Positions 1 through 39,406 of a DNA stretch of 39,406 nt are shown one piece after another; position 1 is the first letter of the stretch, and each line of letters opens with the position of its first letter. Origin of the DNA: a virus. The notes beneath the pieces are model-generated. The model searched no databases and was not told the DNA's origin. It saw only the letters and a list, made by a program, of their open reading frames with translations. A program made the translations under genes and the position numbers. The stretch lies in the IMG/VR virus record IMGVR_UViG_3300023184_000272, positions 1-39,406 of that record, one strand, 5' to 3'.

Positions 1-42
1 AACTAAATCCTTTCCTTTTTGTAAGTAGACGTTTTGATACAT
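1..42 (-). CDS. 5' end of a gene running off the left edge
   Basis: An ATG at 42-40 opens a frame with 14 sense codons (MYQNVYLQKGKDLV) and no stop before the window ends. A full two-box promoter (49-80) ends 6 nt upstream of the ATG, the same spacing seen at other starts here. Too short to assign a function. Confidence 0.5.
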   Translation of the reverse strand, partial: MYQNVYLQKGKDLV

Positions 43-48
43 ATGTTA

Positions 49-80
49 TAAAGATACAATAAATTATCTTAACTACAAAA
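49..80 (-). promoter_or_regulatory. Two-box promoter for the left-edge gene
   Basis: Minus-strand TTTTGTAG, 15-nt spacer, GTATCTTTA. One of nine sites with this layout in the window; the first box has one change from TTTGGTAG. It lies just past the stop codon of the next gene and only 6 nt before the ATG at 42, so the transcript would be leaderless or nearly so. Confidence 0.7.
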
Positions 81-611
81 TTATTTAATCTTTAATTTGA
101 ATTTCTTTCCGGATGGGATTGAATATACTGCAAAGATAGGCGTTACTTGAAATTGTAAATCTCGCATTCTATTTGTATATGATTGCCACATTTGTTTTTC
201 TAAATAAGCAATTGTCATATGTGGTCTGTAATCTGTAAATTCGTTTGAGTTTGGTAGTTTGCTTAATAGATGATGTGCTTTTTCTAATCCATCACCAACT
301 GCATCCATTTTTAATACATCATAATTATCACTTTCAAAAACTGAAACATTACTTAGTTGTATATCCCCAAAATGAATCCTATCTAATAATTGTTGAACTA
401 TTTGTGGAGTTACGTTAGAATGTAATCCATATAACAAAGTGACGTGGGGTTCTGTTTCTTTACCATACTTACCACTACCATCATCGTAAATATCTTTATC
501 ATCTATAATACCGGTGAGTTGACTTTCGTTAAAATCAAAGTATAACATTACACAGCCATATTCGTAAGGGCCGTTTTTAATTTCTTTAAGTATCTTTCTT
601 AATTTAATCAC
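81..611 (-). CDS. 2H phosphoesterase (2'-5' RNA ligase / LigT-like)
   Basis: 176 aa. Two H-x-T motifs typical of the 2H phosphoesterase fold are visible: H56-V-T58 in PHVTLLYG and H131-M-T133 in PHMTIAYL, separated by about 75 residues as in this family. Members open or hydrolyse 2',3'-cyclic or 2'-5' phosphodiester bonds in RNA or oligonucleotides. In phages they can remove 2'-5' oligoadenylate-type or cyclic nucleotide signals or take part in RNA repair; which applies here cannot be told from sequence. The start overlaps the stop of the upstream gene by 4 nt, so the two are probably translationally coupled. The family call is secure; the substrate is unknown. Confidence 0.85.
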   Translation of the reverse strand: MIKLRKILKEIKNGPYEYGCVMLYFDFNESQLTGIIDDKDIYDDGSGKYGKETEPHVTLLYGLHSNVTPQIVQQLLDRIHFGDIQLSNVSVFESDNYDVLKMDAVGDGLEKAHHLLSKLPNSNEFTDYRPHMTIAYLEKQMWQSYTNRMRDLQFQVTPIFAVYSIPSGKKFKLKIK

Positions 612-1159
612 GATACTTTATAATCTTCTTTTAATTTTTCTAAGAATTTTTGAATTCCTTTATTATGATTTTTTTTCCAATCATTTGCATCACCATTATC
701 TGAAATAAATTTATATGAAACAAAATCAAAACCATATATTTTACATACTTTTGCAATTGAGTATGCTTCCATATCACATACTGAACGTTTTGTATTACTT
801 TGAAACGTATCAGTTGTAAAACATACATCACTATTACCAAATGTTAAAATTCCTGCTTCTAATTTGGGATAAATTATATCATCAAATGGAGTAACATATT
901 TTTTTGCAAATTGTTTAGTATCTATATCACCTTGTTGAAATTGTAAACATTTAATAAGTTCACCAATTTTATAATCAGATGAACCAGCTGAACCAAAGTT
1001 TATTACGATTGTTTCAGTTGGTGATAAATCTTTTAATATCTCAGTTGCTTTAATTGCTGCATTTACTTTACCAACTCCGGTGTATATAACATCCACTCCC
1101 ATCGGTTCTAATCCTTTTGGAAACTCACTTGGTAATGCAACAAACAATTTTATTCTCAT
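608..1159 (-). CDS. Nucleoside phosphorylase / MTA-SAH nucleosidase-like protein
   Basis: About 183 aa from the second Met. Features of the purine nucleoside phosphorylase / 5'-methylthioadenosine nucleosidase superfamily are an N-terminal glycine-rich TGVGKVNAA segment, a central FGSAG segment, a CDMEAYSIAKVC stretch (ribose-binding Met-Glu in the family) and a C-terminal FISDNGD (catalytic Asp loop). It is shorter than cellular MTA/SAH nucleosidases (about 230 aa). Likely role is cleavage of a nucleoside N-glycosidic bond, perhaps clearing methylation by-products. Start choice: an upstream ATG at 1165 overlaps the -7 box 1165-1173, whereas the ATG at 1159 sits 5 nt from that box, as at other short-leader genes here. 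Coupled to the downstream 2H phosphoesterase by a 4-nt overlap. Confidence 0.8.
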   Translation of the reverse strand: MRIKLFVALPSEFPKGLEPMGVDVIYTGVGKVNAAIKATEILKDLSPTETIVINFGSAGSSDYKIGELIKCLQFQQGDIDTKQFAKKYVTPFDDIIYPKLEAGILTFGNSDVCFTTDTFQSNTKRSVCDMEAYSIAKVCKIYGFDFVSYKFISDNGDANDWKKNHNKGIQKFLEKLKEDYKVS

Positions 1160-1181
1160 ACTCATAAATATAACATTTTTG

Positions 1182-1331
1182 CTGTAAGGGATGGATTCGA
1201 ACCACCACAGGGAGATTCGGAAAGTAACATTGATGCTTGCAAGCTGGTGGTCAACCCCATATTACTTTTCTATTTCTTAATCCCTATCCTCGAGACGAGA
1301 GGACATGTCTGCCAAATTTCAACACCTTACA
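1182..1331 (-). ncRNA. tRNA-like RNA with oversized variable region
   Basis: 150 nt. The ends form a perfect 7-bp acceptor stem (UGUAAGG with CCUUACA) stacked on a canonical T arm (UUCGAAU loop, 5-bp stem). The 5' side continues with UG and a class-II style D loop containing UUUGGCAGA, then a UCCUC/GAGGA stem with a 7-nt loop UCGUCUC. That loop lacks U33, so no confident anticodon can be given. Between this stem and the T arm lie about 85 nt, where leucine and serine tRNAs have 10-20. They fold as a long arm: AGGGA with UCCCU outside, then a 10-bp stem AAAGUAAUAU with AUGUUACUUU. The 5' end overlaps the stop codon of the 69-aa gene upstream. Confidence 0.6.
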
Positions 1332-1536
1332 ATTTTTTATCTTTTACAATGTTAAATGTTGCATTATGAAAGATTCGGATTTGGTCAGAACGATAGTGCC
1401 TAACTATACCACCTTCACACAATACAACACACCAAATATCATTTTCCAAAGTACCACCATCGGTAACATAGATAGCGTAACCATCTTTGTCATTTTCAAC
1501 CACTACGGGTATTGGTTTTTGAAATTCTAACATCAT
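1327..1536 (-). CDS. Small hypothetical protein (69 aa)
   Basis: No family recognised. The protein is a small, probably soluble, beta-rich polypeptide (PIPVVVENDKDGYAIYVTDG in the N-terminal half). Support for a real gene is a -7-like box (TCATATTTA, 1542-1550) ending 5 nt before the ATG, the spacing seen at other short-leader starts. Its stop codon lies inside the acceptor stem of the tRNA-like RNA at 1182-1331. A plus-strand frame across the same DNA (1237-1530) is judged a shadow. Confidence 0.6.
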   Translation of the reverse strand: MMLEFQKPIPVVVENDKDGYAIYVTDGGTLENDIWCVVLCEGGIVRHYRSDQIRIFHNATFNIVKDKKL

Positions 1537-1638
1537 ACAAATAAATATGAACTAACTCACTGGAAACCTTATAATTGAATTTAATCAACTTATGGGTTAA
1601 GTACTCCGTCTATGTTAGTTCCTCGTACTCCAAGTTTG

Positions 1639-1724
1639 CGGAGAGAGTAGGATTCGAACCCACGGACCTTTGACAGTCTCCTGATTTCAAGTCAGGTGCA
1701 ATAGACCAACTCTACCATCTCTCC
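1639..1724 (-). tRNA. tRNA-Ser(UGA)
   Basis: 86 nt. Perfect acceptor stem GGAGAGA/UCUCUCC, anticodon stem CCUGA/UCAGG with loop CUUGAAA (anticodon UGA), long variable arm, T loop UUCGAAU and discriminator G, all as expected for bacterial tRNA-Ser. Confidence 0.95.
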
Positions 1725-1730
1725 AATATA

Positions 1731-1997
1731 CTAATAGATATGTGCCTCTTCGTTTCTGAATGCGTCTCTTAAATCTAATTTACTTTGTCTTCTTCTAGCT
1801 TCCTCTGCTTCTCTATACCAACGCATCCAAGTCAATGATACATCAACCGGTGCTAATACCCATGCCATTACAATAACCATAATAGTATCCATTTCAGGAG
1901 AACCACCGGTTGGGTCATTTGAATATCGTTTGTTTAAATTTTTGTATAACTGATAGAAACAATAGATAACACAAATTACATAATAACTAACTAACAT
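1731..1997 (-). CDS. Small membrane protein, hypothetical (88 aa)
   Basis: The N-terminus (about residues 2-18) is strongly hydrophobic and aromatic. A second hydrophobic stretch lies around residues 39-58 (TIMVIVMAWVLAPVDVSLTW), followed by an Arg/Glu-rich tail. This suggests a two-span inner-membrane protein. No family recognised. Its ATG lies inside the 3' end of the upstream 56-aa reading frame (11-nt overlap), suggesting coupled translation. Confidence 0.6.
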   Translation of the reverse strand: MLVSYYVICVIYCFYQLYKNLNKRYSNDPTGGSPEMDTIMVIVMAWVLAPVDVSLTWMRWYREAEEARRRQSKLDLRDAFRNEEAHIY

Positions 1998-2157
1998 AAC
2001 TTTCTTTTTTAGGTTTTATTAAAATTTTAACACTTTCTTCTTTAATATGAGGATTTACTTTTATTGTTGTTGCTCCACTTTTTTTATCATGCATAAACAC
2101 ATAACTATGAACTTCTTTACCTACTAATTTTGCAATATTTTCTTTTGTAATCTCCAT
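1987..2157 (-). CDS. Small hypothetical protein (56 aa)
   Basis: Runs from ATG 2157 to TAG 1987. Starts MEITKENIAKLVGKEVHSYV and ends KKESYVS; lysine-rich with alternating beta-like residues. Supported by the full two-box promoter at 2165-2196, which ends 7 nt before the ATG, and by an overlap with the downstream membrane protein gene. Function unknown. Confidence 0.6.
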   Translation of the reverse strand: MEITKENIAKLVGKEVHSYVFMHDKKSGATTIKVNPHIKEESVKILIKPKKESYVS

Positions 2158-2164
2158 TGTTCAT

Positions 2165-2196
2165 TAAATATACAAAAAATAAATTATACTACCAAA
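2165..2196 (-). promoter_or_regulatory. Two-box promoter for the small-gene cluster
   Basis: Minus-strand TTTGGTAG, 15-nt spacer, GTATATTTA; an exact match to the window consensus. Located between tRNA-Met and the 56-aa gene, it probably drives the genes and RNAs from 2157 leftwards. Confidence 0.8.
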
Positions 2197-2212
2197 TTTA
2201 ATAAACTATTTG

Positions 2213-2286
2213 TGGGAAAGAATGGATTTGAACCAGTGACCTTCGCATTATGAGTGCGCTGCTCTAACCATCTGAGCTACATTCCC
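2213..2286 (-). tRNA. tRNA with CAU anticodon (Met, or Ile2 after lysidine modification)
   Basis: Acceptor GGGAAUG/CUUUCCC with one U-U mismatch, anticodon loop CUCAUAA, T loop UUCAAAU, discriminator A. A CAU anticodon can be elongator Met or the AUA-reading Ile tRNA; sequence alone does not decide. Lies only 4 nt beyond a terminator-like hairpin. Confidence 0.88.
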
Positions 2287-2289
2287 ATT

Positions 2290-2323
2290 AAAAAAATAAG
2301 CAGGTGTGGAATCACCTACTTAT
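2290..2323 (-). terminator. Rho-independent terminator-like hairpin
   Basis: Minus-strand 11-bp stem (AUAAGUAGGUG with CACCUGCUUAU, one G-U) and 6-nt loop AUUCCA, followed by seven U. Sits between tRNA-Ala and tRNA-Met, so it would limit read-through into the last tRNA and the small-gene cluster. Confidence 0.75.
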
Positions 2324-2376
2324 ATAGTGAATGAGAAACTTCTGAATCTCTTGCGGCTATATCACCAAAGCCCATG

Positions 2377-2450
2377 TGGAGGATAACGGATTCGAACCGT
2401 TGACCCCTTCGGTGCAAGCGAAGTGCTCTAGCCAACTGAGCTAATCCCCC
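2377..2450 (-). tRNA. tRNA-Ala(UGC)
   Basis: Acceptor GGGGGAU/AUCCUCC keeps the G3-U70 identity pair for alanyl-tRNA synthetase. Anticodon loop CUUGCAC in a CUUCG/CGAAG stem, T loop UUCGAAU, discriminator A. Confidence 0.95.
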
Positions 2451-2452
2451 AT

Positions 2453-2546
2453 AATGTAATGGCTGTGCGGTTTGTGTCCGGGTTTTCCCAAGTTTCCATT
2501 TCATTCTTAGCGTCTGTTCCGCCATTCATTTCTGAATCATTACATT
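2453..2546 (-). ncRNA. Structured spacer between tRNA-Arg and tRNA-Ala
   Basis: A 94-nt intergenic stretch closed by a perfect 9-bp terminal stem (AAUGUAAUG at its 5' end, CAUUACAUU at its 3' end). It contains an open frame starting MNGGTDAKNE that runs into tRNA-Ala and is not convincing as a gene. Possibly a tRNA-precursor spacer or a small RNA; function unknown. Confidence 0.35.
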
Positions 2547-2547
2547 G

Positions 2548-2621
2548 TGAACGGGATAGGATTCGAACCTATGGCCAACAGATTAGAAATCTGTTGCTCT
2601 ATCCAACTGAGCTACCCATCC
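2548..2621 (-). tRNA. tRNA-Arg(UCU)
   Basis: Anticodon stem ACAGA/UCUGU with loop UUUCUAA, T loop UUCGAAU, acceptor GGAUGGG/CCCGUUC (two wobble pairs), discriminator A. Confidence 0.95.
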
Positions 2622-2624
2622 AAT

Positions 2625-2790
2625 AAGTTGTTTCAACTTGCAAGTTTACTCTTAACATTTCTTTCTCTACAACGTCTGAATTTAATCACATTTGTAGTCC
2701 GAATGTTGCCTTGGGTAATTACTCCATGCATCTATGTAACTCTATATACCTTACCTTGTCAATAGGTGTGTTAAGTGTATGAAACAACTT
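2625..2790 (-). ncRNA. Structured spacer RNA between tRNA-Asp and tRNA-Arg
   Basis: 166 nt closed by an 11-bp perfect terminal stem (AAGUUGUUUCA at 2790-2780 with UGAAACAACUU at 2635-2625). The 3' strand can alternatively form its own hairpin, AAGUUG-AAA-CAACUU, so two mutually exclusive folds are possible. No credible reading frame. It may be a small RNA released by tRNA end processing; unassigned. Confidence 0.4.
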
Positions 2791-2791
2791 G

Positions 2792-2865
2792 CGGAGTGTA
2801 CGGGACTCGAACCCGTGGGCTTCGCCGTGACAGGGCGACATGATAACCAACTTCACTAACACTCC
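2792..2865 (-). tRNA. tRNA-Asp(GUC)
   Basis: Perfect acceptor GGAGUGU/ACACUCC, anticodon loop CUGUCAC in a CGCC/GGCG stem, T loop UUCGAGU, discriminator G as usual for Asp. Confidence 0.95.
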
Positions 2866-2871
2866 ATTTTG

Positions 2872-2944
2872 AGCCCAAGGATGGATTCGAACCTCCGACC
2901 TAATCATTACAAATGACTTGCTCTACCAGCTGAGCTACTCGGGC
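2872..2944 (-). tRNA. tRNA-Thr(UGU)
   Basis: Anticodon loop UUUGUAA in stem AGUCA/UGAUU, acceptor GCCCGAG/CUUGGGC, T loop UUCGAAU with one T-stem mismatch. Separated from tRNA-Asp by 6 nt. Confidence 0.93.
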
Positions 2945-2949
2945 TATTG

Positions 2950-3021
2950 TACTCAGTACGGGATTCGAACCCGTATTACATCCGTGAAAGGGATGTGACC
3001 TAACCCTTAGTCGAACTGAGC
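2950..3021 (-). tRNA. tRNA-Glu(UUC)
   Basis: Anticodon loop CUUUCAC in an ACAUCC/GGAUGU stem, T arm ACGGG-UUCGAAU-type, acceptor GCUCAGU/ACUGAGU. First tRNA after promoter 3140-3171, with a leader of about 115 nt whose only open frame is 12 codons. Confidence 0.93.
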
Positions 3022-3139
3022 TTTTAAGGAAAGTAAAAGATGGGTGCGTGGACGATTACTTTTATGATTGGCATTACTTTGGTTTTAACCCCCTCACTCC
3101 ACGATTTCTCATTTTGTTTCCCCAATCAACCTTATATGT

Positions 3140-3171
3140 TAAATATACAACAATTTTTCCTATATACCAAA
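3140..3171 (-). promoter_or_regulatory. Two-box promoter inside the tRNA array
   Basis: Minus-strand TTTGGTAT, 15-nt spacer, GTATATTTA. Faces tRNA-Glu, Thr, Asp, Arg and Ala and their spacers, so this half of the array has its own transcription start. The 3022-3137 leader can form a CGUGGA/UCCACG stem. Confidence 0.75.
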
Positions 3172-3229
3172 AAATTGCCCTCAAAAAAATTTTTGGACTT
3201 TTGATAAAAAGTGAAAAAAGTACATTTTG

Positions 3230-3304
3230 TGCCGGTAATAGGATTCGAACCTATAATTGGACAGTTTCTAAGGCTGTTGTGTATACCATTTCCACCATAC
3301 GGGC
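3230..3304 (-). tRNA. tRNA-Leu(UAG), short variable region
   Basis: Anticodon loop CUUAGAA in an ACAGC/ACUGU stem with one mismatch. D arm GUG-GAAAUGGUAUA-CAC is leucine-like and the discriminator is A. Only 75 nt: the variable region is about 6 nt instead of the long arm normal for bacterial Leu tRNAs. The acceptor has a C4-C69 mismatch. Confidence 0.85.
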
Positions 3305-3312
3305 ATTTATTG

Positions 3313-3397
3313 CGGAAAGTGTGAGATTCGAACTCACGGACCTTTAACAGTCGGCAGTTTAGTAAACTGCTGGTTTCAACCACTCACCCAACTTTCC
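3313..3397 (-). tRNA. tRNA-Ser, anticodon reads ACU
   Basis: 85 nt with perfect acceptor GGAAAGU/ACUUUCC, long variable arm, discriminator G and T loop UUCGAAU, all serine-type. The anticodon stem GCAGU/ACUGC leaves loop UUACUAA, giving anticodon ACU for the AGU codon. A34 is uncommon outside Arg(ACG); GCU would be the usual form. Confidence 0.85.
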
Positions 3398-3403
3398 TAT
3401 TTG

Positions 3404-3475
3404 GGTCAAAGGACGGTATCGAACCGACTTATCCGGCTCCACAAACCGGCGCATCACCTTAATGCTTCTAAGACC
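3404..3475 (-). tRNA. tRNA-His(GUG)
   Basis: Anticodon stem CCGGU/GCCGG with loop UUGUGGA. The extra G at -1 opposite C73, the hallmark of His tRNAs, is present. The acceptor stem has two U-U mismatches. Its 5' end overlaps the 3' acceptor of the next tRNA-like element by about 5 nt. Confidence 0.88.
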
Positions 3476-3537
3476 ATATGTGGAATCGAACCACTTTCCC
3501 AACTCTTACGTTAGGCGATACTCCTTTATCCTTTGTC
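3471..3537 (-). tRNA. Degenerate tRNA-like element, anticodon not assignable
   Basis: Good T arm (GUGG-UUCGAUU-CCAC), weak acceptor (GACAAAG/UAUGGUC, 5 of 7 paired), 3-bp D stem GAU/AUC with GG in the loop, and an anticodon arm CCUAAC/GUUGGG that leaves a 6- or 8-nt loop. Lies between tRNA-His and tRNA-Cys and overlaps the His 5' end. It may be a decaying tRNA or an unusual one. Confidence 0.4.
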
Positions 3538-3538
3538 G

Positions 3539-3609
3539 AGGTGTGTATTGGATTCGAACCAATGTTAGAGGTTTTGCAGACCTCCACCTAACCACTCGGA
3601 CAACTCACC
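3539..3609 (-). tRNA. tRNA-Cys(GCA)
   Basis: Anticodon stem GAGGU/ACCUC with loop CUGCAAA, discriminator U typical of Cys, T stem AUUGG/CCAAU, acceptor with one mismatch. Confidence 0.95.
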
Positions 3610-3615
3610 TTATTG

Positions 3616-3688
3616 TAGTTTCAGTAGGATTCGAACCTACACTCTAACATTCGTAGTGTTATGTGATAATCCATTTCACTATGAAACT
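3616..3688 (-). tRNA. tRNA-Arg(ACG)
   Basis: Perfect acceptor AGUUUCA/UGAAACU, anticodon stem UAACA/UGUUA with loop CUACGAA. ACG needs A34-to-inosine editing by host TadA to read CGN codons. Confidence 0.95.
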
Positions 3689-3693
3689 ATTTG

Positions 3694-3764
3694 CACGCAG
3701 TGAAGGAATTGAACCCTCTCCTTTGGTTTTGGAGACCAATTGGCTGCCATAGCCTACCACGCGT
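3694..3764 (-). tRNA. tRNA-Trp(CCA)
   Basis: Anticodon stem UUGGU/ACCAA with loop CUCCAAA, D stem GGCU/AGCC, discriminator G. The acceptor pairs imperfectly at positions 6 and 7. Confidence 0.9.
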
Positions 3765-3768
3765 TTTG

Positions 3769-3841
3769 TAGGAATAACAAGATTCGAACTTGTGACATCT
3801 AACGTATCAGATTAGCACTCTACCAGCTGAGTTATATTCCT
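3769..3841 (-). tRNA. tRNA-Ile(GAU)
   Basis: Perfect acceptor AGGAAUA/UAUUCCU, anticodon stem CUAAU/GUUAG with loop CUGAUAC, T loop UUCGAAU, discriminator A. Confidence 0.95.
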
Positions 3842-3846
3842 ATATG

Positions 3847-3920
3847 TTGGGAATGCAGGATTCGAACCTACGGCCTCTAGCTCCCAAAGCTAGCGCGATA
3901 CCGGACTACGCTAATTCCCA
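3847..3920 (-). tRNA. tRNA-Pro(UGG)
   Basis: Perfect acceptor UGGGAAU/AUUCCCA, perfect anticodon stem CUAGC/GCUAG with loop UUUGGGA, discriminator A. Confidence 0.95.
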
Positions 3921-3926
3921 TTTTTG

Positions 3927-3998
3927 TTATCGGACCTGGACTTGAACCAAAACTAATAGAATCAAAATCTATTGTGCTGCCAATTACACCATCCGACA
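3927..3998 (-). tRNA. tRNA-Gln(UUG)
   Basis: Anticodon stem AUAGA/UCUAU with loop UUUUGAU, acceptor UGUCGGA/UCCGAUA, T loop UUCAAGU. Confidence 0.92.
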
Positions 3999-4003
3999 AT
4001 TTG

Positions 4004-4075
4004 AGCAGATGAGAGGAATCGAACCTCCGTCTCCTACTTGGAAGGAAGGAGTAATGACCATTATACGACATCTGC
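4004..4075 (-). tRNA. tRNA-Gly(UCC)
   Basis: Perfect acceptor GCAGAUG/CAUCUGC, anticodon loop CUUCCAA with one stem mismatch, discriminator U as in bacterial Gly tRNAs. Confidence 0.93.
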
Positions 4076-4093
4076 ATATCAAATAAACAATTG

Positions 4094-4165
4094 AGGGAAG
4101 GGAGAATTACGATATCTCGACCTGATGATTAACAGTCATCTGCTCTGCCGCTGAGCTACCTTCCC
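4094..4165 (-). tRNA. tRNA-Asn(GUU) with altered T loop
   Basis: Perfect acceptor GGGAAGG/CCUUCCC and anticodon stem GAUGA/UCAUC with loop CUGUUAA. The T loop is AUCGUAA rather than UUCRANY: positions 54 and 58 are A and U instead of U and A, an apparent swap of the U54-A58 pair. One T-stem pair is U-U. Confidence 0.85.
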
Positions 4166-4170
4166 AAAAA

Positions 4171-4202
4171 CAAAAAACCCCAACTAATTAAAGTCAGGGT
4201 TT
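4171..4202 (-). terminator. Rho-independent terminator
   Basis: Minus-strand 10-bp stem with two wobble pairs (AACCCUGACU with AGUUGGGGUU), loop UUAAUU, then a U-rich tail. It ends the short unit that starts at 4310-4318 and lies just upstream of tRNA-Asn. Confidence 0.8.
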
Positions 4203-4234
4203 TCTAAAATTCTTAATATAAATCTAGCCTAACT

Positions 4235-4303
4235 TTACATATCTCTGCCACCCCAAATCTGATTCGGTGTGCTACAAAGTGTATGTAATGTTAATGCTTT
4301 CAT
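4235..4303 (-). CDS. Possible 22-residue peptide
   Basis: ATG 4303 to TAA 4235. The peptide starts MKALTLHTLC and ends NQIWGGRDM. It lies alone between a -7 box whose end is 6 nt before the ATG and a strong terminator at 4171-4202, so it looks like a promoter-peptide-terminator cassette. Inside it the RNA can form a CCGAA/UUUGG hairpin. It could equally be a small noncoding RNA in which the frame is chance. Confidence 0.35.
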   Translation of the reverse strand: MKALTLHTLCSTPNQIWGGRDM

Positions 4304-4309
4304 TTGTTA

Positions 4310-4318
4310 TAAATATAA
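4310..4318 (-). promoter_or_regulatory. -7-type box for the 22-codon unit
   Basis: Minus-strand TTATATTTA followed by TAA. No TTTGGTAG-like box is found 15 nt upstream. It overlaps the presumed 3' end of the large RNA. Confidence 0.5.
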
Positions 4319-4324
4319 TCGAAT

Positions 4325-5368
4325 TAAAAAAGTAATCAATCTTCAAAATACGCCACGTCAAGTCATGCTCCGGTTAATACTAGCCTCGATGAATTACTTT
4401 CTGCTATCATTATTGGAATCGAACCAATATTAACCATTATGATAAAATAAAATAGGGATGAGAATACTCCATATTGTGAACCAGCTTTAGAAAGATTATT
4501 AGTTCCTTCCGTTTCCACTACCTTTTGAGTAGTACCAATTCAATGTGGATGATTTAAGACTATCAGTCTATAAGTTGCCGATTACTCTCTACTTACTTAT
4601 TTTCTTTAAGCCTCGCAGCCTAATTAATTCTTGCGGAATTAGAAACCTTTCGATAGAATCACAGACTTCTTGCGGAAGTATCGTGGCTAAGAACAGCTCT
4701 TAACTATGTACACACCTTTCACCTGCAACTGGTAAACACTTAAGCTTAATTTTTAATTTTGAGTTTTACACCAAAGTAAAATTGAGTTTTAGTTTATAGA
4801 ATTATTCAGGTAGTGGTTTACCACTAGCTCCCCCAACTTTTGGTCGAGAGAATACTAAACTACCCGATGCAATATCCCTACTGCGTTATTTTGAGTCATC
4901 TTCATTGAGTAGTTTTGGTAAACTAGTTCAAAGGATAGTAACAGCACCACCTGTACACAGTCTTATCTTACGTCCTTTCGGATGGTTTGATGTTAAGACC
5001 ACTCTGATAATGAATACCGCAATGATGCAGAGGGATTAAGTCTACATTTCTTACTGATATTCTATGGGTTATTCTTATTGGTGTTCCCACCTCAATTAGA
5101 GTATCTATAATACCCCAATTATTCTGACTGTTCCGATATAGTGTTACCCTTTCGTACAAAGCCTAAATAATATCCCACTTGCATACTTGAGTTAGTCTCT
5201 CCTTACGGGGAAAGTAACCGCAGATGTATCACTTAATACACCCACTTTATCCTTGTTTCCAAGTTTATTTAACGACCATATGCGGCCGGTATTTACTATG
5301 TAGAACAAGTCTACTATGTAAAGATTTTAATAATTTAAAGAACTTCTATGAGTGTTACCCCATTGTTT
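4325..5368 (-). ncRNA. Very large structured noncoding RNA (candidate GOLLD/ROOL-like ornate RNA)
   Basis: About 1,040 nt without a credible gene, beginning just after the consensus promoter 5371-5402. It ends near an 8-bp AAAGUAAU/AUUACUUU stem followed by a U run (about 4327-4400). Base composition is less AT-rich than the surrounding spacers and hairpins are dense. GNRA-capped or GNRA-like hairpins include CUUG-GAAA-CAAG (about 5251), GGUG-GGAA-CACC (about 5085), UCC-GAAA-GGA (about 4978), AUC-GAAA-GGU (about 4650) and twin hairpins UUCC-GCAA-GAA at about 4632 and 4672. Others are UAGUGG-UAAA-CCACUA (about 4820) and CUUUCC/GGAGAG (about 5205). A T-arm-like minihelix lies near the 3' end. 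Giant ornate RNAs such as GOLLD and ROOL are known from phages and sit next to tRNA genes, which fits size, location and structure. Class membership is inference and needs a covariance search. Confidence 0.6.
4404..4445 (-). other. tRNA acceptor/T-arm-like minihelix within the large RNA
   Basis: A 6-bp T-arm (UAUUGG-UUCGAUU-CCAAUA) stacks on a 7-bp acceptor-like stem (UUAUCAU/AUGAUAG, one G-U) joined by only 9 nt. D and anticodon arms are absent. It resembles half of a tRNA and could be a tRNA mimic or a remnant. Confidence 0.5.
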
Positions 5369-5370
5369 TA

Positions 5371-5402
5371 TAAATATACAATAATTTTTTCAAACTACCA
5401 AA
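5371..5402 (-). promoter_or_regulatory. Two-box promoter of the large RNA
   Basis: Minus-strand TTTGGTAG, 15-nt spacer, GTATATTTA; exact consensus. Expected transcription start is about 5368. No start codon of a credible gene follows, supporting an RNA product. Confidence 0.8.
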
Positions 5403-5422
5403 TATTTTAAAACTTTTTTTCC

Positions 5423-5470
5423 TAAGATTGAATACCGAGTATCTTTCATCACCTATAAGTTCCAATCTTA
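5423..5470 (-). ncRNA. Small stem-closed RNA behind its own promoter
   Basis: 48 nt closed by a near-perfect terminal stem (UAAGAUUGG with UCAAUCUUA), with an internal AUAC-UCG-GUAU hairpin. Promoter 5476-5507 ends 6 nt upstream, so the transcript would start almost at the stem. No U-tract follows; transcription may continue into the large RNA. Function unknown. Confidence 0.4.
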
Positions 5471-5475
5471 TATAG

Positions 5476-5507
5476 TAAAGATACATCAAAGTTTTCAATC
5501 TACCAAA
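5476..5507 (-). promoter_or_regulatory. Two-box promoter
   Basis: Minus-strand TTTGGTAG, 15-nt spacer, GTATCTTTA. Lies about 105 nt upstream of the large RNA promoter and immediately before the 5423-5470 hairpin element. Confidence 0.8.
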
Positions 5508-5527
5508 TTTCTTTGGGGATTTTTTTA

Positions 5528-5601
5528 TTAGGGTGTCCGGCTTTCTTCCGTACTGCGTACGTCACTCAATCGGTTTTATTAGTTGATGGCTTCAACCCTA
5601 A
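5528..5601 (-). ncRNA. 74-nt stem-closed RNA element
   Basis: Perfect 7-bp terminal stem (UUAGGGU/ACCCUAA) with internal hairpins GUUGA-AGCCA-UCAAC, CGUAC-GCA-GUACG and CGG-AAGAAAG-CCG. The 74-nt length and 7-bp closure recall a tRNA, but no T loop or anticodon arm can be aligned. Located just downstream of tRNA-Met (5608-5680) and cotranscribed with it and the tmRNA. Confidence 0.4.
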
Positions 5602-5607
5602 CATTTG

Positions 5608-5680
5608 TTGCGATGGGAAGATTCGAACTTCCGACCTCTAGGTTATGAGCCTAGCGAGCTACCTCTGCTACTACATCGCG
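5608..5680 (-). tRNA. tRNA-Met(CAU), initiator-like
   Basis: Anticodon stem CUAGG/CCUAG with loop CUCAUAA, T loop UUCGAAU. Acceptor CGCGAUG against CAUCGCA leaves C1 opposite A72, the unpaired first position that marks bacterial initiator tRNAs. The anticodon stem has only part of the GGG/CCC signature (AGG/CCU), so the initiator call is tentative. Starts 5 nt after the tmRNA 3' end. Confidence 0.85.
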
Positions 5681-5684
5681 ATAT

Positions 5685-6058
5685 TGGTGGAGATGAAGGG
5701 AGTCGAACCCTTGTCTTACAAAGTAATCATAATACCAGCATGTCACACGTTTAGAATAAAGTTTTAATCTTACTAACTTTTCAAAAGAATTGAGGCTGTA
5801 TGGTTAGTACAACGGTCCACCATCAGTTTTTAGGGATTTAACTGAAAACCATTTTCACATTCTATTTAAATTCCCATGATGTGTACGGGAGAGATTAGGC
5901 TGCTACAGCGTAATCAGCACCGATGAAATCCATTAAGGAATCAAAGGTCATAGTTGACATTTCGTCAGTTATTGTTTTGTGCAGATTTAAGGAGAACTAG
6001 CACTTCTCTCCACGTGTGATACTACAATTCTCATTGTAATCAATTCCAAAGCATCCCC
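5685..6058 (-). ncRNA. ssrA: tmRNA (transfer-messenger RNA) with encoded CCA
   Basis: 374 nt. The 5' end GGGGAUG pairs with CAUCUCC at the 3' end, keeping the G3-U70 alanine identity pair, and is followed by an encoded ACCA tail. T arm AAGGG-UUCGACU-CCCUU is diagnostic. An upstream stem GGAGA/UCUCC and a UUAAAUCU segment precede the message, as in Bacteroidota tmRNAs. The tag frame ends GADYAVAA-stop at 5895, a classic C-terminal degron. By comparison with Bacteroidota tmRNAs (resume codon followed by GAA) the resume codon is placed at GAC 5966-5964, giving a 23-residue tag beginning DEMST, far longer than the usual 8-11. tmRNA with SmpB rescues stalled ribosomes and tags the product for proteolysis. 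Own promoter at 6079-6110. Confidence 0.9.
5895..5966 (-). CDS. tmRNA tag reading frame
   Basis: 24 codons including stop, from inferred resume codon GAC (5966-5964) to TAA (5897-5895). Begins DEMST, contains SLMDFIG and ends GADYAVAA. The resume position is inferred by analogy; GCA further upstream would hit a stop after five codons and is rejected. Confidence 0.6.
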   Translation of the reverse strand, partial: DEMSTMTFDSLMDFIGADYAVAA

Positions 6059-6078
6059 ATTATTTCAATGAACTTAAT

Positions 6079-6110
6079 TAAAGATACAACAATTTATTTA
6101 ATCTACCAAA
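6079..6110 (-). promoter_or_regulatory. Two-box promoter of tmRNA
   Basis: Minus-strand TTTGGTAG, 15-nt spacer, GTATCTTTA; expected start about 6076, giving a precursor leader of about 18 nt before the tmRNA 5' end. Also serves the initiator-like tRNA and the 5528-5601 element. Confidence 0.8.
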
Positions 6111-6160
6111 TTTTTTGGGAAGTTTAATATAAGTTGTTGATAATCAATCAGTTATATATA

Positions 6161-7285
6161 TTAGTATCTTGTAAAACCAATTGTTGCTCTTTGCTCTTTA
6201 CTCTTATCTTGTTGGTTATCAATGTTATAAATCTCCGCTAATGTTAATCCTTCCTTAGCTTCCGTTTGTTTATTCAACTTCTTTAATAAAGTTTGAGTAT
6301 CATCTAAACTTAGCTTACCAAACTTATGTTCTGCAATTAATCTACCCTTTCTCAATAATGCACTATCAATTTTCTCCTTATCCATATTGAAAGTTGCAAT
6401 TACATGTATGTTTAATATATCACCTAATATACCATCACTTAAATTCAATAGATTAGATACACCAACTGAACTGCCACTATTATTTCTGTCACCAATTACT
6501 TTCTCAGCATCTTCAATAATCAAAACACAATCTTTGTTCTCCATTAAGAAAGGAACAAAATCTGGATTAACAATACTCTCTGCCATAACAGGTGGTAAAA
6601 ATAATACCTTCTTACCTAATTCATGTGCTAAATATTTTAAATAAGTTGTCTTTCCTGTTCCTGGTAATCCATGTAACAATACCAACTTAGCTTTGTTATC
6701 ATTCTTACCTTGAATAGTATCAACAATATTATTATGCATATCACTAAACCCAGTTCCATAATTCAAATCCAAATCAATTGTAGGTTTACCCAAATCAAAT
6801 GCTTCAGTTTCAAATCCATATGATGTAGATTTCAATAAATGAATCTTACCTTTCATATCCTTCTTAGCAAAATTATTTAACTCAGGAAATATTTCAAACA
6901 CTAACGATAATTCACAGGTTGATTGAATCCATAATTTTAAAGGTGCTTGTTTTGCTTTCAAAATTGCCACATCATCATCTACCTCATCTCCTGGATATTG
7001 GTCATTCCTATTTGAAAATCCTATTACTATTAAATCATCATTATACACATACTCATATACTGCTGTAATACTATAATCGGTTGGTTCAAAATATGTTCTC
7101 CTTTCATGTATACAAATTAATCCTTTCTCTTTCAAATATGGAATAACACTATCATCAAATATTACATTGTTTGAAAAATAAGCTGCATTAATAGCTTTGC
7201 CAGTCTTTTCTGAAATGTATTTCTCCGAAGGAAACTCACTACCATGTGCCGGCGAATATAATTTGTATTGTTCTTTATGTAACAT
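6161..7285 (-). CDS. AAA+ ATPase
   Basis: 374 aa. The N-terminal half (1-190) has no recognised domain. The C-terminal half is an AAA+ module: Walker A GLPGTGKTT at 206-214, Walker B VLIIED at 254-259, a sensor-1-like VIATFN, then SALLRKGRL with arginine-finger-like residues. The layout resembles single-ring AAA proteins of the BCS1/spastin type more than clamp loaders. A protein-remodelling role is likely; the partner is unknown. First gene after the RNA block and possibly last in the operon containing the methyltransferase, from which it is separated by 19 nt. Confidence 0.8.
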   Translation of the reverse strand: MLHKEQYKLYSPAHGSEFPSEKYISEKTGKAINAAYFSNNVIFDDSVIPYLKEKGLICIHERRTYFEPTDYSITAVYEYVYNDDLIVIGFSNRNDQYPGDEVDDDVAILKAKQAPLKLWIQSTCELSLVFEIFPELNNFAKKDMKGKIHLLKSTSYGFETEAFDLGKPTIDLDLNYGTGFSDMHNNIVDTIQGKNDNKAKLVLLHGLPGTGKTTYLKYLAHELGKKVLFLPPVMAESIVNPDFVPFLMENKDCVLIIEDAEKVIGDRNNSGSSVGVSNLLNLSDGILGDILNIHVIATFNMDKEKIDSALLRKGRLIAEHKFGKLSLDDTQTLLKKLNKQTEAKEGLTLAEIYNIDNQQDKSKEQRATIGFTRY

Positions 7286-7304
7286 TTATTTAAATTTTAT
7301 TTTA

Positions 7305-8537
7305 TTAATTTTTTCTCCACACCCACATTGGTTCACAAAATGTTTTATCACCTGCTTCCGCTGCTTTTGCTAATGCTTCATCCGTATATCTACTCTCATC
7401 ACCCTCTATGATTGCACCAGCACCTGCACTACCAGGTCTTTTTGCCATTTCCATGCCCATACATCCTAAGTATTCTGCACCCTCTTGTTTCTCAAGGTAT
7501 TCGTTCATAGGAGTAGTAATTGCTCTATAACCTTTATCCGTTCCTTTTGAACTAGCATATACATCTGCAATATTTACAATTAATACACCACCTTTTTTAA
7601 GTGTTTTCCAAATCTTTCCTAGCGCTTTGTGTAAGAATTGTTCATTCCACGCATCAATTGTTTTATATCTAACCCAACTTTGTGTATCATCATATGAGTA
7701 ACGTTCCACACTAAAATAAGGAGGACTCGTAAAAGCAATATCAAAATAATTATCATATCCAGCATAGTCAAAATCTTCAGCTGGACTCTCCACAAAATCA
7801 GCTTTCTTTTCCACCTCAAAGAATCCATTATTTTTTTCATAGAATTCCGCCTGTTGTCTATAAATAGGATGGTTTTCTTTGCGAGGGTCAATACCTACAT
7901 AATGTTTTCCAGTTTCACTTGCATAAAAACCACACATTCTATCACCCCAACCTGCTGCAAAATCTAATATGGTTTCTGCTTTAAAGTAATCGTATAATGC
8001 TTTTGCTACATTTGGTTTGAACTGAGAACATATATACTTTCTTAGTGATAATGCTACTCTTAATGTTCCTCTATTAATTTCTTCAAACTTTAAAGTGTAC
8101 ATTGCGCCCATTAGTGTAACCATAAATTCATATGTTCTCCAAGTTCTATCAGGACCAGGAGATACCGTCCCATCAACACCCCATCTATTCGCTTGTTGAA
8201 AATAGTTTGATGCCTGGTTTCCCGTATTAACTCGTCTGAAATATAATTGTTTACCTTCTATACCTAATCCAAATCTACTATCTCCTGCTTTACGAATGAA
8301 CCACTCATCATCTTTCAATAACTCATTCCATCTAGTTTTCTTTAATGCCAAATATTCTTTACGAGCATCATCCTCACTAATTTCTTGATAAGGTAGAGGA
8401 TATTCCATAGCTAACTTTGCTAAGGATTCACACACATCTGCTTTCTCAAATGTGGTTTGAATATGTTTCCATTGTTCTGCATTAATATGCAAATATGGTT
8501 TCATATTTTTAAACTGGTCGAAATAATCTAAATACAT
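7305..8537 (-). CDS. SAM-dependent DNA methyltransferase-like protein (TSPPY type)
   Basis: 410 aa. Motif I (ILDFAAGWGDR, residues 190-200) binds S-adenosylmethionine and motif IV TSPPY (270-274) is the catalytic signature of N4-cytosine/N6-adenine amino-methyltransferases; VGIDP at about 214 is motif II. The order is motif I then IV. The first 185 residues form a long N-terminal region that could recognise DNA or another substrate. No restriction partner is visible, so it is likely an orphan enzyme for self-protection or base modification. Overlaps the downstream end of the GNAT gene by 10 nt. Confidence 0.8.
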   Translation of the reverse strand: MYLDYFDQFKNMKPYLHINAEQWKHIQTTFEKADVCESLAKLAMEYPLPYQEISEDDARKEYLALKKTRWNELLKDDEWFIRKAGDSRFGLGIEGKQLYFRRVNTGNQASNYFQQANRWGVDGTVSPGPDRTWRTYEFMVTLMGAMYTLKFEEINRGTLRVALSLRKYICSQFKPNVAKALYDYFKAETILDFAAGWGDRMCGFYASETGKHYVGIDPRKENHPIYRQQAEFYEKNNGFFEVEKKADFVESPAEDFDYAGYDNYFDIAFTSPPYFSVERYSYDDTQSWVRYKTIDAWNEQFLHKALGKIWKTLKKGGVLIVNIADVYASSKGTDKGYRAITTPMNEYLEKQEGAEYLGCMGMEMAKRPGSAGAGAIIEGDESRYTDEALAKAAEAGDKTFCEPMWVWRKN

Positions 8538-9055
8538 ATTGTTTCTATGTTTTTGTCTGCAACTAGTCTTAATCTAAAAACTATTCCAGGGATGATACCA
8601 TCTTTTTTACTTGTCCAAACTATATCTGAATCTTTTACAAATCCATTTCTATAATAAAAGTTAACTGCTTTATCATTATATTTTCTAACTGTCAGAAATA
8701 AATTTTCTGCGTATTGTGATTTACAATATTCTATAAACTCAAATAAAATCTTTTTAGCATTTCCATTGTGTTGGTCGATATTTGCAATTTGATGTAAAAT
8801 AAAATCACCACTTTTTTTATAAGTGGTTGCGTTTCTACTCATCTTACCATGTCCTTTGTATTTACTAAATGTAATTACAACACCATCTTGCAATATCATA
8901 TTACCTTTCTTAATATATTTTTCAAGTTTATAGCCTTGCTTATATAAGTGTGGAAATATTTCTGGATACAAATCTATAATTGCCATAGCCTGATTTGTGG
9001 CTACAATCATTTCATTTGTACCTCGTTCTGCTTTTACAAAGTTAAGCATATTCAA
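8528..9055 (-). CDS. GNAT family N-acetyltransferase
   Basis: 175 aa. The C-terminal half carries the GNAT signature RKYNDKAVNFYYRNGF (acetyl-CoA binding motif A/B region). The N-terminal part is less conserved. Substrate unknown. Overlaps AsnB-like upstream (14 nt) and the methyltransferase downstream (10 nt), so the three are translated as a unit. This suggests a shared pathway, possibly nucleotide, cell-surface or protein modification. Confidence 0.75.
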   Translation of the reverse strand: MNMLNFVKAERGTNEMIVATNQAMAIIDLYPEIFPHLYKQGYKLEKYIKKGNMILQDGVVITFSKYKGHGKMSRNATTYKKSGDFILHQIANIDQHNGNAKKILFEFIEYCKSQYAENLFLTVRKYNDKAVNFYYRNGFVKDSDIVWTSKKDGIIPGIVFRLRLVADKNIETICI

Positions 9056-10499
9056 AAAATTTATTTAGGTTTAGAGTGTCTTTATACAAATATAACTCTT
9101 TTAGTTTAGATTTCAAAATATCCTTACGGCTTTCTATCAATTCACCCGTCCTTGCACCCTTTGCAAAGAACACTTTAGGTCGCCAAAGTAGTTCATCACT
9201 AATTTCGCCACTAAAAGCTGCTCTTAAAAGTGGTTTCATATGTCCTTTTTCTTTCTGATATAATGGTGGAATGTTTAAACTATATTCTACAAATGGTCTC
9301 CAACTATATGGTGTACGAACTTCAACTGTCCCACCCCACATTATAGATTGATTAGTAGTTAAGAAATTTGTTTTATGCACATCCTCTACTAACTTCCTTC
9401 TTGCCTTATCATAATCTTCGGGTTTATAATGAAAGGCTTGAATGTGACCATAACTTCCCCAAATCTCATCTGATAAATCTCCGCTGAATACTACTTTGAA
9501 TCCCAACTCATCTATCTTTTTTCCTAATGCAACTTGAGCAATTGCACTACCTAAGTTTTGCCAACGGTCTTGTTCAATAACATATAGTGTTTCATCAATT
9601 GCATTTATAACTTCATCTTCGGTTAATATAATTTCATGTAGTTTTACATTAAATTCTTTAGCTGCAATTCTTGCGTATTTAATATCATCGTTTATTGTAT
9701 TCCCATCACCCATTGATACTACAAATGCTTGTATATCAGGCTTTATTTTAGAAAGTAAGTAAGTTATAATTACACTATCAATACCACCACTAAGAATTGT
9801 ACAAATAGGAACATCTGAAACCATTTTTACTTTAACCGCTTCATCTAATTGCTCTCTTATATTTTTAATAATAGTTTCTCTATCATCATTTATTATTTCA
9901 GTAGGTAAGGTATAGTATGTTTTAATACTATTATCTAATGTTTTATAATTATATTCTATATAAGTTCCAGGATAAACAATTTTAACTTGCTTTTCGTATA
10001 AATCTGCAGTTGGTAATCCTTTTTTCTCGGATGCAAATACTAGCTTACCATCATTATCAATTGCATACCATAATGGTAATTCACCAACATAATCTCTTAC
10101 AACAAATGCTGTATTAATTCTACTATCAACTATACAAAATGAAAACATACCATCCAATTCAACGAATGATTCAACTCCAAATTGTAAGTATGCATTTAAA
10201 ATTATTTCTGTATCTGATTTTGTTTTTCTAGGGAGTGAAATTTTTTCCTCTAATTTTTTTGTGTAATCACTCTGCCATAACTCACCATTGTACACAATAC
10301 AAACTGATTTATCATCATTCCACATTGGTTGATTTGCAGATGACGATAAATCTTGTATTGAAAGTCTATTGTGTCCGATATAAAAATCATCTACAACATC
10401 TACTTGAGAAGCATCTCTGCCTCTATGAATTATTTTATTTAATTGGGTAAAGGTTTGCTCTTTAGATGTAAACCAGTTACCACCTATTATTCCACACAT
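9042..10499 (-). CDS. Asparagine synthetase (glutamine-hydrolysing)-like amidotransferase
   Basis: 485 aa. Begins MCGIIGG, so Cys2 is the N-terminal nucleophile of a class II glutaminase domain (HRGRDA at 25-30 and YNGE at 70-73 are further glutaminase motifs). The synthetase half has the PP-loop LSGGIDS at 236-242 and SGDLSDEIWGSYG around residue 340. Shorter than cellular AsnB (about 550-630 aa). It could make asparagine or transfer glutamine ammonia to another acid; phages and surface-polysaccharide loci use such paralogues. The catalytic residues look intact. Confidence 0.85.
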   Translation of the reverse strand: MCGIIGGNWFTSKEQTFTQLNKIIHRGRDASQVDVVDDFYIGHNRLSIQDLSSSANQPMWNDDKSVCIVYNGELWQSDYTKKLEEKISLPRKTKSDTEIILNAYLQFGVESFVELDGMFSFCIVDSRINTAFVVRDYVGELPLWYAIDNDGKLVFASEKKGLPTADLYEKQVKIVYPGTYIEYNYKTLDNSIKTYYTLPTEIINDDRETIIKNIREQLDEAVKVKMVSDVPICTILSGGIDSVIITYLLSKIKPDIQAFVVSMGDGNTINDDIKYARIAAKEFNVKLHEIILTEDEVINAIDETLYVIEQDRWQNLGSAIAQVALGKKIDELGFKVVFSGDLSDEIWGSYGHIQAFHYKPEDYDKARRKLVEDVHKTNFLTTNQSIMWGGTVEVRTPYSWRPFVEYSLNIPPLYQKEKGHMKPLLRAAFSGEISDELLWRPKVFFAKGARTGELIESRKDILKSKLKELYLYKDTLNLNKFFEYA

Positions 10500-10536
10500 A
10501 TATAACTAATTTACGAAACTTATTTAATAAAACCTA

Positions 10537-10824
10537 TTATTTTATAGCTTCATTTATAGCATTTACATACGCTATCTTTGAACTTAATCCTGTAAATCTT
10601 TCTACAACTTCACCATTTTTTTCTATGATGATTGTTGGAACGGATGTTACATTATATTTTTGTGTTTCTTCCATATAATCATCCACATCGTAATCTTCAA
10701 ACTTTACATTTGAAAATTGTCCTTTAATCTCGGTCATAACCGGAGCTAGTGCTCTACAAGGACCACACCATACTGCACTAAATTTTTTAACTGTTACCAT
10801 TTTTTTTGTTTTTAAAATCTTCAT
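10537..10824 (-). CDS. Thioredoxin
   Basis: 95 aa from the upstream ATG, or 87 from Met9. Active-site WCGPC sits near the N-terminus and SVPTIII supplies the cis-Pro. Small phage thioredoxin likely reduces ribonucleotide reductase, whose gene is about 1 kb upstream. The long start overlaps phoH by 38 nt; starting at Met9 (10800) reduces this to 14 nt and fits the usual thioredoxin N-terminus better. The start is therefore uncertain. Confidence 0.9.
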   Translation of the reverse strand: MKILKTKKMVTVKKFSAVWCGPCRALAPVMTEIKGQFSNVKFEDYDVDDYMEETQKYNVTSVPTIIIEKNGEVVERFTGLSSKIAYVNAINEAIK

Positions 10825-11509
10825 ATTCTTCTAATAGGGCATCAACTACTGAATGTCTATGATTTACTAATAATGTCTGCGATGCCATCTCTTTTACTTT
10901 TTGAGCTACCCTAAGTAAAAATCCAAATCCACTTTCACCCCTTTGTTTTAAATCAACCTGAGCAGTATCCCCACATACTACCATCTTGCTTCTAATACCC
11001 AGTCTACTTACAATCATTTCCATTTGTTCGTGAGTGCAGTTTTGAGCTTCATCTACTATTACAAATGAGTCTAAGAAAGTTCTACCTCTCATAAATGCTA
11101 CCGGTACAATTTCAACTTGTCCATTAACTAATATCTCATCTATTTTTTCTCTATTATAAAGTAGATAAAAGTTTGAATAGATTGGTTGCATCCAGGGTTC
11201 CATTTTTTCTCTAAGGTCTCCTGGTAGAAAACCAATTTCTTCTTTACTCACTGTCGGTCTTGTAATGATAATTTTACTAACCGTTTTCTTAAATAACATA
11301 TCTAATGCAATTTGACAAGCTAATAGTGTTTTACCACTACCCGCTTTACCACTTAGAATTGTAATTGCGTTATTTAATATTTTATCTTTTGCCTCTTTTT
11401 GTTCTTCATTCAATTGAATTTGAAACTTAATAGGTCCTTTTTCTTTTTGTTTTTCTTCTTTAATTTTCTCTGTCAATTCTTTGTGTTTTGTTGATTGGTT
11501 TTCTGCCAT
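10787..11509 (-). CDS. phoH: PhoH-like ATPase
   Basis: 240 aa. Walker A SGKAGSGKT, the family motif ITRPTVSKEEIGFLPGD, Walker B FVIVDEAQN and the sensor-like VVCGDTAQVDL are all present, covering the whole PhoH ATPase domain. PhoH proteins are ATP-hydrolysing, probably RNA- or nucleic-acid-acting helicase-like enzymes that are very common in marine and freshwater T4-like phages. Overlaps the DUF5522-like gene upstream by 37 nt. Confidence 0.9.
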   Translation of the reverse strand: MAENQSTKHKELTEKIKEEKQKEKGPIKFQIQLNEEQKEAKDKILNNAITILSGKAGSGKTLLACQIALDMLFKKTVSKIIITRPTVSKEEIGFLPGDLREKMEPWMQPIYSNFYLLYNREKIDEILVNGQVEIVPVAFMRGRTFLDSFVIVDEAQNCTHEQMEMIVSRLGIRSKMVVCGDTAQVDLKQRGESGFGFLLRVAQKVKEMASQTLLVNHRHSVVDALLEEYEDFKNKKNGNS

Positions 11510-11673
11510 AACGTTTCTAATTGAGTATTATCTTTTATATATTTTGGCTCATAAGGACAATGGCGGCACTTATTACCACAGCAATAACCTCTTGCCATAT
11601 GATACTCTGGAGTAAATACCACCTTACCTTGTTCCAAATAATATAACTTTTCATTTTCTTTTTTTAATTTCAT
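11473..11673 (-). CDS. Small cysteine-rich protein (DUF5522-like)
   Basis: 66 aa. Contains RGYCCGNKCRHCPY, matching the compact CC-x3-C-x2-C motif of DUF5522-type proteins, likely a metal-binding knuckle. Charged N-terminus and a polar tail. Function unknown. The ATG is directly upstream of phoH in the same operon. Confidence 0.75.
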   Translation of the reverse strand: MKLKKENEKLYYLEQGKVVFTPEYHMARGYCCGNKCRHCPYEPKYIKDNTQLETLWQKTNQQNTKN

Positions 11674-11738
11674 CTGTTTGTCCTAATAGGATTATATATC
11701 CCATTAATAATGTTTTGAACTACACCATCATGTACCAT

Positions 11739-13595
11739 CTATTTAACCTCACACGCTCCACCTGCACATGCTAACTCACCACTTAGGTCTGTCATATCTT
11801 CCGTTTCAATAACTTTAGATAAGTCAACATCACTTAATGTTTTTAATAGTTCTTCATATCTTTCTTTCGTACAATCTTCAAATGGTGCTTGAATGTAAGT
11901 TCCACCATCGTAAGGTAATACTGAAAGTCCATTGTAGAATTCTTTGTTTTCCCACATCCATTCTCCAACTGCTTTCCATTCATGCTCTCTAATAGATATA
12001 GTTGCTGATACATTATGAGAATTATTTCCGTTTCTATGTCCCGGTTTAATCCATTCACCATGTACTTTCTTAACTCTTTCTAATAATTGAATTGGAGATT
12101 CTGTTCTAAAGATTGCAGTATCAGGTGCCTTTTGTGGAATACCAATTACTGCCGTATCATGTGGTCTAAAATATTCATCTTCAATTAATTCAGGATGATT
12201 CAATAATAAATGAGAATACATTGATTCGTTTTTACCAACTCTTACTCTACGAATATAGTAATCATTATGCCAAGCGTGAATACCACTACTTGTTCCTAAT
12301 GTTAATGATGTAGTTCCTGCTGGTTTAACTGTTGTAGTTCTTGCTGAAACATTTATTTTTAATATTTCTGCTACCCTTCTATTTTCTATCTTAACCACTT
12401 TTGCAGATTCTTTCATATCCAATTTCAAAACTGCACCACTACCAATACCAGTCATAGATACACCAATCAATGCATCTTTTTCAGTTGTTCTTTGCCAAAT
12501 TGGTCTTAGATAATGAAAATCAGTATAACCTGCTTGCAATGTTCCAATGAATGATGCTGCTTTTACTCTTGCATTCAAATCGCTTTGGTCTACTACATCA
12601 CTTACATTTACTTCACATAAGTTGCAGAATTGGAAAGGTCTTAACGCAATTTCACAACATGGATTAGTTCCCCAATCTTTGTCGTTTGATAAGTAGATAC
12701 CAGGTTCTCCTGCTCCACTTGCTTCAATTCTTTTCCATAAATCCATAAAGTAATCTTTAGTGATTTTATGTCTCATTAATACTGCTGAGTTATTTGCTCT
12801 ACCTCTTTGTGGATTTGTTTCCCACCAAGCACCACTCTTACAACTAATCATTTGCTCATCACTTGCAGAGAATAAACAAATTAATGCTGCTCTACGAATA
12901 CCACCTGCTAATACTGCATCTGCAATATGACAAACAATATCATGAACTTCAATTGGTTTTAATTTATCACCATCTTTTTTAGCATCAAAGATACCTTCAA
13001 TTTTAATTAAACATTCTTTTAATGGTTGAGGTCCTGGTGCTTTACCACCACTTGTAATTAAACGAGCTCCTTTTGCTCTAATATCTCTAAAATCAAATAC
13101 TGGCTTTGAACCACCAAAGAAATATGATTTTACTAATACTGAAATACTATCTGCCCATCCTTCAATAGAATCCCCAATTAAAAATCTACGAGTCTTATCT
13201 GCATTTGGTTTTCTAATTTCAGGTAATGCATCAACATGATGTGATTGTACTGAATATCCTACACCCGTTCCACCTAAAAGTAAGAACATAATTTCTGAAA
13301 ATACTCTCCAATCATCTATTGGTGCAAATGCACAATTGTAAATTCTGTTTGGAGAAATTTCAATTGGTTTACCTGCGAACTGCATTGAACGCATTGAAGG
13401 TAAAACTTTCTTATCATAAACGAACTTATAGTTCTCTCTGATTTCTTCTTCTAATTGAGGATATGTTTTTATATGCATATCCATATTTCTTGTAACCAAC
13501 TCCTGCCACGTCTCTCTTCTTTTTAATTCTGGTTTGTATTTTGCATACTTCATGTACACCGTAATTTCTGATAGGATTCTTGTCGAAATGTCCAT
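11739..13595 (-). CDS. nrdJ: Adenosylcobalamin-dependent (class II) ribonucleoside-triphosphate reductase
   Basis: 618 aa. Cysteines align with Lactobacillus leichmannii RTPR by spacing. C88 (YNCAF) and C324 (FQFC) match the reducible pair Cys119/Cys419. C313 and E315 in NPCCEI match radical Cys408 and Glu410. C610-x4-C615 at the C-terminus matches the relay pair Cys731/Cys736. Monomeric class II RNRs reduce NTPs with B12, needing no oxygen or second subunit, and the phage thioredoxin nearby could be the reductant. Somewhat shorter than the 739-aa prototype. The 158-nt upstream region has a degenerate -7 box at 13683-13691. Confidence 0.92.
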   Translation of the reverse strand: MDISTRILSEITVYMKYAKYKPELKRRETWQELVTRNMDMHIKTYPQLEEEIRENYKFVYDKKVLPSMRSMQFAGKPIEISPNRIYNCAFAPIDDWRVFSEIMFLLLGGTGVGYSVQSHHVDALPEIRKPNADKTRRFLIGDSIEGWADSISVLVKSYFFGGSKPVFDFRDIRAKGARLITSGGKAPGPQPLKECLIKIEGIFDAKKDGDKLKPIEVHDIVCHIADAVLAGGIRRAALICLFSASDEQMISCKSGAWWETNPQRGRANNSAVLMRHKITKDYFMDLWKRIEASGAGEPGIYLSNDKDWGTNPCCEIALRPFQFCNLCEVNVSDVVDQSDLNARVKAASFIGTLQAGYTDFHYLRPIWQRTTEKDALIGVSMTGIGSGAVLKLDMKESAKVVKIENRRVAEILKINVSARTTTVKPAGTTSLTLGTSSGIHAWHNDYYIRRVRVGKNESMYSHLLLNHPELIEDEYFRPHDTAVIGIPQKAPDTAIFRTESPIQLLERVKKVHGEWIKPGHRNGNNSHNVSATISIREHEWKAVGEWMWENKEFYNGLSVLPYDGGTYIQAPFEDCTKERYEELLKTLSDVDLSKVIETEDMTDLSGELACAGGACEVK

Positions 13596-13753
13596 TGTTT
13601 TTTTGTATTTTTGTAAGATTAATAAATAAAACTTTTTTCAATAAAAGTATAAAATGTACCAATAACTATTAGTATATTCATATATAGATACGACTTTTGA
13701 AAGAAAAAAACCCACTTTTTTTAAGTTTTTTTTTTCCACAAGTTATATACTTA

Positions 13754-15112
13754 TTAACCCATATTTTCTATATATTTTTTGTGTAAAAGTTTCTTTTCTA
13801 AGTTACCACCATTACTAGATTCTTTCTGTGTCATTACTCCATCCGCTGATAATGGTTCAAATACATCTATCTGTCCAATCATAGTATCCATCTTAGCAGG
13901 GAAAGTTAAACCATCTGCTCCAAATCTATTTTTCATAACGTGAAATCTTGCAGTATTACTTAATTTATCTTTTGCCTTTCTACTTACACTCATAATGAAA
14001 TCTGATGTCATTACTTTTGCATAAGAATCTGCAATTGAATCAGCTTGGATAACTTCAAAATCAATTGCTGAACGATTAGTTTGTGATGCTGTCCAAATTG
14101 GAACACCTAATTCACCACTCAATCCTCTGATTTCTTCATATACACCACCTAATTCTGCATAGGTACTATCTCGTTTGTTCACAGGTTTTAATAAATCTGC
14201 ATAATCAATAATAATTAAATCCGGTTTGAATCCGAATCCTTTGTACTTATCTAAATGTGCTTTGATTGTTTTAACACTTGCTCCTCTCGGTGGATAATAC
14301 TTAACCATCAAATTTGCTTTGTGGTTTTTAAGTTTAGCTACTACTTCTTCTTTCCTATCTTTCAATTCGTTAGATGGAATACCCGTCATAATAGTATCGT
14401 ATCTTGTACCTGCATAAATTTCTGATAATTCTAATGTATAATGCATTACATTGTAACCTTGCCTTACAGCATCGGCTGCTATCTTACATAATACCCAAGT
14501 CTTACCAACTCCACTCGGTGCTACGATTACTCCTAATTCACCTGGTCCTAATCCACCATCCATTAAATCATTGATTGGTTTCCATCCGGTAGGAACTGAA
14601 CTTCTTTTAGTTTCTTCCATCCTCATCGCAATATCCTTATAGTAATCGTGTCCTAAATTGTTTTCCATTCCCGCTTTTAATGCGTTCTGAACTACAACTC
14701 CTATTTCATCCCAACTCTTTTCGGATTTGATTAGGTCTACTGATTGAAATATTGCGGCTTTTAACTTTTGAAACTTTGAGAATTTAATATATTCGGTTTT
14801 TACAAACTCCATATCTTCACTACCGAATACATCATAGATTTGTTTTATCCTTTCTATGATTTGTTTCTTTTGAGTATCAGTTCCCAAAGATGCCAACTTA
14901 ACTTTAAATACGTCTAAGGTTGGTGCAGCGAATTGTTTTGCTTGATAATCTAATATCGATTCTACAATCCACTTATCTTGTTCACTCTCAAAATAATCTT
15001 TGTTTGTAATTTCAGAAACTTGATTAAGAAAAGGTAAATCCGATAATAATGCAGCTATCACTTTAGATTGGTATGATTCACCAAATTTTTCTAATGTATC
15101 TACTGCGTTCAT
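13754..15112 (-). CDS. Replicative DNA helicase, DnaB/T4 gp41 type
   Basis: 452 aa. N-terminal helical region (1-150) followed by a RecA-like motor: Walker A APSGVGKT at 198-205, a LIIIDYADLL Walker B, and TASQTNRSA as the DnaB motif 3 region. It would unwind the fork 5' to 3' as a hexamer. Its ATG overlaps the stop of the upstream 51-aa gene by one base (TAATG), indicating translational coupling. Confidence 0.9.
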   Translation of the reverse strand: MNAVDTLEKFGESYQSKVIAALLSDLPFLNQVSEITNKDYFESEQDKWIVESILDYQAKQFAAPTLDVFKVKLASLGTDTQKKQIIERIKQIYDVFGSEDMEFVKTEYIKFSKFQKLKAAIFQSVDLIKSEKSWDEIGVVVQNALKAGMENNLGHDYYKDIAMRMEETKRSSVPTGWKPINDLMDGGLGPGELGVIVAPSGVGKTWVLCKIAADAVRQGYNVMHYTLELSEIYAGTRYDTIMTGIPSNELKDRKEEVVAKLKNHKANLMVKYYPPRGASVKTIKAHLDKYKGFGFKPDLIIIDYADLLKPVNKRDSTYAELGGVYEEIRGLSGELGVPIWTASQTNRSAIDFEVIQADSIADSYAKVMTSDFIMSVSRKAKDKLSNTARFHVMKNRFGADGLTFPAKMDTMIGQIDVFEPLSADGVMTQKESSNGGNLEKKLLHKKYIENMG

Positions 15113-15267
15113 TATTTACTCTCTTTTTCTTTTGTTTCTTTCTTAGGATTTTTAAATTCTTTCCACTCCGATTTAGGAATAAATTTCCATTCACTCGTTG
15201 CGTTGTAAGCATCCTTATCACTTACTCTAATAATGTTCCCGGTTTTGTTGCTTTTAAGACACTTCAT
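15112..15267 (-). CDS. Small basic protein upstream of helicase (51 aa)
   Basis: Runs from ATG 15267 to a TAA that shares one base with the helicase ATG. Starts MKCLKSNKTGNIIRVSDKDA; the tail is very Lys/Glu-rich. A good GGAGG ribosome-binding site lies 8-12 nt before the ATG, which supports it as a gene. No family assigned; a helicase accessory role is only positional inference. Confidence 0.7.
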   Translation of the reverse strand: MKCLKSNKTGNIIRVSDKDAYNATSEWKFIPKSEWKEFKNPKKETKEKESK

Positions 15268-15298
15268 AGGTTGTTTCCTCCATGTTTGTTTTTAATTG

Positions 15299-16327
15299 TT
15301 ATTTATGTAATTTTGCGAAAGTAGTTTGAATCCAGCTATTAACATCACCAAACGAATTAATAACCTTCATTCCCATTGCTTTCTTTATGAATCCTAATTT
15401 ATCCAATTTTGCTGAATTATCCAAATATTTTTGGTTAATTGTTAGTTTTTTGTTTGTTGGAATTTCCGGATCAAATAATTGCATCAATTTATAGTTTCTT
15501 TCAACTAACTTTTTTTGATTTAATATCTTTTCGTAGATTCCGTTTTGTGATTTTCGTTCTTCACATAATTCAAACATCGCATCAATTGTAATTTCTTTCG
15601 AATCAACAATCTCTGGAAACCTCTTAATGATAGTTTTAAGACCACAACCAGCAATACCATCAATGTTATCGGACTTATCACCATCAAGAGTGCGATAGAC
15701 CATAAAATTTGCAGGATGTACACCATACTCAGTAATAACCAATTCTTTATCATATAACTTCTTTTTAGTCGGAGAATATACTTTAACTTTGTCATTTACT
15801 AATTGTAGGAAGTCTTTATCTGCACTCATTATGACAGCACTTTCTTCCTCTTTTAATAATTGTGAGGCAATATAGCCCATAACATCATCTGCTTCAATGT
15901 TATCGTATAACATAATTTCAACGGGTAGATACTCTAAGAGTTCGATTAAACCAATCATTTGTCGTTTCATAGATACACCTTCTTCTTCTTTGTTCATCAA
16001 ATCTGCGTAGGCTCTATTCACTCTAAAACGATTGTTACCTCTATTCTCTTTGTAACCACTATATAAATCCTTTCTACTCTTTGAGCCACCCTTACCATCG
16101 AATACAATTATACAACGAGTTGCATTATATTCTCTGATGGCATATCCGATACCTTTTAATGTACCTACTATGCCGCCAATGTGGTCTCCATTATCATCCA
16201 TTGTAGGATTTACGGTCCAACTTCTTATAAAAGTATTAAGACCATCAACAATTAATACTTTTTCTTTTCCTAATTGCTGATAGTCTTTTTCTACTTCGTT
16301 TAGTAACTTCTTATATGTTTCGTTCAT
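15299..16327 (-). CDS. 5'-3' exonuclease / flap endonuclease (T4 RNase H-like)
   Basis: 342 aa. The PIN/FEN fold is shown by LIVDGLNTFIRSW near the N-terminus, IVFDGKGGSKSR, IEADDVMGY and SADKDFLQLV (metal-binding acids), then GDKSDNIDGIAGCGLKTI, the helix-hairpin-helix DNA-binding motif. It would remove RNA primers and 5' flaps during replication. Lies between uvsX-like and helicase genes. Confidence 0.9.
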   Translation of the reverse strand: MNETYKKLLNEVEKDYQQLGKEKVLIVDGLNTFIRSWTVNPTMDDNGDHIGGIVGTLKGIGYAIREYNATRCIIVFDGKGGSKSRKDLYSGYKENRGNNRFRVNRAYADLMNKEEEGVSMKRQMIGLIELLEYLPVEIMLYDNIEADDVMGYIASQLLKEEESAVIMSADKDFLQLVNDKVKVYSPTKKKLYDKELVITEYGVHPANFMVYRTLDGDKSDNIDGIAGCGLKTIIKRFPEIVDSKEITIDAMFELCEERKSQNGIYEKILNQKKLVERNYKLMQLFDPEIPTNKKLTINQKYLDNSAKLDKLGFIKKAMGMKVINSFGDVNSWIQTTFAKLHK

Positions 16328-16333
16328 AAACCG

Positions 16334-17455
16334 TTATTCTGTTTCGATATCGGGTTCAGGCTCTTGCCCTCCGTTATCATATGTAATTTCATCCGGATCG
16401 ATTCCTTCTTTTTTATATTGTAAGATTGTTGATTCACAAATCTTTCTATAAATTTGGTCTCTCAATTCATCTTTAACTCCCATCATCTGAATGAAATCTT
16501 TAGATTGGAATTTAATAACTTCACCAGTTTCAGTGTCTACATATTCGTACCATGCACCACCTTGCTTAACTAATTTGTTATCTTTCATCACCTTTAACCA
16601 TCCACCAAAATTATCAATACCTCTATCAAAGAAAATATCAAAATCTGCTGAACGTAATGGTGGTCCTAATCTATTCTTAATAACCTGTGCTCTTACTTTT
16701 ATACCAATGATTCTCTCACCACTTTTAATCTGTCCCATATTCTTTAAACGAATACGAATAGAAGCGTGGAATGCTAATGCTTTACCACCCGATGTAGTCC
16801 AAGGGTCACCAAACATCACACCTAATTTCTGCCTAAGTTGATTAGTAAATACAACGGAGATTTTTTGTCTACCAATTACATTTGTAATCTTTCTCATTGC
16901 TTTTGAAATGATAATTGCCTTATCAGTTGCGTAACCATCCTTATCATAATCAGCATCCATCTCCTTTTTAGTTGATGCCGCTGCTACTGAATCGACTACG
17001 ATTGTAACTAATCTATCCTTATCACCTTTACGAACTTGCTCAATGATTGTATCAATTGTTTCAAAAATATCCTCAACTGTGTCTACTGAAACGTATAATA
17101 GTTTAGAAACATCTACTCCAATTGCATCAAAGAACTCTCTACTTACCGCTGTTTCAGTATCAATTAATACTGCTACTCCACCTTGTCTTTGTGTTTCAGC
17201 TAACACGTGTGCTGCTAAAAGTGATTTACCACTTTGTTCTAAACCGGTGATTTCGGTAATTCTTCCTACGGGTAATCCCCCATAAGGTCTGTTCGAAATT
17301 GCTACGTCTAACATTGCTGTTCCAGTGGAAACCCAACCTGGTACATTGGTTGGGGCTCCATCGGAATCATCATCCAAGAAGAAAGCTACCTTTTGGTCTT
17401 TCCACTTTTTGTTAAGACTATCGGCAATTTGATTTGCTAAGTCTACTTTTGCCAT
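16334..17455 (-). CDS. UvsX/RecA recombinase
   Basis: 373 aa. Walker A GLEQSGKS at 71-78, catalytic Glu and ATP-contact region LIDTETAVSREFF, Walker B TIVVDSVAA, and loop L2-like VVFTNQLRQKLGVMFGDPWTTSGGKA. Catalyses homologous pairing for recombination-dependent replication and repair, acting with the single-strand binding protein encoded 5 nt upstream. Full length; acidic C-terminus. Confidence 0.93.
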   Translation of the reverse strand: MAKVDLANQIADSLNKKWKDQKVAFFLDDDSDGAPTNVPGWVSTGTAMLDVAISNRPYGGLPVGRITEITGLEQSGKSLLAAHVLAETQRQGGVAVLIDTETAVSREFFDAIGVDVSKLLYVSVDTVEDIFETIDTIIEQVRKGDKDRLVTIVVDSVAAASTKKEMDADYDKDGYATDKAIIISKAMRKITNVIGRQKISVVFTNQLRQKLGVMFGDPWTTSGGKALAFHASIRIRLKNMGQIKSGERIIGIKVRAQVIKNRLGPPLRSADFDIFFDRGIDNFGGWLKVMKDNKLVKQGGAWYEYVDTETGEVIKFQSKDFIQMMGVKDELRDQIYRKICESTILQYKKEGIDPDEITYDNGGQEPEPDIETE

Positions 17456-17460
17456 AAAAA

Positions 17461-18321
17461 TTATGAGTTAAATAAGTCATCAAATGCTGCTGCCACATCT
17501 ACTTTAGGTGCTGGTGCAGTAATATCTTCATCATCCCAAGGTAAATCATTAACTAAACCAGAACCACCAATTTGAGGTGCCGCATCTTTAGTTACCAATT
17601 GTTCTTCAACTTTTTTAGGTTGAGGTGCTAATGTTTGTTGAGAAACAGAAGGAGTTGGGTTTTCTTCTTCAACCGCTGCAGTTGGATTTAACCAATTCTC
17701 TAATACTGTCTTTAATTCTGCATACGATAATTCTGAATAGATATCAGTAATATCAGTTTGCTCATCTAACAATTTAGTTGCGATTGAGGAATTGTCATGT
17801 AATAAAGATACATTTGGTTTTACTCTGATTCGAGTTTCAGGATATGTTTTACCTGCTTCCTCTACGATTTCAATAACAATATCCCTACCATTTGTTTCAT
17901 CGGTAATATCGCCGTAATCAGGATCAGCTACGATAGCTAAAATCTCTTGATACACAGTCTTACCAAATCCCCAAAATTTAACACCTTCGTTTTCTTGACC
18001 TCTGATTACCACAGGTGCGAAAGTTCTTAATTTAGGCTCCATTTTCTTACCCGCTTTCCAATTCTCAGTATCACCTAATTTCTTAAGTTTTTCTGCGAAC
18101 TCTAAAATCGGGTCAGGTCTTCCAAAAGAAGCTGGACTCAAATAAGTTTTGTTGTTAATGTTGTAGTGAAATAACAATTCAATGAAAGGATTTTCCTTAT
18201 TGAATTTGTAAGGTACGATACGAACTTGGTATTTACCAGGTTTGGTTTTCCACAATGAGTCCGTTTTCTTCGAAGTGTTTTGCAACGAATTAAGACGTTG
18301 CTTGATTGCATTAATGTTCAT
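17461..18321 (-). CDS. Single-stranded DNA-binding protein, T4 gp32-like
   Basis: 286 aa. A basic N-terminal stretch (KQRLNSLQNTSKKTDSLWK) matches the cooperative-binding region of gp32. The core VRIVPYKFNKENPFIELLFHY resembles the gp32 OB fold, and a Pro/Gln-rich linker leads to an acidic tail (PWDDEDI ... FDDLFNS) expected to contact replication partners. It has no cysteine at all, so the zinc site of T4 gp32 is absent. Context upstream of uvsX agrees. Confidence 0.85.
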   Translation of the reverse strand: MNINAIKQRLNSLQNTSKKTDSLWKTKPGKYQVRIVPYKFNKENPFIELLFHYNINNKTYLSPASFGRPDPILEFAEKLKKLGDTENWKAGKKMEPKLRTFAPVVIRGQENEGVKFWGFGKTVYQEILAIVADPDYGDITDETNGRDIVIEIVEEAGKTYPETRIRVKPNVSLLHDNSSIATKLLDEQTDITDIYSELSYAELKTVLENWLNPTAAVEEENPTPSVSQQTLAPQPKKVEEQLVTKDAAPQIGGSGLVNDLPWDDEDITAPAPKVDVAAAFDDLFNS

Positions 18322-18384
18322 GCTGTTTTGTTTTTAAGTTTTAAAAATTTGTTTTTAAGTTTTAAGATTATCGCGATTTAATCT

Positions 18385-18396
18385 CACGTATAAATA
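18385..18396 (-). promoter_or_regulatory. Secondary -7-type box before gp32-like gene
   Basis: Minus-strand GATATTTATACG, about 65 nt upstream of the ATG, with no TTTGGTAG partner. Downstream the leader holds a tandem GTTTTTAAGTTTTAA-like repeat (18331-18366). May be a second, later start for this highly expressed gene. Confidence 0.4.
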
Positions 18397-18420
18397 TCGA
18401 TTTTCTTAATTCTTATACAA

Positions 18421-18452
18421 TAAAGATACGATAATTTTATGAAACTACCAAA
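18421..18452 (-). promoter_or_regulatory. Two-box promoter of the replication operon
   Basis: Minus-strand TTTGGTAG, 15-nt spacer, GTATCTTTA; exact consensus. Gives a roughly 100-nt leader before the gp32-like ATG. Abuts the stop of the DUF3310-like gene. Confidence 0.8.
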
Positions 18453-18683
18453 TTATTTAGAGAGTAATTTTATCCTTCTTTCAAGATAAAAAACTGCTTT
18501 CTTCAAATCCTCTAGTTCCTTTGTTGGGTCCTTCTTTCCGGCCCTTGCTATGTATTTTGCTACATTGAATAGGTATGCATCTTTGTCTAATCCCCACGCT
18601 TCACATACCTTTATTACCTCATATGGGTTATCGATACCACCATAATATGCTGGTCCGTTTACTGCTTCTTTTATATCCGACAT
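18453..18683 (-). CDS. DUF3310 family protein
   Basis: 76 aa. The pattern YYGGIDNPYEVIKVCEAWGL, then FNVAKYIARAGKKDPTKELEDLKKAVFYLERRI, is characteristic of DUF3310, common in phages and sometimes annotated as a nucleotide-kinase-associated domain. All-helical and related in appearance to MazG-like folds; biochemical role unproven. Last gene of the upstream operon, ending directly at a promoter. Confidence 0.85.
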   Translation of the reverse strand: MSDIKEAVNGPAYYGGIDNPYEVIKVCEAWGLDKDAYLFNVAKYIARAGKKDPTKELEDLKKAVFYLERRIKLLSK

Positions 18684-18688
18684 ATAAC

Positions 18689-18895
18689 TTATTTTTTTAA
18701 TCCGTACTTAATCCATTTATACCAAACTCTTTCATGTAGATAATACTGAATAGGTTTGTATATCAATTCTGCTACCCCAAATGCGGCACCTATTTTAATT
18801 GAACCACTTATCAACCAAATTGTTAAGAACCCAGTTAAGGTACTTACAATTCGATATGTGATACTTTTTGCTATATGTCTCTTAATCAACGGCAT
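18689..18895 (-). CDS. DUF2061-like small membrane protein
   Basis: 68 aa. Starts with basic KRHIAKSITYRIVSTLTGF, has two hydrophobic spans (about residues 14-30 and 34-50) and ends YYLHERVWYKWIKYGLKK; the HERVWYK ending is typical of DUF2061. Inner-membrane protein of unknown function, often near sulfur or nucleotide-sugar genes. Overlaps the upstream nucleotidyltransferase by 14 nt. Confidence 0.8.
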   Translation of the reverse strand: MPLIKRHIAKSITYRIVSTLTGFLTIWLISGSIKIGAAFGVAELIYKPIQYYLHERVWYKWIKYGLKK

Positions 18896-19259
18896 ATTCT
18901 ATAACATCTCCATCAGTGTCCATATAACCTTTTCTAATTTTAGTTCCACTAATCAATTCAATATCAGCAGGTGGTGGATGATTGATAACCTCATACCCTA
19001 CACCTCTACCATAGTTTACACTTTCAATATCAGGAATGATACTTAGTAAAATTTTATCTATGTTTTCTTTAAAAAATGGTTCTTCCATCAAATCCATCAT
19101 AACTTTGTATGCTGATTTAGGATTACTTTCATCTTCTGGTACATCTCTAATTGCTACCCAAACATCCTTTCCTTTATCTAATTGTTGACGAATTAACCAT
19201 TCGTGTCCTGCGTGCCAAGTTTGCCATCTTCCGATGAACATTGCGTATTTTCTTTTCAT
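18882..19259 (-). CDS. Cytidylyltransferase-fold nucleotidyltransferase
   Basis: 125 aa. N-terminal GRWQTWHAGHEWLI contains the HxGH nucleotide-binding motif (HAGH), and ISGTKIRKG near the C-terminus corresponds to the ISxTxxR motif. Members transfer NMP or AMP to small phosphorylated acceptors (for example NMN or phosphopantetheine adenylyltransferases). Shorter than cellular enzymes. Sits between DUF2061 and an APS-kinase-like gene, suggesting the set acts on a common nucleotide-linked metabolite; substrate unknown. Confidence 0.8.
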   Translation of the reverse strand: MKRKYAMFIGRWQTWHAGHEWLIRQQLDKGKDVWVAIRDVPEDESNPKSAYKVMMDLMEEPFFKENIDKILLSIIPDIESVNYGRGVGYEVINHPPPADIELISGTKIRKGYMDTDGDVIEYAVD

Positions 19260-19282
19260 AAGTCTAATTTACAATTTTATTT

Positions 19283-19720
19283 TTATATTCCCAAATCTTT
19301 ACGGAGCTTTTTGAAAGTATCTATTTCTCTTTCATTTGTAGTATCTAAATCAATATAAAATTCAGTAGGTGCTTCGTAGTTAGAAACATGAAATCCTTCT
19401 CTACCTCTTTCGTTTTTAGTATGAACGTAAATTTCTTTTAGGTTTTCACCCATTTCTAATTTGAATTTATCTCTTTGGTCTTTGTATGGTGAAACCAATG
19501 ATACCACTACGTTGTAACCTTTGTGTTGTAAGAACTTAGCCAATGTTTGTGCATTAGTTATATTCTTTCTACGACCTTCTTCTGAATAATCTTTGTTTTG
19601 AAATACATCTCTAATATCATCACCATCAATAGTGATAACTTTATTTATTAAATGAGCTTCCATCCAATTAGCCATAGTAGTTTTTCCACTACCTGGTTGT
19701 CCTGTAAACCAATATATCAT
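19283..19720 (-). CDS. Adenylylsulfate (APS) kinase-like protein
   Basis: 145 aa. P-loop FTGQPGSGKTT, then TIDGDDIRDVF and YSEEGRRKNI, the DGD and RxxNI features of CysC-type APS kinases. Slightly shorter than CysC (about 200 aa). It could phosphorylate APS to PAPS or another adenylylated compound. Paired with the nucleotidyltransferase 23 nt downstream. Confidence 0.8.
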   Translation of the reverse strand: MIYWFTGQPGSGKTTMANWMEAHLINKVITIDGDDIRDVFQNKDYSEEGRRKNITNAQTLAKFLQHKGYNVVVSLVSPYKDQRDKFKLEMGENLKEIYVHTKNERGREGFHVSNYEAPTEFYIDLDTTNEREIDTFKKLRKDLGI

Positions 19721-19726
19721 AACTTT

Positions 19727-20125
19727 TTATTTTGTCAAATCTATCACATCAAATACTCTTGTATAAATTTTCTTTACACCTTCGGTATTTGTAACCAATA
19801 TACAATTTCTATATTTTTCCCAATCTACTTCAAACTTATTATCTAATTGTCCACCGGTTGCTTCCATAATAACATTGTTCAAAGCATTGATTGTATATAA
19901 TGTATTACTTTGTTTCTTTCTATGAACCAAAATAGTTTTCATTTCTAAGTTTGGTTGGTCATTTTCTACTACTACATTATATGTCACAAACAATTCATTT
20001 GGAATGTTTTTGTTTTGAAGAACATAGATGTAGTTATAAGCTAATGTATAATTGCTTTTAATTAATTCTATATGATTTTCTACATCTGTTTTTGTACTAA
20101 ACGTACAAAGTAATTGTGTCTTCAT
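19727..20125 (-). CDS. Hypothetical protein (132 aa)
   Basis: No family recognised. Alpha/beta composition with a conserved-looking C-terminal NCILVTNTEGVKKIYTRVFD. No signal peptide or membrane span. Lies between the large 808-aa protein gene (9-nt gap) and the APS-kinase-like gene (6-nt gap), so it belongs to the same operon. Confidence 0.6.
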   Translation of the reverse strand: MKTQLLCTFSTKTDVENHIELIKSNYTLAYNYIYVLQNKNIPNELFVTYNVVVENDQPNLEMKTILVHRKKQSNTLYTINALNNVIMEATGGQLDNKFEVDWEKYRNCILVTNTEGVKKIYTRVFDVIDLTK

Positions 20126-20134
20126 TTATTTGTG

Positions 20135-22561
20135 TTATCCTCTTTTTGGTGCGTTATGGAATCTACCTGCACCATTGTTTGTACTTTTACCTTCTAAATT
20201 AAATCCGACATTAAATTCAGGTGATGGATATGCTAATATATCAATTCCATCTGACCTATCTATTCCAATTTTCCCTGCTCTTGCTAATGCCGCACCACCC
20301 CTATCTTCTTTTTGAGATAATACACTATCGTTTGCAAAATCTTGAATATCCACATTTTTATTATAGGCTTCATGTGCCAATTCTTGATACATATAATATG
20401 CTTCTAATCTTAATTTTATTTTAGCTGCCGTATCTTTATCTATTGGTAATTGTGCTTTTTGTCTTTCTAATAAAATTTTAGCATATGCACTTGCTATTTT
20501 TTTAGATGCTCTCCCACCTACTTTCATTTCTTTTTCCATATTAGAAATAAATTTAGGGTCTACATTTAATGCTAATGCTCTTTTTTTAATATCTGATTTA
20601 TAATCATTTATTAATTTTGTATGTTTTGCTAATGGTTCTGAAAGGGGCATTGAGTATGGTACGTTACTTAAATCTACTAATTCTAGCACAGCTTTTTTTA
20701 TTAAACCTTTTGGGTCATTTTTATATGTTGATTTTCTAGCTTTAGAACCCAATGCACTTGGTCCACCAACTCCTTTTTTAACACTTCTACCATCTAATGT
20801 TACAATTCTATTATCACCTTTACCATTACTAACTGTAATTACATCAACTGTTTCTAATGTAGTTGATTGTGGTAATAATGCACATTTACCATTTTCAGTA
20901 CCTTTACCATTATCATGCATTTCTCTGATTGCTACAAATATTTCTGCGTAGTTTGCCCATGCTTCTTTTAATGATGGTTCACCTTCGTGATTTGCAACTT
21001 TTGAAAGTATATGTTCAAAATTTTCTAACCATTTTTCTGGTTGTTTATTTGGGTCTGTTTTACTAAAATCGGCTAATTCTTTAATTAATCCAATTGTTTC
21101 TTTATCTGCAACTTCTGCTTTTTGAGCTAACTTAGCTAAGTTAGAAGCCATACCATTTATAGAATGCTGTATTACAATAACTCTATTTTTAGGTGAATCC
21201 GGCATCAATCCTTTATCCATATCAATAAAATCCATATCACCAGCTTCAATTTTTTCAGCGTATTCTTCCATTATTCTATTGTTCTTAGCTCTTAATTTTG
21301 ATTCTTTTGGTGAAATACCTTTTTGATTAGCGTCTGTTTTAATAATATCTAATGTACCAATTTTTACATGTGTTACATTACCAGTGTTATCTCTTATTAC
21401 TTTTGATGCATTTTTTAATAATTTAGTATTTCCTTTATCATCTACATATGTTTGATTTGCTGTTGTTTTTTTACCACCAAATGTAGATGTAGGTAATATT
21501 GCAATACCATTTTCAGCTCCCCATTGTCTAAATCCACCAATTACAGGCGTACTTTTATCTTTTTTGCCTACATATATTCTTACTCTTGCCGTAGGTCCTT
21601 GACTTTTAAAGTTTCCAGGTTCTCTTGCAACATAAAGTTTACATGTATTTGGATTTGTTTCGGTAGGTTCTGCTGCTCTAACATATTTTGTAAGTAAACG
21701 TCTATCCGATGCTGATGGTTTTTGTCCTTTATTAAATAAATTAACCAATATATCTTTTACCTTACCATGTTCTTTTGCATTAGGATTGTTTTTAGAACTA
21801 GCAAATTTAGTTAATGTCTGTAATGTAGTTTTAATTGCATTTTTTACATCGTTTTTACTATTTGCAGTTGTACCTTTGTCATCAAATCTACCTAATAAAT
21901 CACGCAATGTTCCTTTAGTATCAACTTGAACTGATTGTTTTTTTATTGGTTCAGCTTTTACTTTTGGAGATGGTTGTGGTGTTGGTGCTGATTGTTGTGG
22001 TTTTGATAGTGATGGTTTTACTTGTGGTTTAGCATCTTTTTGTTTTTTAAGTTGTTGTAATTTACTTAATGTTTTAAGATTTGATGCTGTTGCCGTTGGG
22101 TCCTGTTTTTGTTTAGCATAATATTGTGGTTCTTCCGGATTAGGGTCATCCACCATATCTACATTCTTTTCACTATAACCTGCTCTTTTTAACATTGCCG
22201 CTGCTGCGTGATATGCTGACCTTGCTCCACTACCTTTTTGGTCTTTGTAATTTAATGCCGATGCAACCGTTACATCTCTACCTGTATCTGCATTTTTTAC
22301 TTTCTTTTTTAAGATTGCCGCTAACTTAGGGTCAGTACCATCTTTCTTAGGTGCTTCTAATGTAAATTTCTTTGGTGCTAAACTAATAGCTTCCATCAAT
22401 TCAATATCGGTAAATGCTTCTGCACCGAATTGTTCTAATACTGAACGTAAATGTTCTAATTGTTCCTTGTTTTGAAAATTTGGAATTGGGTATGTAACAC
22501 AAAATTCTGTTAAAACCTCATCAATAATTTCACTAAGATTGTCTAAGTTAAAGTTCATCAT
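20135..22561 (-). CDS. Large protein of unknown function (808 aa)
   Basis: Not recognised. An N-terminal helical segment is followed (about residues 75-135) by KKVKNADTGRDVTVASALNY and repeated Ala, a module that looks like DNA- or virion-associated domains I have seen in other large-phage proteins (recollection, not tested). Residues about 160-220 are a Lys/Gln/Pro/Ser-rich linker. The C-terminal 450 residues are helical, with a terminal Gly/Asn-rich RFHNAPKRG. Its start overlaps the stop of the polymerase gene by 14 nt, which suggests a functional link with DNA synthesis, or that it is an injected internal protein. Both ideas are inference. Confidence 0.55.
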   Translation of the reverse strand: MMNFNLDNLSEIIDEVLTEFCVTYPIPNFQNKEQLEHLRSVLEQFGAEAFTDIELMEAISLAPKKFTLEAPKKDGTDPKLAAILKKKVKNADTGRDVTVASALNYKDQKGSGARSAYHAAAAMLKRAGYSEKNVDMVDDPNPEEPQYYAKQKQDPTATASNLKTLSKLQQLKKQKDAKPQVKPSLSKPQQSAPTPQPSPKVKAEPIKKQSVQVDTKGTLRDLLGRFDDKGTTANSKNDVKNAIKTTLQTLTKFASSKNNPNAKEHGKVKDILVNLFNKGQKPSASDRRLLTKYVRAAEPTETNPNTCKLYVAREPGNFKSQGPTARVRIYVGKKDKSTPVIGGFRQWGAENGIAILPTSTFGGKKTTANQTYVDDKGNTKLLKNASKVIRDNTGNVTHVKIGTLDIIKTDANQKGISPKESKLRAKNNRIMEEYAEKIEAGDMDFIDMDKGLMPDSPKNRVIVIQHSINGMASNLAKLAQKAEVADKETIGLIKELADFSKTDPNKQPEKWLENFEHILSKVANHEGEPSLKEAWANYAEIFVAIREMHDNGKGTENGKCALLPQSTTLETVDVITVSNGKGDNRIVTLDGRSVKKGVGGPSALGSKARKSTYKNDPKGLIKKAVLELVDLSNVPYSMPLSEPLAKHTKLINDYKSDIKKRALALNVDPKFISNMEKEMKVGGRASKKIASAYAKILLERQKAQLPIDKDTAAKIKLRLEAYYMYQELAHEAYNKNVDIQDFANDSVLSQKEDRGGAALARAGKIGIDRSDGIDILAYPSPEFNVGFNLEGKSTNNGAGRFHNAPKRG

Positions 22562-23894
22562 AATTTTTTCCGGTCGTTGTTTTTACTTCGTATCTACCAT
22601 GTCCACCTCTTAATAATGGAATGATTTCATTATATAAATATTGATTTTCTGTCGGATGCACATCAAATACAAATGCATCGTAAGTATATAATATCAATTT
22701 TGTTTGTTTTCCCTCTAATTTCTCCTTTATTTTCAATATTTTCTTTATATTTCTTTCAGTTTCGTATGCTTGAATATAATAATTAAGAACTTTTGCAGGA
22801 GTTATTGGTTCTAATCTTTCAATTCCAAACTGAATATGATATGAATGTGTAAAGATTGCTTTGTTTTTTGTTATTGTTTCTGATAATAGGTTAGTAAGAT
22901 TTTGTATCTCTTTAAAATATGGTATATGTAATAACTCACTTTTAATTCCACCATATAAATTTTGGAATATCAAAGTTTTTATTTCAGTTCTATCATCAAT
23001 ACCCATTTGTTTTCCAATCCATGTATAAAAATCCATACCAATAGCATAGAAATCCGTAATCCATTTCATCTCTTTCATATCTATCTTTGAATTAAGTTTC
23101 GTTTGATAGATAATATCCATTAATAATCTTGGGTGATATGATTCAAAATCCATACTTATTAATTCACCACCTTCAAATCTACTTATAAATGCTTTTCTTT
23201 CACCGGTATCTTTTTTAAGAGCAGCATAGTTTACACCACCATAGCGGTTCGATGGTCTTAGTGTAGATGTCATTAGGTTGTATTGAGTGTAAACCATATT
23301 ATCCTTTGTTAAATGAACTGGATTGTAGGTTAAAACATAATCTCCATCTACCTTTAAACCACTACTTTCAATATAACTAAATGCCGTTGTTGCATCATTT
23401 ATATATCGTATTGTATTTGTATCTATATTAATAGAAAACTTAGAAACATATTGTTGTATAAGTTCTATTTGTTTAACCATAGGAATACTATCATTCAAAT
23501 ATGGTTCACTTTTAAACTTTGATTTGTAAAATTGATTTAATTGATTATCACCTAATTCAATATCATGATAACCATACTCAATAAATCTTGCTAAATCTAT
23601 ATCAAATCCTTTAGTAAAATTTAATATTTGTGAAATTGCTTTGTAATTAAAAATTAACTGAGGGTGTGTTGTATCTAATAATTGTTCTAATGCTTCTACT
23701 TTAATTCCTAACCCATCACCATTGTTCACATTTATAACCCACTCATTGGTTTTTGATTTGACATAGATAAAAGATATACGATTGTTCATCACATGCTTTT
23801 CTTCATCTGATAATCTAACATATATAAAATTACTATTCTTTCTATACTCTAATAGGAAACTTTGGAAATCAAATTTATCTTCTACAAATATCAT
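22548..23894 (-). CDS. Compact family A DNA polymerase
   Basis: 448 aa. All three palm/finger motifs of family A are visible. Motif A is SMDFESYHPRLL with D249. Motif B is RxxxKxxxFxxxYG exactly (R302, K306, F310, Y314). Motif C is LYTYDAFVFD with D406. TSTLRPSNRYGGVNY at 209-223 fits the template-binding TGRxSS region. The first 200 residues show no clear 3'-5' exonuclease motifs and are short, so this is about half the size of T7 or Pol I polymerases. The -7 box 23900-23908 ends 5 nt before the ATG. Confidence 0.75.
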   Translation of the reverse strand: MIFVEDKFDFQSFLLEYRKNSNFIYVRLSDEEKHVMNNRISFIYVKSKTNEWVINVNNGDGLGIKVEALEQLLDTTHPQLIFNYKAISQILNFTKGFDIDLARFIEYGYHDIELGDNQLNQFYKSKFKSEPYLNDSIPMVKQIELIQQYVSKFSINIDTNTIRYINDATTAFSYIESSGLKVDGDYVLTYNPVHLTKDNMVYTQYNLMTSTLRPSNRYGGVNYAALKKDTGERKAFISRFEGGELISMDFESYHPRLLMDIIYQTKLNSKIDMKEMKWITDFYAIGMDFYTWIGKQMGIDDRTEIKTLIFQNLYGGIKSELLHIPYFKEIQNLTNLLSETITKNKAIFTHSYHIQFGIERLEPITPAKVLNYYIQAYETERNIKKILKIKEKLEGKQTKLILYTYDAFVFDVHPTENQYLYNEIIPLLRGGHGRYEVKTTTGKNYDEL

Positions 23895-23899
23895 ATATC

Positions 23900-23931
23900 C
23901 AAAGATAATACATTTTGGGTATAATACAAAA
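23900..23931 (-). promoter_or_regulatory. Two-box promoter of the polymerase gene
   Basis: Minus-strand TTTTGTAT, 15-nt spacer, TTATCTTTG. The -7 box contains TATCTTTG, a perfect TAnnTTTG. Only 5 nt separate it from the ATG at 23894. Confidence 0.65.
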
Positions 23932-23961
23932 TAAAAAGGAGAGTAATTAAACTCTCCTTTT
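23932..23961 (-). terminator. Rho-independent terminator after PhyH-like gene
   Basis: Minus-strand stem AAAAGGAGAGU/ACUCUCCUUUU (11 bp), loop UUAAUU, U-rich tail. Ends just upstream of the polymerase promoter and insulates the two units. Confidence 0.85.
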
Positions 23962-23969
23962 GTTTGTGA

Positions 23970-24779
23970 TTAGAAACCACCATAATTTTTTTCATCTGGT
24001 TCTGTCCAATGTTTAGCTTTTAAAGCGTGTAAATCAATTGGCTCTCTTTTCATATGCCCACCTTTGTTAAAGTTTGCACCTTTTTTTAAGTAACCACCCA
24101 AAAAGTTCCTGCGGAATCGATTTGAGTTATTTGCTTCCGAACCATGTATATTGTGCGAATGTAACAAAACTACTTGACCCTTTCTGCAATGTCCTTCGAT
24201 TTTTCTAAAGTCATGTCCTTCGGGCATAACACAAGGTTTACCTCTTTCATTTCTCCAAAAGTTAGGATTGGTTTTTGTTCTTTCCTCATCCACTTCAATT
24301 GGTAAAATTGGTAATCTATGTGAACCTTCGTAAATCCACACTGCTCCGTTTTCAGGATCGTGGTTATCTAATGCTAAAGAAGTGTTGATAATTTCGTTGT
24401 GTTTGCAACCTGTGTAGAATGCATTTTGATGCTGGTCTCTACCTAATTGTCCAGGTGGTTTAAAGTAACACCAACTTTGCATTCCCTCTGCTTCCCCTTC
24501 CATTAAATATTCTACTGCTTCCAAAACTTTTGGATGACAAAATAGCTTTTCTAATTTAGGTGAAAGTTTATGTGGATATGCAAACGGGTCCCACTCTCCC
24601 CACTCTTTACCATCTTCGGTAGTAGTGCCGATTCTTGCTTGACGAAGTGTTTCTAACTCCGCATTAATTTCATCACACTCTTCTTCTGTTAATAAATCTA
24701 ATATTGTGAATCCTTTGTATCGCCAATCAAATGTAATTTGTTGGACCTCTTCTTCACTAAGATGCTTTAACTTTGCCAT
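23970..24779 (-). CDS. Phytanoyl-CoA dioxygenase (PhyH) family oxygenase
   Basis: 269 aa. YKGFTILDLLTEEECDEINA opens the PhyH fold. The core has LALDNHDPENGAVWIYEGSHR and VVLLHSHNIHGSEANNSNRFRR, where H212 and the following arginines match the distal His and 2-oxoglutarate anchor. The proximal motif, normally HxD, reads H117-Q-N119, so the acidic iron ligand is missing or shifted. Family members hydroxylate small molecules using Fe(II) and 2-oxoglutarate. A monocistronic unit between a promoter and a terminator. Confidence 0.8.
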   Translation of the reverse strand: MAKLKHLSEEEVQQITFDWRYKGFTILDLLTEEECDEINAELETLRQARIGTTTEDGKEWGEWDPFAYPHKLSPKLEKLFCHPKVLEAVEYLMEGEAEGMQSWCYFKPPGQLGRDQHQNAFYTGCKHNEIINTSLALDNHDPENGAVWIYEGSHRLPILPIEVDEERTKTNPNFWRNERGKPCVMPEGHDFRKIEGHCRKGQVVLLHSHNIHGSEANNSNRFRRNFLGGYLKKGANFNKGGHMKREPIDLHALKAKHWTEPDEKNYGGF

Positions 24780-24799
24780 ATAACTTGTTTTATTTATTA

Positions 24800-24831
24800 T
24801 AAATATAATGTATTATTTTTTATTTTCCAAA
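24800..24831 (-). promoter_or_regulatory. Two-box promoter of the PhyH-like gene
   Basis: Minus-strand TTTGGAAA, 15-nt spacer, TTATATTTA followed by TAATA; leader about 20 nt. Confidence 0.65.
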
Positions 24832-24848
24832 TAATACTATGAGTTTTA

Positions 24849-25205
24849 TCACCCTTTGAAAAACTTAGTATAATTGTTAATATAAGTATCTAAATTTGAA
24901 ATAGTTTGTTTTCCGTATGCTACTGATTTTTTATTTAATTCTTCGGTTTCATTTCTTTCACCATATATTTTCCATTTAATTCTAACTCCAAAATATAATG
25001 AATCGTTTTTGAATATATCATATGTAGTTTTATTTACTTCATATATTAAACCATTTGATTCATTTCTTTTTCTAACAAAATATCTAAAAATATATTGATT
25101 GACATAATCTTGTGAGTTTGGGTTAGGTTCAAACGCATTTAACTCCAATGTGGTATATGATTTTGGATTTAAATTATTAATATAATGTTTTGCAATATCA
25201 TCCAT
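24849..25205 (-). CDS. Hypothetical protein at the end of the baseplate operon (118 aa)
   Basis: No family recognised. Mixed alpha/beta, polar, no membrane segment; contains IFRYFVRKRNESNG and FGVRIKWKIYGE. Lies 3 nt after the 658-aa baseplate gene, so probably a small structural or assembly protein. Confidence 0.55.
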   Translation of the reverse strand: MDDIAKHYINNLNPKSYTTLELNAFEPNPNSQDYVNQYIFRYFVRKRNESNGLIYEVNKTTYDIFKNDSLYFGVRIKWKIYGERNETEELNKKSVAYGKQTISNLDTYINNYTKFFKG

Positions 25206-25208
25206 ATA

Positions 25209-27185
25209 TTATTTTCCTACTCTATATTTAAATTCTATTATTGTTTCCCATTTACTATCATCTACTTTATGTTCTACATTTGTTACTTGCCAAAATCCAC
25301 CATCTAACCAAGGAACAGGAGATGGTTTAAACTTAACTGCCGTACCGATTGTTACACCGGATATACCAAGTACTGTCATACTAATCGTTACAGGAATTAA
25401 TGCATTTTTACCATGTTTACTATCGTGTTCTTCATAAAAACTTTGTACTGCACTTACATCTTTATAAATACCCCAATAATAATCAGGAAGTAATGAACCA
25501 TACCATGCTTCACTTTGTACATTTGCAAATTTAACTCTATATGGACCTGATGTTTTAAATAATGCCGCCGATAAAGAACCTAATGCCGATAGAAAATTAC
25601 CTGCCTTTGCCCAAACCCCAGGATCATATTTTACTATTTTTTCTGCGTTTGTGGATAATACTGTTGCATCTACTACCCTTAGTATATCATCATAATATGG
25701 TGTAGAAAACATATCTTGTGCCATCTTACCCATTGTATTATTATTTTTCTCACCAAGTATTAATTGTCCTGCAATTTCCTTTGGTAAATCTGCATTAACA
25801 CTTAAGTCTATTATACTACTATTTTCTGTAAATAAAGTTATGGTTGTAGGTGCATCAATTTTATCATGTACAATATTTAAATCAACAATTGTAAATATTT
25901 CTTTACCATTTTTATCTGTAAAATCTGGTTTTATTATTAAATTATATAAATCTGCTCCTGCTACATTTAATTCATCTACTACTTTTTGTAAAAAATCATA
26001 TATAGTATTTGCACCTTTTGAAACATCAATCAAAAAATCTGTACTTATATAAATATTTTCTATGTATCCACCACGTTTTCCTCCAATTCTATGAATGTTA
26101 GTTTTTCCATCATTTGTAACGAGCCAAACAACATTATCTTCTGGAAAATGATATTTACCATTGAATGGACCAAATCGTTGTGTAGTTGTGTTAATAGCTT
26201 TAATTTTTCTACGTCCTCTATCCATACTACCTAATCCATCTATAAAGTCTATTGTTGTAGAATTTGGAAATACTACATTTTCAGAAACACTTATCATATT
26301 TGGATGACATGTTGCTACTGAATTTGCTAAATTGATTGCAATTTCTAATGTAGTTTTATCATCTTTTACTTCAAACTTTGAATTACATATTTTATCTAAT
26401 GCAAATCCTAATCTTATATATTCTGTATTAGTATTACCTATTGTTCTAGCCGATACTATCCCACCAAAACCCGCATAATTTATACTATTCTTTTTTATCT
26501 CATCTTCGGTTGTTCCACTTAAAGTACCATCTAAATCTAATGCTTTACATATTTTTGATAAACTATCACCATTACTATCTGCATCTAATGTTGAACCTTT
26601 ATCTGTTTTTGTAAGTGATAAAAATCCAGGTATCTCAGATGGTGAACTTAATTCTAATTCAACATCTACTGTTGCATCTGAATTCATTTTTATAGTAAAA
26701 TTAGTTAATATACCTGCTAAAAAATCTACTCTATGATTATATTTTTTTACTAAATTTTGCCAATTCAAAATGTTTGTTACGATTGATTTTGCGGTTGTTG
26801 TTAAATTTGGTAATGCTTGTGTATTATTATTTAACCAACCCCAAGATACTAATTGTGTAATACCTACTTTAATAAAATTTTTATTTGCTTCAAATTGTGA
26901 CATTGATGCAAATTTAATTTGTACTTTTGCTTTTCTAATTGTACCTAAATTACCACTAACACCAACATCTAATCCGGTGATAATTGCAGGGAATCTTTCT
27001 TTATATTGTTGTGTATCGTTTAAATTAAATGCCGTATATCCTGCATAATTTATAGATGCTTCACCATTAACAAAATTAGTAAGTGTAATAAATGGTTTAC
27101 TACCGCCAAATTCAACTTTAGAAGTATTTTCTATTTTTGATGTTATACCTTTACTAAGAGGTGATATTGATGGAAATGAACTCAT
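25209..27185 (-). CDS. Putative baseplate hub protein
   Basis: 658 aa. No sharp motif, but a long beta-rich sequence whose C-terminus (GTAVKFKPSPVPWLDGGFWQVTNVEHKVDDSKW...EFKYRVGK) is typical of phage hub/XkdQ-like proteins. IDVSKGANTIYDFLQKVVDELN fits a gp27-like domain. Position downstream of the tape measure and a gp53-like wedge gene fits a hub that joins tube and baseplate. Assignment rests mainly on context. Confidence 0.55.
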   Translation of the reverse strand: MSSFPSISPLSKGITSKIENTSKVEFGGSKPFITLTNFVNGEASINYAGYTAFNLNDTQQYKERFPAIITGLDVGVSGNLGTIRKAKVQIKFASMSQFEANKNFIKVGITQLVSWGWLNNNTQALPNLTTTAKSIVTNILNWQNLVKKYNHRVDFLAGILTNFTIKMNSDATVDVELELSSPSEIPGFLSLTKTDKGSTLDADSNGDSLSKICKALDLDGTLSGTTEDEIKKNSINYAGFGGIVSARTIGNTNTEYIRLGFALDKICNSKFEVKDDKTTLEIAINLANSVATCHPNMISVSENVVFPNSTTIDFIDGLGSMDRGRRKIKAINTTTQRFGPFNGKYHFPEDNVVWLVTNDGKTNIHRIGGKRGGYIENIYISTDFLIDVSKGANTIYDFLQKVVDELNVAGADLYNLIIKPDFTDKNGKEIFTIVDLNIVHDKIDAPTTITLFTENSSIIDLSVNADLPKEIAGQLILGEKNNNTMGKMAQDMFSTPYYDDILRVVDATVLSTNAEKIVKYDPGVWAKAGNFLSALGSLSAALFKTSGPYRVKFANVQSEAWYGSLLPDYYWGIYKDVSAVQSFYEEHDSKHGKNALIPVTISMTVLGISGVTIGTAVKFKPSPVPWLDGGFWQVTNVEHKVDDSKWETIIEFKYRVGK

Positions 27186-27189
27186 ACCT

Positions 27190-27471
27190 TTATTTTATTA
27201 AATCAGTAATTGCGGTTGTGTTAGTTGGTATTCTTAATTGTGTTCCCGGTTCTAATTTAAAATCAATATCTAATAAATTGTTTGTCACCGCTATAATCCA
27301 CCATTTAGAAGGGTCACCATAATAATGATTTGCTAATAAATCTAATCTATCTTCTGCTTCAGTAATAATTAAAATATCATTATCGCTTGCTGTAATATGG
27401 GGTAATATATTAGATACATATACTTTACCTTTACCTTTTTTATTTTCTATGTTTATGTTATTGTATCTCAT
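27190..27471 (-). CDS. Baseplate wedge protein, gp53/LysM-like
   Basis: 93 aa. EDRLDLLANHYYGDPSKWWIIAVTNN followed by LEPGTQLRIP is the LysM-like pattern of T4 gp53 and small baseplate proteins. Shares one base with the stop/start junction of the 719-aa gene, so translation is coupled. Confidence 0.7.
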   Translation of the reverse strand: MRYNNINIENKKGKGKVYVSNILPHITASDNDILIITEAEDRLDLLANHYYGDPSKWWIIAVTNNLLDIDFKLEPGTQLRIPTNTTAITDLIK

Positions 27472-29630
27472 TATGCTGTATTTGAATTAAGAAGTGGATT
27501 ACCAATAGGTGACGATATTCCATCTTTCATATCCATTGGGTCTATTGGTGGTAAATCTTCAATTGGAATGTATGGTGAATTTATTTGTGGTGGTGGACCT
27601 ATTACTATATCGGTTATTAATTGTGCAGGTATATTTACTTTACTTAATTGTTGTGCTTTTGTTTTTATTTCAAACGCTTTTGTATTTGTTTTATTTGTAG
27701 TATAATGTGTATACTTTGTTTTATTAGCTACTACTTTATAAGTAATATCCATATCATATACAAATGGTTTTTGTAATCCATCTGTTACTTCCCAAGGTGA
27801 TTCATCTACAATTGATAAATTTGCCTGTGTTAAAAATCCGTATTCTTCATTTATTAAATCACCAATATTTAATTTAATTAATTTACCAAATACACCTAAA
27901 TTTCCCGCTGCTTTTGGTAATGTATATTCTTTTATTAATTCTGCTTTATCATAAATTTGTTGTAATTCTGATTCTGATTCTGCATACATTCTAAATTTAA
28001 AATTAATTTCTCTTTCCCAACTATCGTATAGATAAAATTTAAAACCACTGCCTACCGATTTAACATCTGTCCAACTAGGTGTAGTATTATCGGTCAATCC
28101 ATTTAGGGTTGCTAATAAAATTACATCACCAATTTTAAATTTAAGTCTATCATTGGTCTTGTTGTCTTTTAATATATCTTTTTTTAATTCTATATATGGA
28201 TTTATACTTTTTCTACCAATTGCATTGTTTTGAGATTGAAGTGAACTTGATGCAAAATAATAATCCTGGTCTAAAATAGTATTGTCTCCACTAGCATCCA
28301 CTTGTTTACTATATGGTTTATCCATACTATTCCATCTAACCGGTTTAATCCAATATGTAGAATAATCAATTGTATTGCCCGCTGTCCAATATGATATCCA
28401 ATTATCTAACCCTGCACTAACTTTATTTATTTGCCCACCCATATCTAAACTACTAACATTTTGTGTTCCAAATTTTAATAATCCGGTTTTTTCATTTGGA
28501 ATTAAATTATCCCATTTCGGCTTTGCATTTTCAAACTCTTTAATGGTTGGGTATCTAGTCCATTCACTTAGATTATTAATATCAAATATTCTTAATACAT
28601 CTTTACTATAAGTACCAATTCTATCATATGGGTCTTTTGTAGTTCCTTTCCACTTTAAAGGTGAATAGTATCCCGTATCACCATATAACATAAAAGTATC
28701 AGTATCTTTGTTTACTTCTAAATTTGTATCATAGTGATTTGTATATAATGTAGTTAAACTAGCTAACTCATCTTTTCTATTTATTTTTGATGCCGTACCT
28801 TTTAAATTGCCGGCTGTTCTTATATTAATTATTGTTCCTTCTTTTCCTATTCTAGTTGGCCAAAAACTATCTCTCAGTTGTTGTTCTTGGTTATATGCAA
28901 TAGTTTCATTATCATTTGGATTGGAATTCATCACAAACGTAGATGGAAAAAATGGAAAAGGTGGTGTTTCTTTTTTAGCCGGATTGGTATTACCTTTTTT
29001 CTTTTTATTTTTTCCAATCTTACCTATTAATGCACCAATTCCTGCTACTGCTAATCCTACTGCTAATGATTTTGCTGTTCCAATTGCAGCATCTTTTAAT
29101 TGTCCAGGTGTTTTATTTTCCTGTAAAAATTTACCTAAACCAGTTTTGCTATTTTTTATACCACCATTATAATATTTTCCATTTGCATAATTACTTGCAT
29201 ATAAATCATTATATCTAGAGAATGATAAATTCTTTTCTTCTTCACTACCTTCTAAAAAATCATCTGGAAATTTTGGATTAAAATCTGCTGCAAATTTACT
29301 AACTGCTTTACCTATTGGTCCTAATACACCACCGATAGCGCCGGCTACTTTTTTAATTGCTACTTTCTTTTTATGAGGGTCAGATTGTGTTAATATTCTT
29401 ACACTATCTATTCCGTATATTTTTGGAATATTTTTAACAAAGTTTTTAACTTGAACTAAGTCTGCTTCTTCTGCTTGTAATCCTTGCTCACCTACCAATT
29501 TTTTTACTACTTCACCAATACTATTTGGGATAATAGTATTTCTAGTAGCATTTGTAAGTGGAACAGCGTTACCAGGTTGAGGTGGTATCGTTGCTTTATC
29601 TGCTAATAATTCTAATAATGATTTTCCCAT
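27471..29630 (-). CDS. Large baseplate or tube-junction protein
   Basis: 719 aa. The N-terminal 200 residues are Gly/Ala-rich with a hydrophobic span (about 180-207, SLAVGLAVAGIGALIGKIGK) followed by a lysine cluster. The C-terminal part (about residues 510-660) holds FKFYLYDSWEREINFKFRMY and GFLTQANLSIVDESPWEV, resembling tube-like domains of T4 gp48/gp54 baseplate-tube junction proteins. The function call is tentative and depends on position between tape measure and gp53-like genes. A weak AAGGAA ribosome-binding site precedes the ATG. Confidence 0.5.
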   Translation of the reverse strand: MGKSLLELLADKATIPPQPGNAVPLTNATRNTIIPNSIGEVVKKLVGEQGLQAEEADLVQVKNFVKNIPKIYGIDSVRILTQSDPHKKKVAIKKVAGAIGGVLGPIGKAVSKFAADFNPKFPDDFLEGSEEEKNLSFSRYNDLYASNYANGKYYNGGIKNSKTGLGKFLQENKTPGQLKDAAIGTAKSLAVGLAVAGIGALIGKIGKNKKKKGNTNPAKKETPPFPFFPSTFVMNSNPNDNETIAYNQEQQLRDSFWPTRIGKEGTIINIRTAGNLKGTASKINRKDELASLTTLYTNHYDTNLEVNKDTDTFMLYGDTGYYSPLKWKGTTKDPYDRIGTYSKDVLRIFDINNLSEWTRYPTIKEFENAKPKWDNLIPNEKTGLLKFGTQNVSSLDMGGQINKVSAGLDNWISYWTAGNTIDYSTYWIKPVRWNSMDKPYSKQVDASGDNTILDQDYYFASSSLQSQNNAIGRKSINPYIELKKDILKDNKTNDRLKFKIGDVILLATLNGLTDNTTPSWTDVKSVGSGFKFYLYDSWEREINFKFRMYAESESELQQIYDKAELIKEYTLPKAAGNLGVFGKLIKLNIGDLINEEYGFLTQANLSIVDESPWEVTDGLQKPFVYDMDITYKVVANKTKYTHYTTNKTNTKAFEIKTKAQQLSKVNIPAQLITDIVIGPPPQINSPYIPIEDLPPIDPMDMKDGISSPIGNPLLNSNTA

Positions 29631-29640
29631 TCGTTATTCC

Positions 29641-32262
29641 TTATTTATTTCTACGTTCACTTATTGCTAAATTGGTACTTACTTTTTTACCATCTATAAA
29701 TACTGCTACTTTACCACTATTCAAATCTGTTCTTAATCCTACAATTTCTTCTAATAATTTATCAGATGAACTCTCAGTTTTACCACCACCTAATGCCAAT
29801 GCTGTTCCACCTACTATTGCACCAACTGCCGTTACTGCTGCTAACATTGGAAGTGCTAATGTTCCTGCGGTTGCCATTGCTGCTAATCCACCCGCTACCA
29901 TATAAAGTGATGCACCAAATGCTAACATATTTAAAGCGGCTGTTGAACCTAAACTAGAAAATGCAGTTACTAATGTTGCCATTCCGGTTGCTGCTAAATT
30001 AATACCTACTCCTACTAATGCAATTGCTGCACCAAATCCTAGCATTGCTGCTACTAATGGCAATATAACCGGTTGTAGTGGTGCTAATATTGTTGCTAAT
30101 ACTCCAATTGATACTCCCATTCCTATAATTGCCGCCGTAAATACTCCTAATGTTTGTCCTACATTTTTAAGTTTATCAAAGTTTTCAAATGCTTTTGATA
30201 ATATAAATATTGCAGCTGCAAATGCTATAAGAACAAGTGCCAATGCTGCGATTTGTCCTGCATTACCAAACCTACTTAACATAGATTGTTTACCTCCGGC
30301 TGGTGATGTTGGTGTTGTTGGTGCTATTGGTTGTGGTTGTGGTTGTAATGCTTTTGTTTTACTTTTATTAGCAAATCTAGCACCTTTTGGTGCTTTTGCT
30401 ATTGCTGTATTATTAGCAATCGCTGTTGCTCCAGGTGCTAGTGCATTAGCTGCTAATTTTTTTGCATCAGCTGCTGCTTCTAATTGTTTGTTTGCAGTTA
30501 TTGCTTTTTGTATACCCAGTAATGCTCCCAGTTTTATAACCATATATTTAATACCATTACCTATAAAGGAAAAATTAAATCCCATTAAATGAAATGCATG
30601 CATTAAATGCCCGGAAGAAATAACCAGTGAACCCATTGCACCTAATGTTTTTCCTGCTAATGAATCACCAATTGTATGTGCTAATGTTGAAATTCTTTCG
30701 TATTGTTGTGCTGCAACACCACGTTTACCATTTAATGATTCTTCATGTGCTGCCATTTTTTGTAATTCTGAAACTTGTACTCCCAATGCTTTTGCTACCG
30801 CTTGTCTTTGGTAATAATCCATTTCATTGAATTTTTCTATACCGCCCGCTGCATGCAATGCTTCTTTCATTGAACCTTCTATATCATCATTATACGCTAA
30901 TTCTCTTGCTTTAGATAAATTTAGACTTCTACCTAAAAGAACACTTGCTTCCATTTCATCACTTACTGATGTTTGGTAATCTAATAAATGGTCAGCCATT
31001 GTTTCTGCCACTTTTAATCCTACTCCTAATTTACCAGCTGCTATTGCTGCATCACCAATATTTTTTCCACCATCTTTTGTAAATTTAGCCATAAATTCAC
31101 TATTTTCCGCAATATCTTTCATTGCTTCGGTTGGTATTATTCCATTTGCATATGATAATGCTTCTACATATTTAAGTGTATTTTGTCCTGTTTCAAAACT
31201 TTTACCTTGTAATTCACCAAATGCGGTTGATAAGAATGCTGCTTGCTCACCACTTAGTTTAAAACGATAAGCTATTAGTGCTACATCGGTTGCCATATCA
31301 TTTGAAATATGACTTGCATCTCCTAATTCTTTTCCTAATTCCTTTACTGCTTCTCCACTTTGTTCACCTAATATACTTGCAATTAACATTTGAGATTTAA
31401 AACCAGTTGCTTGTGTCAAACTATATCCCATTTCTCTACCAATCTCATGAAACTTTTCTGCTAACATACCAGCACCAATTAACATCATACCGAATGCATT
31501 TTTTCCAGAACTAAAAAATATTTCTGCAGTGGTTGTTACTTTTTTAAAAGTTTTATTTATTTTTTCTAAATCTTCATTAAGTTCAACATATAATTCTTTT
31601 GTTTCTTTAGAAATATTTGCATATTTTGCAGCTTCTTCTTTTAATGTATTTAATGCCGTTACTTGTCCATATAATGAAGTTATAAGTTCTTCATCTATTT
31701 TTGCAGTTTCACTCGTTGCATCATATAGACCTTCCGCGATTGTTATCTGAGAAGCTAATAATCCAATTTGATTATCAATTTCTTGATTTTTAGTTGCAAT
31801 TGCAGCGATATCTTCTTTATTTAATGTTGATAATTCTGCAATTGATTGTATTGCACTTGCTGCCGCCGTTGAGGCATCTTTAAATCCTTCTTTTTGATTC
31901 GTAGTTGCTACTCCAATACTATCTGACATATCAATACCAAATTTAACTGAGTCTTTTAGATGATGTTTAAATTCCTCTTGCATTGAAGACATACTATTTA
32001 TGCTATCTTCTGCTGTTTGATAATTTTGTTTTAGTTGTTTAAGTGCATCATTTTCAGCATTTACTAATTGAACTATTTTTTTTAATTGTTTAACTTTATT
32101 AGCTAATAATGTCGCATCAGCTTTACCAAATTCAATTGCTTTACCATTTTCATCATTAACTCCGGACAAGGCATTACGTTCTTTGGTTCTATACTCAAAG
32201 ATTTGTTTAACTAATTCTTTCCTTTTTTCTTCTAATGCGGTATTGTTTGCGTTATTCGCCAT
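29641..32262 (-). CDS. Tail tape measure protein
   Basis: 873 aa. Charged coiled-coil N-terminus (ALEEKRKELVKQIFEYRTKE...), a long helical middle and a C-terminal block of Ala/Gly/Ile-rich transmembrane-like segments between about 690 and 830, the usual composition of tape measure proteins. Ends with a short charged domain. It sets tail length and is ejected into the envelope during infection. Shorter than many myovirus tape measures, consistent with a fairly short tail. Confidence 0.8.
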   Translation of the reverse strand: MANNANNTALEEKRKELVKQIFEYRTKERNALSGVNDENGKAIEFGKADATLLANKVKQLKKIVQLVNAENDALKQLKQNYQTAEDSINSMSSMQEEFKHHLKDSVKFGIDMSDSIGVATTNQKEGFKDASTAAASAIQSIAELSTLNKEDIAAIATKNQEIDNQIGLLASQITIAEGLYDATSETAKIDEELITSLYGQVTALNTLKEEAAKYANISKETKELYVELNEDLEKINKTFKKVTTTAEIFFSSGKNAFGMMLIGAGMLAEKFHEIGREMGYSLTQATGFKSQMLIASILGEQSGEAVKELGKELGDASHISNDMATDVALIAYRFKLSGEQAAFLSTAFGELQGKSFETGQNTLKYVEALSYANGIIPTEAMKDIAENSEFMAKFTKDGGKNIGDAAIAAGKLGVGLKVAETMADHLLDYQTSVSDEMEASVLLGRSLNLSKARELAYNDDIEGSMKEALHAAGGIEKFNEMDYYQRQAVAKALGVQVSELQKMAAHEESLNGKRGVAAQQYERISTLAHTIGDSLAGKTLGAMGSLVISSGHLMHAFHLMGFNFSFIGNGIKYMVIKLGALLGIQKAITANKQLEAAADAKKLAANALAPGATAIANNTAIAKAPKGARFANKSKTKALQPQPQPIAPTTPTSPAGGKQSMLSRFGNAGQIAALALVLIAFAAAIFILSKAFENFDKLKNVGQTLGVFTAAIIGMGVSIGVLATILAPLQPVILPLVAAMLGFGAAIALVGVGINLAATGMATLVTAFSSLGSTAALNMLAFGASLYMVAGGLAAMATAGTLALPMLAAVTAVGAIVGGTALALGGGKTESSSDKLLEEIVGLRTDLNSGKVAVFIDGKKVSTNLAISERRNK

Positions 32263-32265
32263 CTA

Positions 32266-32484
32266 CTATTGTCCGTGATATTTTTTCATATATTTATCAA
32301 AATCTTCCCAATCATCTTTCATCTTTTTCATTGTTTTTGCAACTTCAGGATGAACACCTGCTTTTTCTGCAGCTGCTATGTATCTACTCGATACACCTTT
32401 TTGTAATGATTTAAAAAAATTATCTACAATTGAAGTTAATAATCCTTCAGTTAATTGTGGTTTGTTATTGTCCATATTATGCAT
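32266..32484 (-). CDS. Small helical protein before the tape measure (72 aa)
   Basis: Helical, Lys/Asp-rich (VAKTMKKMKDDWEDFDKYMKKY). Start may be Met1 (32484) or Met4. Ends 3 nt before the tape measure start, the position where tail-assembly chaperones lie, but no family is recognised. A -7-like box at 32494-32502 and a terminator upstream make this gene and the tape measure an independent unit. Confidence 0.6.
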   Translation of the reverse strand: MHNMDNNKPQLTEGLLTSIVDNFFKSLQKGVSSRYIAAAEKAGVHPEVAKTMKKMKDDWEDFDKYMKKYHGQ

Positions 32485-32493
32485 GATTTTATA

Positions 32494-32502
32494 TAAATAT
32501 CA
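32494..32502 (-). promoter_or_regulatory. -7-type box of the tape measure unit
   Basis: Minus-strand TGATATTTA followed by TATAAAA, just after terminator 32511-32543. No TTTGGTAG partner. Confidence 0.5.
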
Positions 32503-32510
32503 TATAAACT

Positions 32511-32543
32511 AAAAAGTTAGGAGTTTTATCTTCTCCTAACTTT
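32511..32543 (-). terminator. Rho-independent terminator after 81-codon frame
   Basis: Minus-strand 11-bp perfect stem AAAGUUAGGAG/CUCCUAACUUU, loop of 9 nt, then U run. The stop codon of the upstream gene lies in the loop. Confidence 0.85.
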
Positions 32544-32717
32544 ACTATTTGATTTTTGTATTTGTTCGTTTTCTTTCTTTTTTATATCTACTAATTGATT
32601 AACATATAATCTTCGTATATGTAATGGTAAATTATACACATCGGAGAACGTAAAGCCTCCACCACCTTGAAATACCAAAAAAAATAATTCTTCGTATAAT
32701 TGTTTTGTGTAATTAAT
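32526..32717 (-). CDS. Small baseplate/tail assembly protein, possible AUU start
   Basis: The open frame extends to a GTG at 32771, but that gives an 18-residue extension inside the 3' end of the upstream gene. Reading from ATT 32717 gives INYTKQLYEELFFLVFQGGG, 63 aa, and this ATT shares one base with the upstream TAA. GGGGFTFSDVYNLPLHIRRLYV resembles small proteins that follow the T4 baseplate gene in related phages (recollection). Likely a tail or baseplate assembly factor. The alternative start is GTG 32771; a frameshift at the TTTTTTT run (about 32728) is less likely. Confidence 0.55.
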   Translation of the reverse strand: MNYTKQLYEELFFLVFQGGGGFTFSDVYNLPLHIRRLYVNQLVDIKKKENEQIQKSNSKVRRR

Positions 32718-33546
32718 TGGAAGGGTAAAAAAAGCTAATCCCAAAAGGAATATCAAGTGCCTCCGTGTCACCGGTTACTTCTGATACGAAATCAAAAGTC
32801 ATATTCATGTCAGGAGAAATTTCTTTAAAGAAGTTTCTCAATGCTTTTGTATCACCTGCTAACATATTTGGTACAAACTTATTAATAAATCCTCTATCAC
32901 TATTACCATCTATATCTAAAATCATATATTTGAATCTAGTTGTAACATCTGTACCCACACTCTTACCTTTTGTTAATCTTTCCATTGCTTGAATTTCTTG
33001 ATTAATATCTTTCTCATCTTTGTGTGTAAGTAATTTAACTATCAACTTCTTTTTGGAAACAGGTAGGGTTAATTCATATCTATTTTGTGCATTTAAAATA
33101 TCTAAATTAATATCTTTAGTTTGTAACTTAGATAAATCAATTGTTACTTTTTGTTTCTCCCCACTAAAAGGGTCTGTAACCTCAATATCGTATTCTGCAC
33201 CATAACCTAACATTCTAGTTGCTAAGTAAACTGCGTTGATATCTCCTATCACTAAATCATCTACATTAACACCTGGTTGAACTACTACTGATTCTAATAA
33301 TTTTTGTAAAACGATACCTTTGTTAATTAAGTTTCTATCCGCTAAGATATCTTCTTCTCTAGCCGTCATATACTTAATTTCTAATGTACCTTTACTTAAT
33401 GGATTTGATTCTGCATATACTTTACCTTCTGATGGTAATGATATAACTTGTGTTGGAAAATCAAATGTTGCTGTTGCTTGTTGTGTTTGTTGAGGTTGTG
33501 ATTGAATGGTTGTTCCACCTCTTTGAATGTTTATGTTTTCTTCCAT
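32713..33546 (-). CDS. T4-type baseplate hub assembly protein (PF12322-like)
   Basis: 277 aa. A Gln/Thr-rich N-terminus leads to VISLPSEGKVYAESNPLSKGTLEIKYMTAREEDILADRNLINKG, the conserved core of the T4_baseplate family. The C-terminus ends GISFFYPSN, matching the family's FFxP ending, though the Cys pairs common before it are absent. Likely a hub component or assembly chaperone. Located between the tape measure unit and a small conserved protein. Confidence 0.75.
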   Translation of the reverse strand: MEENINIQRGGTTIQSQPQQTQQATATFDFPTQVISLPSEGKVYAESNPLSKGTLEIKYMTAREEDILADRNLINKGIVLQKLLESVVVQPGVNVDDLVIGDINAVYLATRMLGYGAEYDIEVTDPFSGEKQKVTIDLSKLQTKDINLDILNAQNRYELTLPVSKKKLIVKLLTHKDEKDINQEIQAMERLTKGKSVGTDVTTRFKYMILDIDGNSDRGFINKFVPNMLAGDTKALRNFFKEISPDMNMTFDFVSEVTGDTEALDIPFGISFFYPSN

Positions 33547-33591
33547 AATAACTTTTTGTTTGTTTTATATAACTATTTATTTTTTAAATTT

Positions 33592-34080
33592 TTACTCACC
33601 ATGTCCCAAATCGATTTCATCTTCCCACTCTTTTACCGATTTTGCTTTTCTTTTTTTGAATTTAGTTTGTTTTGTTGGTTTTAATGAATTATCATCTTGT
33701 GTAGAAAATGGTCCGTTAGATGTTGTATAACTCCAATTACCTATATTTGGATTGTATACAGCAGTTGATGATGAACCACTTGTAAATGATACTAAATTTG
33801 GATTAGCAATTGAAATATGGCCAGTTACTCCCGGTGTTGTTGTAATCGTTGTGCCCGGTGTACAAGTTATCTTAAACGGATTATATGGGTCGGTTGGTGG
33901 TGTAATAAATGTATTAGGTGTTCCCCATCCACCTATACCAATCGGAGTTCCTATTTTTTCTTCATCCTTAACTTCTTCTAACTTTTCTTTTAATAAATCC
34001 CATTGTTTTGGAGTAATGTTAAATTCATGTACTCCTTCCGTAAATCCTTTTAACCAAAGTATAAATTCTTTTGATGTCAT
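33592..34080 (-). CDS. Conserved small phage protein with low-complexity tail (162 aa)
   Basis: The N-terminus MTSKEFILWLKGFTEGVHEF plus TPKQWDLLKEKLEEV resembles a small domain recurrent in large-phage genomes. Residues 45-130 are Pro/Gly/Thr/Ser-rich and disordered. The C-terminus is basic then acidic (KFKKRKAKSVKEWEDEIDLGHG). Function unknown; sits between tail tube and baseplate genes. A -7-type box (TTATATTTA, 34100-34108) lies 19 nt upstream. Confidence 0.6.
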   Translation of the reverse strand: MTSKEFILWLKGFTEGVHEFNITPKQWDLLKEKLEEVKDEEKIGTPIGIGGWGTPNTFITPPTDPYNPFKITCTPGTTITTTPGVTGHISIANPNLVSFTSGSSSTAVYNPNIGNWSYTTSNGPFSTQDDNSLKPTKQTKFKKRKAKSVKEWEDEIDLGHGE

Positions 34081-34099
34081 AACTATATATTTGTATATA

Positions 34100-34108
34100 T
34101 AAATATAA
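34100..34108 (-). promoter_or_regulatory. -7-type box before the 162-aa gene
   Basis: Minus-strand TTATATTTA followed by TATATAC. The segment one 15-nt spacer upstream is TTTGTTTC, only a partial -33 box and part of a terminator stem. Confidence 0.45.
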
Positions 34109-34116
34109 CGAAAATA

Positions 34117-34147
34117 AAAAAGGGAAACAAATATTGTCTCCCTTTTC
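34117..34147 (-). terminator. Terminator after the tail tube gene (bidirectional in form)
   Basis: Minus-strand stem AAAAGGGAGACAA/UUGUUUCCCUUUU with loop UAU(U), ending in U-rich sequence. The plus strand also shows an A-rich stem and T tail. Confidence 0.85.
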
Positions 34148-34166
34148 TTTTATATTTTTCTTTAGA

Positions 34167-34655
34167 TTAGAATTCTAAGATTGCGTAATCGTAAGTTAAA
34201 GTTAATGTAATCATAACTGGATCGTTTGAACTCCAATCTACATCACCAAACTCTGCCGCAGAAATAAAAGCACCAACAAGTTTCCATTGTTCTACTTTAT
34301 CACCAACAGGTCCTAACATATAGAAATCGATATTCTTTTTATAGAAATCGGCGTACCCGTCTCTACCAGTGATAGATTCGTGTCCTGTTCTAATCCATTC
34401 CATTACTGATTGTGCACCACTTGGTACAATTGGGTCATATAGAGTGATAGTGATATCAGTCCAATTTGATTTACCTTTGATTTTTCTCTTTAAATTGATA
34501 TGGTCTAATTCTACAACTTCACTTTCTAACTTAGGTCTGTTTGCTGTTTTAACCATGTATGATGGAATACCATCTATTTCCATGATGAAACGATTCGCTA
34601 ACTTTGGTTCAAAGTTGGTATAAAATATCTTATCAAATGATAATACGTCAGCCAT
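34167..34655 (-). CDS. Tail tube protein (gp19 family)
   Basis: 162 aa, normal for T4 gp19-type tubes. NRFIMEIDGIPSYMVKTANRPKLESEVVELDHIN and WTDITITLYDPIVPSGAQSVMEWI are characteristic. Hexamers stack to form the inner tube. Strong ribosome-binding site AAAGGAG 8 nt before the ATG, as expected for an abundant virion protein; encoded directly after the sheath. Confidence 0.92.
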   Translation of the reverse strand: MADVLSFDKIFYTNFEPKLANRFIMEIDGIPSYMVKTANRPKLESEVVELDHINLKRKIKGKSNWTDITITLYDPIVPSGAQSVMEWIRTGHESITGRDGYADFYKKNIDFYMLGPVGDKVEQWKLVGAFISAAEFGDVDWSSNDPVMITLTLTYDYAILEF

Positions 34656-34698
34656 TGTTTATTCTCCTTTACTTATTATAAGTATATCTTTTTTTAAT

Positions 34699-37026
34699 TT
34701 ATGCGTTAAAAGTTGCCCCAGTTGGTAAAACATTGAAATCAATTTGAATGAATTCTGCAGTTTTAGTTGGTTGTAAGAATATTGCACCTTTTAAGATGTT
34801 TCTATCAATTACGTCTGGAGTGTTGTTACTTTCGTCCATTACAACTTTGAATGCGTATAAACCTTGTCTTTGTTGAATGTTCTCTAAATAAGGGTTAACT
34901 GTATTTAAAAATTTAGTTCTTGTATCTGTTGTGTTTTGTTCAAATATTAAGTATCTACTAGTTGAAGCAATATACTTCTTAACTGTGATAAGTAATCTTC
35001 TAACATTGATTCTATCTAATGCTGATGGTCTAGCTTGTAAGGTTTTTTGTCCGAATGCTACGATACCTTGTCCAGGGAACTGAGCGATTGGATTTACTTT
35101 TCCTTCATATAAAGTATCTCTATCAGAATGAGTTAATCTATCTAATACTGCTACTGCACCAGTGATACCACCTCTATTCAAACCTGCAGGTGCAAACCAC
35201 TCAGCTGATGTAGCATCGTTTGCTGCATAAACTCTAGGTAATAAAACTGAAGGTGGAACTGTTATTAATTTGTTTGTGTTTGTATCAATTGTTTTAACCC
35301 AAGGATAGTAAACCGCTGCATAGTTAGTATCTAAACTTTCCGCTACACCTACTACTGTTCCAATACTTGCGGCTTGTCCTGCTGCATCCATAATATAGAA
35401 TGTATCAGCTCTATTCTCACATATATCCATTGCGTATTGAGTTACATTACTATGGTCGTTATGATTAACACCAGGTAATACTAATAAATTAATATCAAAC
35501 TCATCTACATTTGATAATGCATCTAAACATTTTTTATATGCTACCGAACCACTTGCTGCTGAAGTTGATAAATTAAATCCTTGAACATTTGCAGAAGTAA
35601 TATCTACACCTTTGTTAGAAGAAATTGTTGGATTTAAACCATCAAAACCACCTTGAAAAGCTACATTAAATATTCTACTTGTTATAACTGCCGCAGTTGC
35701 ACCACTTGTTAATGGTAAAGATGCGGTTGTATCTAATCCAAATACTGTATTTGAATTACTACCTTGTGTTGGAATTGGTTTTAAATAAATTGTATTATCA
35801 CCATTTCCTTCTAAATCAATACCAGCATATACATTAGTTGAACCAGTTGCAAAAGTTACAATAGGTAAATTAGCTAATTCAGCAGATGAACCACTTATAA
35901 AGTTTTGATATGCGGCGTGTGCGTAAGGTACTGCTGTTACAGGATACAAATCAGAATCTTTTGATTCAACTCTAATATATTTAGATTTATTGCTCCAATC
36001 ACCCGTTGTTGTTACTTTACCATTTGCATCAATTGTACTTACTTCATCGCCGATTACTCTACCGATATAGTTAACTGCTGCTGAGTCTAATGATAAATTA
36101 TTATATTGTTCTAAAATGTTTTGTCTTTTATCTGTATCATCAAATTTTCTAACATATAAAGAGAAAGTTCCGTAATCAGAACCATTAATATCTCCTGCTG
36201 CTTTAATGTTACCAATAGTAACTTTAAATCTTGTATTTTCTACGTTACCATCTGCTAAAGTATGTATACGGAATAAATCATATCTTAATCCACCCATATC
36301 TTGTGATTTAATCCAAGGAGTAGAAGCATAAGTTGCATCGTATGTGAAATGTTGGTCACCTAATGTTACAAATGATGCACTTGCAAATTGTTGTAATGAA
36401 TTTTGCGTTGTTATGCCACCACTAATACTAGCACTATAATATGAAGCATATACACCAGTAGCTGCATCAGAAAAATATCCATATACATAAGCTTCTTTTG
36501 TTCCTAATGGTGAAGTACCAAATACATCATCTATTGATTGTGTTGATGATGGAACTAATGAAGTTGCATATGAACCACTAAGTGTTACTCCACCAAATGA
36601 TATATTACCATATCCAGATACAGAACTAGAAAACGTTGTTGAGAAAGAATTAGTATCTGTATCTGTATTAAATAATACAGCTACTGATTTAGATACAATA
36701 GTATTTGTTGAACCAGATGGTCCTGCTAATGTTACTAAAACAGGATTTTGTTCGGTATATCCACCGATACCTGCTACTCTACAAATAGTTACTAAACCTG
36801 TCTCTCTTAAATAATTTTGAGCGGTTAATTCTGTATAATATGTACCATCAGCTGCACCGAAGATATCTTCTAACTCAGATGGTGATGTTACGATTGTTGG
36901 TTTAAACGCCGGTCCTTGTTTGAAAGGTCCTACGATTGCTCCACCAATAGCTCCAACTCCTTGTGCTATGAATGATAAATCGTTTTCTCTTGTAAATACA
37001 CCCGGCGATACTAATTTTTCAGCCAT
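34699..37026 (-). CDS. Contractile tail sheath protein (gp18 family)
   Basis: 775 aa. N-terminus LVSPGVFTRENDLSFIAQGV is typical of sheath proteins. The C-terminal domain has WFAPAGLNRGGITGAV, FPGQGIVAFGQKTL and ALDRINVRRLLITVKKYI, diagnostic for contractile sheaths. The middle is a large variable beta-rich insertion exposed on the tail. It has an AAGGAG ribosome-binding site and a -7-type box at 37069-37077. Confidence 0.95.
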   Translation of the reverse strand: MAEKLVSPGVFTRENDLSFIAQGVGAIGGAIVGPFKQGPAFKPTIVTSPSELEDIFGAADGTYYTELTAQNYLRETGLVTICRVAGIGGYTEQNPVLVTLAGPSGSTNTIVSKSVAVLFNTDTDTNSFSTTFSSSVSGYGNISFGGVTLSGSYATSLVPSSTQSIDDVFGTSPLGTKEAYVYGYFSDAATGVYASYYSASISGGITTQNSLQQFASASFVTLGDQHFTYDATYASTPWIKSQDMGGLRYDLFRIHTLADGNVENTRFKVTIGNIKAAGDINGSDYGTFSLYVRKFDDTDKRQNILEQYNNLSLDSAAVNYIGRVIGDEVSTIDANGKVTTTGDWSNKSKYIRVESKDSDLYPVTAVPYAHAAYQNFISGSSAELANLPIVTFATGSTNVYAGIDLEGNGDNTIYLKPIPTQGSNSNTVFGLDTTASLPLTSGATAAVITSRIFNVAFQGGFDGLNPTISSNKGVDITSANVQGFNLSTSAASGSVAYKKCLDALSNVDEFDINLLVLPGVNHNDHSNVTQYAMDICENRADTFYIMDAAGQAASIGTVVGVAESLDTNYAAVYYPWVKTIDTNTNKLITVPPSVLLPRVYAANDATSAEWFAPAGLNRGGITGAVAVLDRLTHSDRDTLYEGKVNPIAQFPGQGIVAFGQKTLQARPSALDRINVRRLLITVKKYIASTSRYLIFEQNTTDTRTKFLNTVNPYLENIQQRQGLYAFKVVMDESNNTPDVIDRNILKGAIFLQPTKTAEFIQIDFNVLPTGATFNA

Positions 37027-37068
37027 TTTATTTGTTCTCCTTATAAATTATGTTATAATATTCTAATA

Positions 37069-37077
37069 TAAATATAC
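37069..37077 (-). promoter_or_regulatory. -7-type box of the sheath gene
   Basis: Minus-strand GTATATTTA followed by TATTAGAATATT; no TTTGGTAG at the expected position. Leader about 42 nt. Confidence 0.55.
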
Positions 37078-37098
37078 AAACATTGTTGTAAAAATATA

Positions 37099-37350
37099 TT
37101 ATTTTGTATTTGTTGGTGTAAATTCTCCAGTTGTAGTATCTAAGTTACCATCTCCGTATTCTTTTTGAATTTCACCTAAGAAGTTTTGTTCTTCTTCACC
37201 TAATCTGTCAAGTTCTTGAAACATACTTTGTTCATCTGCTTTAAGTTGTCTTTGTTGAATTTGGTTTTGTCCTATAATGAAAGTTAATTCATTAAATTTT
37301 CCTTTTAATTCATTCACTTTTTGTAACTGCTCTGGTCTTATTTGTGCCAT
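37099..37350 (-). CDS. Small coiled-coil protein (83 aa)
   Basis: Heptad-rich helix (LQKVNELKGKFNELTFIIGQNQ... MFQELDRLGEEEQNFLGEIQ) followed by a short disordered Thr-rich tail. No family assigned. Own -7-type box at 37375-37383, 24 nt upstream. Located between a fibre-like protein and the sheath; a structural or assembly role is inferred from position. Confidence 0.65.
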   Translation of the reverse strand: MAQIRPEQLQKVNELKGKFNELTFIIGQNQIQQRQLKADEQSMFQELDRLGEEEQNFLGEIQKEYGDGNLDTTTGEFTPTNTK

Positions 37351-37374
37351 AGTTTTTTATTTTTATTCTATATA

Positions 37375-37383
37375 TAAATATAT
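37375..37383 (-). promoter_or_regulatory. -7-type box of the 83-aa gene
   Basis: Minus-strand ATATATTTA followed by TATATAG, no TTTGGTAG partner. Confidence 0.45.
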
Positions 37384-37403
37384 ATTTTTTTACTCAAACG
37401 ATA

Positions 37404-39065
37404 TTATAATCCGTATCTAGCTCTTAAATTGTTCCAAATATATCCTATTTCAGTTGCAGTTAATGCTCTTTGATAGAAAAAGAATGAACCTAAATTACCA
37501 GTATTATTTTGCATTAAATAAATATCAGATGTTCCAGTAGTTGCTGCTGCAGTTGTTGCTGCACTTGCTACTTCTACGTTATTATTATATATTTTTGTTG
37601 TACCCGCACCTGTTGTAACTGCAATCATATGCCATCCTGTTAGAGTTTGACCCGTTGCTGATGTGTTACCATTTGGTGTTGATGTAAACGCAATTGTAGA
37701 TGTAGTTGCATTCAATGTGTAATCAGTTCCTCTACTTAATATATTACCTGCACTACCATTTACAAAGGCTATAATAGTATATCCATTTCCAGATGTTGTA
37801 TTAAAATTTGAGTTACCAGTACCACTACTATATGCTTGCTCTTTGATACCATATTTACCACTTGCAAATGTTAATGATTTTGGAGAAGTTGCATTAAATG
37901 TTGGTGCTACTATTGCCGGATTAGAAGTTCCGCCGGTTAAGTTAAAACCAGTTGAATATCCTGCTACATCATTAAAGTTTGTAGTTGAAATTGCTGTATC
38001 ATAAGATGCTGCAAATTGAGGTTCTAAATAACATACTAAATTTGTCCAAGGAATTGGTGCAGTTGCTGCTCCTTTATTATGTGAAACGAATCCATTAGCT
38101 AAATAAGTATGTGCAGAATCTACTGTGATTGTTGCAATTTCTAATGTTTTATTTACAAATTGTACTAATTCTACTAATACATCTTCTACTAAACCAGTTG
38201 TTGGATTATATTTAACTAATTTATCACCTTCAACCACATCTTCTGCTCTTGTAAATTGATAAGTTTCAGTTAATGCATCCCATACAAAGAAAGGATGTGC
38301 GTGCGTTGATTTAATTGCACCATCATTAATAGAAACATATGAATCTGCAAATGAAAAATAAATATTACTTACTTCTGCATTTACAATTTCACCATTTGAA
38401 CCGGTTTCATTATACCACCAATACCACTCACCTTCATCATTTGCCGGAAACCATGCTGGCATATTAGTTGGTACAAATGTTTTAATCATATCACCTGCAT
38501 ATAAATCACCTGCTTTTACAGTTGAACCATCTGCTAATAAAATATCAGTATCAGTACTTACACATAATACATCTGAGTTGATTGAGTTATATGAATCTAC
38601 TGAATAAATAGTTTTTGTACTTGCTGCACCTGCTCCACTATTTCCTGTTCCGTTTGTAGTATAGGTATCATTATAATATGCAGTTAATGTTGTTGCATTA
38701 CTACCACTTAATGTTGCACCTGCTAATGCTTTTGCACTAATAGAAGTTGTTGCACCATTTGTACCAATTGTAAAATATGTACTATCGTTTACCGTCACAC
38801 TATAATTAGCTGCTTGTATTTTTACTCTATTATCAAATGCTAAACCTTGTCCGGTAAATGCAAATGTAAGGTTTTCTGATGTACTTTCTACTATATAAGT
38901 AAATGGTTGCGTTACTGCTACATTACCATATATAAATGAACTCATTGATACCGGTGTTCCTGCCAATGCGTTTGCTGCATTTAATGAAGATGATACTAAA
39001 CCACTTCTAGTTGTACCATTCCATGCTTTGTACAAATTTCCTAAACTTAAATTACTTGCTGCCAT
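37404..39065 (-). CDS. Virion fibre/decoration-like protein with embedded Hint domain and LamG domain
   Basis: 553 aa. Residues 1-167 are a Ser/Thr/Asn/Ala-rich beta region. Residues 168-330 form a Hint (intein-like) domain: C168 in CVSTDTDILLADGS, block B T254-H255...H257-P258 in STHAHPFFV, and the C-terminal block VDSAHTYLANGFVSHN ending H329-N330. The next residue is Lys331, not Cys/Ser/Thr, so canonical splicing chemistry lacks its +1 nucleophile and the domain looks like a bacterial-intein-like element. Residues about 335-553 are a LamG/concanavalin-like beta sandwich (SPKSLTFASGKYGIKE, GWHMIAVTTGAGTTKIYNNN). Likely a tail or head appendage that binds glycans. AAAAGGAA ribosome-binding site. 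Confidence 0.75.
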   Translation of the reverse strand: MAASNLSLGNLYKAWNGTTRSGLVSSSLNAANALAGTPVSMSSFIYGNVAVTQPFTYIVESTSENLTFAFTGQGLAFDNRVKIQAANYSVTVNDSTYFTIGTNGATTSISAKALAGATLSGSNATTLTAYYNDTYTTNGTGNSGAGAASTKTIYSVDSYNSINSDVLCVSTDTDILLADGSTVKAGDLYAGDMIKTFVPTNMPAWFPANDEGEWYWWYNETGSNGEIVNAEVSNIYFSFADSYVSINDGAIKSTHAHPFFVWDALTETYQFTRAEDVVEGDKLVKYNPTTGLVEDVLVELVQFVNKTLEIATITVDSAHTYLANGFVSHNKGAATAPIPWTNLVCYLEPQFAASYDTAISTTNFNDVAGYSTGFNLTGGTSNPAIVAPTFNATSPKSLTFASGKYGIKEQAYSSGTGNSNFNTTSGNGYTIIAFVNGSAGNILSRGTDYTLNATTSTIAFTSTPNGNTSATGQTLTGWHMIAVTTGAGTTKIYNNNVEVASAATTAAATTGTSDIYLMQNNTGNLGSFFFYQRALTATEIGYIWNNLRARYGL

Positions 39066-39080
39066 ATTATTGTTTTCCTT

Positions 39081-39406
39081 TTAACTATTATAAATATCTA
39101 ATAAACTATTAACCCATTTGTTTCTATCCGAATACTCCAACATATATTCTTTTATTTTGTTGAACCAATGTTTTTTATATTCGTAATCACTATTCTTAAT
39201 CCATTGTATTGTTCCTTCAAATTCAGTTTTAGTATCTGCTCTAAAGGGATATACCCAATCTTTCATCCATTCTTTACTTAATATAGGTAGTTTTCCATAA
39301 TCAACCGCTTGAAATATTGAATATCCAAATGGTTCATAATTAAAACAACTATGTGAAATTCCCCAATCTAAACGATAAAACCAATCTAACTTACTATAAT
39401 CAAACA
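39081..39406 (-). CDS. C-terminal part of a glycosyltransferase-like protein, 5' end outside window
   Basis: The frame is open from the right edge (first full codon at 39404) to the stop at 39081, so the ATG at 39266 is internal. The visible part contains DWGISHSCFNYEPFGYSIF and AVDYGKLPILS, the acidic EPFGYS...A...G-P signature of the sugar-nucleotide-binding half of GT-B (family 4-like) glycosyltransferases. Possible role in modifying DNA, virion or host surface glycans. It is followed after 15 nt by the fibre-like gene. Confidence 0.65.
   Translation of the reverse strand, partial: FDYSKLDWFYRLDWGISHSCFNYEPFGYSIFQAVDYGKLPILSKEWMKDWVYPFRADTKTEFEGTIQWIKNSDYEYKKHWFNKIKEYMLEYSDRNKWVNSLLDIYNS
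39091..39099 (-). promoter_or_regulatory. -7-type box of the fibre-like gene
   Basis: Minus-strand AGATATTTA followed by TAATAG; leader about 25 nt with AAAAGGAA. Lies within the end of the upstream gene; no TTTGGTAG partner. Confidence 0.45.

What the first reader, a model, noticed from the sequence alone, without database searches (positions are those of the whole stretch)
4325..5368. About 1-kb noncoding RNA with its own promoter, possibly a GOLLD/ROOL-like or new giant phage RNA
A protein-free kilobase begins 3 nt after a consensus promoter and ends near a U-run stem. It is packed with local hairpins, at least six GNRA-capped, including a duplicated UUCC-GCAA-GAA hairpin (about 4632 and 4672). 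It sits beside a large tRNA array and a tmRNA. Giant ornate RNAs (GOLLD, ROOL) are known in phages and lie by tRNA genes, with multimeric cage structures reported. Size, place and loop content fit, but I could not align known conserved motifs, so it may be a divergent member or a new class.
Basis: partly seen in the sequence, partly recalled or inferred. Interest (0 to 1): 0.88.

Follow-up and report, generated by a model that had tools for sequence, protein, structure and literature searches.

The report
GOLLD cage RNA with tRNA-mimic end
The kilobase without genes is a GOLLD RNA, a known giant phage RNA whose 14 copies assemble into a hollow cage, and it is followed not by the usual stop signal but by a stripped-down tRNA look-alike that probably marks where the host cuts the RNA to length, a device that turns out to be scattered through many other phage genomes.

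Summary
The interval holds a real, complete GOLLD RNA on the minus strand: Rfam RF02032, 283.7 bits, E 3.5e-80. The conserved core is 5287-4455, 833 nt, the length of the cryo-EM reference GOLLD. Across 95 distinct homologues both its 5' and 3' domains show massive base-pair covariation, and three subunit-contact sites (B7, B8, B9) of the published 14-mer nanocage are kept. It has its own Bacteroidota-type promoter and a boxA-like antitermination motif (present in 101 of 111 homologous upstreams, 1.6% of random stretches). It is not a new giant RNA and not ROOL.

What is new lies just behind it: a 42-nt tRNA mimic (4445-4404) with acceptor stem, D-loop remnant and T-arm but no anticodon arm, with compensatory acceptor changes. 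Among GOLLD RNAs a tRNA, or this mimic, stands where the others have an intrinsic terminator, almost never both, so I infer RNase P processing of the GOLLD 3' end. The same kind of mimic occurs, strand-specifically, between protein genes in at least 71 other phage contigs and matches no Rfam family. Cleavage, cage formation and cargo are untested. The remaining 75 nt of the interval is a separate small structured RNA.

The parts
5372..5402 (-). Bacteroidota-type promoter TTTGGTAGTTTGAAAAAATTATTGTATATTT (-33/-7); expected start of transcription about 5366
   Evidence: consensus TTTG/TANNTTTG with 4-5 nt to the start site from PMC6847099; such a motif lies within 200 nt upstream of the core in 98 of 145 GOLLD loci, against 8.7% of random 200-nt stretches
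5333..5343 (-). boxA-like antitermination motif GTTCTTTAAAT in the leader
   Evidence: GTTCTTTRA in 101 of 111 distinct GOLLD upstreams against 1.6% of random stretches; only copy of GTTCTTTRAAW in the contig; E. coli boxA consensus GYTCTTTAANA (PMC5725501)
5292..5322 (-). leader hairpin UUUAC-AUA-GUAGA...UCUAC-AUA-GUAAA, stem sequences vary compensatorily among homologues
   Evidence: sequence and homologues
4868..5287 (-). GOLLD 5' (cap) domain, 420 nt
   Evidence: homologous in 158 other loci; 119 pairs, 95.5% of cells paired, 2308 two-sided cells against at most 696 in shuffles and at most 385 when slid
4455..4867 (-). GOLLD 3' (ring) domain, 413 nt, with the contact loops L20 (4674-4670) and L21a (4635-4631)
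   Evidence: Rfam RF02032 1-416, 283.7 bits; covariation; contact sites
4404..4445 (-). tRNA-like minihelix without anticodon arm: acceptor stem, AAUGGUUA D-loop remnant, T-arm with UUCGAUU loop; proposed RNase P site at 4446/4445, the GOLLD 3' end
4326..4400 (-). element X: separate small structured RNA, closed by a covarying long stem and followed by U residues; 33 loci, no Rfam match
4171..4206 (-). first strong intrinsic-terminator-like stem downstream of GOLLD on this strand
5607..5680 (-). tRNA-Met upstream; a tRNA-Met is the commonest upstream neighbour of GOLLD in related contigs, distant ones included
5685..6058 (-). phage tmRNA with its own Bacteroidota-type promoter at 6110-6080

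Best explanation
5287-4455 (minus strand) is a complete GOLLD RNA of a large T4-like phage, probably of Bacteroidota. Shown: the sequence family, covariation of both domains, and retention of the nanocage contact sites. Inferred, each with its own probability: (a) it folds as the published GOLLD does and self-assembles into a closed 14-mer cage (0.85); (b) host RNA polymerase starts at about 5366 from the -33/-7 promoter (0.8), and a boxA-like leader motif recruits Nus factors so that this long untranslated RNA escapes Rho and folds while transcribed, as rRNA does (0.6); (c) its 3' end is not made by a terminator but by RNase P cutting in front of the tRNA-like minihelix 4445-4404, which keeps only what RNase P needs, a coaxial acceptor/T-arm stack of about 12 bp and a T-loop, and has lost what decoding needs (0.6). 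In relatives a tRNA-Gly, tRNA-Met or other tRNA-like element holds the same place, and most other GOLLDs use an intrinsic terminator. The cage probably encloses or sequesters a macromolecule during late infection; cargo unknown.
For: GOLLD. Both domains: 95.5% and 95.4% of cells paired, two-sided changes 2308 and 2182 against shuffle maxima of 696 and 710. Core of 833 nt (420 + 413), as in env-38 (PMC12286853). Contacts: B7 (L20 with J13/15) pair 544-615 is GC 43, CG 42, AU 9; B8 (L21a) CGCAA in 76, GTCGA in 12, the GC/CG switch reported in the paper; L21b (B9) has GC in nearly all. Promoter. boxA: 101/111 against 1.6%, single copy in the contig, a related GTTCATTGACATATTG about 400 nt behind the 16S end in two Bacteroidota genomes. 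Minihelix: 99.4% paired, covariation score 0.465 against 0.196 in shuffles (0/500) and at most 0.184 when slid; among 69 GOLLD contigs the model finds it only at GOLLD 3' ends. tRNA-like element and terminator exclude each other: 31 / 75 / 8 / 5 (tRNA-like only, terminator only, neither, both), Fisher 4e-16. RNase P cuts acceptor/T-arm model substrates (PMC11143913).
Against: No transcript, cleavage or assembly data. The Fisher test ignores kinship; only 5 independent tree pairs are available, about 3.3 opposite and 0.2 same on average, which cannot reach significance. The minihelix encodes no CCA, which helps bacterial RNase P, but none of the 19 tRNAs of this phage does either. The minihelix alone folds only slightly better than shuffles (z -1.2). 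In the window the boxA-like motif departs from the E. coli consensus at its last base.
Confidence: 0.85

Rival explanations
1. The minihelix is a decaying pseudo-tRNA left by recombination in the tRNA island, without function; the GOLLD 3' end is made elsewhere (element X or the terminator at 4206-4171, with trimming).
For: It replaces a tRNA-Gly found at the same place in close relatives; tRNA clusters of phages recombine often; element X ends in a stem and a U-run.
Against: Acceptor pairs change on both sides together at four positions; mimic and full tRNA change places several times on the tree (14 three-state against 7 two-state changes) while the element itself persists; the same element occurs in phages with no tRNA nearby.
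Confidence: 0.15
2. The minihelix stays attached and acts as a tRNA-like tail: a 3' stabiliser, an aminoacylation or EF-Tu mimic, or a handle or cargo of the cage.
For: tRNAs are reported inside the GOLLD linker, and covalently linked tRNA cargo has been proposed (PMC12286853); the D-loop GG and T-loop that form the tRNA elbow are kept.
Against: No anticodon arm or fixed identity elements; the acceptor sequence is free to change; it sits at the 3' end, not in the linker inside the cage; full tRNAs at the same place would normally be cut free.
Confidence: 0.22
3. A new class of giant phage RNA, or a ROOL RNA.
Against: Full-length GOLLD match far above the gathering score; no ROOL match at E up to 1.
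Confidence: 0.01

Closest known systems
GOLLD RNA (Rfam RF02032; env-38 structure, PMC12286853)
   Same: 3' domain by covariance model; 833-nt core; 5' domain of the same size; B7, B8 and B9 contact sites; phage, beside tRNA-Met and a tRNA array
   Different: Bacteroidota-type promoter and boxA-like leader; 3' end followed by an anticodon-less tRNA mimic instead of a terminator; no tRNA in the linker
ROOL RNA
   Same: large phage RNA near tRNA genes that forms a cage (octamer)
   Different: no sequence or structure match
RNase P minimal substrates (acceptor stem plus T-arm; PMC11143913)
   Same: acceptor/T-arm coaxial stack of about 12 bp, UUCGAUU T-loop, U before the presumed cleavage site
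   Different: natural, keeps a D-loop GG remnant, no encoded RCCA; cleavage not tested
mascRNA at the MALAT1 3' end (from general knowledge)
   Same: a tRNA-like element directly behind a long noncoding RNA; RNase P cleavage makes the RNA's 3' end
   Different: mammalian and a fuller cloverleaf; here about 42 nt with no anticodon arm; unrelated origin
pseudo-tRNA inside mycobacterial GOLLD (PMC6582537)
   Same: degenerate tRNA associated with GOLLD
   Different: lies within the RNA, not at its 3' border; no covariation reported in the passages read

Membership tests
GOLLD | Conserved 3' domain matching the RF02032 covariance model above gathering score | tested here: met
   283.7 bits against 150, model 1-416 of 416
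GOLLD | Structured, less conserved 5' domain upstream of the 3' domain | tested here: met
   420 nt, 119 pairs with strong covariation over 95 homologues
GOLLD | Same 5' fold as env-38 | tested here: inconclusive
GOLLD | Subunit-contact sites B7, B8, B9 | tested here: met
   544-615 and 543-616 covary; L21a GC/CG switch; L21b with GC
GOLLD | Found in phages or prophages near tRNA genes | tested here: met
GOLLD | Assembles into a 14-mer cage | not testable with these tools
   needs mass photometry or cryo-EM
GOLLD | Expression rises during lysis | not testable with these tools
   needs RNA from infected cells
ROOL | Match to the ROOL covariance model | tested here: not met
   no match at E up to 1
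tRNA (for the minihelix) | Cloverleaf with anticodon arm, recognised by ARAGORN or RF00005 | tested here: not met
   no call at 4404-4445
RNase P substrate (for the minihelix) | About 12 bp of stacked acceptor and T stems with a T-loop | tested here: met
RNase P substrate (for the minihelix) | Is cleaved by RNase P | not testable with these tools
   needs an enzyme assay
boxA antitermination element | Consensus GYTCTTTAANA in the leader of an untranslated RNA | tested here: inconclusive
   10 of 11 positions in the window, full match in some relatives, conserved in 101/111; Nus binding untested

The most novel reading that the evidence does not exclude
Phages use a widespread, so far undescribed RNA element, an anticodon-less tRNA mimic of about 42 nt, as punctuation in their transcripts: RNase P cuts in front of it between co-transcribed protein genes and at the 3' end of the giant GOLLD cage RNA, whose expression otherwise resembles rRNA (boxA leader, processed ends). 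GOLLD lineages swap freely between this mimic, a full tRNA and an intrinsic terminator.
Probability: 0.45. Interest if true: 0.85.

Novelty: new variant of a known kind. Interest (0 to 1): 0.62.

Why it matters
GOLLD nanocages are a recent structural surprise with no known function or biogenesis. This member and its relatives give concrete signals (promoter, boxA-like leader, exact 3' end) from which native-length RNA can be made and its expression tested in a flavobacterial phage system. The tRNA mimic would, if RNase P does cut it, be a bacterial-virus parallel to mascRNA/MALAT1 and to mitochondrial tRNA punctuation. It is common enough (68 strict cases among 127 hits of one capped scan) to be a general part of phage RNA biology that current annotation misses, because neither ARAGORN nor Rfam sees it.

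Tried and rejected
Coding region: rejected. ROOL or a new giant RNA: rejected. Naming the phage by close relatives: the only DNA match among 50,697 phage records is the uncultured 634-kb LR745206, which carries a GOLLD; the nearest isolates by tail sheath, Microcystis phage Mel-JY01 and the Flavobacterium immuto phages, have none. GOLLD in sequenced hosts: the 23 pattern hits in bacterial genomes were not confirmed by a GOLLD search, and the sequences seen beside them look like chance. Minihelix as a GOLLD-only element: first believed, then refuted by a scan without the GOLLD prefix. My first null for that scan was too lenient (21% of chimaeras passed); the strict one gives 0.6-1.2%. Host rRNA leaders to prove boxA in Bacteroidota: the 16S model found nothing in two genomes; the motif was found in the 16S-23S spacer of two others, so support is partial. 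Folding energy of the core or minihelix as evidence: weak. A scan of crAss001, phi14:2, FCL-2 and immuto for the mimic found none; Mel-JY01 has one imperfect candidate.

Full report
WHAT IS THERE. The window is a complete IMG/VR virus record of 39,406 bases coding for T4-like phage functions: tail sheath, gp19 tail tube, baseplate protein, gp32-like protein, RecA, DnaB-like helicase, ribonucleotide reductase. It has 19 tRNAs and a tmRNA. The interval 5368-4325 contains no credible gene. Rfam's GOLLD model RF02032 matches 4867-4455 on the minus strand over its whole length with 283.7 bits (gathering score 150), E 3.5e-80. The Rfam model covers only the conserved 3' domain, so the 5' half had to be tested separately.

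BOTH DOMAINS ARE REAL. Pattern scans of 2.9 million viral contigs brought in about 180 GOLLD loci; 158 of them match the window's 5' half and 177 its 3' half by BLASTN. Distant homologues align from window position 5287 on, which gives a core of 833 nt (420 + 413), the same as the cryo-EM reference env-38, residues 1-420 and 421-833 (PMC12286853). In an alignment of 95 distinct cores the RNAalifold structure has 41 helices. In the 5' domain 95.5% of cells pair, with 2308 two-sided changes (shuffle maximum 696, slid versions at most 385); in the 3' domain 95.4% and 2182 (maximum 710, slid at most 450). The structure was derived from the same alignment, which favours it on percentage paired, but the number of two-sided changes is far beyond every control.

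THE CAGE CONTACTS ARE KEPT. A coupling scan found, without being told, pair 544-615 between the loop 614-618 and the segment before the next helix (GC 43, CG 42, AU 9; neighbour 543-616 GC 91, UA 4). By position this is the L20-J13/15 kissing loop, bridge B7. The loop at 653-657 is CGCAA in 76 and GTCGA in 12 sequences: the GC/CG switch that the paper reports for L21a, bridge B8. L21b carries GC in nearly all (B9). Other long-range helices appear: 573-577 with 741-745 and 466-471 with 552-557 in the 3' domain, 775-824, and 180-183 with 489-492, which joins a loop of the 5' domain to the start of the linker (at least 93 of 95 sequences paired at every pair). I did not find the last one in the text I could read; it may be in the paper's figures.

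HOW IT IS MADE: START. The promoter 5402-5372 fits the Bacteroidota -33/-7 consensus TTTG/TANNTTTG (PMC6847099); similar motifs precede the tmRNA and other units of this contig, and the nearest sheath proteins of isolates include Flavobacterium phages. The host is therefore probably a member of Bacteroidota (inference). Between promoter and core lies GTTCTTTAAAT (5343-5333). GTTCTTTRA stands in the leader of 101 of 111 distinct GOLLD loci against 1.6% of random stretches and, as GTTCTTTRAAW, once in the whole contig. It resembles boxA, the NusB/NusE site of rRNA leaders, E. coli consensus GYTCTTTAANA (PMC5725501); some relatives match that consensus fully (L018, L006: GTTCTTTAACA). A related motif lies about 400 nt behind the 16S end in two Bacteroidota genomes. 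A boxA-like leader suits a long untranslated RNA that must escape Rho. This is inference; no Nus data exist.

HOW IT IS MADE: END. Ten nucleotides behind the core lies a 42-nt tRNA mimic, 4445-4404: an acceptor stem, AAUGGUUA (a D-loop remnant with the elbow GG), and a T-arm with UUCGAUU loop, and nothing else. It is not called by ARAGORN or by the Rfam tRNA model. Fifteen distinct versions pair in 99.4% of cells, with two-sided changes at four acceptor positions; the covariation score is 0.465 against 0.196 in shuffles (0 of 500 reach it) and at most 0.184 in slid versions. In 69 GOLLD-bearing contigs (642 kb) a covariance model of it finds it only behind GOLLD. Its 3' side reads N-C-A, like the real tRNA genes of this phage, none of which encodes CCA. 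In close relatives the same place is taken by a tRNA-Gly-like gene, in others by a tRNA-Met-like one. Of 119 tree-placed GOLLDs 31 have such a tRNA-like element and no terminator within 120 nt, 75 a terminator and no tRNA-like element, 8 neither and 5 both (Fisher 4e-16, not corrected for kinship; five independent tree pairs, about 3.3 opposite and 0.2 same). Where terminators were found behind tRNA-like elements they were mostly far off. The tree shows 7 changes between the two devices and 14 if mimic and full tRNA are counted apart. RNase P accepts acceptor/T-arm model hairpins (PMC11143913). The simplest reading is that GOLLD 3' ends are made either by termination or by RNase P, and that the mimic is a tRNA reduced to its RNase P determinants. 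This step is inferred, not shown.

THE MIMIC IS NOT CONFINED TO GOLLD. A scan without any GOLLD sequence found it mostly behind GOLLD but also elsewhere. Of 127 hits of a broader pattern, 68 have a perfect acceptor of at least 6 bp and T stem of at least 5 bp; shuffling partners gives 1.2%, that is 1.6 expected. Seventy-eight strict elements in 71 loci include only 4 inside a frame of 100 codons or more; 49 have a same-strand gene end within 60 nt upstream (6 on the opposite strand) and 37 a same-strand gene start within 60 nt downstream (6 opposite). Several contigs carry two to four (L384, L234, L239, L398, L472). In eight such contigs examined ARAGORN finds only one tRNA in all, so these are not relics of tRNA islands. 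Rfam gives no credible match. I found no description of it in the papers searched, but the library lacks most subscription journals.

THE REST OF THE INTERVAL. 4400-4326 is element X, a separate small RNA with a covarying closing stem, found in 33 loci, sometimes next to the mimic and sometimes some 300 nt further on.

VERDICT. The finding is right in substance: a GOLLD RNA with its own promoter. As such it is a new member of a known family. What lifts it is the 3' device, which makes it a variant of the known kind and points to a widespread, unannotated phage RNA element.

Noticed in passing
L384, L398, L392, L364, L394, L389, L239, L234 and about 60 further loci: Anticodon-less tRNA mimics (acceptor, AATGGTT, T-arm) between co-oriented protein genes in many phage contigs, strand-specific, with diverse perfectly paired acceptors and no Rfam match. 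Probably a general transcript-processing element.
   Followed up: partly
window 4400-4326 (-): Element X: conserved small RNA, consensus GAGGCnnnTATTAACCrGAGCATGACTTG inside a covarying long stem; 33 loci; followed by a small open frame.
   Followed up: partly
window about 5601-5528 (-): Element A behind tRNA-Met: conserved core TTGAAGCCA..TAATAAAACCGA..AAAGCCGG with a closing stem and a short internal pairing (TCAA/TTGA, ACAA/TTGT, ACAT/ATGT, ATAG/CTAT) that change compensatorily; 37 loci, no Rfam match. Candidate new structured RNA.
   Followed up: partly
window about 5470-5423 (-): Element B between two Bacteroidota-type promoters: conserved GATGAAAGATACTCGGTAT within a variable closing stem; 41 loci, some only distantly related to the window; no Rfam match.
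   Followed up: no
L007, L008, L012, L039, L058, L100, directly behind GOLLD: tRNA-Gly-like genes in which D-loop GG and T-loop UUCGA changed together (D-loop AG, T-loop GGCAGAA/GGCAGCA); others (L036, L044, L048, L052) have a hairpin inserted in the D-loop. They look freed from decoding.
   Followed up: no
L091 behind GOLLD: A further mimic with a different T-loop: GGTCGGTT...TTGAG-AGCAAGA-CTCAA-ACCGACC.
   Followed up: no
GOLLD core positions 180-183 and 489-492 (window 5108-5105 and 4799-4796): Covarying 4-bp helix between a 5'-domain hairpin loop and the start of the linker; would tie the two domains together.
   Followed up: partly
window about 4303-4235 (-): Small frame MKALTLHTLCSTPNQIWGGRDM with longer relatives behind GOLLD in other contigs (MKxLxLHT...W.G...LEDTDVG); seems cut short in the window.
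   Followed up: no
window 81-611 (-) and 37404-39065 (-): A 2'-5' RNA ligase-like protein with a weak match to the anti-CBASS protein Acb1, and a large protein with a HINT domain and a lectin-like domain.
   Followed up: no
L384 900-1950: Four to five near-identical mimics in one 800-base noncoding stretch of repetitive AACATAAC-type sequence.
   Followed up: no
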